Shown: positions 1 through 64,000 of the stretch, piece by piece | How positions within the stretch are numbered: the first letter of the stretch is position 1 | How the letters are laid out: every line of letters begins with the position of its first letter | Notes under the pieces: generated by a model | What the model was told of the DNA's origin: nothing | The model's database searches: none | Seen by the model: only the letters and a program-made list of their open reading frames with translations | NCBI GenBank assembly: GCA_016845175.1 | Contig: JAERTD010000077.1 | Coordinates: 62,001 to 126,000 of the forward strand | Reading direction: 5' to 3' | From: Bacteroidota bacterium | Lineage (GTDB): Bacteria > Bacteroidota > Bacteroidia > Bacteroidales > F082 | Length of the DNA stretch: 64,000 nucleotides | Program-made: the position numbers and the translations under genes

Positions 1-396
1 CCTGAAATGAGCCGAAAATTTGAAACCGGGAGTGCCAACGCATCACAAATGCTGGAGATGCTACAAACAGGAAGATCTAAAGACATATTCATCAATAATA
101 TGGCTTCCACAAAGATCATGTTATTGGCACAAAACATGATACGGAATTCCGGTAAAAAACTGGATATAGAAATCATAGGGAAAAAGCCTGGTGAAAAACT
201 GCACGAAAAAGACTACCCTATCAATGAAATTCTCAAGACAGGCATACAGGATATTTATATTTTGAAGGAAAAAAAACCTGATCAGGAAAAATTGAAACGG
301 GTTTTTGACGTTCTAATTCATCGTTGCCACCATGATCAAAGGATCATCGAGTTTCTGAAATCATTTCAACACCAACTGATGGCAACTAATTTTTAA
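1..396 (+). CDS. C-terminal part of a nucleotide-sugar dehydratase/epimerase (polysaccharide biosynthesis), cut by window edge
   Basis: The frame is open to the left edge, so this is the end of a longer gene. The visible 131 residues contain a segment IFINNMASTKIMLLAQ followed by KKPGEKLHE, which resembles the C-terminal part of FlaA1/CapD/PseB-type NAD-dependent dehydratases, where a GxRPGEKLHE-like motif follows a segment about activating the lipid- or nucleotide-linked sugar. Such enzymes make modified UDP-sugars for capsule, O-antigen or glycoprotein. The Rossmann N-terminus and catalytic residues lie outside the window, so the reaction cannot be stated. The next gene begins six bases after the stop and could be co-transcribed. 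Assignment rests on the C-terminal motif only. Confidence 0.6.
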   Translation, partial: PEMSRKFETGSANASQMLEMLQTGRSKDIFINNMASTKIMLLAQNMIRNSGKKLDIEIIGKKPGEKLHEKDYPINEILKTGIQDIYILKEKKPDQEKLKRVFDVLIHRCHHDQRIIEFLKSFQHQLMATNF

Positions 397-402
397 AAAG
401 AA

Positions 403-1671
403 ATGAAAAATAAATTCCTCGCCATACTATTGATATTATTGATTTTCAGCTCATCCTCTAAGGCAGCCTGGATGCTGATTCCAATGGATGACAGTCAGAA
501 CAACCATTTGAAAGCATACGGTATTGCTTTCTGGGTGTTGGAAAAAAATGTAGAAATCCACTGGTTATTAAACTATCGTGGTGGCAGTTATCTGGTGCCC
601 CATCACGACAGTTTTGAAAGTGAGTGTGTGATCAGAAATGTGAGCTATCAGGTGATAACCGATGTACAGGCATCGACCATCAGACAGCAAATTGCAGAAC
701 CCGACATTAATATGGATGAGATGCTTCTGCACAAGGTACCTAGAATAGCAGTCTATTCACCTAAAAATAAACAACCCTGGGATGATGCCGTTACCCTGGC
801 CCTTACCTATGCTGAAATACCTTATGATGTGGTATATGATGAGGAAGTCATGAATGGCTTGCTGCCTACCTACGATTGGCTACACCTGCACCATGAAGAT
901 TTTACCGGTCAGTATGGAAAATTTTGGTCCAGATACAGAAGTTTCTCATGGTATCAGGAAGATGTGAAAGCATCGGAAGCCATGGCTAAGAAACTGGGGT
1001 TTTCCAAGGTTTCTGATCTAAAACTGGCTGTGTCGAAAAAAATCAGAGATTTTGTAGTAGGCGGTGGCTATTTGTTTGCCATGTGCTCAGCAACTGATAG
1101 TTACGATGTGGCTATGGCAGCTATGAATGTGGACATATGTGATGTCATGTTTGATGGCGACCCCATGGATGTGGATGCACAAAACCGACTGGAGTATGAC
1201 CATTGTATGGCTTTTACAGATTTCACCATCGTTACCAATCCGGCTGAATATGAGATCTCTAATATAGATGTAACCAATAAGCGTTCAAGAGCCATTACTG
1301 AAAGAAATGATTACTTCACCTTATTCGAGTTTTCCGCTAAATGGGATCATATCCCTAGCATGCTTTGCCAGAACCACCAGCAAATTATCAAAGGATTTAT
1401 GGGACAAACCACTGCTTTTCATAAGGATCGGGTGAAATCCAGTGTCATCATAATGGGTGAGAACAAGGCAGCCAATGAAGCAAGATATATTCACGGAGAA
1501 TTTGGGAAAGGTTTCTGGACTTTTTATGGTGGTCACGATCCGGAGGATTACCAGCACCGCATCGGGGATCCTCCCACAGAATTAACCTTACATCCCAACT
1601 CACCAGGTTACAGACTCATCTTAAATAATATTCTGTTTCCTGCAGCTAAAAAGAAAAAGAGAAAAACTTAG
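403..1671 (+). CDS. Secreted protein of the Bacteroidota 'asparagine synthetase B' (misnamed) family
   Basis: A 422-residue protein with a clear signal peptide (residues 1-21, KNKF then a hydrophobic stretch ending SSSKAA). The mature start, WMLIPMDDSQNNHLKAYGIA, is the hallmark I recall for a Bacteroidota family that databases often label asparagine synthetase B. I see no N-terminal catalytic cysteine of a glutamine amidotransferase and no ATP-pyrophosphatase loop (SGGxDS), and the protein is exported, so that label should not be trusted. Residues 110-160 (PRIAVYSPKNKQPWDDAVTLAL and VVYDEEV) and GGGYLFAMCSATDSYD near 225 look like a flavodoxin/ThuA or class I amidotransferase-like alpha-beta fold. 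The lysine-rich tail may be disordered. True function unknown. Confidence 0.6.
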   Translation: MKNKFLAILLILLIFSSSSKAAWMLIPMDDSQNNHLKAYGIAFWVLEKNVEIHWLLNYRGGSYLVPHHDSFESECVIRNVSYQVITDVQASTIRQQIAEPDINMDEMLLHKVPRIAVYSPKNKQPWDDAVTLALTYAEIPYDVVYDEEVMNGLLPTYDWLHLHHEDFTGQYGKFWSRYRSFSWYQEDVKASEAMAKKLGFSKVSDLKLAVSKKIRDFVVGGGYLFAMCSATDSYDVAMAAMNVDICDVMFDGDPMDVDAQNRLEYDHCMAFTDFTIVTNPAEYEISNIDVTNKRSRAITERNDYFTLFEFSAKWDHIPSMLCQNHQQIIKGFMGQTTAFHKDRVKSSVIIMGENKAANEARYIHGEFGKGFWTFYGGHDPEDYQHRIGDPPTELTLHPNSPGYRLILNNILFPAAKKKKRKT

Positions 1672-1686
1672 CTTAACTAGCTTCAG

Positions 1687-2121
1687 CTAATCAACTTGCT
1701 TTGTTTGGGTAATGATTATCGCAACGTTTAACACACCACTGTTCATAATGGGCACGGCCTTAAAAAACACTTGTTTGAAAATGATTTGATCATTGACCTG
1801 AAAATCTCTTACAAAATTATTGGCCGACACCCCTTTTGAATTGAAAACCTCATCAATACTTAATCGGAAACCGCAAATGTTACAGGCATAGGTAAACCCA
1901 CAATCATGGTCATCCTTAACTAAATACCGGCATCCCACAGCATTGCCATAATTTTTATTTAATATATTTTTTGCGGGTTGTTGTACCATTTCTTCAAAAG
2001 CAGTATTTACATAGACAACCTCGTACATTGGATTAACAACGAGCACTGGTTCTTCCATATGAGACAGTATTTGCTCAAAATTATGTAACAACTCATTTTT
2101 ATCTGTCTGCAGTAAATCCAT
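1687..2121 (-). CDS. Small PAS-domain protein with a four-cysteine motif
   Basis: A 144-residue soluble protein made almost entirely of one PAS domain (about residues 18-140: EEPVLVVNPMYEVVYVNTAFEEM is the typical PAS start, and VLNVAIIITQT the last strand). Inside the domain there is a cysteine pattern C64, C74, C80, C83 in the order GC..., DCGF..., CNICG. I recall this GC-x(n)-GCG-x(n)-CxxC pattern in other bacterial signalling PAS domains, where it could bind a metal, a cluster or act as a thiol switch; that is inference. It starts 9 bases after the stop of the hybrid kinase, so it is probably the third gene of the H-NOX operon and may serve as an accessory sensor. ATG start. Confidence 0.75.
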   Translation of the reverse strand: MDLLQTDKNELLHNFEQILSHMEEPVLVVNPMYEVVYVNTAFEEMVQQPAKNILNKNYGNAVGCRYLVKDDHDCGFTYACNICGFRLSIDEVFNSKGVSANNFVRDFQVNDQIIFKQVFFKAVPIMNSGVLNVAIIITQTKQVD

Positions 2122-2130
2122 GGATTTGTT

Positions 2131-3495
2131 TTAAGATGATTTACGAAAGTTGGACAAAGTTTCATAAAGATGAATAGGATTCACTGGTTTGGTAACAAAC
2201 CCATTCATACCTGCTTCATATACCTCCCTTTTGGAATTCTCAAATGCATTAGCTGTAAACGCGATAACCGGGATATCCTTAACGGCCTGGAAACGACTAT
2301 CAGTCCTGATAATTCGTGTAGCATCACAGCCAGACATTTCAGGCATTTGCATATCCATTAAGACCAGATCATACTCATGTTTATCAAGGAGGGAAAGGGC
2401 TTCCTGTCCGCTGGAAACTAGGTCCACTTCAACCCCCCACTTTTGCAATATCTGACCTACAACAAGCTGGTTTATAGCCATATCATCAGCAACGAGAACC
2501 TTTAAATCCAGTGCTTCATATACCCTTTGCTTTGTTTCCTTCTTCCGACTCTCTTTCTGGGATATAAATACAAGAGGCAGACTAAAATAAAAAGTTGAAC
2601 CTTTACCATAAGTACTTGTTACCCCAATTTTTCCCCCTTGCAGTTCTATGAAGTTCTTGGTGATGGTTAGCCCTAATCCTGTACCTCCATAGGTTCGACC
2701 TATGGAACTGTCGCTTTGAGTAAAACTATCGAAGACAGATTCAAGTTTTTCTTTTTTAATACCAATACCGGTATCTTGTATTTCAAAATAAACAGTAACC
2801 CTATTATCTTTTCTGTTTTTTGACTCAAGGCCACAGGAAACCTTCACATGGCCCTTTTCAGTGAATTTCAAGGCATTACCCACCAGGTTATTAATGATCT
2901 GATTAAGTTTGACTACATCTCCTTGTAGTAATTCCGGCACCTCATCATCTATATCCAGAAAAAGTTTCAGGCCTTTTTGTTTCGCAGTTATTGAAAGGTT
3001 TTTGTACAATACCTTAAGTATATCAGGTAAATTGAATTGTACTTTCTCAAAAGTTATTTTTCCTGCTTCGATTTTTGAGAAATCTAAGATCTCATTGATT
3101 ACATCAGCGAGATGGGTTGCAGAGAATTTAATATTGGAAAGCATATCCTTGACCTTGTCATTGACATCCTCATCGAGGATGAGATCCGTTAAACCTATGA
3201 CACCATTAAGCGGTGTCCGCAATTCATGGGTCATACTGGATAAAAAATCTGATTTTGCTTTCGTGGCTTCCTCTGCGATACGCTTGGCAACGATTAATTT
3301 TTGTCTGGAATCTTCAATATCTTTGGTTCTCTCCTCAATTCGTATTTCAAGATCTTGATTAACCTTCTTCAACTTCTCATTAACAAAGAAAATTTCTGCA
3401 GATTTCTCTTCGATAATACGCTCGGCTTCTTTTCGGGATTTTCTTTCCCGGATCATGGCCTTATATAAGGCATCGTATTTTTCCTTCGAAATCAC
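2131..3495 (-). CDS. Hybrid histidine kinase/response regulator, probable H-NOX partner
   Basis: A 454-residue cytoplasmic protein without membrane segments. Residues 1-80 form a charged coiled coil. The HisKA domain has the phospho-acceptor H90 in SSMTHELRTPLNG, followed by an HATPase domain (N box near INNLVGNALKFT, G1 box DTGIGI, G2 GGTGLGLTI) and a C-terminal receiver domain (VLVADDMAINQ, phospho-acceptor D381 in LVLMDMQMPEM, and KPV lysine). There is no sensory domain of its own, which fits control by the H-NOX protein encoded ten bases upstream. In known H-NOX/kinase pairs, NO-bound H-NOX inhibits the kinase autophosphorylation. No output domain follows, so phosphate must pass to a partner elsewhere. 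Start codon is GTG; an ATG at residue 14 is an alternative. Confidence 0.9.
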   Translation of the reverse strand: MISKEKYDALYKAMIRERKSRKEAERIIEEKSAEIFFVNEKLKKVNQDLEIRIEERTKDIEDSRQKLIVAKRIAEEATKAKSDFLSSMTHELRTPLNGVIGLTDLILDEDVNDKVKDMLSNIKFSATHLADVINEILDFSKIEAGKITFEKVQFNLPDILKVLYKNLSITAKQKGLKLFLDIDDEVPELLQGDVVKLNQIINNLVGNALKFTEKGHVKVSCGLESKNRKDNRVTVYFEIQDTGIGIKKEKLESVFDSFTQSDSSIGRTYGGTGLGLTITKNFIELQGGKIGVTSTYGKGSTFYFSLPLVFISQKESRKKETKQRVYEALDLKVLVADDMAINQLVVGQILQKWGVEVDLVSSGQEALSLLDKHEYDLVLMDMQMPEMSGCDATRIIRTDSRFQAVKDIPVIAFTANAFENSKREVYEAGMNGFVTKPVNPIHLYETLSNFRKSS

Positions 3496-3505
3496 TGGTT
3501 GTCCC

Positions 3506-4045
3506 TTATTTTTTCTGGATAGAAAACTTAACTACCGAACCATCTTCTTCTATAAGTTCTTTTGTAATTGCAACCTCTTCTTTATAATATTTGGCTGCTC
3601 CCTGCAATAAACCCAGGGCAAAATCACTTAATTTACGCTGTGAGGTATATATGATCTCTATATAACCTTCTTTCCTCTTGACGGTTTGTATCGATGGTAG
3701 TTCAGCATCGGTGTATAGCTTTAAAACTTCCACATGAATGTACTTATCTATTTGGTTAACAAAATCAAAGAAATTCACACCATCACCAAAGAACTGTGGA
3801 TACAGGCTGGAAAACCGGTCGAATAAATGCATTCCATATAAATTCAGCAGCTTTGGAATTTCCATTTTTGTTTTGGCTGATAATACCCCCAGCATACTTA
3901 TCATTTCTGCTGCCTCATATGTTCCAACTGCTGTATAAACTCCATTTGTAATAGTATCAGCCTTGTCAATCATATGTTGTGAGATTTCGAAACCAAAAGT
4001 ATCTTCAACATATTCAATAAATTCAGTAAAAACAATTCCCTTCAT
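3506..4045 (-). CDS. Haem NO-binding protein, H-NOX (HNOB) family
   Basis: A 179-residue protein matching the stand-alone bacterial H-NOX length. The proximal haem ligand is H104 in KYIHVEVLKLYTDAELPS, and the haem-propionate-binding YxSxR motif is present as Y133-T-S135-Q-R137. The conserved proline after the histidine (ELPS, P118) is also present. H-NOX proteins of this kind bind NO on ferrous haem and control a neighbouring kinase or diguanylate cyclase. Here the next gene on the same strand is a hybrid kinase lacking its own sensor, so the NO-to-kinase pathway is the natural reading. The distal pocket residue that would give O2 binding (a tyrosine in obligate anaerobes) cannot be placed with certainty. 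ATG start; a TATATTTG element lies about 37 bases upstream. Confidence 0.93.
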   Translation of the reverse strand: MKGIVFTEFIEYVEDTFGFEISQHMIDKADTITNGVYTAVGTYEAAEMISMLGVLSAKTKMEIPKLLNLYGMHLFDRFSSLYPQFFGDGVNFFDFVNQIDKYIHVEVLKLYTDAELPSIQTVKRKEGYIEIIYTSQRKLSDFALGLLQGAAKYYKEEVAITKELIEEDGSVVKFSIQKK

Positions 4046-4081
4046 TTTATTTCATTTTTCAGCGGACACACTTTGCTCCTT

Positions 4082-4089
4082 CAAATATA
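4082..4089 (-). promoter_or_regulatory. Putative -7 promoter element for the H-NOX operon
   Basis: The minus strand reads TATATTTG here, an exact match to the Bacteroidota -7 consensus TAnnTTTG, about 37 bases before the H-NOX start codon. I do not see a convincing TTTG -33 box at 19-20 bases. Confidence 0.45.
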
Positions 4090-4297
4090 GTGATTTTACA
4101 GTTTGTTCGAGAGGGAATTAAAATCGTCTTTATTCTGTTTTAAGAGGGATAGTATTAGCAAATAAAATGACATATTATTCTTCCTGCTGATACTATTGAG
4201 CACATTTATTGAAGCTAAACCTTTGAATTCATCAATAGCCGGTATGGTATCAGCATTCCAGAAAACTTGACTATTATTGCCAATCAAAACCAAGAAT

Positions 4298-4831
4298 ATG
4301 TTACAAAAATGCCTCTCATTAGTCTTTGTCATAACTGTCTTTTCTCAGCTATTGCATGCTCAAATGTCAAAGGACACAGGATTCTTCGTCAGCATTGGAG
4401 AAGAAGCTCCAGCAGTGGAGATGATGCTCACATCAGGTGAGAAACTTACACTGGAGGAACTCAGGGGTAAGGTAGTACTGCTTCAGTTTACAGCCAGCTG
4501 GTGTAGTGTATGCCGAAAGGAAATGCCTCATCTGGAAAAGGAAATCTGGCAGGTACACAAAGACAAAGACTTCATTCTGATTGGTGTCGATTATGACGAA
4601 CCTTTGGAAAAGGTGGTAGCTTTTAAGGAAAAGATGAAAGTCTCCTACCCGATGGCTCTTGATCCCGACGCAGACATTTTTGCACAATTTGCCCACAAAA
4701 AAAGTGGTGTTACCAGAAATGTTCTTATTGATAAAGAAGGAAAAATTGCTTTTCTTACCCGACTCTTTGATGCGAAGGAATTCCAGGCCTTGAAGGATAA
4801 AGTTGCTGAATTAGTAGATGAAGAACAGTAG
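4298..4831 (+). CDS. TlpA/ResA-like secreted thioredoxin-fold protein
   Basis: A 177-residue protein with a signal peptide (MLQKCLSLVFVITV...LLHAQ) and a redoxin/AhpC-TSA thioredoxin fold. The redox motif is WCSVC within FTASWCSVCRKEMPHLEKE, followed by a TlpA-type insert and a cis-proline-like GVTRNVLIDKEGKI segment. Such proteins reduce or maintain thiols of exported proteins or cytochromes in the periplasm of Bacteroidota. I start it at the ATG at 4298, because the signal peptide begins there; an in-frame TTG at 4277 would add seven polar residues. It is monocistronic between divergent or convergent neighbours. The exact substrate cannot be told. Confidence 0.85.
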   Translation: MLQKCLSLVFVITVFSQLLHAQMSKDTGFFVSIGEEAPAVEMMLTSGEKLTLEELRGKVVLLQFTASWCSVCRKEMPHLEKEIWQVHKDKDFILIGVDYDEPLEKVVAFKEKMKVSYPMALDPDADIFAQFAHKKSGVTRNVLIDKEGKIAFLTRLFDAKEFQALKDKVAELVDEEQ

Positions 4832-4861
4832 AGTCATCTCCCAATAATCTCTCTAAGGGAC

Positions 4862-5368
4862 CTAGATAGATTTCCGTTTATACGTCTCAAAAGTGTAACT
4901 AAAGCTGTTTTGAGGATCATCAGTAACCTCCTGGGCTTCTGTCAACTCCCACTCATCTTCCGCTATTTCCGGAAAGAAAGTGTCTGCTTCAAAATCCTGA
5001 TGGACTTTGGTTATGTACAGGGTATCCGCATAATCCATAACCTGATCGTAGATGGAGCCTCCACCAATCACGAAATTCTCATCAGTGGGATGCATTTTCG
5101 ATATGGCATCTTCAATGGAATAGGCCATTACGCAGCCATCAATTTCTTCGGCTTCCACATCCGTAATAATCATGGAGGTTCGATACGGTAAAGGACGCTT
5201 GGGCAATGAATAATACGTCCGTTTACCCATAATAATATAATGATCCTTTGTCATGCGCTTAAAACGCTTGAGGTCCTCTGAAATATGCCAAAGCAAATCA
5301 TTGTCCTTACCAATGGCATGGTTGGAGGCTATGGCTACGATGATAGATATGTTTTTGTCGGTTGTCAT
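4862..5368 (-). CDS. folA: Dihydrofolate reductase
   Basis: A 168-residue protein of usual DHFR length. It shows ISIIVAIASNHAIGKDNDLLWHI (substrate and loop region, with the active-site acidic residue expected in the DLKRFK helix), the NADPH-binding MGKRTYYSLPKRPLP, and FVIGGGSIYDQ. It reduces dihydrofolate to tetrahydrofolate with NADPH. It lies 11 bases after thyA, which generates dihydrofolate while making dTMP, so the two genes form a thymidylate cycle operon. ATG start. Confidence 0.95.
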   Translation of the reverse strand: MTTDKNISIIVAIASNHAIGKDNDLLWHISEDLKRFKRMTKDHYIIMGKRTYYSLPKRPLPYRTSMIITDVEAEEIDGCVMAYSIEDAISKMHPTDENFVIGGGSIYDQVMDYADTLYITKVHQDFEADTFFPEIAEDEWELTEAQEVTDDPQNSFSYTFETYKRKSI

Positions 5369-5379
5369 TCAATTCAAAT

Positions 5380-6204
5380 TTAAACAGAAATTTTTCCGCT
5401 GATGTGGGGATGCGGATGGTAGTCTTCCAGCTCAATATCCTCGAAAGTAAAATCATAAATGCTTTTAATTTCCGGATTGAGCTTGATTTCGGGCAGATTT
5501 CTTGTATCCCGGCTGAGTTGCAATTTCACCTGATCAAGGTGGTTAAGGTAAATGTGTGCATCGCCAAAAGTGTGTACAAATTCACCGGCCTCAAGATCAG
5601 TAACCTGTGCGATCATCTTCAATAATAAAGCATAGGAAGCAATATTGAAAGGAACACCCAGAAAGATATCTGCGGAGCGCTGATACATCTGACAGCTGAG
5701 TTTTCCATTGGAGACATAAAATTGAAACCAGGCATGGCAAGGTGGTAAAGCAGCACGTCCTTCGGCTACATTCTCTGAAAAACTATTTCCAGACAAGGGT
5801 AACACACTTGGATTCCAGGCAGCTACAAGCAGTCGGCGGCTATCCGGATTGTTCTTTATTTCATGAATAATATCCGAAAGTTGGTCAATTCCATCGCCAT
5901 TCCAATTGCGCCATTGGGCTCCATATACGGGTCCAAGATCTCCATTTTCATCAGCCCAATCGTTCCAGATTTTCACCCCATTCTCCTGCAAATACTTGAT
6001 ATTAGTATCCCCTTTTATAAACCAAAGCAACTCGTGTATAATGGACTTTAAATGAAGCTTTTTGGTGGTCATTACAGGAAATCCTTCACTCAGATCAAAC
6101 CTTAATTGAGGTCCAAAAACGCTAATGGTTCCGGTTCCGGTACGATCTGTTTTCTCCACGCCATGCTCTAACACATATTCCAGTAAATCAATATATTGCT
6201 TCAT
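5380..6204 (-). CDS. thyA: Thymidylate synthase
   Basis: A 274-residue ThyA, close to the 264 residues of the E. coli enzyme. It carries [19 protein letters not shown] (phosphate-binding arginine), the catalytic cysteine in [13 protein letters not shown], and [20 protein letters not shown] with the dUMP-binding residues, then [10 protein letters not shown]. It methylates dUMP to dTMP using methylene-tetrahydrofolate and releases dihydrofolate for FolA, whose gene follows at 11 bases. The nucleoside transporter gene lies 32 bases upstream on the same strand. Confidence 0.97.
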
Positions 6205-6236
6205 TTATATTAATATTTGTTCTGATAGTATTGTAT

Positions 6237-7766
6237 TTAGCCCATCAAAGCACCTACGATGGTTGCTGAAAGCAAAGATGCAATGGTTCCTCCCAATAAG
6301 GCGCGCATACCAAACTTTGATAATAACACACGCTTTCCGGGCGCCAGTGAACCAATGCCTCCTATTTGAATGCCTATGGACGCAAAATTAGCAAAACCGC
6401 AGAGCATATAGGTGGCCATAATAATGGATTTTGGATCAGCAAAGGCATTGGCATCTTTCAGCTCAGCCAAACTAACATAGCCTATAAATTCAGTCATGAT
6501 AATTTTCTCACCCAGCAATCGCCCTACGAGTGTGATATCTTGTCCATCTACGCCAATGAGCCACATAATCGGTGCAAAAACATAACCCAAAATGAACTGT
6601 AGGGATACATCTTTGTATTTACCATCGGACACATCAGCTACCCAGGCATTCAGGTCAAGCCAGCCACCAATGGACTTGGCAACATAATTAAACATGGCAA
6701 TGAAGGCGATGAACACCAACAACATAGCCGCCACATTAACTGCAAGCTTCAATCCTTCTGTAGTCCCGTTGGAGATGGCATCGAGTACATTTTTACCTAC
6801 CTCCTCGCGGGGAATAATCACATCGCTATTGATTGGTTCAGTTTGAGGAACCAATATTTTGGATACCACCACCGCACCCGGGGCTGCCATTACAGATGCG
6901 GTTAGCAGATGCTTGGCAAACAGCATGCGCTGTACGGGATCATCACCACCTAAAAAGCTGATGTAAACAGCCAGCACACCTCCGGCAAGTGTAGCCATAC
7001 CTCCCATCATAACCAACAAAATCTCAGATTTGTTCATTTTTTCCAGATAAGCCTTAATCATTAGGGGGGATTCCGTTTGCCCTAAAAAGATGTTTCCGGC
7101 AACCGACAAGCTTTCTGCTCCGGACAATTTCATAAACTTGGTCATCACCCAAGCCAGTCCGAATACGATATATTGTATGATGTTGAGATAAAATAGTAAG
7201 CTGGTTAGTGCAGAAAAGAAAATAATGGTGGGTAGAATCATTACCACAAAGTTCTGTAAGGCCAGTTCGATATTTCCCGTGGCAAATGATTTGAAGAGGA
7301 AAAGGGTGCCTGCCTGAGTAAAATCGAGTATCAATACAAAGGCCTTGCCCACAAAATCGAAGGTGGCTTCTATAAATGGAACATAAAGCACACCTATGGC
7401 CAATAACAATTGAAATATCAGGCCTTTACCAACTACTCCCCAATTAATAGCTCTTCGGTTGGTACTGAAAACAAAAGATATCCCAACCAACACCAAGACC
7501 CCTAATATTCCCCTTAGCCAGTTCACAATGCTAAAGCCCTCTTTCTTATTCATTTGCAGAAGAACTGATTTGTCTGTCTTCATCTCCTCAGCATCCTTAT
7601 CTGCCTGTTCCACCACTTGTTCCACACTATGGTCGATTTCAATGCTTGCCTCGGTATTATTCCGGGCATCATTTTCTAAGGTATCTTTCTGAGTATAGCC
7701 TATAACACTTAGGGATAGAAACCCCAACACAAAAAACAGAAGCAGGTATTTCTTTTTATTCTTCAT
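6237..7766 (-). CDS. NupC-type concentrative nucleoside transporter with N-terminal signal-anchor extension
   Basis: A 509-residue membrane protein of the CNT family. The core begins near residue 83 (GILGVLVLVGISFVFSTNRRAINW, the usual NupC start) and has the family landmarks GNIFLGQTESPLMIKAYL and the second hairpin with SIIMATYMLCGFANFASIGIQ. It imports nucleosides using a sodium or proton gradient. The first about 80 residues are unusual: a hydrophobic signal-like helix (YLLLFFVLGFLSLSVIG) followed by a 55-residue acidic linker that would be periplasmic. Neighbours thyA and folA downstream, and a nuclease-like gene upstream, suggest a nucleotide-supply cluster. ATG start. Confidence 0.92.
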   Translation of the reverse strand: MKNKKKYLLLFFVLGFLSLSVIGYTQKDTLENDARNNTEASIEIDHSVEQVVEQADKDAEEMKTDKSVLLQMNKKEGFSIVNWLRGILGVLVLVGISFVFSTNRRAINWGVVGKGLIFQLLLAIGVLYVPFIEATFDFVGKAFVLILDFTQAGTLFLFKSFATGNIELALQNFVVMILPTIIFFSALTSLLFYLNIIQYIVFGLAWVMTKFMKLSGAESLSVAGNIFLGQTESPLMIKAYLEKMNKSEILLVMMGGMATLAGGVLAVYISFLGGDDPVQRMLFAKHLLTASVMAAPGAVVVSKILVPQTEPINSDVIIPREEVGKNVLDAISNGTTEGLKLAVNVAAMLLVFIAFIAMFNYVAKSIGGWLDLNAWVADVSDGKYKDVSLQFILGYVFAPIMWLIGVDGQDITLVGRLLGEKIIMTEFIGYVSLAELKDANAFADPKSIIMATYMLCGFANFASIGIQIGGIGSLAPGKRVLLSKFGMRALLGGTIASLLSATIVGALMG

Positions 7767-7831
7767 AATGATATCTCATGTGGGTTAAGCAATCATGATG
7801 ATCTTTGATTGCGTGTTTGGGTACCTAAATT

Positions 7832-8428
7832 TTATAGGTTTGATTTCCTTTTTTCTATTTCATCCCGAAGCCTTGACGCTTCTTCATAATTCTCATCTTC
7901 AACTGCTTTCTGCAGCATATCTTTTAATTCATCCAATAAAAAATCATCAAAAGCTGCACTTTCTTCCTTGGTTTTTTCCTTTGTTTTTGTCTGTGCAGAT
8001 TCTGTAACGGATTCGTCATCTCCCATTACGATTCCAGCTTCTTCAATGATGCTTTCGTAAGCATAAATCGGACAGGAAAATCTTATGGCCAGTGCAATAG
8101 CATCTGAGGTCCTGCTATCAATTTCTGCCTTGGAATCACCCATCCGGCAGACCAGTTTCGAAAAGAATATCCCTTCTTCAAACTTATTGATGATCACTTC
8201 TTCAATGATGATGTCAAAGAAATCAGCAAAATTCTTAAACAAATCATGGGTGAGAGGTCTGGTAGGTTTCATTTTTTCCAGCTCGATGGCAATGGCCTGT
8301 GCTTCGAAACCACCTATAATAATGGGTAATCTTCGCTGCTCTCCACTTACTCCAAGAATGAGTGCATAGGCTCCACTTTGGGATTGACTATAGGACATAC
8401 CAACAATTTCCAGCTTTATCTTTTTCAT
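7832..8428 (-). CDS. Bifunctional nuclease-family (DUF151) protein with C-terminal UVR motif
   Basis: A 198-residue protein. Residues 1-135 are a DUF151/bifunctional nuclease domain (KIKLEIVGMSYSQSQSGAYALIL, RRLPIIIGGFEAQAIA and the DSRTSDAIALAIR motif). After a charged linker, the end (LKDMLQKAVEDENYEEASRLRDEI, residues 168-191) is a UVR motif of the UvrB/UvrC interaction type. Plant members are reported to have DNase and RNase activity; the bacterial function is not settled. The fusion with UVR is common in Bacteroidota. It may lead the operon with the nucleoside transporter, 65 bases away. Confidence 0.88.
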   Translation of the reverse strand: MKKIKLEIVGMSYSQSQSGAYALILGVSGEQRRLPIIIGGFEAQAIAIELEKMKPTRPLTHDLFKNFADFFDIIIEEVIINKFEEGIFFSKLVCRMGDSKAEIDSRTSDAIALAIRFSCPIYAYESIIEEAGIVMGDDESVTESAQTKTKEKTKEESAAFDDFLLDELKDMLQKAVEDENYEEASRLRDEIEKRKSNL

Positions 8429-8832
8429 CTCGAGCTATTTCAATTCATAAGTGACACCCACCATCCAACTTCAACAACAAACTGTAATTCGAAGCTCTAA
8501 AATTAGAGCATTTTACTCAATTCCAAGGGCACAATGTATCGTCGGTTTTGAAAGTCGCTAAAATAAGCAAAGTTTTATGCAGTTCTTCTTCCGTTGAGGC
8601 ATAGTTTATTTAGTTTTTACTAACAGAAAGGGCAGCTTCGAATCAATCTAAATAGTCTCATAATAGACTTATTAACAAGTGCATATAAACCTCTATTTTC
8701 AGAGTTACGCGTTCAGAATTCACTCAATTTCAAAACTTTAGTGACAAGTTGGATATTTAATACAGTAGAATTTTTATTTTAGCGCTTGCTTAAAACCTGA
8801 ACAAATTATTATTTATATAAATTGTTGATGCT
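8429..8832. other. 404-base A+T-rich intergenic region between divergent genes
   Basis: This gap separates the minus-strand nuclease-family gene from the plus-strand pyrophosphatase gene and must hold both promoters. I see no protein gene, tRNA or T-loop-like sequence. The only clear structure is the near-palindrome GCTCTAAAATTAGAGC at 8494-8509, 66 bases before the minus-strand start. Confidence 0.6.
8494..8509. repeat. Short perfect inverted repeat GCTCTAA-AA-TTAGAGC
   Basis: Two 7-base arms around AA, in the divergent intergenic region, could be an operator or a small hairpin. No run of T long enough for a terminator follows. Function unknown. Confidence 0.35.
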
Positions 8833-11247
8833 ATGAAAAAATTTCTATTTATGATGACTTTGTTTGCAGCACCTTTTTTTGCTGCTGCAAGTGAAGCTGA
8901 TCTTGTTATTCCTGACGGGGTAAAAGATCAAACCATTCTTTATTGGGGATTCCTGATCACCTTTGCTGGATTCCTCTTTGGCCTTTACCAATTTATGAAG
9001 GTTAAAAAAATCAAGGCGCATCAGTCGATGCTTGATGTGGCTCATGTGATTTATGAAACCGGGAAGACCTATTTGATTCAACAAGGTCGCTTTCTGGCCA
9101 TCCTGTTCGTATTTATTGGGGCAGCGGTTGCCTTCTATTTTGGATGGTTGTCGGTGGATCCTGAAACCGGAGATAACCTCTTCGGTGTCGGTGGTGTACT
9201 CATGATCCTGGGTTGGACTGTTGTTGGGATCCTTGGTTCATACAGTGTGGCCTGGTTTGGTATTCGCATGAATACTTTGGCCAATTCGAGAATGGCATTT
9301 GCTTCACTGGAAAGAAAACCCATCAAATTGCTCAACATACCTCTAAATGCAGGTATGAGTATTGGTGTGGTCTTGATTTCGCTTGAGTTAATCATGATGC
9401 TGATCATATTGTTATTTGTTCCTGGTGAATATGCTGGTGCAAGTTTCATTGGTTTTGCCATTGGTGAATCATTGGGAGCTTCTGTACTTAGAATCGCTGG
9501 TGGTATTTTCACTAAAATTGCTGACATTGGGTCTGACCTCATGAAGGTGATCTTTAAAATTGGCGAAGATGATCCACGAAACCCTGGTACCATTGCTGAC
9601 TGTGTGGGTGACAATGCTGGTGACAGTGTAGGACCTACAGCTGATGGTTTTGAAACCTACGGTGTAACCGGTGTTGCATTAATCTCATTTATACTTCTCG
9701 CCGTAACAAATATTGATTATCAAATCCAGTTGTTAACCTGGATTTTTGTGATGAGAATATTAATGATCCTTACCTCCATAGTTTCTTTCTGGATTAATGG
9801 TGCGCTTACAAAAGCGAAATACCAAAATGCAGATGATCTTGATTTTGAAAAACCACTGACAAATCTGGTTTGGATAACGTCTCTGTTGTCAATACTGGTA
9901 ACATTTGTAGTGAGCTATTTACTCATTCCTGAAACGGAGGGATTACCCAAAGGTTTATGGATTACATTGTCCATCATCATTAGTGCAGGAACCCTCGGTG
10001 CTGCCTTGATACCTGAGTTCACCAAGTTGTTTACCAGCCCCAAATCCACACACGTGGATGAAGTGGTTGAAGCATCTAAACAAGGAGGGTCATCACTAAA
10101 TATTCTCTCAGGTCTGGTCGCAGGTAACTTCAGTGCCTTCTGGAAAGGAATGGTTTTCTTCTTGCTGATGTTTATCGCTTACTTCGCAAGTACTTATGGC
10201 CTTTCAGATTTCATGATTTACCCTTCAATTTTTGCCTTTGGTTTGGTTGCCTTCGGTATGTTAGGGATGGGGCCTGTAACCATTGCTGTTGACAGCTATG
10301 GACCTGTTACTGATAATGCACAATCCATTTATGAGTTATCATTAATCGAAGACGACAGGGAAGAAACTGTTGCTGAAATTGAAAAAGATTTTGGTTTCAC
10401 ACCTGATTTTGAAAAATCGAAATACTATCTAGAGGCTAACGATGGCGCAGGAAATACATTTAAAGCTACCGCCAAACCTGTATTGATTGGTACTGCCGTA
10501 GTTGGTGCCACCACTATGATATTTGCCCTTATATTGGTCATTGAACATACCTTACATGTCAAACCAGAAGAAATCCTCAACCTTCTGAACCCCTATTCAA
10601 TTATGGGATTCTTATTGGGAGGTGCTGTTATTTACTGGTTTACAGGCGCTTCTATTCAGGCTGTAACCACTGGTGCTGCCCGTGCTGTTGAGTTCATTAA
10701 GCACAATATAAACCTCGACCCCAATGCACCTAAAAAGGCAGATGTGGAAATGTCGAGAAAGGTGGTTCAAATTTGTACCGTGTACGCTCAAAAAGGTATG
10801 TGGAATATCTTTATTGCCATATTCTCATTTGCACTTGCATTTGCATTCCTGTCAGCTCCGGCCGGTTCCAATTTACCGGTTTCCTTATTCGTAAGTTACC
10901 TCCTTTCAATTGCCTTCTTCGGTTTGTTCCAGGCGATCTTTATGGCCAATGCCGGTGGATCATGGGATAATGCCAAAAAAGTAGTAGAGGTTGATATGCA
11001 AGAAAAAGGTACTGAATTACATGACGCTTCTGTAGTGGGTGATACCGTTGGGGATCCATTCAAAGACACCTCATCAGTTGCTCTGAATCCTGTGATTAAG
11101 TTTACCACCTTGTTTGGTTTGCTTGCCATGGAAATTGCCATTGCACCGCAGTTCAGGGAGCTTGCACCTTATGTTGGATTTGGTTTCTTAGTAGTGGCGT
11201 TGTATTTTGTTTACAGGTCATTCTACAAGATGAGAATCAAAGCATAA
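8833..11247 (+). CDS. hppA: Membrane-bound proton/sodium-type pyrophosphatase, divergent K+-independent-like clade
   Basis: An 804-residue integral membrane protein of the M-PPase family with about 16 membrane helices, which couples PPi hydrolysis to ion pumping. The catalytic loops are present: EDDPRNPGTIADCVGDNAGDS, and GDTVGDPFKDTS. The stretch GNTFKATAK has lysine K544 where K+-dependent enzymes have alanine, which predicts K+-independence. Two signatures differ from classical enzymes: GPTADGFETYGVT instead of the usual GMAADLFETY, and DTSSVALN instead of DTSGPSLN. These recall the early-diverging group that includes Chlorobium-type Na+-regulated proton pumps (inference). The N-terminus has a signal-like helix ending FFAAASEAD. 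A terminator follows at 11268. Confidence 0.95.
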   Translation: MKKFLFMMTLFAAPFFAAASEADLVIPDGVKDQTILYWGFLITFAGFLFGLYQFMKVKKIKAHQSMLDVAHVIYETGKTYLIQQGRFLAILFVFIGAAVAFYFGWLSVDPETGDNLFGVGGVLMILGWTVVGILGSYSVAWFGIRMNTLANSRMAFASLERKPIKLLNIPLNAGMSIGVVLISLELIMMLIILLFVPGEYAGASFIGFAIGESLGASVLRIAGGIFTKIADIGSDLMKVIFKIGEDDPRNPGTIADCVGDNAGDSVGPTADGFETYGVTGVALISFILLAVTNIDYQIQLLTWIFVMRILMILTSIVSFWINGALTKAKYQNADDLDFEKPLTNLVWITSLLSILVTFVVSYLLIPETEGLPKGLWITLSIIISAGTLGAALIPEFTKLFTSPKSTHVDEVVEASKQGGSSLNILSGLVAGNFSAFWKGMVFFLLMFIAYFASTYGLSDFMIYPSIFAFGLVAFGMLGMGPVTIAVDSYGPVTDNAQSIYELSLIEDDREETVAEIEKDFGFTPDFEKSKYYLEANDGAGNTFKATAKPVLIGTAVVGATTMIFALILVIEHTLHVKPEEILNLLNPYSIMGFLLGGAVIYWFTGASIQAVTTGAARAVEFIKHNINLDPNAPKKADVEMSRKVVQICTVYAQKGMWNIFIAIFSFALAFAFLSAPAGSNLPVSLFVSYLLSIAFFGLFQAIFMANAGGSWDNAKKVVEVDMQEKGTELHDASVVGDTVGDPFKDTSSVALNPVIKFTTLFGLLAMEIAIAPQFRELAPYVGFGFLVVALYFVYRSFYKMRIKA

Positions 11248-11264
11248 TAACACTTATATTATTG

Positions 11265-11297
11265 AAAGGGAGACTGTTACGCAGCCTCCCTTTTTTT
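11265..11297 (+). terminator. Rho-independent terminator after hppA
   Basis: GGGAG and CTG pair with CAG and CTCCC around loop TTACG with one internal mismatch, then seven T. It sits 20 bases after the stop codon. Confidence 0.85.
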
Positions 11298-11365
11298 GTG
11301 AATAAAAGTTGTGAATTATTTAACAAAACATCCTGAAAATCCCTCTTAGATTTATTAAAGATGCG

Positions 11366-11373
11366 TATTTTTG
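11366..11373 (+). promoter_or_regulatory. Putative -7 element for gcvP
   Basis: TATTTTTG fits TAnnTTTG and lies 70 bases before the gcvP start, leaving a leader of about 65 bases. I searched this leader by eye for a glycine-riboswitch-like fold and saw none. Confidence 0.45.
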
Positions 11374-11443
11374 CAGGCAATTTCAGACCCCCTAAATCGG
11401 ATGAAGTCTGTATAAAACGTATCATTTTTAGATCAATAGACAT

Positions 11444-14350
11444 ATGAGTAATAATAGCTTTATCAGTCGTCACAATGGTCCCAGACCTGAAGATGTAAAC
11501 CTTATGTTGAAAAAAATGGGATTGGAATCGGTAGATCAATTGATCGACGAGACCATTCCTCCCAGCATCCGGATGAGTGAAGAACTAAAGGTCGATGAAG
11601 GGATAACGGAGTATGAATACATGAACCATATCCGTCAACTGGCTGCCAAAAACAAAATCTACAAAACCTATATCGGACTAGGGTATTACAACACCATACT
11701 TCCGGCTGTTATTCAGAGAAATGTATTGGAAAATCCGGGTTGGTATACTTCATACACACCTTATCAGGCTGAAATCTCACAGGGAAGACTTGAAGCATTG
11801 CTCAACTTCCAAACCATGGTTTCTGATCTTACAGCCATGCCAATGGCCAATGCTTCTTTACTAGACGAAGGTACGGCTGCAGCTGAGGCCATGCTTATGT
11901 TTTTTAACGGAAGACCCAGGCCTCTGGTAAAATCCAATGCCAATGTATTTCTGGTATCTGAAGCAGCCTTCCCTCATACCATTGATATTTTAAAAATACG
12001 TGCCGCATCTGTGGGTATTGATTTAGTTATATGTGATCGCGAAAATTTTGAGTTCAGCGAAAAAGTCTTTGGTTGTATGATTCAATATCCTGATCAAAAG
12101 GGAGAGATTATTGACTTTTCTAGTCTGGTAGCTAAAGCCAAAGAAGCTAAAGTCCCTGTTGCTGTTGCAGCTGACCTCATGAGTTTAAGCTTGTTGACAC
12201 CACCGGGTGAATGGGGCGCCGATGTAGTATTTGGCAGCACCCAGCGTTTTGGTGTACCTCTGGGATTCGGAGGACCACATGCAGCCTACTTTGCCACCAC
12301 TGAAGCCTATAAAAGAAATATACCGGGAAGAATCATTGGCATGTCAAAAGACAGCAATGGTGATGACGCCCTGAGGATGGCTTTACAAACAAGAGAACAG
12401 CACATCAAACGTGAAAGAGCCACTTCGAATATTTGCACTGCCCAGGCCCTTCTGGCGACCATGGCTAGCTTCTATGCTGCCTACCATGGACCTAAAGGCA
12501 TTAAAAACATTGCGCTGAATATTCATAAGCGCGCGGTTGATCTGACAGTTGCACTTGGAAAACTAGGCTATATCCAGGAAAACAAGCACTTTTTTGACAC
12601 CCTTCATATTGCTGTACCCGATAGCGTCAGTATGGTTTCCCTCAAAGAAATAGCCCTACAGCATCAGGTAAATTTCAGATATTTCGAAAGCAATCATATT
12701 GGTATCAGCATTGATGAAACTACCAATAATGCGGATATTGCTCTCATTGCCGCTATTTTTGCCAAAGCAGCAAACAAGGAAGCTTTTGAGCTGGCATTTG
12801 AAACCAGTGCGGACAAACCAACATGTATTCCTGAGCAATTACACAGAACGACCCCTTATATGGAGCATGCGGTATTCAACCAATACCACTCAGAGACTGA
12901 GATGATGCGCTATATGAAAGAGTTGGAAAATAAGGATATTGCCTTAAACCGCTCCATGATCCCTCTGGGTTCATGTACCATGAAATTAAATGCAGCATCT
13001 GAACTCATGCCTATCACATGGCCTGAGTTTACAGAATTACATCCATTTGTTCCTGGTGACCAGGCTGCAGGGTATTTGCAGATCATAGATGAAATGGAAA
13101 AAATGCTTTGTGAAGTCACAGGCTTTGATTCTATGTCGTTCCAACCTAACTCAGGAGCCTCCGGTGAATATACCGGACTGATGGTGATTAAGGCCTATCA
13201 ACAGTCTCTGGGACAAGGTGACAGGCATATTTGTTTGATTCCGGCATCTGCACACGGCACCAACCCTGCCAGCGCGGTGATGGCCGGTATGAAGGTGGTG
13301 GTAGTTAAAACCGATGAATATGGCAACATTGATATCGATGATCTGAAAGCAAAAGCTGAGACACATAAGGATACACTTGCAGCCATTATGGTAACCTACC
13401 CTTCCACTCATGGTGTATTTGAAGAGAACATCCATGAAGTACTCGACATTGTCCATGACAACGGTGGTCAGGTGTATATGGACGGTGCCAATATGAATGC
13501 ACAGGTTGGCTTGACCTCTCCGGGATTCATCGGCGCTGATGTGTGTCATTTGAACCTTCACAAGACCTTTGCCATCCCCCATGGTGGTGGTGGACCAGGT
13601 GTTGGCCCCATCGGAGTAGCCAAACATCTTTCACAATTTTTACCCAGTCATATTTACAGGGAAACTGGTGGTGAAAATAGCATTCCTGCCATTGCAGCAG
13701 CCCCATTTGGCAGCGCATTGGTCCTCCTTATTTCCTATGGTTACCTAAAAATGCTTGGCAATAAAGGCCTGACTGAAGCAACTAAAATTGCAATCCTGAA
13801 TGCCAACTATCTGATGCACGAATTGAAAGACCACTATCCTATCTTGTATACCGGAAAAAGTGGTCATGTGGGTCATGAGATGATTCTCGACTGCAATCAA
13901 TTTAGTAAATCAGCCGACATTAGCGTGGTGGATATAGCCAAACGCCTGATGGATTATGGCTTTCATGCTCCGACTGTTGCCTTCCCTGTACATGGGACTT
14001 TGATGGTAGAGCCAACCGAAAGTGAACCCCTTTCAGAGCTGAATTATTTCATCGAGGCCATGAGATCCATCAGAGAGGAAATCAGGGAAATTGAAGAGGC
14101 CAAAGCCGAAAAGAAAAACAATGTGGTATCCAATGCTCCTCATACTGCGTCCATGCTGATTGCTAACCATTGGGAATTTCCCTACGATCGCGAGAAAGCA
14201 GCTTATCCATTACACTGGGTGAAAGAGAATAAGTATTTCACACCAGTTGGGAAAATTGATGATGCGTACGGAGACAGAAACTTATGTACCTGTCTGCCTA
14301 TGGAATCCTATGAGGAATCAGAAGCTGTGGTGGACCTTAAGGTCCTATAG
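11444..14350 (+). CDS. gcvP: Glycine dehydrogenase (decarboxylating), P-protein of the glycine cleavage system
   Basis: A 968-residue full-length, single-chain P-protein (N and C halves fused, as in E. coli). The N-terminus has SFISRHNGP. The N-half carries LLDEGTAAAEAM and the C-half the PLP-binding lysine K707 in HLNLHKTFAIPHGGGGPG, plus SAHGTNPASA and DGANMNAQVG. It decarboxylates glycine and loads aminomethyl onto the lipoyl H-protein. The H and T protein genes are not in the window. One insert, EEAKAEKKNNVVSNAPHTAS near residue 885, is the usual position of a charged surface loop. Single gene between two terminators. Confidence 0.98.
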   Translation: MSNNSFISRHNGPRPEDVNLMLKKMGLESVDQLIDETIPPSIRMSEELKVDEGITEYEYMNHIRQLAAKNKIYKTYIGLGYYNTILPAVIQRNVLENPGWYTSYTPYQAEISQGRLEALLNFQTMVSDLTAMPMANASLLDEGTAAAEAMLMFFNGRPRPLVKSNANVFLVSEAAFPHTIDILKIRAASVGIDLVICDRENFEFSEKVFGCMIQYPDQKGEIIDFSSLVAKAKEAKVPVAVAADLMSLSLLTPPGEWGADVVFGSTQRFGVPLGFGGPHAAYFATTEAYKRNIPGRIIGMSKDSNGDDALRMALQTREQHIKRERATSNICTAQALLATMASFYAAYHGPKGIKNIALNIHKRAVDLTVALGKLGYIQENKHFFDTLHIAVPDSVSMVSLKEIALQHQVNFRYFESNHIGISIDETTNNADIALIAAIFAKAANKEAFELAFETSADKPTCIPEQLHRTTPYMEHAVFNQYHSETEMMRYMKELENKDIALNRSMIPLGSCTMKLNAASELMPITWPEFTELHPFVPGDQAAGYLQIIDEMEKMLCEVTGFDSMSFQPNSGASGEYTGLMVIKAYQQSLGQGDRHICLIPASAHGTNPASAVMAGMKVVVVKTDEYGNIDIDDLKAKAETHKDTLAAIMVTYPSTHGVFEENIHEVLDIVHDNGGQVYMDGANMNAQVGLTSPGFIGADVCHLNLHKTFAIPHGGGGPGVGPIGVAKHLSQFLPSHIYRETGGENSIPAIAAAPFGSALVLLISYGYLKMLGNKGLTEATKIAILNANYLMHELKDHYPILYTGKSGHVGHEMILDCNQFSKSADISVVDIAKRLMDYGFHAPTVAFPVHGTLMVEPTESEPLSELNYFIEAMRSIREEIREIEEAKAEKKNNVVSNAPHTASMLIANHWEFPYDREKAAYPLHWVKENKYFTPVGKIDDAYGDRNLCTCLPMESYEESEAVVDLKVL

Positions 14351-14373
14351 ATCAGATACCCTAAATCTATGCA

Positions 14374-14406
14374 TAAAAAAAGCCACAGCATGCTGTGGCT
14401 TTTTTA
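14374..14406. terminator. Bidirectional terminator between gcvP and the PLP enzyme gene
   Basis: A perfect 20-base palindrome AGCCACAGCATGCTGTGGCT at 14381-14400 is flanked by seven A on the left and six T on the right. It serves the two convergent genes that end at 14350 and 14427. Confidence 0.9.
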
Positions 14407-14426
14407 TTTCATTGTGAATGCATTCG

Positions 14427-15635
14427 CTATTTCAGAAGCTTCAAATCATCCATACATGATTTGATTATCTCATAGGTTTTTTCAATATCAAAATCCAGGC
14501 CTACCGAGAAGCGGATGAGTCCGGGAGAAAGGCCCATTTCCTTTTGAATATCTTCAGGAACCTCTGAAGAGGTGCTTTTACCTGAGTTGGAAAAAAGAGT
14601 TTTAAAGTATCCCAGGCTAACGGCATGATAGCCTACGCCTCTTTCCTGCATCAATTCCATGAAGGGAGCCGCATTTTCTGCAGTTTCCACATCAATAGCT
14701 ATCATGCCACCAAAGCCAAAGCCTTCATTCATCATATCCTTAAATAGTTCATAATCAGGATGTGATACACAACCAGGATACACATATTTAAGACCAATAT
14801 CTTTAAACTTCTCAGCCAGATATTGTGCATTCTTACTGTGTTGTGCCATGCGAACATGTAAGGTTCCCAGATTTTTCAGAATGCTTGAAGAACGCAAAGG
14901 ATCCAGCACTGGTCCCAGCAGCATGGCGGTACCTGTGTTGACATCACTAATGGCTGCAATAAATTCCTCAGAAGCACAAATCGCACCTGCCACACAATCA
15001 TTCTTACCATTAATAAATTTGGTCATGCTGTATACCACTATGTCAGCACCCAGTTTAAATGGACTGATAATCATAGGTGTAAAAGTATTGTCGACCAATA
15101 ATTTCAAACCATTCTCATGAGCAATATCTGCCAGGGCCGGCAAATTTGAAATCTGAAGCATGGGATTGGTCATGCTTTCGGTATAGATCACCTTTGTATT
15201 GGGCTTGATGGCAGCTTTGACACTTTCCAAATCAGAAATATTGACGAAGCTTACTTCAATATTGAACTTGGCTACATAATTCTTAAGGAAGGCGAAGGTA
15301 CCTCCATAGGTAGTCACACTGGTCACAATATGATCACCTGCATTACACAGTTGTAAGATGGCCGTAGTAATGGCAGCCATTCCTGAGGCTGTTACCCATG
15401 CTGATTCTGTTCCTTCAATGGCAGCCAGTGAGTCAGATAGATATTTATTTGAGGGATTCCAATGCCTGGAATACAGGAAACACCCTTGTGCTTCTCCATG
15501 AAAGGCATCGATCATGGTTTTTTCTGAAAGAAAGGTATAGGTGGCTGAATCAGTGATGGAAGGATTAACACCTCCAAATTCTCCAAATTGCTCCACACGT
15601 TGCAAGGCTGTTGCCGGATCATATTTCTTTGACAT
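14427..15635 (-). CDS. Cys/Met-metabolism PLP-dependent enzyme (cystathionine gamma-synthase / methionine gamma-lyase family)
   Basis: With the start at MSKKYDPATAL the protein has 402 residues, the normal length of this family. It has the PLP lysine in VVYSMTKFINGKNDCVAG, the ring-stacking tyrosine in SVTTYGGTF, LLVDNTFTP with the PLP-nitrogen aspartate, and the C-terminal substrate arginine in LIRFSVGLDFD. The SRHWNPSNKYLSDSLAAIEG segment is the usual phosphate-binding region from the partner subunit. Family members split or form C-S bonds in cysteine, homocysteine or methionine; the exact reaction cannot be told from motifs. An upstream in-frame start at 15722 would add 29 residues that look non-conserved, so I chose 15635. 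Confidence 0.88.
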   Translation of the reverse strand: MSKKYDPATALQRVEQFGEFGGVNPSITDSATYTFLSEKTMIDAFHGEAQGCFLYSRHWNPSNKYLSDSLAAIEGTESAWVTASGMAAITTAILQLCNAGDHIVTSVTTYGGTFAFLKNYVAKFNIEVSFVNISDLESVKAAIKPNTKVIYTESMTNPMLQISNLPALADIAHENGLKLLVDNTFTPMIISPFKLGADIVVYSMTKFINGKNDCVAGAICASEEFIAAISDVNTGTAMLLGPVLDPLRSSSILKNLGTLHVRMAQHSKNAQYLAEKFKDIGLKYVYPGCVSHPDYELFKDMMNEGFGFGGMIAIDVETAENAAPFMELMQERGVGYHAVSLGYFKTLFSNSGKSTSSEVPEDIQKEMGLSPGLIRFSVGLDFDIEKTYEIIKSCMDDLKLLK

Positions 15636-15664
15636 AAGGCTACTTTTTTTAAAATTAGGGAAGG

Positions 15665-15672
15665 CAAAATTA
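15665..15672 (-). promoter_or_regulatory. Putative -7 element for the PLP enzyme gene
   Basis: The minus strand reads TAATTTTG (TAnnTTTG), 29 bases before the ATG at 15635. This supports the shorter start, since an upstream start at 15722 would put the element inside the gene. No good -33 box is seen. Confidence 0.4.
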
Positions 15673-15768
15673 CGAATTATTCGCCCCCAGGACTTGATAA
15701 TCATTATAAATTGCTGACTCAAAACTTGCTAACACCAGGCTTGAAAAACTAACATATTTAGCTCACAA

Positions 15769-16704
15769 TTAGAAGTATAGCCAATGAAATACAAATTGGT
15801 TTTCCTTATTATATTCCAATGTAGGAAAGGGAAGCTTTATCAAACTCAATGCTTTGAATGTAAACCTCAAAAACCCTGAATTTGTTTGGATGCGGGTCCA
15901 GTCGATATCCATACTTAGGTAGTATTGCCTGACACGGTCATAATGCGGCAAGGGTTGTCCTTCATATTCTGGAGGATTTGACTGTGCTCCCAACATACCT
16001 TTTCCCCCATAACCAAAAGCTACATTGATCCAGGTTGGAAAACGGCTCTCTTCTTTAAGAAAGGAATGAATGTTAGCCGATAGCCAATAGGTCTGGCCGT
16101 TATAATCCTTCAACATGCGTTCCATAGGGTTACTTCCGAGTATATCAGGACGGTACTGGGCATATTCGGTATAATGAAAGGAAAATTTCAATCGTAGTCT
16201 TTGCTCCTGCCACAACAACTGCTGTCCCACAAAAAATGCAGGCCCTACAGTATTGGCGATCAGGTCGCCATAGGAAGCGCCCCAGCCTGCAGAAAAACCA
16301 TCCAGAATCTCCAGGGCAGTCATGCCAGCAAAGCCCATGAGGCCTCCATAGAGTGTAGACTTTTTTTCGTCAACACCAGCCCAGCGCAAGGACCAATAGC
16401 TATAATTGGAGATATAATATGCCGTGGTCATATGTCCCAATTTATCAATCTGCAACCAGGCATTGTTATCATTGACAAAATGAAATGTTGTTTGGGGATA
16501 GTCTTTGTACCACAAGAAATAAAGGCCGGTTATGGAACCTGCATATAAGGCTGATCCTGTTATAATTACCGTGTTTAATCTTTTGCGATTAATGGTATCT
16601 GTTTCATTCAGTTCCTGAGCCTGTAACTGAGATGACATCACTACCATCAACAGTAGTAGCAAAGTACCTTTTCTACCCCTCCCTATGTTGTCACTACCTA
16701 TCAT
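15769..16704 (-). CDS. DUF2279-type outer membrane/periplasmic protein
   Basis: A 311-residue protein with a signal peptide (GTLLLLLMVVMSSQLQAQ). The middle part has LYFLWYKDYPQTTFHFVND and NNAWLQIDKLGHMTTAYY, followed by ALEILDGFSAGWGASYGDLIANTVG, the pattern I know from DUF2279 (YfiM-like) proteins. The second half contains alternating aromatic segments ending in FVFHWLYF, a terminal phenylalanine as in outer membrane barrels. Function unknown. Its ATG overlaps the stop of the phosphohexomutase gene by four bases, so the two are translated from one message. It is the last gene of the dapF-acetyltransferase-mltG-mutase run. Confidence 0.75.
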   Translation of the reverse strand: MIGSDNIGRGRKGTLLLLLMVVMSSQLQAQELNETDTINRKRLNTVIITGSALYAGSITGLYFLWYKDYPQTTFHFVNDNNAWLQIDKLGHMTTAYYISNYSYWSLRWAGVDEKKSTLYGGLMGFAGMTALEILDGFSAGWGASYGDLIANTVGPAFFVGQQLLWQEQRLRLKFSFHYTEYAQYRPDILGSNPMERMLKDYNGQTYWLSANIHSFLKEESRFPTWINVAFGYGGKGMLGAQSNPPEYEGQPLPHYDRVRQYYLSMDIDWTRIQTNSGFLRFTFKALSLIKLPFPTLEYNKENQFVFHWLYF

Positions 16705-18041
16705 TCAAATGTTGAAATCAGCTTATAAATTATTTCTGATTTTGACTGTAACAGTTCCTCCGACCTCGCCTCAGCCAGAAAACGAAGGTAGGGTTCTGTA
16801 TTGCTGGGGCGAATACTAAACCACCAGTCGGAAAACTCCATGCGATAGCCATCAGTGTTGTAAAAAGCTGTGGGCTGGTCATTGGTTCTGAAATAATCAC
16901 ACACAACATCCATGGCAGCTTGCTTTTCTTCCACAACAAAATTCACTTCTCCGGTGTTGGCGTAAGATGAAATATTTTTAATCAGTTGTGAAAACGAAAG
17001 AGATATGGCCTTAAATCGCTTAAGAATTCTTAAAACCAACAGGGCTGCCAAAAGACCGCTATCCGAATAATAGAAATCCCTGAAGTAATAATGACCTGCA
17101 AGTTCGCCACCGTAGACACCATCCACTTCCTTAAGTTTAGAGGCCCCAAAGGCCCGACCCACTTTCCAGGTATGCACCTTAGTGGGATAAGCTTTCAGGT
17201 ATTCAGCAACTGCTTTTGAAGTCCTGATATCCTGCACCACATCACCTGTCTCCTGTCGCTCTTCAAAGAAATAATGCGCCAACAGAGCAATGATCAGGTC
17301 AGGTGAAACAAATGCACCTTTTTCATCAATAAACATTACCCGGTCTGCATCTCCGTCAAAAATGAGACCGATATCGGCATTGTTATTAAGTACCAACGAT
17401 TTAATATGGTTCTGGTTTGCCGGAACCAATGGATTAGGATCGTGTCCGGGAAAGCTCCCATCCATAGCCTCATTTATGGAAAACGCATCAGCAAACAAAT
17501 CTTCCGCAAACAGGCTAGCCATTCCATTGGAATAGTCAATAGCAAAGCTCAGGCTATCCAGGCCCACTAGATAGGTTTTCAGAAAGCTTAAATAATCTGG
17601 TTTTAAATCAATGTTTTTTATGTTTCCTGTGGTTTCGGCTCTTTCCCCAACTTCATCTCTAATCAGCTTCTCCAATTCATTCAATCCATTGCTGTAAGCG
17701 ATAGGTTTTACACCAGGCCCTGAGAACTTCATCCCATTGTATTGTTTGGAATTATGAGAGGCTGTTATCATAACAGAAGCCTGATATTCATAGGCTCCGG
17801 TAGCCCAGTAAATCATAGGTGTAGTGGTTAAGCCAGCATCATCTACATTTACTCCGGCATCAGTCAGACCCCTGGCCAGGGCTTCAAACAATTCATTGGA
17901 GGACAGACGGATGTCGCGTCCTACAAGCAGCTTTTTTGCCGGTAAAATTCTTGGCAGGTAATACCCTATCCTATAGACCATTTCAGCGTCAAGGTCAGTG
18001 CCCCAAACACCACGGATGTCATAAGCTTTGAATGCAGTCAA
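16701..18041 (-). CDS. Phosphomannomutase/phosphoglucomutase (alpha-D-phosphohexomutase)
   Basis: A 446-residue four-domain mutase. It starts FKAYDIRGVWG, has the phosphoserine loop in MITASHNSKQYNGMKFSG, the metal site DGDADRVMF, the sugar-binding GELAGHYYF, and the phosphate-binding RPSNTEPYLRF. It interconverts hexose 6- and 1-phosphates for sugar-nucleotide and cell-surface polymer synthesis. The substrate choice between mannose and glucose is not settled by these motifs. The start codon is TTG; an in-frame stop lies seven codons upstream and there is no better ATG. The neighbouring mltG and dapF genes give an envelope context. Confidence 0.92.
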   Translation of the reverse strand: MTAFKAYDIRGVWGTDLDAEMVYRIGYYLPRILPAKKLLVGRDIRLSSNELFEALARGLTDAGVNVDDAGLTTTPMIYWATGAYEYQASVMITASHNSKQYNGMKFSGPGVKPIAYSNGLNELEKLIRDEVGERAETTGNIKNIDLKPDYLSFLKTYLVGLDSLSFAIDYSNGMASLFAEDLFADAFSINEAMDGSFPGHDPNPLVPANQNHIKSLVLNNNADIGLIFDGDADRVMFIDEKGAFVSPDLIIALLAHYFFEERQETGDVVQDIRTSKAVAEYLKAYPTKVHTWKVGRAFGASKLKEVDGVYGGELAGHYYFRDFYYSDSGLLAALLVLRILKRFKAISLSFSQLIKNISSYANTGEVNFVVEEKQAAMDVVCDYFRTNDQPTAFYNTDGYRMEFSDWWFSIRPSNTEPYLRFLAEARSEELLQSKSEIIYKLISTFE

Positions 18042-18080
18042 AAGCGGTAGTTTTAATAATTAAAAATAAATTATTGTTTG

Positions 18081-19163
18081 CTACTTATAGATTTTCAGAT
18101 CATCAAGTGCCTTTTGATATCTCCGTGCATTTCTGTTGTGTTGCATATTGGTTTTGGCGAACTCATGATAGCCCGACAAATCAGCCCGTGCACAGAAATA
18201 CAAAAAATCATGCTCAGCATATTTAAGAACAGCATCGATGGAGGCAATTGACGGCACACAAATAGGACCAGGTGGCAAACCGGCATATTTGTAAGTATTA
18301 TAAGGAGAATCAATATTCTTATGTGCGTTTAACACACGGGTTATATTATAGTCGCCCATGGCAAAGATCAATGTGGGATCTGCCTGTAATAGCCAACCTT
18401 TATTGAGTCGGTTTATGTAGACCCCTGCAATATCGGCTTTTTCATCATTCTTTGCTGTTTCCTTCTCTACAATGGAGGCCAATGTGATTACCTCGTCTCT
18501 GGTCAGGCCTAGATCTTCCAGTTGCCTACTTCTCTCCCCACCCCAAAAGCTAAGATATTCTGCATACATTCTGTCCACAAATCCTTCGGCAGAAGTGGTC
18601 CAATAAAACTCATAGGTATTCGGTATGAAAATGGAAGTCTGTGTGGCCCTGGTCAGATTCATTTTGGCCAGGTATGTAGTATCCTCCAGTAATCGAACAA
18701 AATCCACTGAATCGGCTTCAATCTGCTTGCCTATTTTCCCTGCCAGGTCGTGAAGGTTTCTGATATTATTGAAAGTTACCTTGACCGGCACCTGGTTCCC
18801 AGACCTGAGCAGTGATATTAAGTCATTGTTGCTCATCTCATTCTCAATCTGATAACGGCCTGGCTTCACCAGAGTTGGATATTGCTTCTTTTCAGCCCAC
18901 CACTCGAAGTTTTTTCTATGTATGATCAATCCATTGCTATACAAGATTTGTTTGACTTGTTCAAAGCTTGCATCGCTGGGAATGGTAATGGTTACCTGTT
19001 TTCCTTCAGGAGTCCATACGTTGGGACTTTTAACGATGATGTACAGGTAATAGGCTGCCCCTGAAAGCATAAAAATACACAGAAGCAATAACCAAAAAAC
19101 AAGCCGGGCTGTTTGCTTTTTCCGTTTTTTAGGCACTCCGTATTTAGAATGGTAATAGGTCAT
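18081..19163 (-). CDS. mltG: Endolytic murein transglycosylase MltG
   Basis: A 360-residue inner membrane protein (formerly the YceG family). It has a basic cytoplasmic start (KKRKKQTAR), one membrane helix (VFWLLLLCIFMLSGAAYYLY), a LysM-like domain (ITIPSDASFEQVKQIL) and the catalytic domain with the essential glutamate in LASIVEKETAKNDEK and AGVYINRLNKGWLLQADPT. The end YAGLPPGPICVPSIASI is also family-typical. It cuts nascent glycan strands and so may set glycan length. I use the ATG at 19163 (MTYYHSKYG); a TTG eight codons earlier is possible. Confidence 0.95.
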   Translation of the reverse strand: MTYYHSKYGVPKKRKKQTARLVFWLLLLCIFMLSGAAYYLYIIVKSPNVWTPEGKQVTITIPSDASFEQVKQILYSNGLIIHRKNFEWWAEKKQYPTLVKPGRYQIENEMSNNDLISLLRSGNQVPVKVTFNNIRNLHDLAGKIGKQIEADSVDFVRLLEDTTYLAKMNLTRATQTSIFIPNTYEFYWTTSAEGFVDRMYAEYLSFWGGERSRQLEDLGLTRDEVITLASIVEKETAKNDEKADIAGVYINRLNKGWLLQADPTLIFAMGDYNITRVLNAHKNIDSPYNTYKYAGLPPGPICVPSIASIDAVLKYAEHDFLYFCARADLSGYHEFAKTNMQHNRNARRYQKALDDLKIYK

Positions 19164-19205
19164 AATTAAACAATTGGTTCTGGTCAATCAATTCTTTATA
19201 TGGCA

Positions 19206-19742
19206 TTATTCATTAATCGTATTAATTAACTGATAAAAGTACTCCTTTATCCAGGAAGCATTTCTTAAATTCCAGTCTCTCTTCTCACCCGACAACACAA
19301 AGCCTTTACTTTCAAATAATTGCATGCTTGACGAATTATTTTCTTCGATATGGCAATACAGCTGGTGTAGGTTCAGATGTTCAAAGGCATAGCTGATAAG
19401 CAGATCCAAAGCAAGACCTGCCAAACCCTTTGCCCTTTCTTCAGAGATTAACATGATTCCTACCCCTGCCCTTCGGTGTTTGGGTTCAAAATCAAAAAGG
19501 TCTATGGCTCCAATGGGAAAAGTTTTAGAATCTTCAGATTTTTCTATGATAAACCGGGCCTGACGTTGTGTGTAAAGGTCTTTGTCGGCCTGCATTACAT
19601 ATTGTTCAATATCAAAGCGAGCAAAAGGCATGGTGGTATGACTTAAGTGCCAAAATGAGGTGTCATTCTCGAAGGAGAACAAAAATTCAACATCTGTTGG
19701 CTCCACCGCTCTTAATCTGATATTATCCCTATTTAAATGCAT
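19206..19742 (-). CDS. GNAT-family N-acetyltransferase (RimJ/SpeG-like)
   Basis: A 178-residue single-domain acetyltransferase. It begins IRLRAVEPTDVEFLFSFEND, typical of the RimJ/RimL/SpeG group. The acetyl-CoA pyrophosphate loop is AGVGIMLISEERAKGLAGLAL (RxxGxG/A-like), and CHIEENNSSSMQLFESKGFVLSG is the usual motif B end. Substrate unknown: candidates are a protein N-terminus, a polyamine or a small molecule. The gene sits between dapF (39 bases upstream) and mltG on the same strand. Confidence 0.85.
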   Translation of the reverse strand: MHLNRDNIRLRAVEPTDVEFLFSFENDTSFWHLSHTTMPFARFDIEQYVMQADKDLYTQRQARFIIEKSEDSKTFPIGAIDLFDFEPKHRRAGVGIMLISEERAKGLAGLALDLLISYAFEHLNLHQLYCHIEENNSSSMQLFESKGFVLSGEKRDWNLRNASWIKEYFYQLINTINE

Positions 19743-19780
19743 GCTTTAATCCTCAAAATTCAGTCCATCTGCCAGACAAC

Positions 19781-20569
19781 CTATACATGTGTACTCCCTT
19801 TATACACAAAGGTTGCAGGTCCAGTTAAAACCAAGTTTCTAAAACCATGTTCAAAGGCATCAAAAGCGACCTTAAAATCGCCTCCCATGCTATGTATTTT
19901 TGGAGCCATTTTTCCTGTTTTAATGTAAACAGCGATGGCTGAGGCACAAACTCCGGTGCCACAAGAGAGGGTTTCCTCTTCCACTCCTCTCTCATAGGTT
20001 CTTACATATACTTTATCTTTCTTAATTTCCACAAAATTCACATTGGTACCATCGGGCATGAAGCGTTCACTGTTCCTGGTATTCCTACCTTCTGTCAGCA
20101 CATCAAACTCTGCCAAATGTTCCACAAATTCTACATAATGTGGTGACCCGGTGTCCATAAACATAAATGAATCGTTTCGCTCCACTTCATCAACATCTCC
20201 CATTTCAAGCGACACCTGAAAGGAGCGTCCACTATCTATCATATGATCGATGACTGCGTGGTGTACACCATCAAATGCTTCAAAGTCCTGTGTTTGTCCT
20301 GCCATTCGGTTAAGAAAGACACAAAGGGCTATGCATCTGCCTCCATTACCACACATACTGCTTAACCTCCCATCTGAATTATAATACTCCATCCGGTAAT
20401 CATACTTATCCGAAGCACCAATCAACATAAGGCCATCTGCGCCAATGCCAAACCTACGATTACATAATTGACTGATTTGTTCTTCATTTAATGATATGGC
20501 CCCTTTACGGTTGTCACAAATCACAAAATCATTTCCATTGGCCTGATACTTCCAAAAATCGATTTGCAT
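19781..20569 (-). CDS. dapF: Diaminopimelate epimerase
   Basis: A 262-residue enzyme when started at MQIDFWKYQANGNDF, which aligns with the start of known DapF proteins. The two catalytic cysteines lie in SSMCGNGGRC and TLSCGTGVCAS. It epimerizes LL- to meso-diaminopimelate for lysine and peptidoglycan synthesis. A start at 20602 would add 11 residues. It is the first gene of the minus-strand run that continues with the acetyltransferase, mltG and the mutase. Confidence 0.95.
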   Translation of the reverse strand: MQIDFWKYQANGNDFVICDNRKGAISLNEEQISQLCNRRFGIGADGLMLIGASDKYDYRMEYYNSDGRLSSMCGNGGRCIALCVFLNRMAGQTQDFEAFDGVHHAVIDHMIDSGRSFQVSLEMGDVDEVERNDSFMFMDTGSPHYVEFVEHLAEFDVLTEGRNTRNSERFMPDGTNVNFVEIKKDKVYVRTYERGVEEETLSCGTGVCASAIAVYIKTGKMAPKIHSMGGDFKVAFDAFEHGFRNLVLTGPATFVYKGSTHV

Positions 20570-20758
20570 ATGCATTCTCTTTTTTAAGTCGGATGGTAAC
20601 ATCTGGCTTCGCCAATCGTATTATCAACAGACAATCTGTTTGGGTGTTATTGTTCAAAGAATTCTTAACATTTATTAACGCTGTGAACAAAATTAATCCT
20701 ACAACCGTGCGTTTTCACAACAAAAATACGAGAGAATTATAAATTAAACAATTTAACA

Positions 20759-22222
20759 ATGAGTACATTTTATAAAAGTTTCGCGGGTGCCATACTGGGA
20801 TCAGTCTTAGTGGTGGCGGCTTTTCTTTTATTTTATCCAAAACATAACACTCAGAAAATCAGCCTTGAGTCCTATGCTACTGATACCCAAACGGGTCCGC
20901 AATTACCGATACAAGCGGTAAGTTTTCCCATGGCACAGGAAGCTGATTTCATAACCGCAGCTGAGAAATCCATTAATGCAGTAGTCCACATTAAGACCGA
21001 GATTCGGGTAAAAACAAGTTCTTACGAGAATTTTTTCAATCCCTTCCGAGATTATTTTGGAAACCCTAACAGAAGTAATATTTATACGGCTTTTGGATCC
21101 GGGGTCATTATTTCTTCGGATGGATATATAGTAACCAACAATCATGTGGTAGAAGGTGCAGATAAAATCTCCGTAACCTTCAATAACAAAGAAGAACTGG
21201 AAGCTAAGATTATTGGACGGGATCCAGGTACTGATTTAGCACTCATTAAGGTGGAAGCCAGTGATCTTGTTTTTCTAACCTATGGCAATTCTGATGCCGT
21301 TCGTATTGGAGAATGGGTATTGGCTGTTGGCAACCCTTTCAACCTTACTTCCACGGTAACCGCGGGTATAGTTAGTGCTAAGGCAAGAAATATCAATATA
21401 CTGGGAGCCCAGTCCTCCATTGAGTCGTTTATCCAGACTGATGCCGTGGTGAACCGGGGTAACAGCGGAGGTGCTTTGGTGAATATCGAAGGTGAGCTGG
21501 TGGGAATTAATGCTGCCATTGCCTCTCATACAGGTGTTTACGAAGGTTATTCATTTGCAATACCTGTCAATATTGTTAAGAAGGTGGTTGGTGACCTAAA
21601 GCGTTACGGTGAGATTCAAAGGGCATATATTGGTGTTCAAATCAGAGACATTGATGCCGAATTTGCTCAAGAAATCGGGCTTGACAAGGTTAGTGGAGTA
21701 TATATCGCCAGCATAGTTGAGAATGGTGGTGCTGATCAGGCAGGCATTCAAGAAGCTGATGTAATTGTATCCATCGATCAGAGCCCAATCAATAGTCTAT
21801 CTGAACTCATGGGAACCATTGCTCAGTATAGTCCGGGAGCACAGGTAAGTGTAAGAATATTAAGGGATAACAAACCCATGGTCTTTGATGTTACCTTGCA
21901 AAATCAAAACGGGACTACAGCCATTGTTAAAACTCAGGATGCTTTCTATAATGAGCTATTAGGGGCTTCCCTACAGAAGATTGACAAGAAGGAACTCCAG
22001 GATCTGAATATCCAACATGGCTTAAGAATAACCAAAGTTGAAGATGGAATTCTCAGACGTGGAGGTATCAACCCTGGTTTTATCATTACAGAAATCAACG
22101 ACTATGATGTTCATTCGAAAACAAGTCTGCAAGATGCTCTAAAACAAAGCCGTAGACATACTATTCGCCTAAAAGGAGTATTCCCTAATGGGGTGAAAGT
22201 TTCCTATGAATTTATGCTCTGA
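20759..22222 (+). CDS. Periplasmic HtrA/DegQ-type serine protease-chaperone
   Basis: A 487-residue protein with an N-terminal membrane anchor or signal (ILGSVLVVAAFLLFYP). The trypsin-like domain has the catalytic triad H129 (VTNNHVVEGAD), D159 (GTDLALIKV) and S236 (NRGNSGGAL). Two PDZ domains follow (about residues 285-375 and 395-485), the first with YIGVQIRDID and the second with GLRITKVEDGI. It degrades or refolds damaged envelope proteins. It is divergent from dapF and precedes the primary sigma factor gene by 73 bases. Confidence 0.95.
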   Translation: MSTFYKSFAGAILGSVLVVAAFLLFYPKHNTQKISLESYATDTQTGPQLPIQAVSFPMAQEADFITAAEKSINAVVHIKTEIRVKTSSYENFFNPFRDYFGNPNRSNIYTAFGSGVIISSDGYIVTNNHVVEGADKISVTFNNKEELEAKIIGRDPGTDLALIKVEASDLVFLTYGNSDAVRIGEWVLAVGNPFNLTSTVTAGIVSAKARNINILGAQSSIESFIQTDAVVNRGNSGGALVNIEGELVGINAAIASHTGVYEGYSFAIPVNIVKKVVGDLKRYGEIQRAYIGVQIRDIDAEFAQEIGLDKVSGVYIASIVENGGADQAGIQEADVIVSIDQSPINSLSELMGTIAQYSPGAQVSVRILRDNKPMVFDVTLQNQNGTTAIVKTQDAFYNELLGASLQKIDKKELQDLNIQHGLRITKVEDGILRRGGINPGFIITEINDYDVHSKTSLQDALKQSRRHTIRLKGVFPNGVKVSYEFML

Positions 22223-22295
22223 TATTTGTAATTTAGATTTATTTTAGATAAATTGCATGCCCTTTTCTCAAACAGACTAAAACTCACCGCCCATA

Positions 22296-23162
22296 ATGCG
22301 CCAACTAAAAATAACCAAATCAATAACTAACAGAAACACTGCCTCTCTGGATAAATATTTACAAGAGATTGGCAAAGAGGACCTTATCACTGCTGAACAA
22401 GAGGTTGATCTGGCGAGAAAGATAAAGGCTGGTGATCCTATAGCCCTAGAAAAACTTACCAAAGCCAATTTACGCTTTGTGGTTTCTGTGGCCAAACAAT
22501 ATCAAAACCAGGGCTTAAGTCTTCCTGACCTGATCAATGAAGGAAATGTGGGGCTGATCAAAGCAGCACAGCGATTTGATGAAACCAGAGGTTTTAAATT
22601 CATCTCCTACGCAGTGTGGTGGATTCGACAATCCATTTTACAGGCACTTGCTGAACAATCCCGGATTGTCCGATTGCCTTTGAACCAGGTGGGATCGTTG
22701 AATAAAATCAAAAAGATATCCTCACGTCTTGAGCAGATCTATGAAAGACCTCCCTCTCCTACCGAGATCGCAGACGAAATGGAGGTACCCAACCATAAAA
22801 TTGATTCGGCAATGAAAATTGCCACTCGCTATGTGTCCATGGATGCTCCTTTGGCCTCTGATGAAGAAACCAAGTTTCTGGATGTCTTTGTTCCCACTGA
22901 CACTCAGGATACAGATGAGGACCTCATGAGAGAATCACTAGGAAGGGAAATCCAACGTTCATTGGCCACCTTAAGTGAAAAGGAAAGAGATGTAATTAAT
23001 CTGTACTATGGTATTGGCCTCAACCATGGGTTGACACTGGAGGAAATTGGCTCAAAGTTTAACCTTACCAGAGAAAGGGTCAGACAAATAAAGGAAAAGG
23101 CCATTCGCCGATTAAGACATACCTCTAGAAGCCGATTACTAAAAGCCTATCTCGGGCAATAA
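22296..23162 (+). CDS. rpoD: Primary RNA polymerase sigma factor (Bacteroidota RpoD/SigA type)
   Basis: A 288-residue group 1 sigma factor, short because it lacks region 1.1, as in Bacteroidota. It starts [15 protein letters not shown], then region 1.2 ([20 protein letters not shown]), region 2 ([24 protein letters not shown] and [17 protein letters not shown]), region 3 ([12 protein letters not shown]) and region 4 ([27 protein letters not shown]). This is the factor expected to read the TTTG/TAnnTTTG promoters noted in this window. A strong terminator follows. Confidence 0.96.
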
Positions 23163-23181
23163 GGCCATTAAGATTTTGTAA

Positions 23182-23217
23182 AAAAAAGGCTGGTTTGAAA
23201 CAAACCAGCCTTTTTTT
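23182..23217 (+). terminator. Strong terminator after the sigma factor gene
   Basis: GGCTGGTTTG and CAAACCAGCC pair perfectly around AAA, flanked by A7 and T7, so the stem can extend to 17 pairs. Confidence 0.93.
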
Positions 23218-23282
23218 ATACTTTTGCTTTTGAAGGGCTTAGGCTGCCTCTTCTTTCAAGTATCATAACCAAAAATTAATGC

Positions 23283-24746
23283 ATGAAAATTGATAAGAAT
23301 TTAAACGGGAAGTACGAGACTTCCTTGTCGGAATGGTCAAGAGATGAAATGCTAGCTGATGAGTTTATTAGCGTTCATTCCAAGTTGTTCTATGAAAAGT
23401 CCATCGAACTGGTGTTGCTACGCAACCAGCTCATTGACAGAAGTGCTAGTCTTATACTCTACTGGCATTCCTATGTGGAAAATATTATATCCAAAACCTT
23501 AAAAATTGAGGATTCTCTCACATTGGCCAAAGCCATACTACACTGTAATGTAGGACCTTCCAAATTGGATATTGGCAGGTTAAACAGAGAGTGGATTGAG
23601 GAAAAGTCCAATTACCTCAATGCAGAAGATTTCATATCTGTGAAGCTCAAGCACCTAATTTCTGACACTAAGACCAACCAAAAACCAGTAGATGTGGTTT
23701 TGTTTGGTTTTGGTCGTATCGGTCGTTTGTTAGCCCGGGAGTTGATTATTCAGGGAAACGGTAAACAACTTCGTGTGAAAGCCATTGTTACCAGAGGAAA
23801 TGATGACCTTCAAATTATTAAAAGGGCTTCATTATTCCGTCATGATTCCGTTCACGGACCTTTCCGAGGTGTGGCTGTGGAGAATTTGGATGACAAAACC
23901 ATTTTCATCAATGGGCATAAGGTACTTATGCTTGCTACCAATAACCCCGATGACATTGATTATACCGAATATGGTATTAACGATGCCATATTGATAGACA
24001 ATACAGGAATTTTCCGCGACCGTGAAGGCTTGGGGCGTCACCTGAAGGCCAAAGGTATCTCAAAGGTGTTGCTTACAGCACCTGGCAAGGGAGATTTACC
24101 TAATATCGTATTTGGTGTAAACCACCAAACTGTTGATTTCAATGCCGAAAACATATTGTCGGCAGCATCCTGTACAACCAATGCCGCTGCCCCAATTCTT
24201 CATGTAATTGAAAATGAAATCGGTATTGAGTCAGGACACCTGGAAACAGTTCACTCCTACACCAACGACCAAAACCTGCTGGATAACTTCCATAAGAAAT
24301 ACCGCAGAGGCCGTTCAGCTCCATTGAACCTGGTGATTACGGAAACTGGTGCAGCTAAGGCTGTTACTAAGATTATTCCCAGCATAGCCGGTAAATTAAC
24401 TGGTAATGCTATCCGTGTTCCTACACCAAATGTTTCCTTGGTAATCATGTCATTGAATCTCAAAAGAGAAACTTCACTGGAAGAAGTCAACGAGTTAATC
24501 CGGGCCAAAACACTATCCGGAGAATTAGTAGCTCAAATCAAATACTCTACCGCCAATGATGCGGTTTCCTCTGACTTTACCAGCGAGCCAGCCACATCAG
24601 TTTATGATAGTCTGGCTACCAAGGTTTCTCAGGATAATAAAAGTATAGTACTCTATGTATGGTATGATAATGAATTTGGTTATACCCTTCAGGTAATCAG
24701 GGTAGCTAAATCAATGGGAGGAGTTAAAAGGCCAACCTATTATTAA
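23283..24746 (+). CDS. gap: Glyceraldehyde-3-phosphate dehydrogenase, long N-terminal form
   Basis: A 487-residue GAPDH. Residues 135-480 are the classical enzyme: VLFGFGRIGRLLAREL (NAD-binding), catalytic cysteine C297 in SAASCTTNAAAP, the HSYTNDQNLLDNFHKKYRRGR substrate loop, and WYDNEFGYTLQVIR at the end. The extra first about 130 residues are helical and charged (for example SRDEMLADEFISVHSKLFYEKS). I recall this long form from Bacteroidota and some other bacteria, where it exists beside a normal-length enzyme. It oxidizes glyceraldehyde-3-phosphate in glycolysis or runs in reverse. The role of the extension is unknown. Confidence 0.93.
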   Translation: MKIDKNLNGKYETSLSEWSRDEMLADEFISVHSKLFYEKSIELVLLRNQLIDRSASLILYWHSYVENIISKTLKIEDSLTLAKAILHCNVGPSKLDIGRLNREWIEEKSNYLNAEDFISVKLKHLISDTKTNQKPVDVVLFGFGRIGRLLARELIIQGNGKQLRVKAIVTRGNDDLQIIKRASLFRHDSVHGPFRGVAVENLDDKTIFINGHKVLMLATNNPDDIDYTEYGINDAILIDNTGIFRDREGLGRHLKAKGISKVLLTAPGKGDLPNIVFGVNHQTVDFNAENILSAASCTTNAAAPILHVIENEIGIESGHLETVHSYTNDQNLLDNFHKKYRRGRSAPLNLVITETGAAKAVTKIIPSIAGKLTGNAIRVPTPNVSLVIMSLNLKRETSLEEVNELIRAKTLSGELVAQIKYSTANDAVSSDFTSEPATSVYDSLATKVSQDNKSIVLYVWYDNEFGYTLQVIRVAKSMGGVKRPTYY

Positions 24747-24760
24747 ATCCATCAAAATAT

Positions 24761-24812
24761 ACCGGTCGAATCTGTCTGGGTTGTATAACCCAAATGATTC
24801 GGCCGGTTTTTT
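24761..24812 (+). terminator. Compound terminator after gap
   Basis: A 12-base outer stem (24761-24772 with 24796-24807, one G-U pair) encloses a second small stem TGGGTT/AACCCA (24777-24792), and six T follow. The nested shape is larger than a normal terminator. Confidence 0.85.
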
Positions 24813-24924
24813 ATTTGTTAAAAAGTAGTAATTATTAAATTTTTCAGAACACATATATTGTTGTTTATTTGCAGCTAGAAGAGGATTGATACTCTGATCT
24901 TACGAACACATAGCCGAGGCATAA

Positions 24925-26721
<1,797 letters not shown>

Positions 26722-26729
<8 letters not shown>

Positions 26730-27264
26730 AATGATCCTCCATCAAACGCTCCATGGCACGTTTAAACGCTGCCCCTCTGGCGGTTCCCAACAATAACTTC
26801 TTATCTCCTTTGAGATATAATTGCATACCTTTATTTCCCCTTACATTAAAGGCTTTATCATTTTTCTTCTTCCCCTGCTTGATACCCCATCCACCATATT
26901 CTTTTATGGGTTTATAGGTTCTCAATTCATAGGATAGAATATCCGTTTTAGGAATAAACTTTTCCTTGCTCATCAGCGGGGGATAGCTATAATAAATTCC
27001 TTCTTTCATAATACGAATGAGTAGGCGTGAACTAAACATGAGTAATCCAGAGCCCAGCATGATCAGGATGACCAATACTGCCATGATGATAAATCCTTTA
27101 TCTGAGAGAGGTTTGCTACCCCAGGAAATACCCAGTACAAATTGGTAATATGCTCCCACTAAAAGCAATATGAGTACCCCTGTATAAAGGATACCCATAC
27201 CTATTCGTAATCCCTGAGAATCATAAGGCTGCTCTTCAGAATATAACTTTGCGATAGCTTTCAT
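26722..27264 (-). CDS. Membrane protein with a PH-like cytoplasmic domain
   Basis: With the ATG at 27264 the protein has 180 residues. Two membrane helices (IGMGILYTGVLILLLVGAYYQ and IIMAVLVILIMLGSGLLMF) are followed by a beta-rich domain (MKEGIYYSYPPL, DILSYELRTYKPI, GMQLYLKGDKKLLLGTARG) that looks like the bacterial PH-like fold of a transmembrane regulator. Function unknown. It lies 33 bases after the SPFH gene and overlaps the Arc-type gene, so the three form one unit. A TTG seven codons earlier is an alternative start. Confidence 0.75.
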
Positions 27265-27297
27265 AAGCCATTCGTATTTTCCCAAATGGGATGCTTT

Positions 27298-28149
27298 TTA
27301 ATAAATACTTCCCGTATTAACCACTGGCGCCACATCCTTATCTGAAGTCAGTACAACCATCAGATTACTGACCATGGTGGCTTTCTTATCGTCATCCAAT
27401 TCAATGATTTCTTTTTCGGCAAGACTTTCAAGAGCCATTTCAACCATACCTACAGCACCTTCCACAATTTTTGTTCGCGCTGCTACAATGGCAGTGGCCT
27501 GCTGACGTTTAAGCATGGCTCCTGCTATTTCCTGTGCATATGCAATATAATTGATCCTGGCTTCCATCACCTCTATACCAGCTATGGACAAACGTTCGGA
27601 AATCTCGTCTTCCAGCATTTGATTCACTTCTTCTCCACCACTTCTGAGTGTAATTTCAGCTTTCTCCTGTTCAAAATTGTCATAAGGATAATGGCCGGCC
27701 AGTTTTCGCACCGCTGCTTCACTCTGTATGTCCACAAAATGTACATAATCATCCACATCGAAAGCCGCATTGTAAGTGTTGCGGACCCGCCAAACCATAA
27801 CCACACCAATCATAATCGGATTTCCGATTTTATCATTTACTTTAATGGGAGCGCTATCTAAATTTCTAGCCCTTAAAGAGATTTTCTTTTTGCTAAAAAA
27901 TGGATTTACCCACCAGAAACCATTCTTCCTAATGGTGCCTTTATAAGCCCCAAATAATATGAGTACACTCGACTCATTGGGATTTACAATAACAAAGCCC
28001 AGCAATAGGAATAATCCTACGATCAACGGAATGAGTAGTAAAATCATTTTTAAAAATATCATTCCGAGAATGGAAGGAATAATCATTAATATGGCGACTG
28101 TCAACATCAGATAGCCCGAAATGGGACTAAATTCTTTTTCATTTTTCAT
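27298..28149 (-). CDS. SPFH/stomatin-like membrane protein
   Basis: A 283-residue protein. Two N-terminal hydrophobic helices (about residues 11-60) lead into FVIVNPNESSVLILFGAYKGT, the start of a SPFH/prohibitin domain, with VVMVWRVRNTYNAAFDVDDY and the helical part EDEISERLSIAGIEVMEARI. The end EKEIIELDDDKKATMVSNLMV is typical of the bacterial slipin-like group. These proteins form large rings or membrane microdomains. It leads a three-gene operon with the PH-like membrane protein and the Arc-type protein. Confidence 0.9.
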   Translation of the reverse strand: MKNEKEFSPISGYLMLTVAILMIIPSILGMIFLKMILLLIPLIVGLFLLLGFVIVNPNESSVLILFGAYKGTIRKNGFWWVNPFFSKKKISLRARNLDSAPIKVNDKIGNPIMIGVVMVWRVRNTYNAAFDVDDYVHFVDIQSEAAVRKLAGHYPYDNFEQEKAEITLRSGGEEVNQMLEDEISERLSIAGIEVMEARINYIAYAQEIAGAMLKRQQATAIVAARTKIVEGAVGMVEMALESLAEKEIIELDDDKKATMVSNLMVVLTSDKDVAPVVNTGSIY

Positions 28150-28358
28150 GGTTATAATTATTTAGGTGATATTATTTTGATATCACAATAGTACTACTTT
28201 TTTGTTTATGTGTCAAGGATTTGTTGTGTTTTTTTCTGACTTCTCCTCATCAACAAATAAAAATGCAGATAACTACCTTTAGGTTAGACACTGTTACACA
28301 ATATTTTAAAGCATTCTATGCAATTGAACATCACTTAAAATCGTTTCACATTTCTGAT

Positions 28359-28366
28359 TAACTTTG
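28359..28366 (+). promoter_or_regulatory. Putative -7 element for yidC
   Basis: TAACTTTG matches TAnnTTTG and lies 25 bases before the ATG. No good -33 box is seen. Confidence 0.45.
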
Positions 28367-28391
28367 CAACTCATTTTTCAGAATTATCGAC

Positions 28392-30326
28392 ATGAACAAA
28401 AACTCCATCATAGGATTCGTATTAATAGCTGCTATTATGATTGGTTATACTCTTTGGGTAAGCCCATCACAGGAGGAGCTGGCCAAACAACAAGCCTATC
28501 AGGATTCCATAGCCAGAGTCCAGGAAGCAGATGCCCTTCAGCGGGCAGCACAAGCAAAATTGCTTCAGGAAGAGCAGAGCCAGCAGGAAGAAAGCAGTTT
28601 CAACAACAATGAACAGGCTACCACCATCGTAACCTCTGATGATTATCAGGAGCTGCAAGCCAAATATGCGGTATTTGCTAATTCAGCTGTGGGCGAAGAG
28701 AACAATTTTATCATTGAAACTGATATGGTAAAACTTGAGATTAGCAATCAGGGTGGTTTTGTAAAAAATGTGGAACTTAAAGATTTTCAAACTTACGACT
28801 CTCTACCCCTGATCTTATTTGATTCAGACCACACTGGTTTTGGTATTTCATTTTTTGCTGACAACCGTGTCATCAATACAGAAGACTTCTTTTTCAGAAA
28901 TGATGAGGGTCTTGATAATCACATTAAAGTAGCTCCCGGTGAAGATTTCAGGTTTAGTCTGCGCTTATATGCTGATGCTGGCGAAGGTGAATTTGACACC
29001 AACAAATACATTGAGTATTTGTATCACATTAAAGGTGATGACTATATGTTCGATTTTGATATCAACATAGTGAATTTGAATGATGTCATCTCAAGGAACA
29101 CCTCTTTTGTTGGGCTTAATTGGTATGCTGATGTGATCCAACAGGAAAAAACCATCGACCGGATGAATGGATCCACCATCTATTATAAATTCTATGAAGA
29201 TGATGTGGATTATTTATCTGAAACCGATGATGATGAGGAACAAATAAAAACCCAGCTTAAATGGATTTCCTTTAAGCAGCGCTTCTTTTCATCTACCATG
29301 ATTGCCAGAAACTCTTTTGGAAACGGCATTCTAAGAACTTTTGAAAAGGAAAATCCTGAGAATCAAAGGTATCTCAAGTCGATGTTCACAGAACTCGACA
29401 TTCCGGTTAATTTTAATGGTTCCACCAATATTCCTTTGTCCTTTTATTTTGGTCCCAACAAATTCCAAACTCTTAAGGGCTATAAAATGGATCTTGAGCG
29501 ACAGATACCCATTGGCTGGAGCTTTTTTCTTTTGGCCTGGATCAATGAATATATTGTGATACCTGTGTTTGCCTGGCTGGGTGGTTATGGCTGGAATTAT
29601 GGAATTGTGATACTGATACTCACCATTTTACTCAAAACCGCACTTTTCCCCATTGCCTATAAAACCTATCAGTCATCAGCAAAAATGCGGGTATTGAAAC
29701 CCGAAGTTGATGAGATATCGGCAAAATTCCCGAAAAAGGAAGATGCCATGAAAAAGCAACAAGCCGTGATGGGTCTATACAAGAAAGCAGGTGCTAACCC
29801 TGCTTCGGGATGTGTCCCCATGCTGTTGCAGATGCCCATCCTCATTGCCTTATTCCGCTTTTTCCCTGCTTCCATCGAGTTGCGCCAACAGAGTTTCCTG
29901 TGGGCACATGATTTATCAAGTTATGACTCAGTCATGAGTCTGCCTTTCGAAATTCCTTTCTATGGAGACCATGTGAGTTTATTTACCCTGTTAATGACGG
30001 TCTCTACCATTATCTACACCTATCTGAACAATCAGATGATGGGCTCTCAAACCCAGGCCATGCCAGGTATGAAAACCATGATGTATATGATGCCCATTAT
30101 GTTTTTAGGAATCTTTAATAGCTATGCTTCTGGTTTGAGCTATTATTATTTCCTTGCCAACGTAATCACCTTTGGCCAGATGTTTGTATTCAGAAAGACC
30201 ATTAACGAAAGTAAACTACGTGCACAAATTGAGGTAAACAAAAAGAAACCGGCCAAGAAGAAATCTGGATTTCAGAAGCGGCTCGAAGAAGCTGCCAAAC
30301 AAAGAGGGTATAAACCCAACAAATAA
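28392..30326 (+). CDS. yidC: Membrane protein insertase YidC (Oxa1 family)
   Basis: A 644-residue YidC of the long Gram-negative type. It starts with a membrane helix (IIGFVLIAAIMIGYTLWVS), has a large periplasmic beta domain (about 90-370) and the conserved insertase core (GWNYGIVILILTILLKTALFP, SAKMRVLKPEVDEI, ANPASGCVPMLLQMPILIALF), then a basic tail (KKKPAKKKSGFQKR). It inserts proteins into the inner membrane with or without SecYEG. The TonB-dependent receptor gene follows 20 bases later, possibly in one transcript. Confidence 0.97.
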   Translation: MNKNSIIGFVLIAAIMIGYTLWVSPSQEELAKQQAYQDSIARVQEADALQRAAQAKLLQEEQSQQEESSFNNNEQATTIVTSDDYQELQAKYAVFANSAVGEENNFIIETDMVKLEISNQGGFVKNVELKDFQTYDSLPLILFDSDHTGFGISFFADNRVINTEDFFFRNDEGLDNHIKVAPGEDFRFSLRLYADAGEGEFDTNKYIEYLYHIKGDDYMFDFDINIVNLNDVISRNTSFVGLNWYADVIQQEKTIDRMNGSTIYYKFYEDDVDYLSETDDDEEQIKTQLKWISFKQRFFSSTMIARNSFGNGILRTFEKENPENQRYLKSMFTELDIPVNFNGSTNIPLSFYFGPNKFQTLKGYKMDLERQIPIGWSFFLLAWINEYIVIPVFAWLGGYGWNYGIVILILTILLKTALFPIAYKTYQSSAKMRVLKPEVDEISAKFPKKEDAMKKQQAVMGLYKKAGANPASGCVPMLLQMPILIALFRFFPASIELRQQSFLWAHDLSSYDSVMSLPFEIPFYGDHVSLFTLLMTVSTIIYTYLNNQMMGSQTQAMPGMKTMMYMMPIMFLGIFNSYASGLSYYYFLANVITFGQMFVFRKTINESKLRAQIEVNKKKPAKKKSGFQKRLEEAAKQRGYKPNK

Positions 30327-30346
30327 CCAACGGCCCTAGTACCATC

Positions 30347-32761
30347 GTGAAAAATTTCCAGCTCATATTACTAAGCTGTATGCTTTGTTGTACAGGCTTA
30401 CATCAAGCCTATTCACAACAGGTATTTATATATGATCAGCAAACAGGCAATCCCATTGCTGATGTCAGTATATTCAATGATGATCGTACGATATCGGGCT
30501 TAACCAACGAACTTGGTCTGGTAAGTATTACAGCTTTCGACCTCGAGGAGACCATCAATTTTCAGCACACAGCCTATGAGGATATGAAACTTAACAAGGC
30601 TCTCATAGAAAAGATGAAGTTTAAAGTGGCACTCCATGAAAAGCTTATCGACCTCAATGAAGTAGTGGTTTCTGCCAGTCGATGGGAGGAAAATACTGCT
30701 GAGATCCCCAATAAGATTGAAGTCATCAAAGCCAAGGATATTATCTTTCATAACCCTGCCACTTCTGCTGATATGTTAGCTTCTGGAAATGAAGTGTTTG
30801 TTCAGAAAAGCCAATCTGGAGGCGGAAGCCCGATGATCAGAGGATTTGCAGCAAATAAGATCTTATTTATGCTGGATGGTGTTCGAATGAACAATGCCAT
30901 TTATCGCAGTGGTAATGTGCATAATGTTCTTCAGGCCGATGTGAACAGTGTGGCTTCAGCTGAAGTTATTTTTGGTCCAGGTACCAATATTTATGGGAGT
31001 GATGCCTTGGGAGGTGTGGTGGATATCCACCTGATGAAACCCAAATTGTATACTACCGAAAAATGGCAATCCAGTGGACATGCTGTAGCCAGAATAGCCT
31101 CAGCCGACTTCGAAAGAACCTTGCATGCAGACATCAATTTTGGCAATAACAAATGGGGGTTCCTCGCTATGGTTTCCTACAGCAAATTTGATGACCTGAC
31201 CATGGGAAGCCTCCACAACGATTACAACCAACGCTGGCATTATGCTGAACGCATTAATGGTTTGGATAGTTTAGTAAACAATTCAGACCCGAACAAACAA
31301 GTGTTTTCGGCTTATGATCAGTTAAGTATCATTTCTAAGGTCAAAAATAAGTTCAGCAAACATATCGAATGGTCCTTTAACCTCTACCTGACAACCACCG
31401 GAGAAGTACCTCGCTATGATCGTTTGTTTCAGCCTTCAGAGGATGGACTCAAATATGCAGAATGGAATTATAGTCCACAACGATGGCTCATGAACAGTCT
31501 GGAACTGGATTTCAAAAGAAAAACCAGGATATATGATCAGGCAGCTGTGAAGATGGCTTATCAGAATGTTCAGGAGGGACGTAACGACAGAAAATTTGGT
31601 GATGATTGGTTACGAAAACGTGTGGAAAAAGTAGACATCCTCTCATTTTCAGCCGATTTCGACAAAAAATTCAGGAAAAAAAGTTATATATATTATGGCT
31701 TTGCTTTGTCCTATAACAAAGTCAATTCGAGCGGTGAAGCCCTGAATATCCTCACTCAGGAAGAGCAGAAGGTTGCCAGTCGCTACCCTGATGGTGGATC
31801 TGATTATTTTCAGGGAGGCATCTACCTGAGCTATAAGAAGAATTTCTCGAAACTACCTTTCAGTTTTTTGGCCGGTGCCCGATACTCCTATGTTAGTCTG
31901 AGTTCTGAATTTGTTGACACCAGCTTTTACCAGCTTCCCTATGATAAGATCACTTTGAAGAATAGCGCACTTACCGCCAATGCCGGATTGGTATATCGTC
32001 CGGGATGGTGGCAGCTAAACCTCAATTTATCTTCAGGATTCCGTGCTCCCAACCTGGATGATGTAGCTAAAGTTTTTGATTCTGAACCTGGTAATGTGGT
32101 AGTCCCGAATGAAGATTTGAAGCCTGAGTACCTTTATAATGTGGATGTTGGCTTCTCCTATAATTTCAATGGAAAGGCCAGATTTGAGGTCACTACATTC
32201 TACTCGTATTTACTGGATGCCATGGTCAGAAGGGATTTCCAACTCAATGGTCAGGATTCTATCCTTTATGATGGTGAAATGAGCAAGGTTCAAGCCGTTG
32301 TTAATGCAGGAAGCGCACAAGTATACGGAGCCAGCGGCAAACTGAATGTGAAATTGACCAAGGGCCTGGGATTTACCACTCATATCTCCTATATCAGAGG
32401 TGAAGATGATCAGGGAGATGCCATGAGACACGCTCCACCATTATACGGTAGTACATCATTGAACTATGAGGTGAGCAGGTTGAAGGTAAAACTATCGGCT
32501 GTGTACAACACAGAAGTGAGTTACGAAAGACTGGCTCCCGAGGAGAGAAATAAGGCCTATATGTACGCAACCGATGCCAATGGGAACCCCTATGCCCCTG
32601 CCTGGTGGACTTTAAATTTTAATGGAAGCTATGCTTTTAATGAGCGGTTTTTATTCACTTTCGGAATTTCAAATATTCTGGATTACCGCTACCGGCCTTA
32701 TGCTTCAGGAATAGCAGCTGGTGGAAGAAGTTTTATCACTGCATTCCGATACGCATTTTAA
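30347..32761 (+). CDS. TonB-dependent outer membrane receptor, probable haem/haemoprotein type
   Basis: An 804-residue receptor with a signal peptide ending HQAYSQQ, a carboxypeptidase-like N-terminal domain (about 25-100), a plug (VVVSASRWEENTAEIPNKIEV, ILFMLDGVRMNNAIYRSG, IYGSDALGGVVDI) and a 22-strand barrel ending FITAFRYAF. The MNNAIYRSGNVHN stretch and the SGFRAPNLDD ... VVPNEDLKPE region resemble the FRAP and NPNL boxes of HmuR-type haem receptors; this is family knowledge applied by eye. The next gene is a truncated haemoglobin, which supports a haem link. Start codon GTG. Confidence 0.88.
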   Translation: MKNFQLILLSCMLCCTGLHQAYSQQVFIYDQQTGNPIADVSIFNDDRTISGLTNELGLVSITAFDLEETINFQHTAYEDMKLNKALIEKMKFKVALHEKLIDLNEVVVSASRWEENTAEIPNKIEVIKAKDIIFHNPATSADMLASGNEVFVQKSQSGGGSPMIRGFAANKILFMLDGVRMNNAIYRSGNVHNVLQADVNSVASAEVIFGPGTNIYGSDALGGVVDIHLMKPKLYTTEKWQSSGHAVARIASADFERTLHADINFGNNKWGFLAMVSYSKFDDLTMGSLHNDYNQRWHYAERINGLDSLVNNSDPNKQVFSAYDQLSIISKVKNKFSKHIEWSFNLYLTTTGEVPRYDRLFQPSEDGLKYAEWNYSPQRWLMNSLELDFKRKTRIYDQAAVKMAYQNVQEGRNDRKFGDDWLRKRVEKVDILSFSADFDKKFRKKSYIYYGFALSYNKVNSSGEALNILTQEEQKVASRYPDGGSDYFQGGIYLSYKKNFSKLPFSFLAGARYSYVSLSSEFVDTSFYQLPYDKITLKNSALTANAGLVYRPGWWQLNLNLSSGFRAPNLDDVAKVFDSEPGNVVVPNEDLKPEYLYNVDVGFSYNFNGKARFEVTTFYSYLLDAMVRRDFQLNGQDSILYDGEMSKVQAVVNAGSAQVYGASGKLNVKLTKGLGFTTHISYIRGEDDQGDAMRHAPPLYGSTSLNYEVSRLKVKLSAVYNTEVSYERLAPEERNKAYMYATDANGNPYAPAWWTLNFNGSYAFNERFLFTFGISNILDYRYRPYASGIAAGGRSFITAFRYAF

Positions 32762-32765
32762 GCTT

Positions 32766-33131
32766 ATGAAGATTAGTAAATACGAAACCATTGGTGCCGC
32801 TGCCATTAAGAAACTAATCGCGGATTTTTATCAGGAGATAAAAACTGACGAGGTCCTGCGTCCCATGTACAAGGATGATCTGGAAGCTGCTGAAGAAAGA
32901 CTGTATCTGTTTATGGTTCAGTATTTGGGTGGCCCAGACCTCTACAATCAGAAAAGAGGCTTGCCAAAACTAAAAATGAGACATATGGTTTTTCCGGTGG
33001 ATGATAAAGCCATTGAGCATTGGCTTAACTGTATGAAAACAGCATTGGACAAATCAGAAATTGATGAGGTTAACCGCTCGTTTCTTTGGCATTATTTTAA
33101 ACAAACAGCTGTTTTTCTTAAAAACCGCTAG
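32766..33131 (+). CDS. Group II truncated haemoglobin
   Basis: A 121-residue globin of the trHbO class. The match to the family is close: EAAEERLYLFMVQYLGGPDL, then KLKMRHMVFPVDD with the proximal histidine H73, and WLNCM with the group II tryptophan G8 (W86). The B10 tyrosine is Y22 in DFYQEI. Such globins bind O2 and NO and may scavenge NO or peroxide. I start it at the ATG at 32766, four bases after the receptor stop; an earlier in-frame start would overlap the receptor gene. It ends two bases from the convergent Rrf2 gene. Confidence 0.92.
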   Translation: MKISKYETIGAAAIKKLIADFYQEIKTDEVLRPMYKDDLEAAEERLYLFMVQYLGGPDLYNQKRGLPKLKMRHMVFPVDDKAIEHWLNCMKTALDKSEIDEVNRSFLWHYFKQTAVFLKNR

Positions 33132-33133
33132 GA

Positions 33134-33583
33134 TCAGGACGCCTCTTTCTTGGATTTGAGATTTCTCGACTGGTCGTTTTTATGCATATAATGCTGTAGG
33201 GTATGCTCCTGCAAATACTTCACAAATTCTTCAGTCATTTTGATGGTCATATCTTCAAACAGACAATCTCCAAAGGGACATTTGTCTTTGTTCATCGGGC
33301 ATTTTGAATTAATAATTTTGCCTTCTATGGCCTCGTAAATCTCAAGCAGACTAATTTCTGCCGGTTCATGTGTTAGGTAAAAACCTCCTGCAGGCCCCCT
33401 GTGCGAACCCAGAAAACCATCCTTGACTAGTTTCTGTAAAATCTTGGCAACATGATATTTAGAGCTCCCCGTTTTTTCGGATATATAGTTCACATTTACC
33501 TGCTTTGAGTCATTCCTGGCAATGATAACCATAGAGTGCAGGGCGATGGTAACTGCTTCTGTTATATTGAGTAATTTGGCCAT
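33134..33583 (-). CDS. Rrf2-family transcription regulator with cysteine cluster
   Basis: A 149-residue protein with the Rrf2 winged helix (KQVNVNYISEKTGSSKYHVAKILQKL, then GPAGGFYLTHEPAEISLLEIYEAIEG). Three cysteines at C95, C102 and C107 (C-x6-C-x4-C) lie where IscR and NsrR hold an iron-sulfur cluster, although the spacing differs from the usual C-x5-C-x5-C. That suggests a cluster-based sensor of NO, oxidant or iron. Its gene faces the truncated globin. The putative promoter at 33610-33639 would leave a leader of about 20 bases. Confidence 0.9.
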   Translation of the reverse strand: MAKLLNITEAVTIALHSMVIIARNDSKQVNVNYISEKTGSSKYHVAKILQKLVKDGFLGSHRGPAGGFYLTHEPAEISLLEIYEAIEGKIINSKCPMNKDKCPFGDCLFEDMTIKMTEEFVKYLQEHTLQHYMHKNDQSRNLKSKKEAS

Positions 33584-33609
33584 TGATGCTTAAATAAGTA
33601 ATTCATTAC

Positions 33610-33639
33610 CAAAATTACCAATTCCAAACATAAGTCAAA
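33610..33639 (-). promoter_or_regulatory. Putative Bacteroidota promoter for the Rrf2 gene
   Basis: On the minus strand a TTTG (33636-33639) is followed after 18 bases by TAATTTTG (33610-33617), close to TTTG-N19-TAnnTTTG. The Rrf2 start lies 26 bases further. Confidence 0.55.
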
Positions 33640-33700
33640 ATAAAACTGATTTCCAAGGCTTATTTAGAAGGAATTCAATTAGTCAACAACAGTAGCATAC

Positions 33701-33713
33701 TTTAGTTACTAAA
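33701..33713. promoter_or_regulatory. Palindrome TTTAGT-T-ACTAAA upstream of the metal exporter gene
   Basis: A perfect 13-base inverted repeat between the divergent Rrf2 and ArsP_2-type genes. Its half-sites (TTAGT, ACTAA) recur in inverted order at 33780-33793, so it could be an operator. Inference only. Confidence 0.35.
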
Positions 33714-33779
33714 CTATCGTCCCCTAAAAAAACTTAGATAAATGTTTATAATAATTTCAACTTCTTAAAAGCCATCCTT

Positions 33780-33797
33780 ACTAAATACTTAGTTTTG
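33780..33797 (+). promoter_or_regulatory. Second ACTAA-N4-TTAGT repeat overlapping a putative -7 element
   Basis: ACTAA (33780-33784) and TTAGT (33789-33793) flank ATAC, and the element TAGTTTTG (TAnnTTTG) occupies 33790-33797, 20 bases before the ATG of the exporter gene. A repressor on the repeat would block the promoter. Confidence 0.4.
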
Positions 33798-33817
33798 GAG
33801 CAAAATCTATCATACCC

Positions 33818-34900
33818 ATGTTGGAAGCATTTTCCGTACTTAAACAAAGCCTGACCATCACACTTTTTGTATTATCGATGATGTTGATTATCGAATACCT
33901 TAATGTATTTACAAGGGGTGTATGGAGCAAAGGTTTGAAAGCCAGCCCATGGAAGCAGGTAATATTTGCTGCGCTTTTGGGTGTCATCCCCGGATGTTTG
34001 GGTGCCTATACAGCTGTATCTTTGTATGTTCATAACCTTTTCAGTACCGGGGCTTTGGTTGCAGCCATGATTGCCACTTCAGGTGATGAAGCCTTTCTTA
34101 TGTTTTCAGTGATCCCTGACACCGCGCTGATCATACATTTAATACTTTTCGTTGTAGCCATAATTGCAGGTTTGTTGGTCAACCGATTTTGGAAAAAGAA
34201 ACTGTTTAAGCAAAAGGAAATGGATTTTCACATCCATAGTGATGAGCCTGATTGTATTTGCTGGGATCCAAAAGTATTGATGGGTCAGATAAAGAATATG
34301 AGTTTCATCCGACTGTCACTCACAGGCATCCTTATTTTCATCATGGGTGCGGTATTGGTGGCCATGGGTCAGCATGAGCACGCCATCGATTTGACACCAG
34401 GTTTATCAACAGAAGGAGGGCATCACCACCATATGCATCCTTCATGGATAAATATGACATTTTTAATTGTGACTGGAATATCCATGTTTGTGGTACTCAC
34501 GGTAAATGACCATTTCCTTAAAGAACATCTCTGGAAACATATCATCAAAAAGCATTTTGTAAGGGTGTTGTTATGGACCTTCTTCACTTTATTGATCATA
34601 CATCTGCTGGGTCATTATTTTCATTTGGATGAACTTATAAGTGGGAATTTATATTGGGTGCTCCTCATCGCTGTTCTGGTAGGTATTATACCTGAATCCG
34701 GACCACATTTTGTGTTTGTGCTCTTGTTTGCCTCTGGATCATTGCCATTGAGCATCTTATTGGCAAGTTCGATCGTACAGGATGGTCATGGCAGCCTTCC
34801 CCTGCTGGCTGAATCCAGACGTAGTTTCATATTTGTAAAAGGAGTGAATATTCTCATTGGTCTGCTTGTTGGGTTTATTGGCTTATCACTTGGTTTTTAG
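33818..34900 (+). CDS. ArsP_2-type putative heavy-metal/manganese exporter
   Basis: A 360-residue integral membrane protein with about ten helices, matching the pattern I know as ArsP_2 (putative 10-TM heavy-metal exporter, PF11449). Signature parts are AALLGVIPGCLGAYTAVSLY and MIATSGDEAFLMFSVIPD in the first half, and VGIIPESGPHFVFVLLFASG with SSIVQDGHGSLPLLAESR in the second. The two halves look like an inverted repeat of the same hairpin (GVIPGCLG and GIIPESGP). A loop around residue 185-210 is rich in histidine (HEHAID, GGHHHHMHP) and could bind metal. The substrate is not proven. Confidence 0.8.
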   Translation: MLEAFSVLKQSLTITLFVLSMMLIIEYLNVFTRGVWSKGLKASPWKQVIFAALLGVIPGCLGAYTAVSLYVHNLFSTGALVAAMIATSGDEAFLMFSVIPDTALIIHLILFVVAIIAGLLVNRFWKKKLFKQKEMDFHIHSDEPDCICWDPKVLMGQIKNMSFIRLSLTGILIFIMGAVLVAMGQHEHAIDLTPGLSTEGGHHHHMHPSWINMTFLIVTGISMFVVLTVNDHFLKEHLWKHIIKKHFVRVLLWTFFTLLIIHLLGHYFHLDELISGNLYWVLLIAVLVGIIPESGPHFVFVLLFASGSLPLSILLASSIVQDGHGSLPLLAESRRSFIFVKGVNILIGLLVGFIGLSLGF

Positions 34901-35061
34901 ATATTTACATTTATTTATTGAGGTTTTTCTCAGGATCATCGACAGATTTATTCTGGGGTTGGATTGTGTGAAGTAACACCATTTTTCCCAACTAAAAATA
35001 GTCATGTATCTCCATTATTCTCATAATCTAAAAAAATCATTCCAACAAGATTAGAATTCAC

Positions 35062-35069
35062 TAGTTTTG
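35062..35069 (+). promoter_or_regulatory. Putative -7 element for cysH
   Basis: TAGTTTTG (TAnnTTTG) ends at 35069, 21 bases before the ATG at 35090. It overlaps an upstream in-frame GTG, which argues that the GTG is not the start. Confidence 0.45.
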
Positions 35070-35089
35070 TGCATCCAAATGTATACTTT

Positions 35090-35797
35090 ATGATTCAGGA
35101 AACTCAAATTAGAGCATGGAACAAGGACTTTGAAAAGGCCTCAGCATCAGAAGTTTTAGACTTTTTTCTTGCTCATTTTAATGAAAAGATAGCTTTGTCT
35201 TCCAGCCTTGGTCTGGAGGATCAGGTGCTCACCCAAATGGTTTGTGAAATTGATCCGGAAACCTCCATATTTACCTTGGATACCGGCCGCTTATTTCCTG
35301 AAACCTATGATTTGATTGATCGAAGCAGTAAAAAATACAAAACTGAAATAAAAATCTATTTTCCAGAGGCTACGGAAGTTGAAAAACTAGTTTCAGAAGG
35401 AGGAATCAACCTTTTTTATGACAGCATTGAGAACCGAAAGCAGTGCTGTTATATCAGGAAGTTGAAACCGCTTTCAAAGGCCTTAAGCGGACTGGATGCC
35501 TGGATTACCGGTCTCAGAAGAGAGCAGTCGGTTACAAGAACTGATATGCAGGTGGTGGAATGGGATGCTGTCAACCAATTAATAAAAATTAACCCCTTGA
35601 TCGACTGGACAGAATCAGATGTATTATCTTATATTGACCAACATAATGTCCCAGTGAATCCGCTGCACAACAAAGGCTTTGCAAGTATAGGTTGTCAGCC
35701 TTGTACTAGAGCCATAGAGCCAGGTGAGGATGTTAGGGCAGGACGTTGGTGGTGGGAAAACCCAGAAACCAAGGAGTGCGGTTTGCATAAACGCTAG
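35090..35797 (+). CDS. cysH: Phosphoadenylyl/adenylyl-sulfate reductase, iron-sulfur (APS-type) form
   Basis: A 235-residue enzyme with SSLGLEDQVLTQM (nucleotide loop), FTLDTGRLFPETY and the C-terminal catalytic cysteine C230 in KECGLHKR. Cysteine pairs C119-C120 (RKQCCYIRK) and C202/C205 (GCQPC) are the ligands of the [4Fe-4S] cluster of assimilatory APS reductases, so APS rather than PAPS is the likely substrate. It makes sulfite with thioredoxin. I start at ATG 35090 because a promoter element covers the earlier GTG. Other sulfate genes are not nearby. Confidence 0.93.
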   Translation: MIQETQIRAWNKDFEKASASEVLDFFLAHFNEKIALSSSLGLEDQVLTQMVCEIDPETSIFTLDTGRLFPETYDLIDRSSKKYKTEIKIYFPEATEVEKLVSEGGINLFYDSIENRKQCCYIRKLKPLSKALSGLDAWITGLRREQSVTRTDMQVVEWDAVNQLIKINPLIDWTESDVLSYIDQHNVPVNPLHNKGFASIGCQPCTRAIEPGEDVRAGRWWWENPETKECGLHKR

Positions 35798-35857
35798 TAG
35801 CTGGCGTGGATGAAATAATCTTCTTTACAAATAATTAATTCTGCAAACACCTCAAGT

Positions 35858-37150
35858 GTGCACCGAAAAATACTAGACCTGGCCGTACCCAATATTGTAA
35901 CCAATATTACTGTGCCTCTGTTGGGTCTGGTAGATCTCGCTATGATGGGTCACCTGAACAACCCCATTTATATAGGTGCCATTGCCCTGGGTGGAGCCAT
36001 TTTTAGTGTGATCTATATGGGATTTGGTTTCTTACGAATGGGAACCAGCGGGTTTACTGCTCAAGCCTTTGGTGCAAAGGACACCAAAGAAATCCAGTAT
36101 ATCCTGGTGCGATCCACCTTTGTAGCCTTTGCCCTGGCACTCCTGCTACTGATACTACAATATCCTATCCAATGGCTGGCCTTCCTATTACTGGACGGCA
36201 GTACTGAGGTAAAGGAACTGGCGAAGGAATACTTTTATATCAGAATTCTGGCAGCACCGGCAACTTTGGGACTTTATGCGCTGTATGGCTGGTATCTTGG
36301 CTTGCAAAACGCCAAGATCCCCATGGTCATTGCCATCAGCATCAATTTGATCAATATTGGGATGAACTTTGTATTTATAAAGGTATTCGGCATGAAATCG
36401 GATGGTGTAGCCTGGGCCAGTGTGTTGGCACAATACTCAGGTTTAATCCTGGCCGCACTATTCCTGTTCAGCCGCTACAAAAACTATGTGCGCATCATAT
36501 CATTCAATAAAGCCTTGCAGTGGCAAGCATTGAAAAGGTTCTTCATAGTAAATTCAGATATCTTTATCAGGACCCTCCTACTCATACTCACCCTCACCTT
36601 TTTCACCAGCCAGTCTGCAAAAATCAGTGACGAAATTCTTGCCATCAATACACTTTTATTCCAGTTTTTCTTCATCTTCTCTTATTTCCTCGATGGCTTT
36701 GCCTTTGCCGGGGAAGCTTTGGTTGGAAAATTCAAAGGTGCGGCTGATAACCTTCAGTTAAAGCTTGGTATTCAGAAATTATTTCAATGGAACTGGGGAA
36801 TGTCTATCATAGCTGTATTTCTTTTCTATCTGTTTACCCAACCTATTCTAAACCTACTGACCAGTGATGCCAAGATCATTCAAACAGCACTGGAATACAG
36901 GTATTGGGTCATCTTACTCCCACTGACCAGTGGAGCTGCCTTTATATGGGATGGTATATATATAGGAGTAACGGCTTCCAAAGCCATGCGAAATACGATG
37001 ATAGTTTCTTCCTTATTGATTTTCCTGCCGGCCTACTATCTGAGCCTGCCCTATATGGGAAATCATAGCCTCTGGTTCGCGCTGAATGTATTTATGTTAA
37101 GCAGAAGTTTGCTCATGTGGATTATGGCTCCTTCTGCTGTTTTCAAATAG
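35858..37150 (+). CDS. MATE-family multidrug/DinF-like exporter
   Basis: A 430-residue integral membrane protein with 12 helices. It begins ILDLAVPNIVTNITVPLLGLVDLAMMGHL, the usual MATE/DinF start, followed by FLRMGTSGFTAQAFGAKD. The seventh helix region FFIFSYFLDGFAFAGEALVGK also fits the DinF subgroup, with acidic residues that often bind the driving proton or sodium. It exports organic cations or other drugs; the substrate is unknown. Start codon is GTG at 35858, 60 bases after cysH. Confidence 0.9.
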   Translation: MHRKILDLAVPNIVTNITVPLLGLVDLAMMGHLNNPIYIGAIALGGAIFSVIYMGFGFLRMGTSGFTAQAFGAKDTKEIQYILVRSTFVAFALALLLLILQYPIQWLAFLLLDGSTEVKELAKEYFYIRILAAPATLGLYALYGWYLGLQNAKIPMVIAISINLINIGMNFVFIKVFGMKSDGVAWASVLAQYSGLILAALFLFSRYKNYVRIISFNKALQWQALKRFFIVNSDIFIRTLLLILTLTFFTSQSAKISDEILAINTLLFQFFFIFSYFLDGFAFAGEALVGKFKGAADNLQLKLGIQKLFQWNWGMSIIAVFLFYLFTQPILNLLTSDAKIIQTALEYRYWVILLPLTSGAAFIWDGIYIGVTASKAMRNTMIVSSLLIFLPAYYLSLPYMGNHSLWFALNVFMLSRSLLMWIMAPSAVFK

Positions 37151-37284
37151 GAAAGCTGCTCTATTTCTGTTATTTCTGGCAAATCTCTCAGGTACACATA
37201 TTTTTTTTATTCATTTTTTTCGAACTATATCTATCTGTTAACCTGATACTTAATCAAGTTTCTGAGAAGTTATTTCATTTTTTA

Positions 37285-37331
37285 TAGTACTATGTCTTGC
37301 ATAGTACTAGGTTTTGTATTAGTTTTGCTGC
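37285..37331 (+). promoter_or_regulatory. PadR-type operator on a promoter just before the padR gene
   Basis: A perfect inverted repeat TAGTACTATG (37285-37294) and CATAGTACTA (37300-37309) encloses TCTTG. The CTTG at 37296-37299 can be the -33 box, 20 bases before a TAGTTTTG -7 element at 37320-37327. The ATG of the padR gene follows four bases later, so the transcript may be leaderless. Binding of PadR here would block its own promoter. Confidence 0.6.
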
Positions 37332-37655
37332 ATGAAGTTAGAAAAATCAAATGCTCAAATGAGGAAAGGTGTGCTGGAGCTTTGCATACTTTCCATAATC
37401 TCCGATAAGGAGGTGTACACCTCGGACATATTGTCCGCCATGAAAAAAGCTGAATTATTAGTGGTGGAAGGAACCATATACCCTTTACTGACAAGGCTTA
37501 AAAATGAGGGTATCCTCACCTATCGCTGGGAAGAATCCAGTTCGGGACCACCGCGAAAATACTTTAGCCTTACGGATTCAGGCAAAGAAACATTGATACA
37601 GCTAAAGGAAAGCTGGAAATCTTTAACCAAATCAGTACAACAAATTATAAAATAA
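37332..37655 (+). CDS. PadR-family transcriptional regulator
   Basis: A 107-residue winged-helix protein: QMRKGVLELCILSIISDKEVY, then AELLVVEGTIYPLLTRLKNEGIL and the wing SSGPPRKYFSLTDSGKETL, all typical of small PadR (subfamily 2) proteins. These repress stress or transporter genes and usually their own. A perfect palindrome lies just upstream. The PspC-domain gene begins six bases after the stop, which is the classic PadR-PspC pairing seen in many Bacteroidota and Gram-positives. Confidence 0.93.
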   Translation: MKLEKSNAQMRKGVLELCILSIISDKEVYTSDILSAMKKAELLVVEGTIYPLLTRLKNEGILTYRWEESSSGPPRKYFSLTDSGKETLIQLKESWKSLTKSVQQIIK

Positions 37656-37661
37656 AGAACA

Positions 37662-38294
37662 ATGAAAAAGACCATTGATTTAAATATATCGGGTATTGCT
37701 TTTCACCTGGATGAAGATGCCTATGCCAAGCTAAAAAAGTATCTGGATGAGATTAATAAACACTTCTCAAATAAAAAAGGTCATGCAGATATAATAAATG
37801 ATATAGAAAACAGAATTGCAGAGCTATTCCAGCAAAAACTCAGCGCAAAAAAGCAAGTGATCAGTATTGAAGATGTAGAAGAGGTAATTGGAATCATGGG
37901 CCACCCTTCAGACTTTGATCATGATTCAGAAGAGGAGTATCAGGCTCCCAAAACTCGTTCCAACAAACAAAGACGCTTGTATCGTAATCCTGATGATCGT
38001 TTATTAGGTGGCGTTTGCTCTGGACTGGGAGGCTATTTCAATATCGATACAGTTTGGGTTCGTCTGGCCTTTTTCATTGCCATTTGGCTGGGTGGTGTAT
38101 CAGTATTGGTATATCTGATCCTGTGGATTATTATACCTCCAGCAAGAACAGTGGCCGAGAAACTTGAAATGCAAGGGGACCCTGTTACCATAGCCAATAT
38201 TGAGAAGTCAATTCGTGAAGAAGTCAATGAAATCAAAGACAAATTGGAAGATCTGACGGAACAGGCCAAGCAAACGTTCAGAAAGAAGACTTAG
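37662..38294 (+). CDS. PspC-domain membrane protein
   Basis: A 210-residue protein. The N-terminal part (KKTIDLNISGIAFHLDEDAYAKLKKYL ... VEEVIGIMGHPSDF) is the cytoplasmic domain usual in Bacteroidota PspC proteins, containing a repeated charged helix. A PspC domain follows (RRLYRNPDDRLLGGVCSGLGGYF, then membrane helices VRLAFFIAIWLGGVSVLVYLILWIIIP). The C-terminus is a charged coiled coil. It may sense or protect the inner membrane under stress. It is co-transcribed with PadR. Confidence 0.92.
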   Translation: MKKTIDLNISGIAFHLDEDAYAKLKKYLDEINKHFSNKKGHADIINDIENRIAELFQQKLSAKKQVISIEDVEEVIGIMGHPSDFDHDSEEEYQAPKTRSNKQRRLYRNPDDRLLGGVCSGLGGYFNIDTVWVRLAFFIAIWLGGVSVLVYLILWIIIPPARTVAEKLEMQGDPVTIANIEKSIREEVNEIKDKLEDLTEQAKQTFRKKT

Positions 38295-38384
38295 CCCAAT
38301 GGCATCAGTTTGTAAGGTTCAGGATTGATGCATACTCATACTAAATGCTTTGAATCAACGTTGGATTAAAGAGCCATCATCCCT

Positions 38385-38624
38385 ATGAAAACCAGAATAT
38401 TTACTTTTTTTATCGGTATACTGATCATAGTCGTCACAGGGTGTATATATTCCTGTATGGAGGATAAAAACACACACAAACAATCTGATACGCATCAGCA
38501 AATAAACAAAGGAAGTATTCCACCTGTTTCCAATACGAAGGCAAAAAAACCTTCAATAAACTCAAATTCTAAGGGCGACTATTCGGGCGATATTATCAAT
38601 ATGGCTTCCACAAGATGGATTTAA
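38385..38624 (+). CDS. Small putative lipoprotein
   Basis: A 79-residue polypeptide. Residues 1-20 are a signal with lipobox VVTGC; the rest is polar and low-complexity (KQSDTHQQINKG, NSNSKGDYSGD). The absence of known homology and the low-complexity tail make it a modest prediction. It starts 90 bases after the PspC gene. Confidence 0.5.
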   Translation: MKTRIFTFFIGILIIVVTGCIYSCMEDKNTHKQSDTHQQINKGSIPPVSNTKAKKPSINSNSKGDYSGDIINMASTRWI

Positions 38625-38681
38625 TTAGTATTTCTTTTTCTCAATATTTTAACAACAGGCTACCTTCCAACTCCAAACAAC

Positions 38682-38713
38682 TTTTCTATTTAGACTCATT
38701 TTAACTACCTTTG
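38682..38713 (+). promoter_or_regulatory. Putative promoter for the E1 fusion gene
   Basis: TACCTTTG (38706-38713) fits TAnnTTTG, and a TTTT at 38682-38685 lies 20 bases upstream in the -33 position. The start codon is 22 bases further downstream. Confidence 0.5.
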
Positions 38714-38735
38714 CACACCTTAGATTTAAAGTGTA

Positions 38736-41174
38736 ATGTCGAAGAAAAGAAGCCCCAAAACATCTGAAAATATTCTTAAAAAACTAAATCTCAGCAAATC
38801 TGACATCCTTGATGATTTCAGGATTGCCCATGAAAGCCGACAAGCCAGTCTTCTGGGTCGGCGTGAGGTACTCACCGGAAAAGCCAAATTCGGCATTTTT
38901 GGAGATGGAAAGGAAGTCCCACAATTGGCCATGGCAAGGGTTTTTCAAAATGGGGATTGGCGTTCGGGCTATTATCGCGACCAAACCTTTATGCTGGCTG
39001 CTGGAATGATGCAGCTGGAAGAAGTTTTTGCTCAATTGTATGGGGATACCAATCCAGCGGCAAACCCTGCCAATGGTGGCCGACTCATGAACAATCATTT
39101 TGCTACTCGTAGTTTGGATGACAGTGGTCAGTGGAAAAATCTGATGAAGCAAAAAAACTCTTCAGCTGACTCCTCACCCACTGCCAGTCAGATGCCCAGG
39201 TTATTGGGCTTAGCACAAGCTTCTAAGCTGTATAAGTCTTTAGAAGGGCCCTCTGATTTTAAGCAGTTTAGTAGTAAAGGCAAGGAAGTGGCATTTGGTA
39301 CTATCGGTGATGCCTCCACTTCGGAAGGCCATTTTTTTGAAACCATGAATGCAGCCGGTGTCATACAAGTTCCATTGGCGATGTCGGTATGGGATGATGG
39401 CTGGGGCATCTCGGTTCCCAACAAGCATCAAACTACCAAGGGTAGTATTTCTGAAATCATGAGCGGTTTTGAAAAGAAAGCCAACACCAATGGATTCTAT
39501 ATCTTCAAGGACCACTGTTTTGATTACTCTTCCCTCATAGAAACCTACAGAAAAGGTATCGATCTTTGTAGAAATGAACAGGTTCCAGTATTGTTTCATA
39601 TAATGGGATGCACTCAGCCCCAGGGACATTCCACCTCAGGTTCTCATGAACGATATAAATCGAAGGAGCAGCTTGAAAATGAACGCAACAACGATTGTTT
39701 ACTCAGGATGCGAGAATGGATTCTTCAGGAAGCCATTGCCACTGAAGATGAATTAAATACCATCGAAAAAGAGGCCGTTAAGAGGGCCCGAGATGCCAGA
39801 AAAAATGCCTGGGCAGATTTTCAGAAACCATTAGTCCGCAAGAAAGATGAATTCTTAAAACTTGTGGATATTACTACCTGTAGTTGTGCGCAAACAGAAG
39901 CCATCGATTCCATTAAAAAGGAATTAGGTCCCATAGGCGAACCCATTTATAAGGACATCATTTCATCCGGCAAGAAAATCCTAAGGCTAATCTGTGACAG
40001 CTGCAGCAACCCGGAAAACTCATTAAAAACCAATGTGAGTCGGTGGCTTGAGAAAGAAATGGCTGAGGCCCATACACGCTACAGTTCGCATTTATACAGC
40101 GAGTCAGAAAAAGCAGCTGAAAAAATTCAAACGGTAGCACCCATTTACAACGACGACAGTAAAATGGTTACCGGAAGAGAGATTTTAAGGGATAATTTCG
40201 ATCATATTTTTGGCCACAATCCCTGGGTAGTAGCCTTTGGTGAAGATGTAGGTCAAATAGGCGGTGTAAACCAAACCTATGAAGGTCTACAGGAAAAATA
40301 TGGTAAGGAAAGGATATTCGACACAGGCATACGGGAAGCTACCATCATAGGACAGGGAATAGGATTAGCCATGCGCGGCTGGAGACCCATTGCTGAAATC
40401 CAGTATTTCGACTACTTACTCTATGGACTACAACTTCTTAGTGATGATTTGGCCACCTTACACTACAGAACCCGGGGCGGTCAGAAGGCACCCATGATTA
40501 TTAGTACCCGGGGACACCGACTCGAAGGCATCTGGCATTCAGGTTCCCCTTTAAGTATGGTGATAAATTCCATCCGGGGTGTACATGTGGCTGTTCCGAG
40601 AGATATGACCACAGCAGCTGGTTTTTATAATACCTATCTCGAATCGGATCAACCGGTACTCATCATTGAACCACTTAATGCCTACCGTTTACGAGAAAAG
40701 TATCCGGATAACTTAGGTGAATTAAAATCTCCTGTGGGGGTCCCTCAGGTTTTACATGAAGGAACAGATGTTACCCTGGTTACCTATGGATCTTGTGTTC
40801 GAATTGCAGAAGATGCCGTACAACAATTGAAAGCCTTTAATATCAGTGTGGAACTTATCGATGTACAAACACTCATTCCATTCGACACTCATCATATCAT
40901 TTCAGAATCACTGAAGAAGACCAATAAGATAATCTTCTTTGATGAAGATGTTCCTGGTGGGGCTACTGCCTATATGATGCAGAAAGTTATGGAGGTACAA
41001 CAGGGTTACTTCCAATTGGACATGGAGCCTAAAACCCTAACAGCCAAAGCCCACAGGGCTGCATATAGCTCAGATGGTGATTATTTTTCCAACCCCAATG
41101 CTGAGGATGTATTTGATTCGGTATATAATTTGATGCATGATTACAACCCATCGTTGTATCCTAAGATATTTTAG
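38736..41174 (+). CDS. Fused E1 alpha-beta subunit of a 2-oxo acid dehydrogenase (branched-chain type)
   Basis: An 812-residue protein. Residues 25-375 are the thiamine-diphosphate-binding alpha half (SGYYRDQTFMLAAGM, the TPP/Mg motif GDASTSEGHFFETMNAAG at 191-208, WGISVPN, GHSTSGSHERY). Residues about 465-812 are the beta half (ILRDNFDHIFGHNPWVVAFGEDV, HRTRGGQKAP-like YRTRGGQKAPMII, FDEDVPGGATAYM). The two are joined by a linker with two cysteine pairs, CSC (382/384) and CDSC (420/423). It decarboxylates 2-oxo acids for the E2 lipoyl core. Branched-chain substrates are the usual reading for this fusion in Bacteroidota, but not proven. Confidence 0.9.
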   Translation: MSKKRSPKTSENILKKLNLSKSDILDDFRIAHESRQASLLGRREVLTGKAKFGIFGDGKEVPQLAMARVFQNGDWRSGYYRDQTFMLAAGMMQLEEVFAQLYGDTNPAANPANGGRLMNNHFATRSLDDSGQWKNLMKQKNSSADSSPTASQMPRLLGLAQASKLYKSLEGPSDFKQFSSKGKEVAFGTIGDASTSEGHFFETMNAAGVIQVPLAMSVWDDGWGISVPNKHQTTKGSISEIMSGFEKKANTNGFYIFKDHCFDYSSLIETYRKGIDLCRNEQVPVLFHIMGCTQPQGHSTSGSHERYKSKEQLENERNNDCLLRMREWILQEAIATEDELNTIEKEAVKRARDARKNAWADFQKPLVRKKDEFLKLVDITTCSCAQTEAIDSIKKELGPIGEPIYKDIISSGKKILRLICDSCSNPENSLKTNVSRWLEKEMAEAHTRYSSHLYSESEKAAEKIQTVAPIYNDDSKMVTGREILRDNFDHIFGHNPWVVAFGEDVGQIGGVNQTYEGLQEKYGKERIFDTGIREATIIGQGIGLAMRGWRPIAEIQYFDYLLYGLQLLSDDLATLHYRTRGGQKAPMIISTRGHRLEGIWHSGSPLSMVINSIRGVHVAVPRDMTTAAGFYNTYLESDQPVLIIEPLNAYRLREKYPDNLGELKSPVGVPQVLHEGTDVTLVTYGSCVRIAEDAVQQLKAFNISVELIDVQTLIPFDTHHIISESLKKTNKIIFFDEDVPGGATAYMMQKVMEVQQGYFQLDMEPKTLTAKAHRAAYSSDGDYFSNPNAEDVFDSVYNLMHDYNPSLYPKIF

Positions 41175-41289
41175 TCGGACCACTGCCATTCCCTTATGAA
41201 TTAACATTTCTTACATCTTCACGGCCTGGTGTTAATGAAACTTTAACCTTTCGGTTGATCATTTTCATGGTTTTGGCATACAATTTGAA

Positions 41290-41326
41290 TTTTTCATGAT
41301 GAACCAATATGCTACATCATGAAAAA
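41290..41326 (+). repeat. Inverted repeat enclosing the VWA gene start codon
   Basis: TTTTTCATGATG (41290-41301) and CATCATGAAAAA (41315-41326) are perfect 12-base arms with a 13-base loop. The right arm contains the ATG at 41319, so the RNA hairpin would hide the initiation codon. Confidence 0.8.
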
Positions 41327-42425
41327 ACTTCGCCTGCCTTTCCTATTACTTGTTCTCCTCCCCTGCCTTGGTGTTCATCTTCAGGCCGCTACCTCCATTA
41401 AAGTTGCTCTGATACTGGATACTTCAAATAGCATGGATGGCCTCATCGACCAGGCCAAATCACAGCTTTGGAGTGTGGTCAACGAACTTTCCAATGCCCG
41501 TTGTGATGGTGATATCCCTGAACTCGAAATTGCTTTATACGAATACGGTAACGATGCTTTACCCATGCGAGAAGGTTATATCCGTCTGGTAAGCAGCTTC
41601 ACTTCTGATCTTGACCTCATTTCAGAAAAACTTTTTGCACTACGTACTGATGGTGGCAGTGAGTACTGTGGTCATGTTATACAAACTACCCTAAAGCAAC
41701 TGGATTGGGAAGAGTATCCAAAGGATCTCAAACTGATTTTCATCGCCGGCAACGAAGCTTTCGACCAGGGTAAAATTAGTTATCGTGAGGTTTGCAAAAC
41801 AGCCCGTGATCATGATATTACGGTTAATACTATTTTTTGCGGCCCGTTCAAGGAAGGTGTTAACACCCATTGGAAAGATGGTGCGTACATCGGTGGGGGT
41901 GATTATATGAATATTGATCAGGATTGTAAATATGTTCATATCAAATCTCCTTATGATGACCGGATTATGGAAATGAACCAAGAGCTCAACAAAACCTATA
42001 TTGCTTACGGACCACACGGGAAAAAAGCCATAGCACGACAGTCAGAACAGGACATGAATGCCTACGACATGAACACATCAGTAGCCATAAAAAGAACCAG
42101 TTCTAAAAGCCTTTCTGCCTACAAAAACACCCATTGGGATTTGGTTGATGCCAGTAGTGAAAGCGGTTTTTCCATTGAAAGTATTGATATTGAATCCTTA
42201 CCTGAGGAAATGAGAGAATTGAGCCAAGAAGAAAAGCTCGATTATATCGCTTCTAAGAAAGAAGAAAGAGCTGTCATACAGGCCGAAATTAAAATCTTAT
42301 CCAGTAAGCGCGATGCCTATGTTTCGAGTAAACGAGCTGAAGATGAAGGTGCTAATATGCTTGACCAGGTGATTATTCAGGCAGTTAAAAAACAAGCCAT
42401 CGCCAAGAATTACCATTTCCAATAG
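41319..42425 (+). CDS. Secreted von Willebrand factor A domain protein
   Basis: A 368-residue protein with a signal peptide (LRLPFLLLVLLPCLGVHLQA). The VWA domain (about residues 25-230) has the MIDAS motif DTSNSMDG, then LFALRTDGGSEYCGHVI and KLIFIAGNEAFDQG. The rest is charged and helical, with a long alpha segment near the end (EERAVIQAEIKILSSKRDAYV). Cysteines in NTIFCGPF, YCGH and QDCKY may form disulfides. VWA proteins usually bind partners or ligands through a metal; the partner is unknown. A hairpin covers the start codon (see repeat). A terminator follows. Confidence 0.88.
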   Translation: MKKLRLPFLLLVLLPCLGVHLQAATSIKVALILDTSNSMDGLIDQAKSQLWSVVNELSNARCDGDIPELEIALYEYGNDALPMREGYIRLVSSFTSDLDLISEKLFALRTDGGSEYCGHVIQTTLKQLDWEEYPKDLKLIFIAGNEAFDQGKISYREVCKTARDHDITVNTIFCGPFKEGVNTHWKDGAYIGGGDYMNIDQDCKYVHIKSPYDDRIMEMNQELNKTYIAYGPHGKKAIARQSEQDMNAYDMNTSVAIKRTSSKSLSAYKNTHWDLVDASSESGFSIESIDIESLPEEMRELSQEEKLDYIASKKEERAVIQAEIKILSSKRDAYVSSKRAEDEGANMLDQVIIQAVKKQAIAKNYHFQ

Positions 42426-42450
42426 CACTTCATTTAACTTATTCAAGGAT

Positions 42451-42478
42451 AAAGGGATGTACGCATCCCTTTTTTTTT
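42451..42478 (+). terminator. Terminator after the VWA gene
   Basis: AGGGATG pairs with CATCCCT around TACG, extended by A/T pairs, with an eight-T run. Confidence 0.88.
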
Positions 42479-42659
42479 ATCACTTGTGCACATCGTGTAT
42501 CGAACCTGATGAGAAGTAAGTGTGAGTAGCACTAACTTTGCTCCACGATATAAAATGATGTCCCATGGAAATTGGTCTGAGATTAATGCTTACAAAAACA
42601 AGCTGTCAAAGAAGTGATTGGCCTGATTGTTGCGTAGTCCCTACTTGATATTTTTGAAC

Positions 42660-42667
42660 TACTTTTG
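42660..42667 (+). promoter_or_regulatory. Putative -7 element for the LpxR-like gene
   Basis: TACTTTTG (TAnnTTTG) lies nine bases before the ATG, which would give a very short leader. No -33 box at the right distance is obvious. Confidence 0.4.
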
Positions 42668-42676
42668 CAATACTAA

Positions 42677-43882
42677 ATGCTATTCAAATTTTCAAATACC
42701 GTAATCATTGGGATGCTGCTGTTGCTGCTTGGCGCTTGTATTACAGAATCTGATCAGGTTTATCGCAGCACCAACGCTGACGGCAGGCTCATTTATTACC
42801 AGAAAGCATCTGTTAATGAGCTGGATATGAAAAATCACGCCATTAATGAGGTCTTGGTATCCGATACCCTTTCAGCATTTATTTATCAGGCGACCCATAT
42901 TTCTGTTGAAAGCAATCTGGTGGAGTCGAACTTGCAGGAATTAAGCTCTAAGAAACTTATTATAAATCACTTAGATACTAGTCCTATATCCATGGCAAAC
43001 ATTGAGGATTGGAATTTTGCTCCCACAGATCCCTGGATCTTAAAGCTGCATTTTGACAATGATATTTTTAATAATACGGACTATTATTATACCAACGGAG
43101 CACAAATTAGTCTCGTTACTCCCATGGCCAATCAATCACCCTTGAATCTGATTTTTCCAAAATCGAGAAACAATCATTTGGATTTAAAAGGTTTTTCCAT
43201 TACTCAAAACATCTATACCCCAACCAATCCTGATGTTTCTGAAGTAATGACGGGCGACAGACCATTCTCATCTTATTTGACCATTGGACAATTTCGCGAG
43301 AGTTATGACCTTACCAGGAGGATTAGCTTTAAAAGCAGTCTTGATATGGGAGTCATGGGACCCGCAGCTATGGGAGATTATGTACAGAGTTCCATACATG
43401 AAATAAATCCTGTTGGCTGGCGAAATCAAATACAGAACGACTTTGTGCTGAATTACCATCTACAAGTGGAAAAAGGTCTGATCTCCAATCCTGCATTCGA
43501 ATTAAATGTAATGGCTAAGATGGATGTGGGCACACTATACAACAGGGCTTCTGCCGGACTGGATATGCGCCTGGGTAGTTTTACACCAGTGTACAGAGGA
43601 ACTGTTTGGAACAATGGTCCTTTTCAATATTGGTTCAGCTTAAAAGGTGAGCTTAGTGGTGTTGCCTATGATGCCACACTACAGGGGGGCCTTTTTAACG
43701 AAAAAAACCCGTATACCATACCAGCCCACGACATCAATCGCCTGGTTGTTAAAGCCAGTATTGGATTTGCTGCCTATTATAAAAACTATGGGCTGGAGTT
43801 TGAGAATTTCTATTGGTCACCTGAGTTTAATGGGGCCTACGATTTTAGGTATGGACGCCTGAGTATTATTGCAAAGTTTTAA
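42677..43882 (+). CDS. LpxR-family lipid A 3'-O-deacylase with lipoprotein-type start
   Basis: A 401-residue protein. From about residue 118 it matches LpxR: LHFDNDIFNNTDYYYTNGAQIS (with N128, D129), ITQNIYTPTNPD, DRPFSSYLTIGQ, MGVMGPAAMGDYVQSSIHEINPVGW with the candidate catalytic H241, and aromatic barrel strands to the C-terminus. LpxR removes the 3'-acyloxyacyl group of lipid A at the outer membrane. Unusually, the N-terminus has a lipobox-like LLLLGAC (C21) and a further 95 polar residues before the barrel. Either the family member is lipid-anchored or the region is a plain signal and linker. Confidence 0.82.
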   Translation: MLFKFSNTVIIGMLLLLLGACITESDQVYRSTNADGRLIYYQKASVNELDMKNHAINEVLVSDTLSAFIYQATHISVESNLVESNLQELSSKKLIINHLDTSPISMANIEDWNFAPTDPWILKLHFDNDIFNNTDYYYTNGAQISLVTPMANQSPLNLIFPKSRNNHLDLKGFSITQNIYTPTNPDVSEVMTGDRPFSSYLTIGQFRESYDLTRRISFKSSLDMGVMGPAAMGDYVQSSIHEINPVGWRNQIQNDFVLNYHLQVEKGLISNPAFELNVMAKMDVGTLYNRASAGLDMRLGSFTPVYRGTVWNNGPFQYWFSLKGELSGVAYDATLQGGLFNEKNPYTIPAHDINRLVVKASIGFAAYYKNYGLEFENFYWSPEFNGAYDFRYGRLSIIAKF

Positions 43883-43885
43883 TTT

Positions 43886-44194
43886 ATGAAACCGAAAAAC
43901 AATGGTGGAGGCAAGTCGATAGCTTCTGCACAGCCAGATACACAGATAGAATTTCCAGTAAGTTTTGAACTAAAAGCTGTTATGGAGGCAACACTCAGTG
44001 ATGAGGAAAATAAGAGCAATCTTGAAGCCCTCTTTAATGGTCAGGATGTGCCCAACCAATTCTTACACTTAAAACCATCCAGCAAGGGTAAATATGTGAG
44101 TTATACTTATCGTATCATATTGTTGAGTCGTAAAGAGATGGACGATCTGTATATGGGATTAAAGACGGTGAAAGGCCTTAAATTTGCCTTATGA
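43886..44194 (+). CDS. DUF493/YbeD-like small protein
   Basis: A 102-residue protein that aligns by eye with E. coli YbeD: FPVSFELKAVMEATL, then LKPSSKGKYVSYTYRI (YbeD has VKPSSKGNYHS) and YMGLKTVKGLKFAL. The family has an ACT-like fold and a proposed regulatory role; no mechanism is known. It follows the LpxR gene by three bases and overlaps crcB by four, so it belongs to this five-gene run. Confidence 0.8.
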   Translation: MKPKNNGGGKSIASAQPDTQIEFPVSFELKAVMEATLSDEENKSNLEALFNGQDVPNQFLHLKPSSKGKYVSYTYRIILLSRKEMDDLYMGLKTVKGLKFAL

Positions 44195-44565
44195 TTCAAA
44201 AGATACTTGCCGTTGCCCTTGGAGGTAGTATTGGGGCAGTTACCAGATATTTAGTCTATCTATTTTTCGATCGTAGCTGGAACCAATCCTTTCCATGGTC
44301 AACCTTGGCAGTAAACCTTATTGGATCATTTTTTATTGGGCTACTCTGGGGTTATTTTGGCAAGTCTTTCGTTTCACCTGGTGTTCGTCTGCTTTTATTC
44401 GTAGGTATTTTGGGAAGCTTCACTACTTTTTCGACCTTTGCTTTTGATGTATTTAGTTTAACAAAAGATGGTGAAATAAAGCAAATGATCTATTATATTT
44501 TAGCCACCAATATTCTTGGAATTGGACTGGCTTTTGCAGGATTCTATCTATCACGTTTATACTAA
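44191..44565 (+). CDS. crcB: Fluoride ion channel CrcB/Fluc
   Basis: A 124-residue four-helix membrane protein. It has GGSIGAVTRYLVYLFF, WSTLAVNLIGSFFIGLLWG with the conserved asparagine, and GILGSFTTFSTFAFD, the fluoride-path phenylalanine region. It exports fluoride as a dual-topology dimer. No fluoride riboswitch is recognisable upstream, since the start overlaps the preceding gene by four bases. The next ATG overlaps the stop (TAATG). Confidence 0.95.
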   Translation: MIQKILAVALGGSIGAVTRYLVYLFFDRSWNQSFPWSTLAVNLIGSFFIGLLWGYFGKSFVSPGVRLLLFVGILGSFTTFSTFAFDVFSLTKDGEIKQMIYYILATNILGIGLAFAGFYLSRLY

Positions 44566-45137
44566 TGATTAGCCTTGAACCTTTCTACAACTGGCGCTCG
44601 CTTTATGTGGCAAGTGAAGACCCGCGGTCTCCGTTTTATGGCAATGAATATTCTGAGTTTTACGCATCCAATACTGTATATGATTATTTTATCCATCCTC
44701 AATGGGATGAGTTGGGATCCCCTACTCTGTATTTAAAAGTTTTGTTTTCAGACTACAATCTTGGCTATTCCATCATTGAACTCATTGGAGAATGGAATGA
44801 TGCCATTGGTAACGATATTATGTACTTCTACCAGAATGTGATCGAACTTCAATTGGGAGAAGGCATCAATAAATTCATCCTCATCGGAGAAAACGTACTG
44901 AATTATCATTCTGATATTTCGGATTATTATGAAGAATGGTTTGACAATCTGGGAGAAGATGGTTGGATTGTTGGCTTAAATTTCCGCGACCATATTATCA
45001 AAGAATTCATTGAGGCAGGAATCGATTATTATGTTGCCTTTGGAGGTAGTTTTGATGAAACAGAATGGCGCAACCTTTTTCCTGATCAGCTTTTTGAGGT
45101 CATTAAACTACAAATGGGCAAACGACTGGGATCATGA
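44565..45137 (+). CDS. Conserved-looking hypothetical protein, acidic and aromatic-rich
   Basis: A 190-residue soluble protein with no domain I recognise. It is rich in aromatic and acidic residues (EPFYNWRSLYVASEDPRSPFYG; YFIHPQWDELGSPTLYLK). The middle has KFILIGENVLNYHSDISDYYEEWF and the end GIDYYVAFGGSFDETEW. It overlaps crcB by one base and acyP by four, so it is translated in the same unit. The tight coupling suggests a shared role, but I cannot name it. Confidence 0.75.
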   Translation: MISLEPFYNWRSLYVASEDPRSPFYGNEYSEFYASNTVYDYFIHPQWDELGSPTLYLKVLFSDYNLGYSIIELIGEWNDAIGNDIMYFYQNVIELQLGEGINKFILIGENVLNYHSDISDYYEEWFDNLGEDGWIVGLNFRDHIIKEFIEAGIDYYVAFGGSFDETEWRNLFPDQLFEVIKLQMGKRLGS

Positions 45138-45409
45138 ACGAGCGAAAATCAGTACAAATAAGAGTATATGGAAGGGTACAGGGAGTAGGTTTCAGGTATT
45201 ACACCCATAAAAAAGCCCAAGAACTGGACGTAAAAGGTTATGTCAGGAATCGTCCGGATGGTACAGTTTATATTGAAGCTGAAGCTTCATCCGATCAACT
45301 GGAAAGATTTATCCTATGGTGTGAATCAGGCCCATCCTGGGCCAGGGTTAGCCGAATTGAACATCAATTTGTGAGCCTGATTGGTTATGACTCCTTTGTT
45401 GTCAGATAG
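45134..45409 (+). CDS. acyP: Acylphosphatase
   Basis: A 91-residue protein of standard length. The catalytic GRVQGVGFRYYTHKKAQEL contains the phosphate-binding arginine, and GYVRNRPDGTVYIEAEA the catalytic asparagine region. It hydrolyses acyl phosphates such as carbamoyl or 1,3-bisphosphoglycerate. Its start overlaps the preceding gene by four bases; it ends the DUF493-crcB-unknown-acyP run. Confidence 0.95.
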   Translation: MNERKSVQIRVYGRVQGVGFRYYTHKKAQELDVKGYVRNRPDGTVYIEAEASSDQLERFILWCESGPSWARVSRIEHQFVSLIGYDSFVVR

Positions 45410-45448
45410 GCCAACATCAGGCTTAAATGAAAGTAAATTATCTATTTC

Positions 45449-46756
45449 TTATGGAGTATACACCAGGTTATAGTATTGGATCCAGGCACTTAAAGCATGC
45501 TGAGTATAATCGATCCTTACCTCAGAATCGCGCTTGTCGGACTGAACTACGTTAATAACTCCCGGTTCAGCAGCAGCTGCACTTAATGCTCTGGTCATAC
45601 CTCCTTTATAAGGACCAAGTTTTACCTGGGCTCTTTCAAGATAATCTATGCCTTTATTGGAAACCAAAATACAGCTGTAAAACAGTGATTCTCTTTCCTC
45701 AGGAATATCATAAATAAAACTCAACAAGCCTTCCAAACGGGTTGATGTAGGCGTAGTTCTTCCATCACCTGTCATGCATCCATAATAGGGAGAATGGCTT
45801 GGGAATTGTGGAATGCCTCTGATAATTGACTTTACTATCTGGATTTCATGCTCAATTATTTCATCTTTGAAGTAATTGCGCTGCAAATCATCAAAATGCA
45901 TGAGTAATTTGTGGCTGGCAAGCAGTGCCCAATGATCTGCCTCCACAATACTCTTACCCTCCCGAAGATTTTTCAGGTACATCAGAGCATCTGCGGCTGC
46001 GTTTAACCATTTTTTATCTTTGTCAATTTCGTAAAGCAATAATAATCCAAGAGCTGCTTCTCCAGGGTAATAAAGAGAAGTCCAGCTGTCATCCCGACCG
46101 CCTTCTTTGGGTATATACTTGGAATAAAAGCCTCCATTCTTTTTTTGCATATATAGAATGAAATCGCCCATCCGTCGCAAAGTATCCATATGCGTAGATC
46201 CAGGATTCAATCGCTCCAAATAAGCCAATGAGATCAAGCCAAGTCCGTTACCGCCTAACTTAACCAAATCAGGATCCTTATCATTATTAATATCTCCTCT
46301 GCTCCATACCCCAAGCAATTTTGGTTTTTTCCGAAGTGGAGCAACTAAAGAGTCTTTCAGAAAGGCAGCAGCACTTAGTGCGGCATCCATGGCCTCAGCA
46401 TCTTTTGAGAATTCATAATACATACAAAGCGCATAAATGGATCCTGCATGACGTAAAGTATTGTATTTCGGTTTGAGCTTTATGCTGGTGTCAAGATTTA
46501 CCTTATAGACAAACTGGCCGTTATCATTCAACAAATGTATCAGGCTATAAGCACCATCATGGATGGCATTTCTCAGCTTAAGTGAATCTACCTTTTTAAT
46601 ACTCAAAGCTTTAAATGGCTTATCCAAAGAAACCCTCTTTACCGTCTTTGGTTGTTCACAGGCCGTCGACAGTATTATTAACATTGATAGTAGAACAAGA
46701 TTAATAAGAATAGATTTTACTTTTAATCCTAAGGGAGAACTAGCTAAGTACAACAT
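45449..46756 (-). CDS. Lipoprotein with a (alpha/alpha)6 helical-barrel fold, function unknown
   Basis: With the ATG at 46756 the protein has 435 residues and a lipoprotein signal (ILINLVLLSMLIILSTAC). The rest is helical with repeated hairpins containing aromatic loops (RHAGSIYALCMYYEF, GGNGLGLISLAYLERLNPG, DSWTSLYYPGEAALGLLLLYE, DYTQHALSAWIQYY). This is the pattern of six-hairpin glycosidase or terpene-cyclase-like barrels. Conserved acid pairs that might be catalytic cannot be placed. An upstream start at 46939 would run into the next gene's terminator and is rejected. Substrate unknown. Confidence 0.65.
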   Translation of the reverse strand: MLYLASSPLGLKVKSILINLVLLSMLIILSTACEQPKTVKRVSLDKPFKALSIKKVDSLKLRNAIHDGAYSLIHLLNDNGQFVYKVNLDTSIKLKPKYNTLRHAGSIYALCMYYEFSKDAEAMDAALSAAAFLKDSLVAPLRKKPKLLGVWSRGDINNDKDPDLVKLGGNGLGLISLAYLERLNPGSTHMDTLRRMGDFILYMQKKNGGFYSKYIPKEGGRDDSWTSLYYPGEAALGLLLLYEIDKDKKWLNAAADALMYLKNLREGKSIVEADHWALLASHKLLMHFDDLQRNYFKDEIIEHEIQIVKSIIRGIPQFPSHSPYYGCMTGDGRTTPTSTRLEGLLSFIYDIPEERESLFYSCILVSNKGIDYLERAQVKLGPYKGGMTRALSAAAAEPGVINVVQSDKRDSEVRIDYTQHALSAWIQYYNLVYTP

Positions 46757-46782
46757 AGGTGGAAATTTAATATCAAATAAAC

Positions 46783-46813
46783 AAAAAAACCGCCTTTTTA
46801 AAAGGCGGTTTTT
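46783..46813 (-). terminator. Terminator after the LruC gene
   Basis: CCGCCTTTT and AAAAGGCGG pair perfectly around TA, with A7 on the left giving the T-run on the minus strand. It also blocks read-through into the downstream lipoprotein gene. Confidence 0.9.
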
Positions 46814-46832
46814 CATTAATAGACCTAAATTT

Positions 46833-48479
46833 TTAATATATGAGTGATGCGTTTCTGTATCCCGCGATATTCTGATACCAGTCAGGGAAGAGTGTTCCGC
46901 CGCTTTCTGCCCATTCTGAGAACTTATAGTAGGCTCCATTTATATCCTGCTTCTCTATCGGATGATCAAAGGTTTCTGGAATATTAATTGCCCAAGGCAG
47001 GTTATTGGTTGTCACATAATATCTGTTGGAACCTGGGTCTGTGTCGTCATCATGTATGCCGAACATACCTGTGTTCGCCAGATCGGTTGGTGGATAATGT
47101 GGTAGGTGTACCTCATTGCTCCTGTCCTGGTTGATGATCAGGAAGGGATTGAAGTTACCAATATCCAGTTGACTCCAGGTTACCGGACCACCAGGTCCAA
47201 AGCTTCCACCTTCATAGAAATCAATTTCCAATACAATGGTCTCTGGAGTAACATAGGGTGCACTATGCTCTGTATTTACACCTATTCCATTACCCGGATG
47301 TGGCATAATTCTGTAAGCATTATCATAAGCAATGAAAGTCGCCTGGGATTGCCCCTGTTCCGTTCCGTTTCCAGCCAGGCTAATATAAGTACCTGTTCCC
47401 AGGTTAGAACCCTGTACTGATATAATTTGATTAGGTGCTACATTGGGTAGTGTAAATCCAAAACCGTTGTGGAATGCTGCACCAAAGGCATAGATTTTAA
47501 AGGTAGCAGTGATATGTTCTATTTGTTCAGAACCATTTTTAGTGATATCGAAGTTATAATCGATTACGAGGTCGTTAAAGTCATAATCTCCCTTGGAAGG
47601 CCATAGATCTTCATAAGCCAGTGAACCGGAGAAGTCATCATCATCGTCGTCGTCACCGTTTGGCATTGGACAAAGTGGACCGGCATGTCTGCTTTCTCCT
47701 GCAACAATAAAGAAATCACCAGCATTACCCGACCAGGTCTGTCCTGTGAAAATGTCCACTGAACAACTGGTATGGATTTCTGTTTTATCGTTGGTATTGT
47801 TCTTATAAATCTTCACTTTTGAACCCAAGGTGTTATGATTGTCATTACCATAAATTGAAAATTCCTGGTTCTGAACAATATTGCCAGTGTACAAACCACT
47901 GTTGCCTGGACCGTGACCATTTACCTCAACGTAAATAGCTTCAGAACCGAGATATCTCAGGGTAAGCCAGGTAACTTTGCCATCACAGCATTCGTCACCA
48001 CCGCCACCAGCTTTAAGCATGGTATTGAAGTTGAAAGTCACCATATTGTTCATCACAGGAACAATAGCTGGTTCATAGGAACTACCATCATCAAATTGAA
48101 TCAAAACCAGATCCACATAAGAAGGAATGGTTACTTTGGTCTTAACACTGCGAGTACCATCTTCTGAAAACCCTTTAAAATAAACCTTCCTGCCGTCGAG
48201 TGAAGTAACTTTAATGGGTTTAATTTCTTCTTCCGCTGGAAGATCCACAAGAATATCCAGGGTTTGGAATAGCTTCCAGTCAAAATTATCGGAAACCACC
48301 AGGTCGCTCATATAGGATGCATCCCCACTACCTGCGTTGGGCTGCTCCATTGGCTCAAATTTCTTACAACCAGCAACAAAAACTGCCAGGGCAAGCATGA
48401 CAACCGCAGTACGCTCAATCAGCATCCCCTTGAAGATGTGTTTGCTGTAGTTTCGTCTCCTAATCTTAAAATTTTTCAT
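46833..48479 (-). CDS. LruC/DUF4842-domain outer-membrane lipoprotein
   Basis: A 548-residue surface-type lipoprotein. The lipobox is VFVAGC near residue 38; a start at the Met at residue 19 (MLIERTAVVM) would give a more ordinary signal. The LruC domain (about residue 285-545) begins LAYEDLWPSKGDYDFNDLVIDYNF, its known hallmark, just after seven consecutive aspartates. The middle contains disulfide-capable ECC and repeat-like GNSGLYTGNIVQNQEFSIYG. LruC proteins are common in Bacteroidota surfaces; the ligand is unknown. Confidence 0.85.
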   Translation of the reverse strand: MKNFKIRRRNYSKHIFKGMLIERTAVVMLALAVFVAGCKKFEPMEQPNAGSGDASYMSDLVVSDNFDWKLFQTLDILVDLPAEEEIKPIKVTSLDGRKVYFKGFSEDGTRSVKTKVTIPSYVDLVLIQFDDGSSYEPAIVPVMNNMVTFNFNTMLKAGGGGDECCDGKVTWLTLRYLGSEAIYVEVNGHGPGNSGLYTGNIVQNQEFSIYGNDNHNTLGSKVKIYKNNTNDKTEIHTSCSVDIFTGQTWSGNAGDFFIVAGESRHAGPLCPMPNGDDDDDDDFSGSLAYEDLWPSKGDYDFNDLVIDYNFDITKNGSEQIEHITATFKIYAFGAAFHNGFGFTLPNVAPNQIISVQGSNLGTGTYISLAGNGTEQGQSQATFIAYDNAYRIMPHPGNGIGVNTEHSAPYVTPETIVLEIDFYEGGSFGPGGPVTWSQLDIGNFNPFLIINQDRSNEVHLPHYPPTDLANTGMFGIHDDDTDPGSNRYYVTTNNLPWAINIPETFDHPIEKQDINGAYYKFSEWAESGGTLFPDWYQNIAGYRNASLIY

Positions 48480-48794
48480 GATAGTATGATTTTACTGTCC
48501 ATATTTCTTTTTCAACAATGAAGTATGGGCAAGTCATATACCAATTCAGGAAACCACTCTTATCTATTTGATTATCTGTATTTTAGAAATTTTCGTATTT
48601 TGAATATTTTTCTACTGATGGAATTTTTATCCCAGAATGGGAATATATTTCACAGGTGGGGCTACTTGAAAATTGGTTTTCGAAAGCTATGCAGGTTTAG
48701 TATTCCATTAGTTTATGATTGAAGCTGCATTATTCCCAAAAAGGGATAGTTTTACATAAATGATAAAGTAATGAAAATGAAAAGGAGTATCGGG
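48480..48794. other. 315-base A+T-rich intergenic region
   Basis: Promoter space for the LruC gene. No convincing gene, RNA or terminator is seen; a weak TCCC-AAAAA-GGGA hairpin near 48734 has no T-run. A 65-codon plus-strand frame here lacks a recognizable protein pattern. Confidence 0.6.
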
Positions 48795-49460
48795 CTATTT
48801 ACTGGCTCTTAAAAACTCTCTTTTTCCTGGGGGGCCTGGAAGCTTTTCCAGTTGAAAACCAGCTGATTTCATGGCTCTTTTTACTTGGCCTTTGCATGAA
48901 TAAGTGCTGAGACAGCCACCAGGCTTCAAGCTGGAGTACAGGCGGGCAAATACATCTGCCGTCCATAATTCTGGTTGGACTTCTGGCGAGAAAGCATCGA
49001 ACAAAATCACATCATAGCTATCATCAGCTAAAGATATTTGTTCAAGTTGTGCTATTACTAATTTGGATTGAAAATATCTAGTGTGTTGTTGTGGTGTGGA
49101 ACGCTTCTTATGCAATTCCAGGAACTGCTTTTTATCAGTATTAAGTAACAGTGGGTAATTGAGTTGAAGGAGCACCTCAGTATCCAAAGGATAAGCTTCC
49201 AGTCCTATATAATTAATGTGAATATGATGCTCCTCAGTCCACAGAAGACTCAGGAGTGCATTAAGTCCTGTTCCAAAACCCATTTCAAAAACCTCCAGTT
49301 TAGGGCCTGATAGCCTCTTATGCTCAAGACATGCATCAATAAAGATATGGCGTGACTCCTGAATGGCACCAAAGGTAGAATGATAAGTTTCTCCTAAACT
49401 TTCATGCTTCAAGGTGTGAGAGCCATCCTGGGTTGTGCGTATGCTGGACTGAGGGTTCAA
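48795..49460 (-). CDS. mnmD: tRNA 5-methylaminomethyl-2-thiouridine methyltransferase MnmD
   Basis: A 221-residue methyltransferase, the stand-alone form of the N-terminal half of MnmC. It begins with TTQDGSHTLKHESLGETYHSTFGA, then the SAM loop FEMGFGTGLNALL and DVILFDAFSPEVQPELWTADVF (the NPPF-like region), and ends GKREFLRA. It finishes the wobble uridine modification of tRNA. The only start in frame is TTG at 49460; a stop lies two codons upstream, so the length is well bounded. Confidence 0.93.
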   Translation of the reverse strand: MNPQSSIRTTQDGSHTLKHESLGETYHSTFGAIQESRHIFIDACLEHKRLSGPKLEVFEMGFGTGLNALLSLLWTEEHHIHINYIGLEAYPLDTEVLLQLNYPLLLNTDKKQFLELHKKRSTPQQHTRYFQSKLVIAQLEQISLADDSYDVILFDAFSPEVQPELWTADVFARLYSSLKPGGCLSTYSCKGQVKRAMKSAGFQLEKLPGPPGKREFLRASK

Positions 49461-49502
49461 ATGCTAGAAGAATTGGATAGACAAAGTTAACAATCGTTGA
49501 AA

Positions 49503-50843
49503 TTAGTCTGTCTCACCATCTTTTCCTGTATCAATTGCGTAGCGGTACCGTAAACAAATGCCACTGGCTTGCTCCAGAGGTTCAACATTTGAAACCAGTT
49601 GATAGTTCGATACATTGTATATAAATAATGACTCTGCGCTTAACAGATAAAGCCTGTTTTGATCAGTTTCAAGAGCTACATCCACAATCTTCTTCTGCAA
49701 CTGAATGATTTCCTGCGCGAAGCCAGTACTTCTGTCAAACAAAAATACCTCATACCCAGTGGACACAAAAAAGTGTTCTTCATCAAGCTGAATGGTTTTT
49801 GTAAAACTACTGTCAGACTGGTAAATCAGACCGGATGTATTGGTATGAATATCATATTCTGACACATTTCCCCTCCCCTCCCAATTGGAAAAAACGATCA
49901 GCGCCTCCTGATTTTTTATTGGGAAGAAAGCTATAGCAGGACCTGGTACAGCGTGCTTTTGGAATCGATCTCCTGTGCCCTGGTAAAAGGTATGCCAACT
50001 GTGTTTGCCTCCTTTTCGGGACATAAAATCTCCAACGATAAAATTCCCACTAATACCCATGGTCAATCCGGTGGAATCCTCCAGATATGGTGTACTCATT
50101 TTAAGGATACCATCACCTGGATCAAGACCTATCAATCGCCCGTTACCCGTGCCCAGATAGACCGTTTCACTGGTCCATAACAGGCCATTATAGGTGGGAA
50201 TGGGCATATCAGCCTGCCTGGACCATAATTCATTAAAATCACTGGCTCTTAGCGCATACAGTTTACCCGGATCTTCTGAAAGCACCATCAGTTGGTCGGA
50301 TTTGGCATCGTGTTTTGATGATAAGTATTTACCTGCCAATTCCTGAGACTCTGTAAGTATAGATTCTTCAGAATAAACATGAACAGCCATGGTATTGTCC
50401 TCTGGTTGTGAAAAAACATAGAACCCATCATAGAACAGCTCCGCATCTTCCAATTGTATTTTCAAAATTCCGTGACTGCTGTTTTCACCATCATCAACGA
50501 GCACATGAATGTGATAAGGCCCAGGCTGACTATCAGGAAGTTTTGGTATATGCAATTCAGTTTCTATGCTTATTTGCTGTTCCTCGGGATAAAAATAGGT
50601 GTCCTCAGTTATTGAATTATGTTGTGAGTCATGCACATTAATCCTTACAAACTGAATGGCTTTCCCACTTGATATATCAAGGCTTACATCTATTGAAGCC
50701 GGCACCTTAAAATAGGCATGTTCAGTTGGCCTGAGGAAATCAATATCGACCTCCGGCCACTCTTTGGTATCAGTACAGGCGTACTGAGACAGAGCGATTG
50801 CCATTACCACCATACCATATGCAAAGCATCTGCTTAAGCCCAT
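49503..50843 (-). CDS. Lipoprotein with an N-terminal Ig-like and a C-terminal beta-propeller region
   Basis: A 446-residue lipoprotein (lipobox SQYAC). Residues about 30-130 look like an Ig-type domain (DIDFLRPTEHAYFKVPASIDVSL ... GPYHIHVLVDDGENS). The rest shows the repeated pattern of a PQQ/WD-like propeller: LYALRASDFNELWS, VYLGTGNGRLIGLDPGDG and YEVFLFDRSTGFAQEI. It probably recognizes or cross-links envelope components. Function unknown. Confidence 0.7.
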   Translation of the reverse strand: MGLSRCFAYGMVVMAIALSQYACTDTKEWPEVDIDFLRPTEHAYFKVPASIDVSLDISSGKAIQFVRINVHDSQHNSITEDTYFYPEEQQISIETELHIPKLPDSQPGPYHIHVLVDDGENSSHGILKIQLEDAELFYDGFYVFSQPEDNTMAVHVYSEESILTESQELAGKYLSSKHDAKSDQLMVLSEDPGKLYALRASDFNELWSRQADMPIPTYNGLLWTSETVYLGTGNGRLIGLDPGDGILKMSTPYLEDSTGLTMGISGNFIVGDFMSRKGGKHSWHTFYQGTGDRFQKHAVPGPAIAFFPIKNQEALIVFSNWEGRGNVSEYDIHTNTSGLIYQSDSSFTKTIQLDEEHFFVSTGYEVFLFDRSTGFAQEIIQLQKKIVDVALETDQNRLYLLSAESLFIYNVSNYQLVSNVEPLEQASGICLRYRYAIDTGKDGETD

Positions 50844-50919
50844 GGGTCAAAAATATGCTTTATTGAATTGCAATTACCATTTGCTTCATTTATGCTTATC
50901 TTTATCTTAAAATAAGCGC

Positions 50920-51630
50920 ATGTTACACAACTTACAATTGGAGACGGTGCTGTTTCTGGACATTGAAACGGTACCGGCTGTTGCACAATTCACCGAGCTC
51001 CCGGAAAAAATGAAAAAACTATGGGAGAAAAAGGCCGAGATCCTCAGAAGAAATGAAATTGAACGGACAGCTGATGAACTCTATGACCGTGCAGGCATCT
51101 ATGCTGAGTTTGGAAAGATTGTTTGCGTTTCCTGTGGTTTTTCCAATGGTCGGGAGTTTAGAATAAAATCATTCTATGGTGATGATGAAGGCCTCTTACT
51201 GGAGGAATTCGCGGACTTATTAAATAAGCATTATGACACTGATCGATATCTTTTATGTGCACACAATGGTAAGGAGTTCGATTTTCCTTACCTCTCCCGT
51301 CGGATGCTGGTAAATGGTATTCGTTTGCCCCTCATCCTTAACCTGGCCGGCAAAAAACCCTGGGAGATACGCCATCTTGATACCATGGAGTTATGGAAAT
51401 TTGGCGACTATAAACACTTTACTTCACTTGAATTACTGGCCGCAATTTTTGACATACCCACCCCGAAAGATGATATTGATGGAAGCATGGTTGGTTCGGT
51501 ATATTGGGAGGAAAAAGATCTGGAAAGAATAGTGAACTATTGCCAGAAAGATGTGGTTACCATAGCCCAACTCCTGAGAAAATATATGGGTCTCAAGCTC
51601 CTCAATGAAGCTGATATTATTATTGCCTAG
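50920..51630 (+). CDS. DnaQ-like 3'-5' exonuclease (DNA polymerase B exo2 type)
   Basis: A 236-residue nuclease. The three exonuclease motifs are clear: VLFLDIETVPAV (Exo I), AHNGKEFDFPYLSRR (Exo II) and NYCQKDVVTIAQLLRKY (Exo III with the catalytic aspartate). Spacing fits the predicted 3'-5' exonucleases related to PolB proofreading domains, which occur as single-domain proteins in Bacteroidota. Substrate unknown: DNA or RNA. Confidence 0.9.
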   Translation: MLHNLQLETVLFLDIETVPAVAQFTELPEKMKKLWEKKAEILRRNEIERTADELYDRAGIYAEFGKIVCVSCGFSNGREFRIKSFYGDDEGLLLEEFADLLNKHYDTDRYLLCAHNGKEFDFPYLSRRMLVNGIRLPLILNLAGKKPWEIRHLDTMELWKFGDYKHFTSLELLAAIFDIPTPKDDIDGSMVGSVYWEEKDLERIVNYCQKDVVTIAQLLRKYMGLKLLNEADIIIA

Positions 51631-51656
51631 GAGTAGATAGAGGATTTGCTTTATGC

Positions 51657-52682
51657 TTAATTCATTTCAGTATCGATCCAATCGACAATTTCCGTGTTAA
51701 GGCTTTCTGAGCTCAGCAGGCTGGTACCATGGGCTGATGCACCTGGGACAACAACTAGTTTCTTTGGCTGTGAACTCATCTCATACATGGCCTGTGCTTC
51801 TTCCAAAAAGTTCACATTTTGCTGAGGGTGGACATCTAATTCTCCTACGACATAGAGTACTGCCCTTAATTTATTATTCGCTGAGATTTGAAAAATCCCA
51901 TCACGAACACCAGAAACTGCAACCGAAACTTTCACTTCCTCATATGCGTTCCCTGCAACTGCCATAATGGCTCCAAGAGAAGCGCCAGCCAAGGCAAATC
52001 GTTGGGGATCCACCTGTGGGTGAGCTTTTAAAAAACCCAGGGCAGCCTCCAGGTCCAACACCAGCAATTCCTTATTGGTAAATAATATGCCGATATCATC
52101 AATTGGTGTGGAATTACCATGACCACGAAAATCAATGACCAGGCATACATAGCCTTTTGCAACAAGTTTCAAAACTACCTCTGAAGCTTTCCATCCGTTG
52201 ACGAAGGCTCCCATCTCATGCATAAATATGACAGCTGGTTTCTTTGATTCAATGGAGCTGAGGTAACTCAGACTACCGGCTATGCTTAGTCCATCACTGG
52301 TTTGAAAACTGACCGCATCCAAAGTATATATGGTTCTGACAGATTTCACATCGCTGATTACTTCTGAAGCGTCGGAACGGATTCCTCGCAAACGAAAGTA
52401 GTACTTGGTAGCACCACTTAAATCGCTGAAGAGCATAGTTGTATTTGAAATATCATCAATTTCTATCTGTTTCTCCAATTCATTAAAGCCACTTAATGTA
52501 GACACCTCTGCAAAAAGTTGTGTAAAATCAGCAGAAGAAGCAGACCACTTAAGCAGCACTTCGGTTTCAGATATTGCTGTAATTTCAAGTAATTGAATAT
52601 TGCTTATGTCGGTCTCTTCGGATTTATCACATGCACAAATCGACACCAACAATATGAGGACTAATAAATAATGCCTTAACAT
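51657..52682 (-). CDS. Lipoprotein with fibronectin-like and alpha/beta-hydrolase domains
   Basis: A 341-residue lipoprotein (HYLLVLILLVSICAC). Residues about 30-120 form a fibronectin III-like domain (EITAISETEVLLKWSASSADF, YYFRLRGIRSDASEV). The hydrolase domain is of the dienelactone-hydrolase type: IFMHEMGA, a nucleophile elbow GASLG, and a catalytic histidine in SAHGTS. It could be a surface esterase. The ATG at 52682 is preferred to a GTG two codons earlier. Confidence 0.8.
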   Translation of the reverse strand: MLRHYLLVLILLVSICACDKSEETDISNIQLLEITAISETEVLLKWSASSADFTQLFAEVSTLSGFNELEKQIEIDDISNTTMLFSDLSGATKYYFRLRGIRSDASEVISDVKSVRTIYTLDAVSFQTSDGLSIAGSLSYLSSIESKKPAVIFMHEMGAFVNGWKASEVVLKLVAKGYVCLVIDFRGHGNSTPIDDIGILFTNKELLVLDLEAALGFLKAHPQVDPQRFALAGASLGAIMAVAGNAYEEVKVSVAVSGVRDGIFQISANNKLRAVLYVVGELDVHPQQNVNFLEEAQAMYEMSSQPKKLVVVPGASAHGTSLLSSESLNTEIVDWIDTEMN

Positions 52683-52855
52683 ACTCACGGGTTTTAGGTT
52701 ATCAGGTTTACTTAGGGTTTATAAGTTAAAGACGTATTTATGAAGTCATTAGTTGCACTGCTTTCAAATTGACCTAGTCTCTTCAAATCATCTTGCTAAA
52801 TAATACTCAGGCTCGACATTAAAAATATGTATTTTCGGGCTCATATTTAATTCAC

Positions 52856-53611
52856 ATGGAAAAGCATTTACTTTCAAAATCTACCTTTATCAGAAGCCAG
52901 CAATGTCTTAAATCATTGTATCTGAATAAAAAGAGACCCTTTCTGCGCGACAGGATCAGCAAAGAACAGCTGGCAAAGTTCAAACGCGGCCACCATATTG
53001 GTGAATTGGCCCAGGGATTGTTTCCCGGAGGTATTGACCTCAAACCCAAATCACCATCACAGTTCCGAAAGAAAGTAGAAGAAACTCATGAAATAATACG
53101 GACCGATTCATACCAAACCTTGTATGAAGCAGCCTTCCAGTTCGACAGGTCATTAATCCTTCTGGACATCCTCCACAAGGAAGCTGGACAGTGGACTGCT
53201 TATGAAGTGAAGAGTTCACTGAAGATATCTGACACCTATATCATGGATGCCGCTTTCCAATACTATGTCATTAATAATTACGGACTTCAGTTGAAGGATT
53301 TCTTTCTTATATATGTCGATGCCAGCTACGATATTGATGACGAATTAGATTTGGGGCGTTTGTTTTTGAAGGAAAGTGTTCTGGAGAAAGTACTTCCACT
53401 ACAGGATGGTATCAAGCAACAAGTAGCAGAAGCCAAAAAAACCCTGGAACTTGAGAAATCACCCCTTATCGAGGTGGGAGCTCAATGCAACAAGCCTTAC
53501 CCTTGCGATTTTATCGGACATTGCTGGAAATCAAAACCGAAATCAGAATGGCCACAAGCCGCACCCGCTGATGAGTCCTTTTATATTTTCCTGGAGAAAC
53601 TTAAGCCCTAG
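52856..53611 (+). CDS. Cas4/Dna2-like PD-(D/E)XK nuclease with four conserved cysteines
   Basis: A 251-residue protein. The nuclease core has H47 (GHHIGELAQ), D104 (LILLDILHKEAG) and E117-V-K119 (YEVKS), the PD-(D/E)XK pattern, and Q135 with Y in AAFQYYVINNY. Cysteines C17, C211, C217 and C223 match the N-terminal plus three C-terminal cysteines that hold the [4Fe-4S] cluster of Cas4 and AddB-type nucleases. It resembles the first part of DUF2779 proteins but stops without that domain. No cas genes are nearby, so a repair role is more likely. Confidence 0.8.
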   Translation: MEKHLLSKSTFIRSQQCLKSLYLNKKRPFLRDRISKEQLAKFKRGHHIGELAQGLFPGGIDLKPKSPSQFRKKVEETHEIIRTDSYQTLYEAAFQFDRSLILLDILHKEAGQWTAYEVKSSLKISDTYIMDAAFQYYVINNYGLQLKDFFLIYVDASYDIDDELDLGRLFLKESVLEKVLPLQDGIKQQVAEAKKTLELEKSPLIEVGAQCNKPYPCDFIGHCWKSKPKSEWPQAAPADESFYIFLEKLKP

Positions 53612-53732
53612 AACCTTTTAACCGGCTCATTACAAGCATATTAAAACGATTCAATTTTCCTCATTATCCTAATGAGCGAAATAAGTTATTAACAATTAAC
53701 TAACAACTTTGGCATCTTTGTATTTTTGAAAC

Positions 53733-55247
53733 ATGGAAGAAGCGAAAAAAGAGATCCGCAAGAAGAAGGCACCCAGCAAACCCAATTTTATGACCCAACA
53801 GATGACGGAACACGGGAAAGTTCCTCCTCAGGCCATAGATCTGGAAGAAGCAGTTTTAGGTGCCATGATGTTGGAAAAAGATGCGGTTACTGCGGTTATC
53901 GACATTCTTCAGCCAAAGGTTTTTTATAAAGATAGTCACCAAAGGATTTTCACTGCCATTCATCGCCTGTTCTCTAGGTCCGAACCCGTTGATATACTTA
54001 CAGTTACCAATGAACTGAAAAGTACCGGAGAACTTGAAATGGTGGGCGGACCCTATTATATTACCATCTTAACCAGCAGGATTGCCTCCGCAGCCAACGT
54101 AGAATATCACGCCAGGATTATCCTTCAAAAACACATCCAGCGCGATTTAATCAGTATTTCATCTGAGATTATTAAGGAGGCCTATGAAGACACAACTGAT
54201 GTGTTTAATCTGTTAGACAAAGCTGAACAAAACCTCTTCTCCGTATCTGAATCAAACCTCAGAAGAAATTTTGAGGATATGCCTTCACTTATAAAACAGG
54301 CCATTGAAGATATTGAGAGTGCCAAAGATTCTGATAGCCACTTACGTGGAGTTCCATCAGGTTTTGTGGATCTGGACCGAAAAACATCGGGTTGGCAAAG
54401 ATCCGACCTCATTATTCTTGCAGCAAGACCATCCATGGGTAAGACTGCACTTGCCTTATCGATGGCTCGTAATATGGCCGTTGATTTTGCCACACCCATT
54501 GCCTTTTTCTCCTTGGAGATGTCGGCAGTGCAGTTGGTTACCCGTCTCATTTCCAGCGAATCGGAATTGCGGGCCGACAAACTTAAAAAAGGTGAACTGG
54601 CAGAACATGAATGGCAACAGTTAAATGCGAAGATCAGTGGATTAATAGATGCCAAAATATTTATTGATGATACACCTGCCCTATCCATTTTCGAATTGCG
54701 CGCTAAGTGTCGCAGACTAAAGCAACAGCACGACATCCAGATGGTCTTTATAGACTATCTGCAATTGATGACTGCCGGGGGTGACAACCGGGGGAACAGG
54801 GAACAGGAAATTAGTCAGATCTCAAGATCATTAAAGGCACTGGCAAAGGAACTGGATGTACCTGTACTTGCCTTATCACAGCTAAGCCGTGCGGTTGAAA
54901 ACAGACCGGGACAATCCAAACGACCTATCCTATCTGACCTCAGGGAATCGGGTGCTATTGAGCAGGACGCTGATATTGTGACTTTTATATACAGACCCGA
55001 ATATTACAAACTTGATGAATTTGAAGATGGCACACCTACCAAAGGAGTTTCTGAGGTTATTATAGCCAAGCATAGGAATGGGCCCGTGGGTGAGGTAAAA
55101 CTCAAATTTATTGATATGTTTGCCCGTTTTGAAGACTACAGTCAGTCATTCGGTGGCGATTTCTCAGCAGACGATGTGAGTGCAGGTATGCCCAAAACCA
55201 TACCTTCCCGCATGAATGATATGGAAGACGATGACGTACCAATTTAA
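53733..55247 (+). CDS. dnaB: Replicative DNA helicase DnaB
   Basis: A 504-residue helicase. The N-terminal domain includes PPQAIDLEEAVLGAMMLEKDAV. The RecA-like motor has Walker A AARPSMGKTALAL, the switch FFSLEMSAVQLVTRL, Walker B MVFIDYLQLM, and LSQLSRAVENRPGQSKRP. No intein is present. It unwinds DNA at the replication fork. The -7-like TATTTTTG is only four bases before the ATG. Confidence 0.98.
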   Translation: MEEAKKEIRKKKAPSKPNFMTQQMTEHGKVPPQAIDLEEAVLGAMMLEKDAVTAVIDILQPKVFYKDSHQRIFTAIHRLFSRSEPVDILTVTNELKSTGELEMVGGPYYITILTSRIASAANVEYHARIILQKHIQRDLISISSEIIKEAYEDTTDVFNLLDKAEQNLFSVSESNLRRNFEDMPSLIKQAIEDIESAKDSDSHLRGVPSGFVDLDRKTSGWQRSDLIILAARPSMGKTALALSMARNMAVDFATPIAFFSLEMSAVQLVTRLISSESELRADKLKKGELAEHEWQQLNAKISGLIDAKIFIDDTPALSIFELRAKCRRLKQQHDIQMVFIDYLQLMTAGGDNRGNREQEISQISRSLKALAKELDVPVLALSQLSRAVENRPGQSKRPILSDLRESGAIEQDADIVTFIYRPEYYKLDEFEDGTPTKGVSEVIIAKHRNGPVGEVKLKFIDMFARFEDYSQSFGGDFSADDVSAGMPKTIPSRMNDMEDDDVPI

Positions 55248-55270
55248 GAATACCATCTAAAAACTAATAC

Positions 55271-56110
55271 ATGAATAAATTATTATCAGCTCCATTGATG
55301 AGCGGGTTTAGCCTAATTCTCTTTTTTTCAATGCAGCTTAACGCACAAAAAAAGATTGAACTGGAATACAATTTAAAGCAAGGACAGTTATACGATTACC
55401 AAATTGAGGTTGATCAGGACATCTCATTTAAAGCCAACGAACAAACCATGACTCTGGATCAACTCATGAAATTTGGCACCACAGCTGAAGTAGTCCATAC
55501 CAGTAATGATTCCATTAGCATTCAAACCACCATCGAGCATATTGAGTCACGCCAGGGGATTTTTGGGATGGAACTCATTTACATATCAGACGATACAACA
55601 ACCCATACCGGGATGGCAGCACAAATGGCCATGGCCATGAACCAATTAATCAAGGCCTCATATACCACCAGCATTGACAATAAAGGAAATGTTATCCATA
55701 TGGATTTCAGCCAATTGGTTGCCAATAATGATGTGGCAGGAAATCTAAATACTGGCAATAATTTTGGTCTCTATCCAAAGAGGAAGGTAGCCGTTGGAGA
55801 CAGCTGGGAGCAAGACCTGGTACCATTGGAAGGTAGTGATATGAAAACCCATGCTACCTATACTTTGAAGTCATTCACGGGTAAAAAGGCTGTGTTAGGT
55901 TTCGAAGGCGTATTGAGAGCCAATGATATAAACGGGGAGGATATGAAACTGGAAGGCACCCAAAGTGGTGAACTGATCGTTGATCGCAAAACAGGGTGGT
56001 TAATCTCATCAATCATCGAACAGGAAGTTGAAATGGAGATGGAAAAAGATGGGATGAAGTTTCCTGCCACCATTAGTGGTACTGTAAGCATCACCTCCTC
56101 AGAAAAGTAA
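55271..56110 (+). CDS. Secreted DUF6263-like protein
   Basis: A 279-residue protein with a signal peptide ending MQLNAQ. It is mostly beta-strand, with LEYNLKQGQLYDYQIEVDQDISF at the start, a hydrophobic helix with methionine (GMAAQMAMAMNQL) in the middle, and VGDSWEQDLVPLEGSDM and SGELIVDRKTGWLISS near the end. This looks like DUF6263. Function unknown. It starts 23 bases after dnaB but is likely an independent secreted protein. Confidence 0.75.
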   Translation: MNKLLSAPLMSGFSLILFFSMQLNAQKKIELEYNLKQGQLYDYQIEVDQDISFKANEQTMTLDQLMKFGTTAEVVHTSNDSISIQTTIEHIESRQGIFGMELIYISDDTTTHTGMAAQMAMAMNQLIKASYTTSIDNKGNVIHMDFSQLVANNDVAGNLNTGNNFGLYPKRKVAVGDSWEQDLVPLEGSDMKTHATYTLKSFTGKKAVLGFEGVLRANDINGEDMKLEGTQSGELIVDRKTGWLISSIIEQEVEMEMEKDGMKFPATISGTVSITSSEK

Positions 56111-56126
56111 CAAAGGTTTACAGCAT

Positions 56127-56158
56127 AAAAAAAGGGGTGCCAATGGCACCCCTTTTTA
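56127..56158. terminator. Bidirectional terminator between the DUF6263 gene and sucC
   Basis: GGGGTGCC and GGCACCCC pair around AAT, with A-tract and T-tract on the two sides, serving the convergent genes. Confidence 0.92.
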
Positions 56159-56172
56159 TTTTCCTGCTTGGT

Positions 56173-57360
56173 TTATAACACACTGTTAACCAACTCTGCT
56201 GCCTCCTGTAAGGCTATGGCGGAATGTACTTTCAAACCAGATTCATCTATGAGTACCTTTGCTTCTTCAGCATTGGTTCCTTGCAGACGGACGATAATTG
56301 GAATATTAATGTCTCCAATATTATTATAAGCATCCACAATTCCCTGCGCTACACGATCACATCTTACGATACCACCAAAAATATTCACCAAAATGGCTTT
56401 CACATTGGGATCTTTAAGAATGATGCGAAAGGCTTCTTCCACGCGTTTGGCATCTGCTGTACCTCCTACATCAAGGAAGTTGGCAGGGTCACCACCAGAC
56501 ATTTTAATCATGTCCATGGTGGCCATGGCCAATCCAGCTCCATTTACCATACAGCCCACATTTCCATCGAGTTTTACAAAATTGAGGTCAAAGCGACCGG
56601 CCTCAACTTCAAAGGGATCTTCCTCATCAAAATCACGTAAAGCTGCAATATCTTTATGACGGAACAGGGCATTGTCATCAATGACCACTTTGGCATCCGC
56701 GGCAAAAACTTTGCCATCAGCAGCCTTTATCACCGGGTTTATTTCAAATAAGCTTGAGTCAGCACCCACATAGGCATTATATAATGCTGTGGAAAATCTC
56801 AGCATTTCTTTGAAAGCGACACCGCTCAAGCCTAAGTTGAAAGCTATTCTTCTGGCCTGGAAACCCGTTAATCCAACTTTCGGGTCGATCAGCTCTGTAA
56901 AAATCTCTTCAGGTGTTTCCTCGGCAACAGCTTCAATATCCATACCTCCACGGGGTGAATACATGACCATGTTTTTTCCTTCATCCCTGTTGAGAAGAAT
57001 GCTCATATAATACTCTTCTACTTTTTCAGGCCCAGGATAATAAATATTTTGTTCGATTAGGATCCTTCTTACCAGTTTTCCTTCTGCTTTGGTTTGAGGT
57101 GTGACCAGCATCATGCCGATTATATCATCTGCGTACTGACGAACCTCATCAAGGCTTTTGGCAATTTTCACGCCACCGCCTTTTCCGCGTCCACCTGCGT
57201 GAATTTGAGCTTTGACAGCCCATTTATCCGACCCGGTTTTCTTTTGTATTTCTTTGGCAGCTTCAACAGCCTCATCGGGTGATGTGGCTACAATGCTCAT
57301 AGGGACAGCAACTCCGTACCCTTTCAGGATGGATTTACCCTGATATTCGTGTAAGTTCAT
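56173..57360 (-). CDS. sucC: Succinyl-CoA ligase (ADP-forming) beta subunit
   Basis: A 395-residue ATP-grasp protein of standard size. It starts [19 protein letters not shown], has [16 protein letters not shown] (nucleotide loop), [14 protein letters not shown] and [14 protein letters not shown], and the C-terminal CoA-facing domain [18 protein letters not shown]. With the alpha subunit, whose gene is not in the window, it makes succinate and ATP in the TCA cycle. Confidence 0.97.
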
Positions 57361-57391
57361 ATGAGTTATTTAATCAAAGGTTTGAAGGTCT

Positions 57392-57399
57392 CAAAAATA
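57392..57399 (-). promoter_or_regulatory. Putative -7 element for sucC
   Basis: The minus strand reads TATTTTTG 31 bases before the ATG. No -33 box at the expected distance is convincing. Confidence 0.35.
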
Positions 57400-57586
57400 G
57401 AACAAATATCATTATCAGTCCACCCTTGCCAAAGATATATCTTGATATTTAAATATCTAGATGATCTGACTATCAGTAATGCGAAGTAATCTCCATTTCT
57501 TATACCAGCATTAACTATGGAAAAAGACATATGAGATGGTCATATATTATAGGCATCCTTGCCCATTCTCATCCTATTTCATTTAC

Positions 57587-57594
57587 TATCTTTG
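57587..57594 (+). promoter_or_regulatory. Putative -7 element for lolD
   Basis: TATCTTTG (TAnnTTTG) lies 18 bases before the lolD ATG and supports the ATG at 57613 over an earlier TTG at 57559. Confidence 0.5.
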
Positions 57595-57612
57595 CCGTCG
57601 CAACCCGCACGT

Positions 57613-58275
57613 ATGTTAATAGCCAAGAATATAATTAAATCCTACGGACAGGTAAGTGTTTTAAAGGGCATCAATCTGGAAGTAGAAAAATCTGAAGTCG
57701 TTTCAATAGTAGGCAGTTCTGGAGCTGGCAAATCAACATTGCTTCAGATTCTCGGAACCATTGAAAAAGCAGATCAGGGGATTATAAATATTGATGGTCG
57801 AGATTTAAGCCTCCTTAATGATAAGGAACTATCAGCTTTTAGGAATAAGTCCATAGGTTTTGTTTTCCAGTTTCATCATTTATTACCCGAATTCAATGCA
57901 CTGGAAAACATCTGTATTCCAGCCTATATTGCGCAGAAATCAACAAAGGAAGCCGAAAAAGAAGCCCGTCACTTGCTTGACTTGTTACAGCTTAGCGATC
58001 GCACTACCCACAAACCCTCCGAACTTTCCGGTGGAGAACAACAACGTGTAGCTATTGCCCGAGCCTTAATAAACAAACCGGCGGTGGTGCTGGCTGATGA
58101 GCCTTCGGGAAATCTCGATTCTCAGGCTTCTGATATCTTACATCAGTTGTTTTTCAAACTTCGCGATGACTTGAAACAGACTTTTGTAATTGTCACACAC
58201 AATAAATCATTGGCGAATATGGCAGATAGAAAACTCAGCATCGTCGATGGACTTATCGCCACAGAAAATAATTGA
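57613..58275 (+). CDS. lolD: LolD-like ABC transporter ATPase
   Basis: A 220-residue ATPase. The Walker A motif is GSSGAGKST, the signature [15 protein letters not shown], and Walker [14 protein letters not shown]. The shape and length match LolD and related MacB-type ATPases that power lipoprotein release or extrusion; the partner permease is not next to it. The TPR-type gene starts 38 bases after the stop, so the two are probably co-transcribed. Confidence 0.85.
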
Positions 58276-58313
58276 GGCAGAAACCCGTTAATACCACAAA
58301 TGAGGCCTGTGAA

Positions 58314-61007
58314 ATGACCGATACCCCTACTATAAAATACAAGCAACTTCTGTTAAAAACCCTTCTTGGATTCCTTTTGGTTGTGATGGCACTTCCCATG
58401 ATGGCCCAGCAGGCCAAGACCTATGATGAAGCTATCATCCTGGCAGATAAGCAATTTGAGAAACAGTATTACCTGGATGCCAAAGCCTATTATCAAATGG
58501 CTTTACGCTTTAAACCAAAGGACGAATATGCCACTGCTCAGATTGGTGTCATAGTCCAGAAAATGAGAGAGAATATTGCATTGGAAGAAGCTTATTATGA
58601 GATCATTGACCTCGCTGATGTGCTGTATGAAGAAAAGGCATTTGATAAAGCACTAGAGCAGTATAAAAAAGCGCTGGAAGTATTGCCTGATGATGAGTAT
58701 GCACGCAAACAAATGGATAGCATTCTCAAATCCAAAGCAGAGGATCAGGAGAAAAATGAAGCTTTCAGCAGGGCATTGGAGGGTGGTAAACGGTTTATGG
58801 TTACCCAGCAATACGATCAGGCTATTGCTTCATTTGAGATGGCTTTAACCCTATATCCGAGTCATCAGATTGTTACCGACCTCATGGAACAATCCAGGCT
58901 TTTGCAAGTGGAATACAACAGTAAGAAAAAGGCCTTTGATGAACAAGTTGAACAGGCCGAGCGCTATGTTCTGGTCAAGGATTACAGTGGGGCACTCAGC
59001 CACTATGAAAAGGCCTCTGACTTATTCCCCGATGACATTTATGTAAATGATAAAATTGCGGAATACACCCCTCTGGCTGTAAAACAGAAAACCTATCAAA
59101 TTAAATTGGGTGCAGCAGATGAGTTATATATGGAAAAGGATTTCAATGGGGCAAGAGAAAAATATCAGGAAGCCTCTGCTTTATGGCCTGAAGATCCCTA
59201 CCCATCAGATATGATCAGCCGTATTGAAGAGCAACTAGCTCTTCAACGACAGGATCTGGATAAGAATTACCAGCGCTCACTTACAGCTGCCGATAGTTTG
59301 TTGGAATTGCAAGCCTATACCCAGGCTAAAGGTGAATACAATCTTGCTCTTACTCTTAAACCTGGCTCTTCATATCCAGAAGAAAAGATCAGAGAAATAG
59401 AAGCTCATTTTGCAGCGGAGCGAATGGCCCAGGAATCTGAATATCAGGATATCGTAACATTTGGCGATAGCCTTTTCCAGGCCAGAGATTATGATTTAGC
59501 TTCAAGCACCTATCAGCAGGCATTGGCCATAAGACCTGACGATGCCTACCCTGCTGAACAGTTGGTAAAGATTGATGAGCAATTGGCAATTCTAGCGGCA
59601 GCACTGAAAAAAGACAAGCAATACAATGCTTTAATTACTGAAGCTGACCAATTGATGAGCAGCAAGCAATACGAAAGTGCTATTATAAAATATAATGAGG
59701 CACAAACCCTTAAGCCCGAAGAAACCTATGCAGCCGCACAGATTGTTGCCATTCAGGAAATGATAGCCAATGCTGAAAAACAGGCAGCCATTGATAAAGC
59801 CTATGATCAGCAATTATTACTGGCCCAACGCTTTTTACAGGATGACAAGCTGGATCAATCCAAATCTGCTTATGAGGAAGCCCTGACCATCAAACCATTT
59901 GAGGTAGAGCCCAAGAATCAGATCGCCTATATCGACAGCTTGCAATTGGATCGCATACAGAAGGCAGAAATAGACAGGAAGTATGTAGCTTTTGTTAAGA
60001 AAGGGGATTCTTTACAGCAATTGGAAATCTATGCAGAAGCTATAGTGGCCTTTGAGGCCGCTTCAGAAATAAAACCTAATGAAGCGGAGGCCAAACAAAA
60101 AATTGCGGGCGTTAAGGCTATCCAGGATCAGATTGCTGCGGCCGAAGCAGCCCAAAAGGCCTATGACAAGGCTATTCGCGAAGGAGATCAGTATTTCACT
60201 GACAAGAGTTACGAACTTGCGAAAACTTCCTATCAGGATGCCAAAAGAGCCAAGCCTGAGGAATCCTATCCAGTGGAGCGCATAGCGGCCATAGATGTAT
60301 TATTGGAACAGTTGGCAGCAGAGCGCCAACAACGGTATACCGAAGCCATTGCCAAGGCTGATGCCTTTTTTGATGTGAACAAGCATCAGGAAGCTTTGTT
60401 GGAATATAAAATTGCCTTAAGCATCAAACCAAAAGAAAGCCATCCTCAGCAGCGCATTGAAGCCTGTAATGTAGTACTTGCTGAAAAAATGAGAAAAATA
60501 AAGGGTGAATATGACCTGGCCGTGATAGAAGCAGATAAATTGTATGCCGCAAAGGTTTTTGACAAAGCCATAAAGGGTTACCAAAAAGCTGAAACCATTA
60601 AGCCTGATGAAACTTATCCATCTGAAATGATTGGCACCATCACCCGTTATATTGAGGAAAACGCCATCACGGATATTATTGATACGGCCCTCATTATCAA
60701 TTCTGGCGTTACCGAACGCTTTGATTTTGATCCCATCCCAATTAAAGTAAGGAAATCCAACTATGTGCTGGTTCAGGCCCGCAGCACCGACGGCAGTCCC
60801 TTTAAAATCATATTTACCTATGGTAGTGAGAAGGGTAAAAATGGAGGTTTTGTAGTCCAGGTTCCTGAAGAAGAAGACTTCAATGATTTTATAATCCGTG
60901 TGGGCAACCAATATAAATGGTTCTCTGAGGACAACAATTGGATCAGTATTTATCCTGAAAACGGCAATATTGAGATTAAACTCGTTCGCATTTCCAAAAT
61001 TCAGTAA
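58314..61007 (+). CDS. Long helical-repeat (TPR-like) protein, secreted
   Basis: With the ATG at 58314 the protein has 897 residues. A hydrophobic signal (KTLLGFLLVVMALPMMAQQ) is followed by 13 tandem units of 55-60 residues. Each has the pattern of a TPR pair: ADxLYxxKxYxxAIxxYxxAlxIKPxExYPxxxI, for example YDQAIASFEMALTLYP and YESAIIKYNEAQTLKP. The linker helices EEQLA or AIQEM recur between units. A non-repeat C-terminal beta domain of about 110 residues (DFDPIPIKVRKSNYVLVQARS) ends the protein. Likely an envelope scaffold; the partner is unknown. Confidence 0.8.
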   Translation: MTDTPTIKYKQLLLKTLLGFLLVVMALPMMAQQAKTYDEAIILADKQFEKQYYLDAKAYYQMALRFKPKDEYATAQIGVIVQKMRENIALEEAYYEIIDLADVLYEEKAFDKALEQYKKALEVLPDDEYARKQMDSILKSKAEDQEKNEAFSRALEGGKRFMVTQQYDQAIASFEMALTLYPSHQIVTDLMEQSRLLQVEYNSKKKAFDEQVEQAERYVLVKDYSGALSHYEKASDLFPDDIYVNDKIAEYTPLAVKQKTYQIKLGAADELYMEKDFNGAREKYQEASALWPEDPYPSDMISRIEEQLALQRQDLDKNYQRSLTAADSLLELQAYTQAKGEYNLALTLKPGSSYPEEKIREIEAHFAAERMAQESEYQDIVTFGDSLFQARDYDLASSTYQQALAIRPDDAYPAEQLVKIDEQLAILAAALKKDKQYNALITEADQLMSSKQYESAIIKYNEAQTLKPEETYAAAQIVAIQEMIANAEKQAAIDKAYDQQLLLAQRFLQDDKLDQSKSAYEEALTIKPFEVEPKNQIAYIDSLQLDRIQKAEIDRKYVAFVKKGDSLQQLEIYAEAIVAFEAASEIKPNEAEAKQKIAGVKAIQDQIAAAEAAQKAYDKAIREGDQYFTDKSYELAKTSYQDAKRAKPEESYPVERIAAIDVLLEQLAAERQQRYTEAIAKADAFFDVNKHQEALLEYKIALSIKPKESHPQQRIEACNVVLAEKMRKIKGEYDLAVIEADKLYAAKVFDKAIKGYQKAETIKPDETYPSEMIGTITRYIEENAITDIIDTALIINSGVTERFDFDPIPIKVRKSNYVLVQARSTDGSPFKIIFTYGSEKGKNGGFVVQVPEEEDFNDFIIRVGNQYKWFSEDNNWISIYPENGNIEIKLVRISKIQ

Positions 61008-61017
61008 GCCAGGCATA

Positions 61018-61332
61018 ATGAACAAAGCAGAGCTATTGAATGTGAGCAGACAAACCAGTGGAGATGAGAATCTTAAGAGATTGATTTCTGATGTTGATCG
61101 TCTGCTTGGAAAAGAGGCTAAAGACATCGAATTATTGTTCCTAAGAGCCTCACTGCACCAACGCATACAACTTCTGGGTAAAGCCATTAACGATTACCAG
61201 AGGATTCTCACACTGGAACCTGAAAATCAAAAGGCAAAGGTTCAGCGAGACAGCTTACAATCTATCCTACATTACAATAACACAGACATTTACGCCAGTC
61301 CGAACACTAATTTTGACCCATGGCTGGATTAG
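61018..61332 (+). CDS. Small single-TPR protein
   Basis: A 104-residue soluble protein starting at the ATG 61018, ten bases after the long repeat gene. It has one TPR-like hairpin (IELLFLRASLHQRIQLLGKAIND and YQRILTLEPENQKAKVQRDSL). The end is polar. Probably co-translated with the repeat protein and possibly its partner. Confidence 0.7.
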   Translation: MNKAELLNVSRQTSGDENLKRLISDVDRLLGKEAKDIELLFLRASLHQRIQLLGKAINDYQRILTLEPENQKAKVQRDSLQSILHYNNTDIYASPNTNFDPWLD

Positions 61333-61454
61333 AGTTAAGGTCCACTCGTATCATTTTCTTATTTTTGCCCCACCCCACCACAACAATTGACTTTTGGCAA
61401 ACACCTTTTTTGCATAAAGGTTGTCATTAATTGAGGTTTATTAATAAAGAATAC

Positions 61455-62936
61455 ATGGGCATGCGAGATTTGAAACAACATTTTGCTTCGTTTAGAAAAA
61501 ACATCATAGGTGATGATCTTTGGTTTGAGACTCCTTATGGGAAAAAGAAAATGATCTATGCCGACTGGATTGCCAGCGGACGCCTGTACAAACCCATTGA
61601 GGATAAGATGCGTACAGTACTGGGCCCTTATGTTGCCAACACACATACAGAAACCACTGAGAGTGGCACCATGATGACTAAAGCTTATGAATATGCACAC
61701 AAAACCATCAAAGAACACGTCAATGCCAATGAAGATGATGTAATCATCACCGCAGGATTTGGCATGACTGATGTCATCAACAAATTCCAGCGGATTCTGG
61801 GAATGAAAAACAACATCAACAAAGAAGAACAACCCATTGCATATCCTGAGGATAAACCGGTGGTGTTTATCACCCATATGGAACACCATTCTAACCACAC
61901 CTCATGGCTGGAAACCTATGCTGATGTGGTATTGCTCCATCCCGATGAAAACAATCTGGTCAAACCTGATGTACTAAGGGAAAAAATGAAGCTATACGCC
62001 GACCGGAAATTGAAAATAGGAGCATTCACATCTTGTTCAAATGTTACCGGAGTATTTCCACCATATTATGAGCTGGCTAAAATCATGCATGAAAATGACG
62101 GCTATGTATTCATGGATTTTGCAGGATCAGCTCCTTATGTTCCTATAGATATGCATCCTAAAAACCCTCTGGAAAGGCTGGACGCCGTAATGTTTTCACC
62201 TCATAAATTCCTGGGTGGCCCAGGTAGTTCGGGAGTTTTGATTTTTAATAAAGATCTTTATGATAATTCGGTACCCGATCATCCAGGTGGGGGAACTGTT
62301 GACTGGACCAATCCTTGGGGTGAGTACAAGTATATCGATGATATTGAAACCCGTGAGGATGGTGGCACCCCCGGGTTTATACAAGCCATTCGAGGTGCTA
62401 TGGCCATTAAGCTTAAAGATCAGCTGAATCCTGAGTTAATGGAAAAAAGGGAACAGCAGTTAGTAGCTCAGGCCTTTGAAGGATTTAGTAAGATCCCAGG
62501 CCTTAAGATTATGGCCGACAACGTCAAGCATCGGTTGGGAATTTTATCCTTCTATTTCGAAGAAAATAAGATCCATTACAATCTGGTTGTCAAATTATTG
62601 AACGATCGGTTTGGCATACAGGTCAGAGGAGGTTGTGCATGTGCAGGCACCTACGGACATTTCTTATTGGGTGTATCAAAGGAAGAATCCCAGCGAATTG
62701 TAGAGCAAATCAGCAGTGGTGACCTGACCAGTAAGCCAGGCTTTATCAGGGTTTCCTTACATCCTACCATGACAGATGAGGAACTCGATTTTATCATAGA
62801 TGCTGTGACTCAGATTGCTGAAAAACATGAGTTTTGGGCAGAGGATTATGCTTACGATTCTGCAACCAATGAGTTTTTTCACAAAACTTATGAAAAGGAT
62901 ATAAAGGGCCAACTCAATCAGTGGTTTGATATTTAG
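61455..62936 (+). CDS. Class V aminotransferase, cysteine desulfurase-like
   Basis: A 493-residue PLP enzyme. The PLP lysine is in MFSPHKFLGGPGSSGVL, with FITHMEHHSNHTSWLE and YVFMDFAGSAPYVPIDM around the cofactor aspartate. A cysteine-containing loop VRGGCACAGTYG lies near residue 395, in the region of the SufS/NifS sulfur loop, but at 493 residues it is longer than typical cysteine desulfurases. The reaction (cysteine desulfuration, kynureninase-like or selenocysteine lyase) is not settled. The ATG at 61455 is preferred to an upstream TTG. Confidence 0.8.
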   Translation: MGMRDLKQHFASFRKNIIGDDLWFETPYGKKKMIYADWIASGRLYKPIEDKMRTVLGPYVANTHTETTESGTMMTKAYEYAHKTIKEHVNANEDDVIITAGFGMTDVINKFQRILGMKNNINKEEQPIAYPEDKPVVFITHMEHHSNHTSWLETYADVVLLHPDENNLVKPDVLREKMKLYADRKLKIGAFTSCSNVTGVFPPYYELAKIMHENDGYVFMDFAGSAPYVPIDMHPKNPLERLDAVMFSPHKFLGGPGSSGVLIFNKDLYDNSVPDHPGGGTVDWTNPWGEYKYIDDIETREDGGTPGFIQAIRGAMAIKLKDQLNPELMEKREQQLVAQAFEGFSKIPGLKIMADNVKHRLGILSFYFEENKIHYNLVVKLLNDRFGIQVRGGCACAGTYGHFLLGVSKEESQRIVEQISSGDLTSKPGFIRVSLHPTMTDEELDFIIDAVTQIAEKHEFWAEDYAYDSATNEFFHKTYEKDIKGQLNQWFDI

Positions 62937-62995
62937 ACTGAGTTAGATAGTATATAAGGTTTTACTGAAGCGTAGTAAATTCAGTTGAGATTCTA

Positions 62996-63157
62996 TCAGA
63001 GCTTATCAGGAAAGACATACAGTATGGTTATAGCAATACCAAAGCCCACCAGGCTTAGCAAGCTAAAAAACCATCCTAAAATTCCTTTTTTCTTGATGAA
63101 CAAGAAAATACCCAGAATCAGACAGATCGCAGAAACAATAATCAGTGTTAAGGTCAT
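62996..63157 (-). CDS. Small two-helix membrane protein (53 residues)
   Basis: The frame encodes MTLTLIIVSAICLILGIFLF, then IKKKGILGWFFSLLSLVGFG and IAITILYVFPDKL. It would cross the membrane twice with a basic loop between. The reading frame ends cleanly at TGA. It lies between the aminotransferase gene (opposite strand) and the terminator of the last gene. Its conservation is unknown, but the pattern is clearly protein-like. Confidence 0.65.
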   Translation of the reverse strand: MTLTLIIVSAICLILGIFLFIKKKGILGWFFSLLSLVGFGIAITILYVFPDKL

Positions 63158-63231
63158 TTGTTGAGATTCAATGGTGTAAATCTAAGCAAAACCTGCTGAT
63201 ATCCTTAGTCAGTCCACACATTAATACTACA

Positions 63232-63265
63232 TAAAAAAAGCCGGACCCTTTGGGCCCGACTTTCA
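63232..63265 (-). terminator. Terminator after the last gene
   Basis: On the minus strand AGTCGGGCCC and GGGTCCGGCT pair around AAA with two G-U pairs, and seven T follow. Confidence 0.87.
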
Positions 63266-63312
63266 ATTTACAGGTTTCTTTCTGTGAGCTTACCTAAGCT
63301 ATTAATGTTTGA

Positions 63313-64000
63313 TTATAAGCTGAACTTATCAGTAAAAGAGCGGTTTTTCTGAACCAGTTGCACATAGTATTTACCATCTTGCTTGGCACTCATATCAATG
63401 GATATCTTGTATACAGACCCAATCATTTCAGCTTTTCCACTAAACACCTTATCTCCGAAATAATTATAGACCACTACTTTAGGTGCTCCTTCAGTTTTTA
63501 AAGTAAATTCCAGGTCTACAATTCCCTTACTGATGTTCATATCAAAGTCTTCAACCTCAAGTTTGTCTGGCTTGCTTTTAATACCGGCGTCGCGCATTTC
63601 TTTTTGGCTTACACCATGACAATCTTCATAGAATACGAAATCACCATCCCCATGAAAAAAAGCTTTATGCTTTGACCCTGAGGAAGGATGTGCCATATGG
63701 AACTCCATTTCTTTCAATTCTTTCAGGTCTTCGAGATGTTCCAATTCTTTAAGCTGCTCCAGCTCTTTTAAAACAATCACTTCTTTGATCTCCTCGATGG
63801 ATTCAAGTTCCTCCAGCATCACATTATTGGCCTCATCCAGATGGAGTTTGATAACCTTCATTTCTTTCTCCATGGCTTCCTTATCAAAATCGAAATCATG
63901 ATCGGCATCCATTTCCATGATAATATCATAGGTAACCTCATTATCATCAGCATCCTTTGAATGCCATACATTGTGGTGTCCACCTTTACTTTTCACAATC
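63313..64000 (-). CDS. C-terminal part of a protein with charged coiled-coil segment and sorting-type C-terminal domain, cut by window edge
   Basis: The frame is open to the right edge, so the N-terminus is outside. The visible part has an acidic segment (EMDADHDFDFDKEAM), a charged helix with a leucine-rich heptad-like pattern (LKELEQLKELEHLEDLKELKE) and a beta domain of about 80 residues (DLEFTLKTEGAPKVVVYNYFGD ... ISIDMSAKQDGKYYVQLVQ) that ends SFTDKFSL. This last domain resembles the type A sorting domain of the type IX secretion system. If so, the protein is secreted and surface-anchored. Its function is unknown. Confidence 0.65.
   Translation of the reverse strand, partial: IVKSKGGHHNVWHSKDADDNEVTYDIIMEMDADHDFDFDKEAMEKEMKVIKLHLDEANNVMLEELESIEEIKEVIVLKELEQLKELEHLEDLKELKEMEFHMAHPSSGSKHKAFFHGDGDFVFYEDCHGVSQKEMRDAGIKSKPDKLEVEDFDMNISKGIVDLEFTLKTEGAPKVVVYNYFGDKVFSGKAEMIGSVYKISIDMSAKQDGKYYVQLVQKNRSFTDKFSL

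Follow-up and report, generated by a model that had tools for sequence, protein, structure and literature searches.

A third gene, encoding a PAS protein with a cysteine loop, accompanies an H-NOX and hybrid kinase pair in one Bacteroidales lineage

The window analysed here is a stretch of 64,000 nucleotides from a Bacteroidota bacterium of the order Bacteroidales. Three of its genes follow one another on the minus strand, separated by 10 and 9 bp (Table 1). They encode an H-NOX protein, a soluble hybrid histidine kinase, and a small PAS protein with four cysteines, here termed PAS-Cys. A preliminary description of this DNA had drawn the same three-gene layout, and it stands: the order is repeated in nine other loci.

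Table 1. Features of the three-gene locus; positions are those of the window.
Feature	Position	Strand	Basis
H-NOX (haem NO sensor), 179 aa	3506..4045	-	Pfam HNOB and alignment
Codon of H104, expected axial haem ligand	3734..3736	-	Sequence and 8-sequence alignment
YxSxR haem-propionate motif, residues 133-137	3635..3649	-	Alignment
Soluble hybrid histidine kinase, HisKA-HATPase-REC, without sensor or Hpt domain, 454 aa, GTG start	2131..3495	-	Pfam, alignment
Codon of H90, expected phospho-accepting histidine	3226..3228	-	Invariant in kinase alignment
Codon of D381, expected receiver phospho-aspartate	2353..2355	-	Invariant in kinase alignment
Stand-alone PAS-Cys protein, 144 aa	1687..2121	-	Pfam PAS, fold model matching PAS structures, equivalent gene in 9 other loci
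Cysteine loop G59-x4-C64-x9-C74-G-x4-C80-x2-C83	1873..1947	-	Conservation among operon copies
TATATTTG, possible Bacteroidota -7 promoter element, weak, 36 bp before the H-NOX start codon	4082..4089	-	Pattern at chance density in window

The H-NOX protein matches the Pfam HNOB family over nearly the whole length of the model (E=2.2e-37; positions 1-162 of 163), and the closest solved chain by sequence is 6bde (E=5.2e-36). Four residues are invariant across eight aligned H-NOX sequences: the haem histidine, H104; and Y133, S135, and R137 of the YxSxR motif. The protein therefore has what defines the family, a full-length domain with the axial histidine and YxSxR; the preliminary description had recognised the last two. 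By analogy with known H-NOX/kinase pairs, it is predicted to sense NO through its haem.

The kinase comprises three Pfam domains: HisKA (residues 80-145); HATPase_c (192-308); and Response_reg (333-447). Residues H90, D338, and D381 are invariant among 10 aligned kinases, and an N-terminal helix was recognised by eye in the same alignment. With its gene directly after that for H-NOX, and with the key residues in place in HisKA, HATPase, and REC, it forms an H-NOX-associated kinase pair. Pfam identifies no sensor domain in it, in keeping with the earlier view of a soluble hybrid kinase that lacks a sensor of its own.

The third protein scores as PAS above the family cut-off (PF00989, E=2e-6), and its cysteines lie at residues 64, 74, 80, and 83; the assignment as a PAS protein with four cysteines was thus correct. 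The fold model has PAS topology at moderate confidence (mean pLDDT 73.5), although residues 66-82, the cysteine loop, fall below pLDDT 50 and are unreliable. Its best Foldseek matches are ordinary PAS domains (NifL, MmoS, DosP, and LOV proteins), with TM-scores of about 0.5 to 0.6.

Cotranscription of the three genes is suggested by their spacing; scans for promoter-like and terminator-like signals returned chance levels. The pattern TAnnTTTG, which we take to be the Bacteroidota -7 promoter consensus, is about as common in the window as chance predicts (70 found vs 66.5 expected), and so are sigma-70-like sites (11 found vs 10.5 expected). A hairpin 3' of the PAS-Cys gene folds no better than shuffled sequences (z=-0.09) and was rejected as a terminator. 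A separate promoter for the PAS-Cys gene was likewise set aside: the kinase gene contains no TAnnTTTG on the minus strand, a weak indication given the chance density of the pattern across the window. The thioredoxin gene upstream of H-NOX is not counted in the system, because no other match lies within four genes of an H-NOX among the loci examined.

Searches with the H-NOX gene found matches in 22 of 393 genomes from the order, 4 of 60 from the family, 54 of 295 from the class (one below the cut-off), and 27 of 395 from the phylum; these samples overlap, and each count includes the window's genome. The resulting neighbourhoods comprise 102 loci including the window, 97 of them with a called H-NOX; five in which the gene finder called none were dropped, and three weak or broken places from the class search (G622 twice, G447) lie outside the set. 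Scanning genome_contigs with the PAS sequence by itself yielded no relatives; an H-NOX alignment took its place. The best 80 of its 548 relatives supplied further neighbourhoods, 77 with a called H-NOX (L236, L261, and L281 were dropped). Three of these loci, L214, L216, and L218, have contigs equal in length to those of L190, L189, and L055, respectively, and were excluded as duplicates.

Ten distinct loci carry the order H-NOX, sensorless hybrid kinase, PAS-Cys: the window, L060, L064, L066, L072, L189, L190, L215, L220, and L228. Their sources include Marinilabiliales MAG BM719 (L189), Bacteroidetes MAG BH25 (L190), a Bacteroidales MAG (L220), and a Prolixibacteraceae MAG (L228). Throughout, the genes are tightly packed, with gaps of -8 to +10 bp between H-NOX and kinase, and of -17 to +10 bp between kinase and PAS-Cys. 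Beyond PAS-Cys, the next gene is codirectional in seven loci, at a distance of 38 to 182 bp, and convergent in three. Repetition of this order in nine other distinct loci is more than chance. The preliminary description had named, as counting against its proposal, a PAS gene that is missing from every other H-NOX neighbourhood and has a promoter of its own; the PAS-Cys gene instead recurs in these nine directly downstream of the H-NOX kinase.

How general is the third gene? For counting, a kinase was called sensorless if its H-box lies before residue 130; Pfam finds no sensor domain in the window kinase, L060, and L228 from the ten loci, or in L103, L116, and L249 from those lacking PAS-Cys. 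Of 31 sensorless kinases following an H-NOX, three are incomplete (L055, L238, and L247) and were not counted, leaving 28. (In L055, from the window's own order, the contig ends inside the kinase gene and is uninformative on the third gene.) The order and family searches gave 27 loci including the window; seven hold a complete sensorless pair, and all seven have the third gene. Over all loci, PAS-Cys follows 10 of the 28 kinases and is missing from 18, or about 15 after near-identical ones are merged (L260 and L262 have identical H-NOX proteins; L243, L255, and L266 are 91-94% identical). These 18 include both Bacteroidota (for example L103, L106, L108, L219, and L279) and Proteobacteria (Iodobacter, Janthinobacterium, Leucothrix, and Thiomicrorhabdus). 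The expectation of a recurrent third gene therefore holds, with a limit: PAS-Cys turns up in nine further loci, next to the kinase gene or overlapping it, but it is confined to one Bacteroidales lineage and does not mark H-NOX in Bacteroidota at large.

A profile search agrees. The PAS-Cys profile was built from 38 sequences, among them the ten operon copies, which match by construction. Over the H-NOX loci, full-length matches occur only in the ten (plus two copies), always with the kinase gene immediately before. Another 126 stretches match in part; most cover the N-terminal half of PAS domains within kinases, and they carry no cysteine motif. The informative part of this search is that nothing else near an H-NOX matches at full length.

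The three proteins have not diverged equally. Among the ten loci, H-NOX and the kinase each average 49% pairwise identity, and PAS-Cys averages 23%. PAS-Cys thus diverges fastest, yet its divergence tracks that of its partners and the cysteine loop is largely kept. Pairwise identities in one protein are correlated with those in another (r=0.88 for H-NOX with kinase, 0.73 for H-NOX with PAS, and 0.85 for kinase with PAS; Mantel p<0.001 in every case), as is also expected from shared descent alone. In a 170-row H-NOX tree, from which L213 (79 aa) was omitted, the ten loci need three changes; a 12-row group (85/95, not starred) contains them along with L055 and the long-branched Campylobacteraceae row L289. 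In a 61-row tree without L055, all ten lie to the same side of a branch (50/79), and the bootstrap had not settled. Both trees therefore group the ten loci, but not with strong support. This allows one origin, and the simplest account is a single gain of PAS-Cys, which was then kept.

The same grouping, together with the rapid evolution of PAS-Cys, would fit a passenger gene, inserted once downstream of an ancestral kinase and inherited without joint function. We regard this as quite improbable: PAS-Cys is kept in 10 of 10 loci across several families, at H-NOX identities down to 36%; it always abuts the kinase gene, with its cysteine loop largely kept; and the flanking genes differ in length and strand among most of the loci (L190 and L215 share theirs).

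What does the loop do? Residues G59, C64, C80, and C83 are invariant in seven aligned operon copies. Over all ten copies the positions of C64, C80, and C83 are kept in every one, and that of C74 in seven. Similarly, in an alignment of 38 PAS-Cys members, a set collected on the basis of similarity, cysteines one, three, and four never vary, and at least 90% of the members have the second as well. The second cysteine is missing in L064, L066, and L228, where the residue six before the third cysteine is Glu, His, and Glu, respectively. Its loss in three of ten copies does not favour a strict four-cysteine cluster. Exchange of Cys for Glu or His would suit a metal ligand, though three cases are few. 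From this pattern, the loop probably holds a metal ion or an Fe-S cluster, with C64, C74, C80, and C83 as candidate ligands.

The spacing of the loop cysteines (x9, x5, x2) is unlike that of NreB. It also departs from the spacing given for AirS, Cys-X7-Cys-X-Cys-X17-Cys, in the excerpted text of PMC4601167. The 38 members gave no match to a Pfam or NCBIfam model particular to the loop; prominent matches were only to general PAS models or to models of PAS-holding kinases. A sequence-profile search found no PDB chain with the loop, and its matches lie mostly over the N-terminal half of the PAS domain. Zinc-finger, USP36, and XPD chains that reach the cysteine region (E 0.37 to 0.48) were taken as chance.

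A C-x9-C-x5-C-x2-C site with exchange of Cys for His or Glu would suit zinc as well as an Fe-S cluster. PAS-Cys might then be a structural or adaptor subunit, holding structural Zn and stabilising or localising the kinase/H-NOX complex without sensing anything. In the excerpted text of PMC6624279, structural Zn is typically bound at Cys4 and Cys2-His-Cys sites; the same text describes a PAS Zn site that regulates a kinase, and Glu as infrequent in structural sites. Moreover, a PAS domain found elsewhere in front of kinase cores (see below) better suits an input role. We consider a purely structural subunit rather unlikely. A metal-free thiol/disulfide switch acting on the kinase is a poorer prospect again. 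The loop does contain a CxxC motif, and ArcB responds through two cysteines of a cytoplasmic PAS domain (excerpted text of PMC4601167), but cysteines kept at three positions, with Glu, His, and Glu in place of the second, suit ligands more than a disulfide pair.

The loop is not confined to the operon. The window's PAS protein was used to search the order and matched 67 places in 53 of 393 genomes; 30 loci from these were read, including the window and one operon copy. All 30 carry G-x4-C-x(7-9)-C-x(5-7)-C-x2-C, nearly always with the spacing x9, x5, x2, and the window's protein has the subfamily pattern, G-x4-C-x9-C-G-x4-C-x2-C, on a PAS fold model. Seven of the proteins are short, at 157-221 aa (L134, L135, L139, L144, L146, L147, and L148). 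Of the longer ones, eight were scanned with Pfam: in six the PAS domain is followed by a histidine-kinase ATPase domain, and the other two run off the end of the locus. Members such as L131 and L133 share the pattern with the operon protein, but their PAS domain is fused before HisKA and HATPase, whereas the operon PAS-Cys is free-standing. The loop marks a PAS subfamily that also serves as an input domain of Bacteroidales kinases.

PAS domains are also familiar in cis among H-NOX kinases. In 85 H-NOX-adjacent hybrid kinases the H-box position falls in steps: before residue 121 in 29 (one a truncated ORF); at 199-218 in 16; at 307-359 in 16; at 416-468 in 14; and elsewhere in 10. Pfam finds one, two, and three PAS domains in three kinases from the upper steps, and none in three from the first step. 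Together, the steps and the PAS counts indicate that many H-NOX kinases have PAS domains between the N-terminal helix and HisKA. In the Bacteroidales operon set the kinase has no cis PAS domain, and a single PAS stands in trans. This separate PAS is probably not a cis copy that was split off, because it has the cysteine loop and no profile-matched cis PAS domain does.

Could PAS-Cys instead receive the state of the H-NOX kinase, as an output or an antagonist? Its gene comes last, the position of an output response regulator in several relatives. In the alignments, however, PAS-Cys has no invariant His or Asp; it therefore cannot replace an Hpt or receiver domain, and both assignments were rejected. 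Since PAS-Cys domains elsewhere precede kinase cores, an output role seems very unlikely.

The best supported reading, to which we give a probability of about 0.6, is that one soluble hybrid kinase takes input in trans from two small cytoplasmic sensors, H-NOX and PAS-Cys, and would pass phosphate to an unlinked Hpt protein. Several observations speak for trans input: ten loci with one gene order; tight gaps; correlated identities; cis PAS domains in relatives; and PAS-Cys domains before kinase cores. Against it stand the low pLDDT (below 50) of the cysteine loop, the 18 sensorless kinases without PAS-Cys, the three of ten copies without the second cysteine, and a spacing unlike that of AirS. 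In outline, H-NOX with Fe(II) haem would report NO, as known H-NOX/kinase pairs do. PAS-Cys would be a second input domain, its loop metal or Fe-S cluster reporting metal, redox, O2, or NO state. It may dock near the N-terminal helix of the kinase, where relatives have PAS in cis, and regulation would run from PAS-Cys to kinase. Autophosphorylation on H90 would presumably be followed by transfer to D381, to the unlinked Hpt protein, and to a response regulator.

Two described arrangements resemble this one in part. HqsK of Vibrio parahaemolyticus is encoded in one operon with hnoX, and its phosphate passes His-Asp-His to a separate Hpt protein, LuxU (excerpted text of PMC6759604); HahK of V. 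fischeri is controlled by HnoX, according to an abstract. The window operon differs from both in adding the PAS-Cys gene, in a kinase without a sensor domain, and in the absence of a linked Hpt or regulator gene. The second arrangement is the NreABC operon of staphylococci, which joins a small GAF protein, NreA (thought to be a nitrate sensor), with a cytoplasmic kinase, NreB, whose PAS domain has four cysteines and binds [4Fe-4S] (excerpted text of PMC4601167). The NreB PAS domain is in cis and the operon includes the regulator NreC, whereas here the cysteine PAS is separate and the other sensor is H-NOX. Elsewhere, a passage of PMC10468136 mentions nine PAS domains, belonging to one cluster, that have a cysteine motif for Fe-S, and cites NreB. 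No description of the three-gene set or its cysteine loop was found in the titles and abstract openings of the open-licence PMC papers searched, which is no proof of novelty. In sum, a known H-NOX/kinase pair is joined by a third, uncharacterised PAS-Cys subunit in one Bacteroidales lineage.

In the parts of the literature compared here, H-NOX/kinase systems have one sensor per kinase. A persistent third subunit, if it acts as proposed, would mean one soluble kinase served by two separate trans sensors. A bolder version is less likely: if PAS-Cys holds a new type of Fe-S cluster, or a labile metal site, that reacts with NO or O2, then NO might be read twice (low by haem, high by the cluster) or only in the right redox state, making a two-receptor coincidence detector of separate subunits. 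The system is also small, soluble, and held in one operon, so that the cofactor of the PAS-Cys subfamily could be found there.

The route of the phosphate is hinted at by relatives with a linked phosphorelay. The kinases of L246 and L221 (both Saprospiraceae MAGs) and L290 (Neolewinella) resemble the window's in placing H-NOX beside a HisKA, HATPase, and REC kinase. They differ in having one to three cis PAS domains and a terminal Hpt domain, with a REC-LytTR gene following each, whereas the window operon has its PAS in trans with a cysteine loop, and neither an Hpt domain nor a REC-LytTR gene. This fits the preliminary description's proposal that another protein must carry the signal onward. 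The window's genome contains six Hpt matches and six LytTR matches. Two of the Hpt matches, candidates for the unlinked partner, lie in small stand-alone proteins: one of 132 aa (L295); and one of 113 aa (L299), encoded beside a REC-sigma54-activator gene.

Complete linked phosphorelays are encoded at three H-NOX loci from other genomes or contigs (L246, L221, and L290): each specifies an H-NOX kinase with one to three cis PAS domains and a carboxyl-terminal Hpt (histidine phosphotransfer) domain, followed by a gene for a REC-LytTR response regulator. The window's own genome encodes stand-alone Hpt proteins elsewhere (L295, G000:C11; L299, G000:C35), and these are candidate phosphate acceptors. 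The L299 Hpt gene adjoins one for a REC-sigma54-activator protein.

Sensorless H-NOX kinases in three other Bacteroidota are followed, 36-73 bp downstream, by a different small protein (72-97 residues). By eye, these proteins resemble one another; a Pfam scan of the L219 copy gave no match. In L063, from another genome of the window's order, the genes after H-NOX encode a PAS protein of 198 residues, which stands alone and lacks the Cys loop, and a SpoIIE-type phosphatase, an H-NOX plus PAS arrangement different from the window's three-gene operon.

Upstream of the window H-NOX gene lies a divergent gene for an AhpC/TlpA-like thioredoxin; no match to it was found within four genes of H-NOX in the other H-NOX loci examined.

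A second set of PAS-Cys proteins in Bacteroidales is also short, at 157-221 residues; inspection by eye of the 2-3 kb around each showed neither H-NOX nor an obvious operon. Finally, rnf genes lie near the PAS-Cys kinase in L300 (RnfC, RnfD, and Rnf-Nqr subunits, assigned by Pfam), and the L310 arrangement appears the same by eye.

Coordinates of the features described
Feature	Position	Strand
AhpC/TlpA-like thioredoxin gene	window, 4277-4831	+
Small protein after H-NOX kinase	L108:4925-5218	
Small protein after H-NOX kinase	L219:6121-6345	
Small protein after H-NOX kinase	L279:6939-7157	
PAS protein gene	L063, 2862-3458	-
SpoIIE-type phosphatase gene	L063, 1786-2859	-
Short PAS-Cys proteins	L134, L135, L139, L144, L146, L147, L148; match near position 1500 of each	
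PAS-Cys kinase with rnf genes nearby	L300:54-3583
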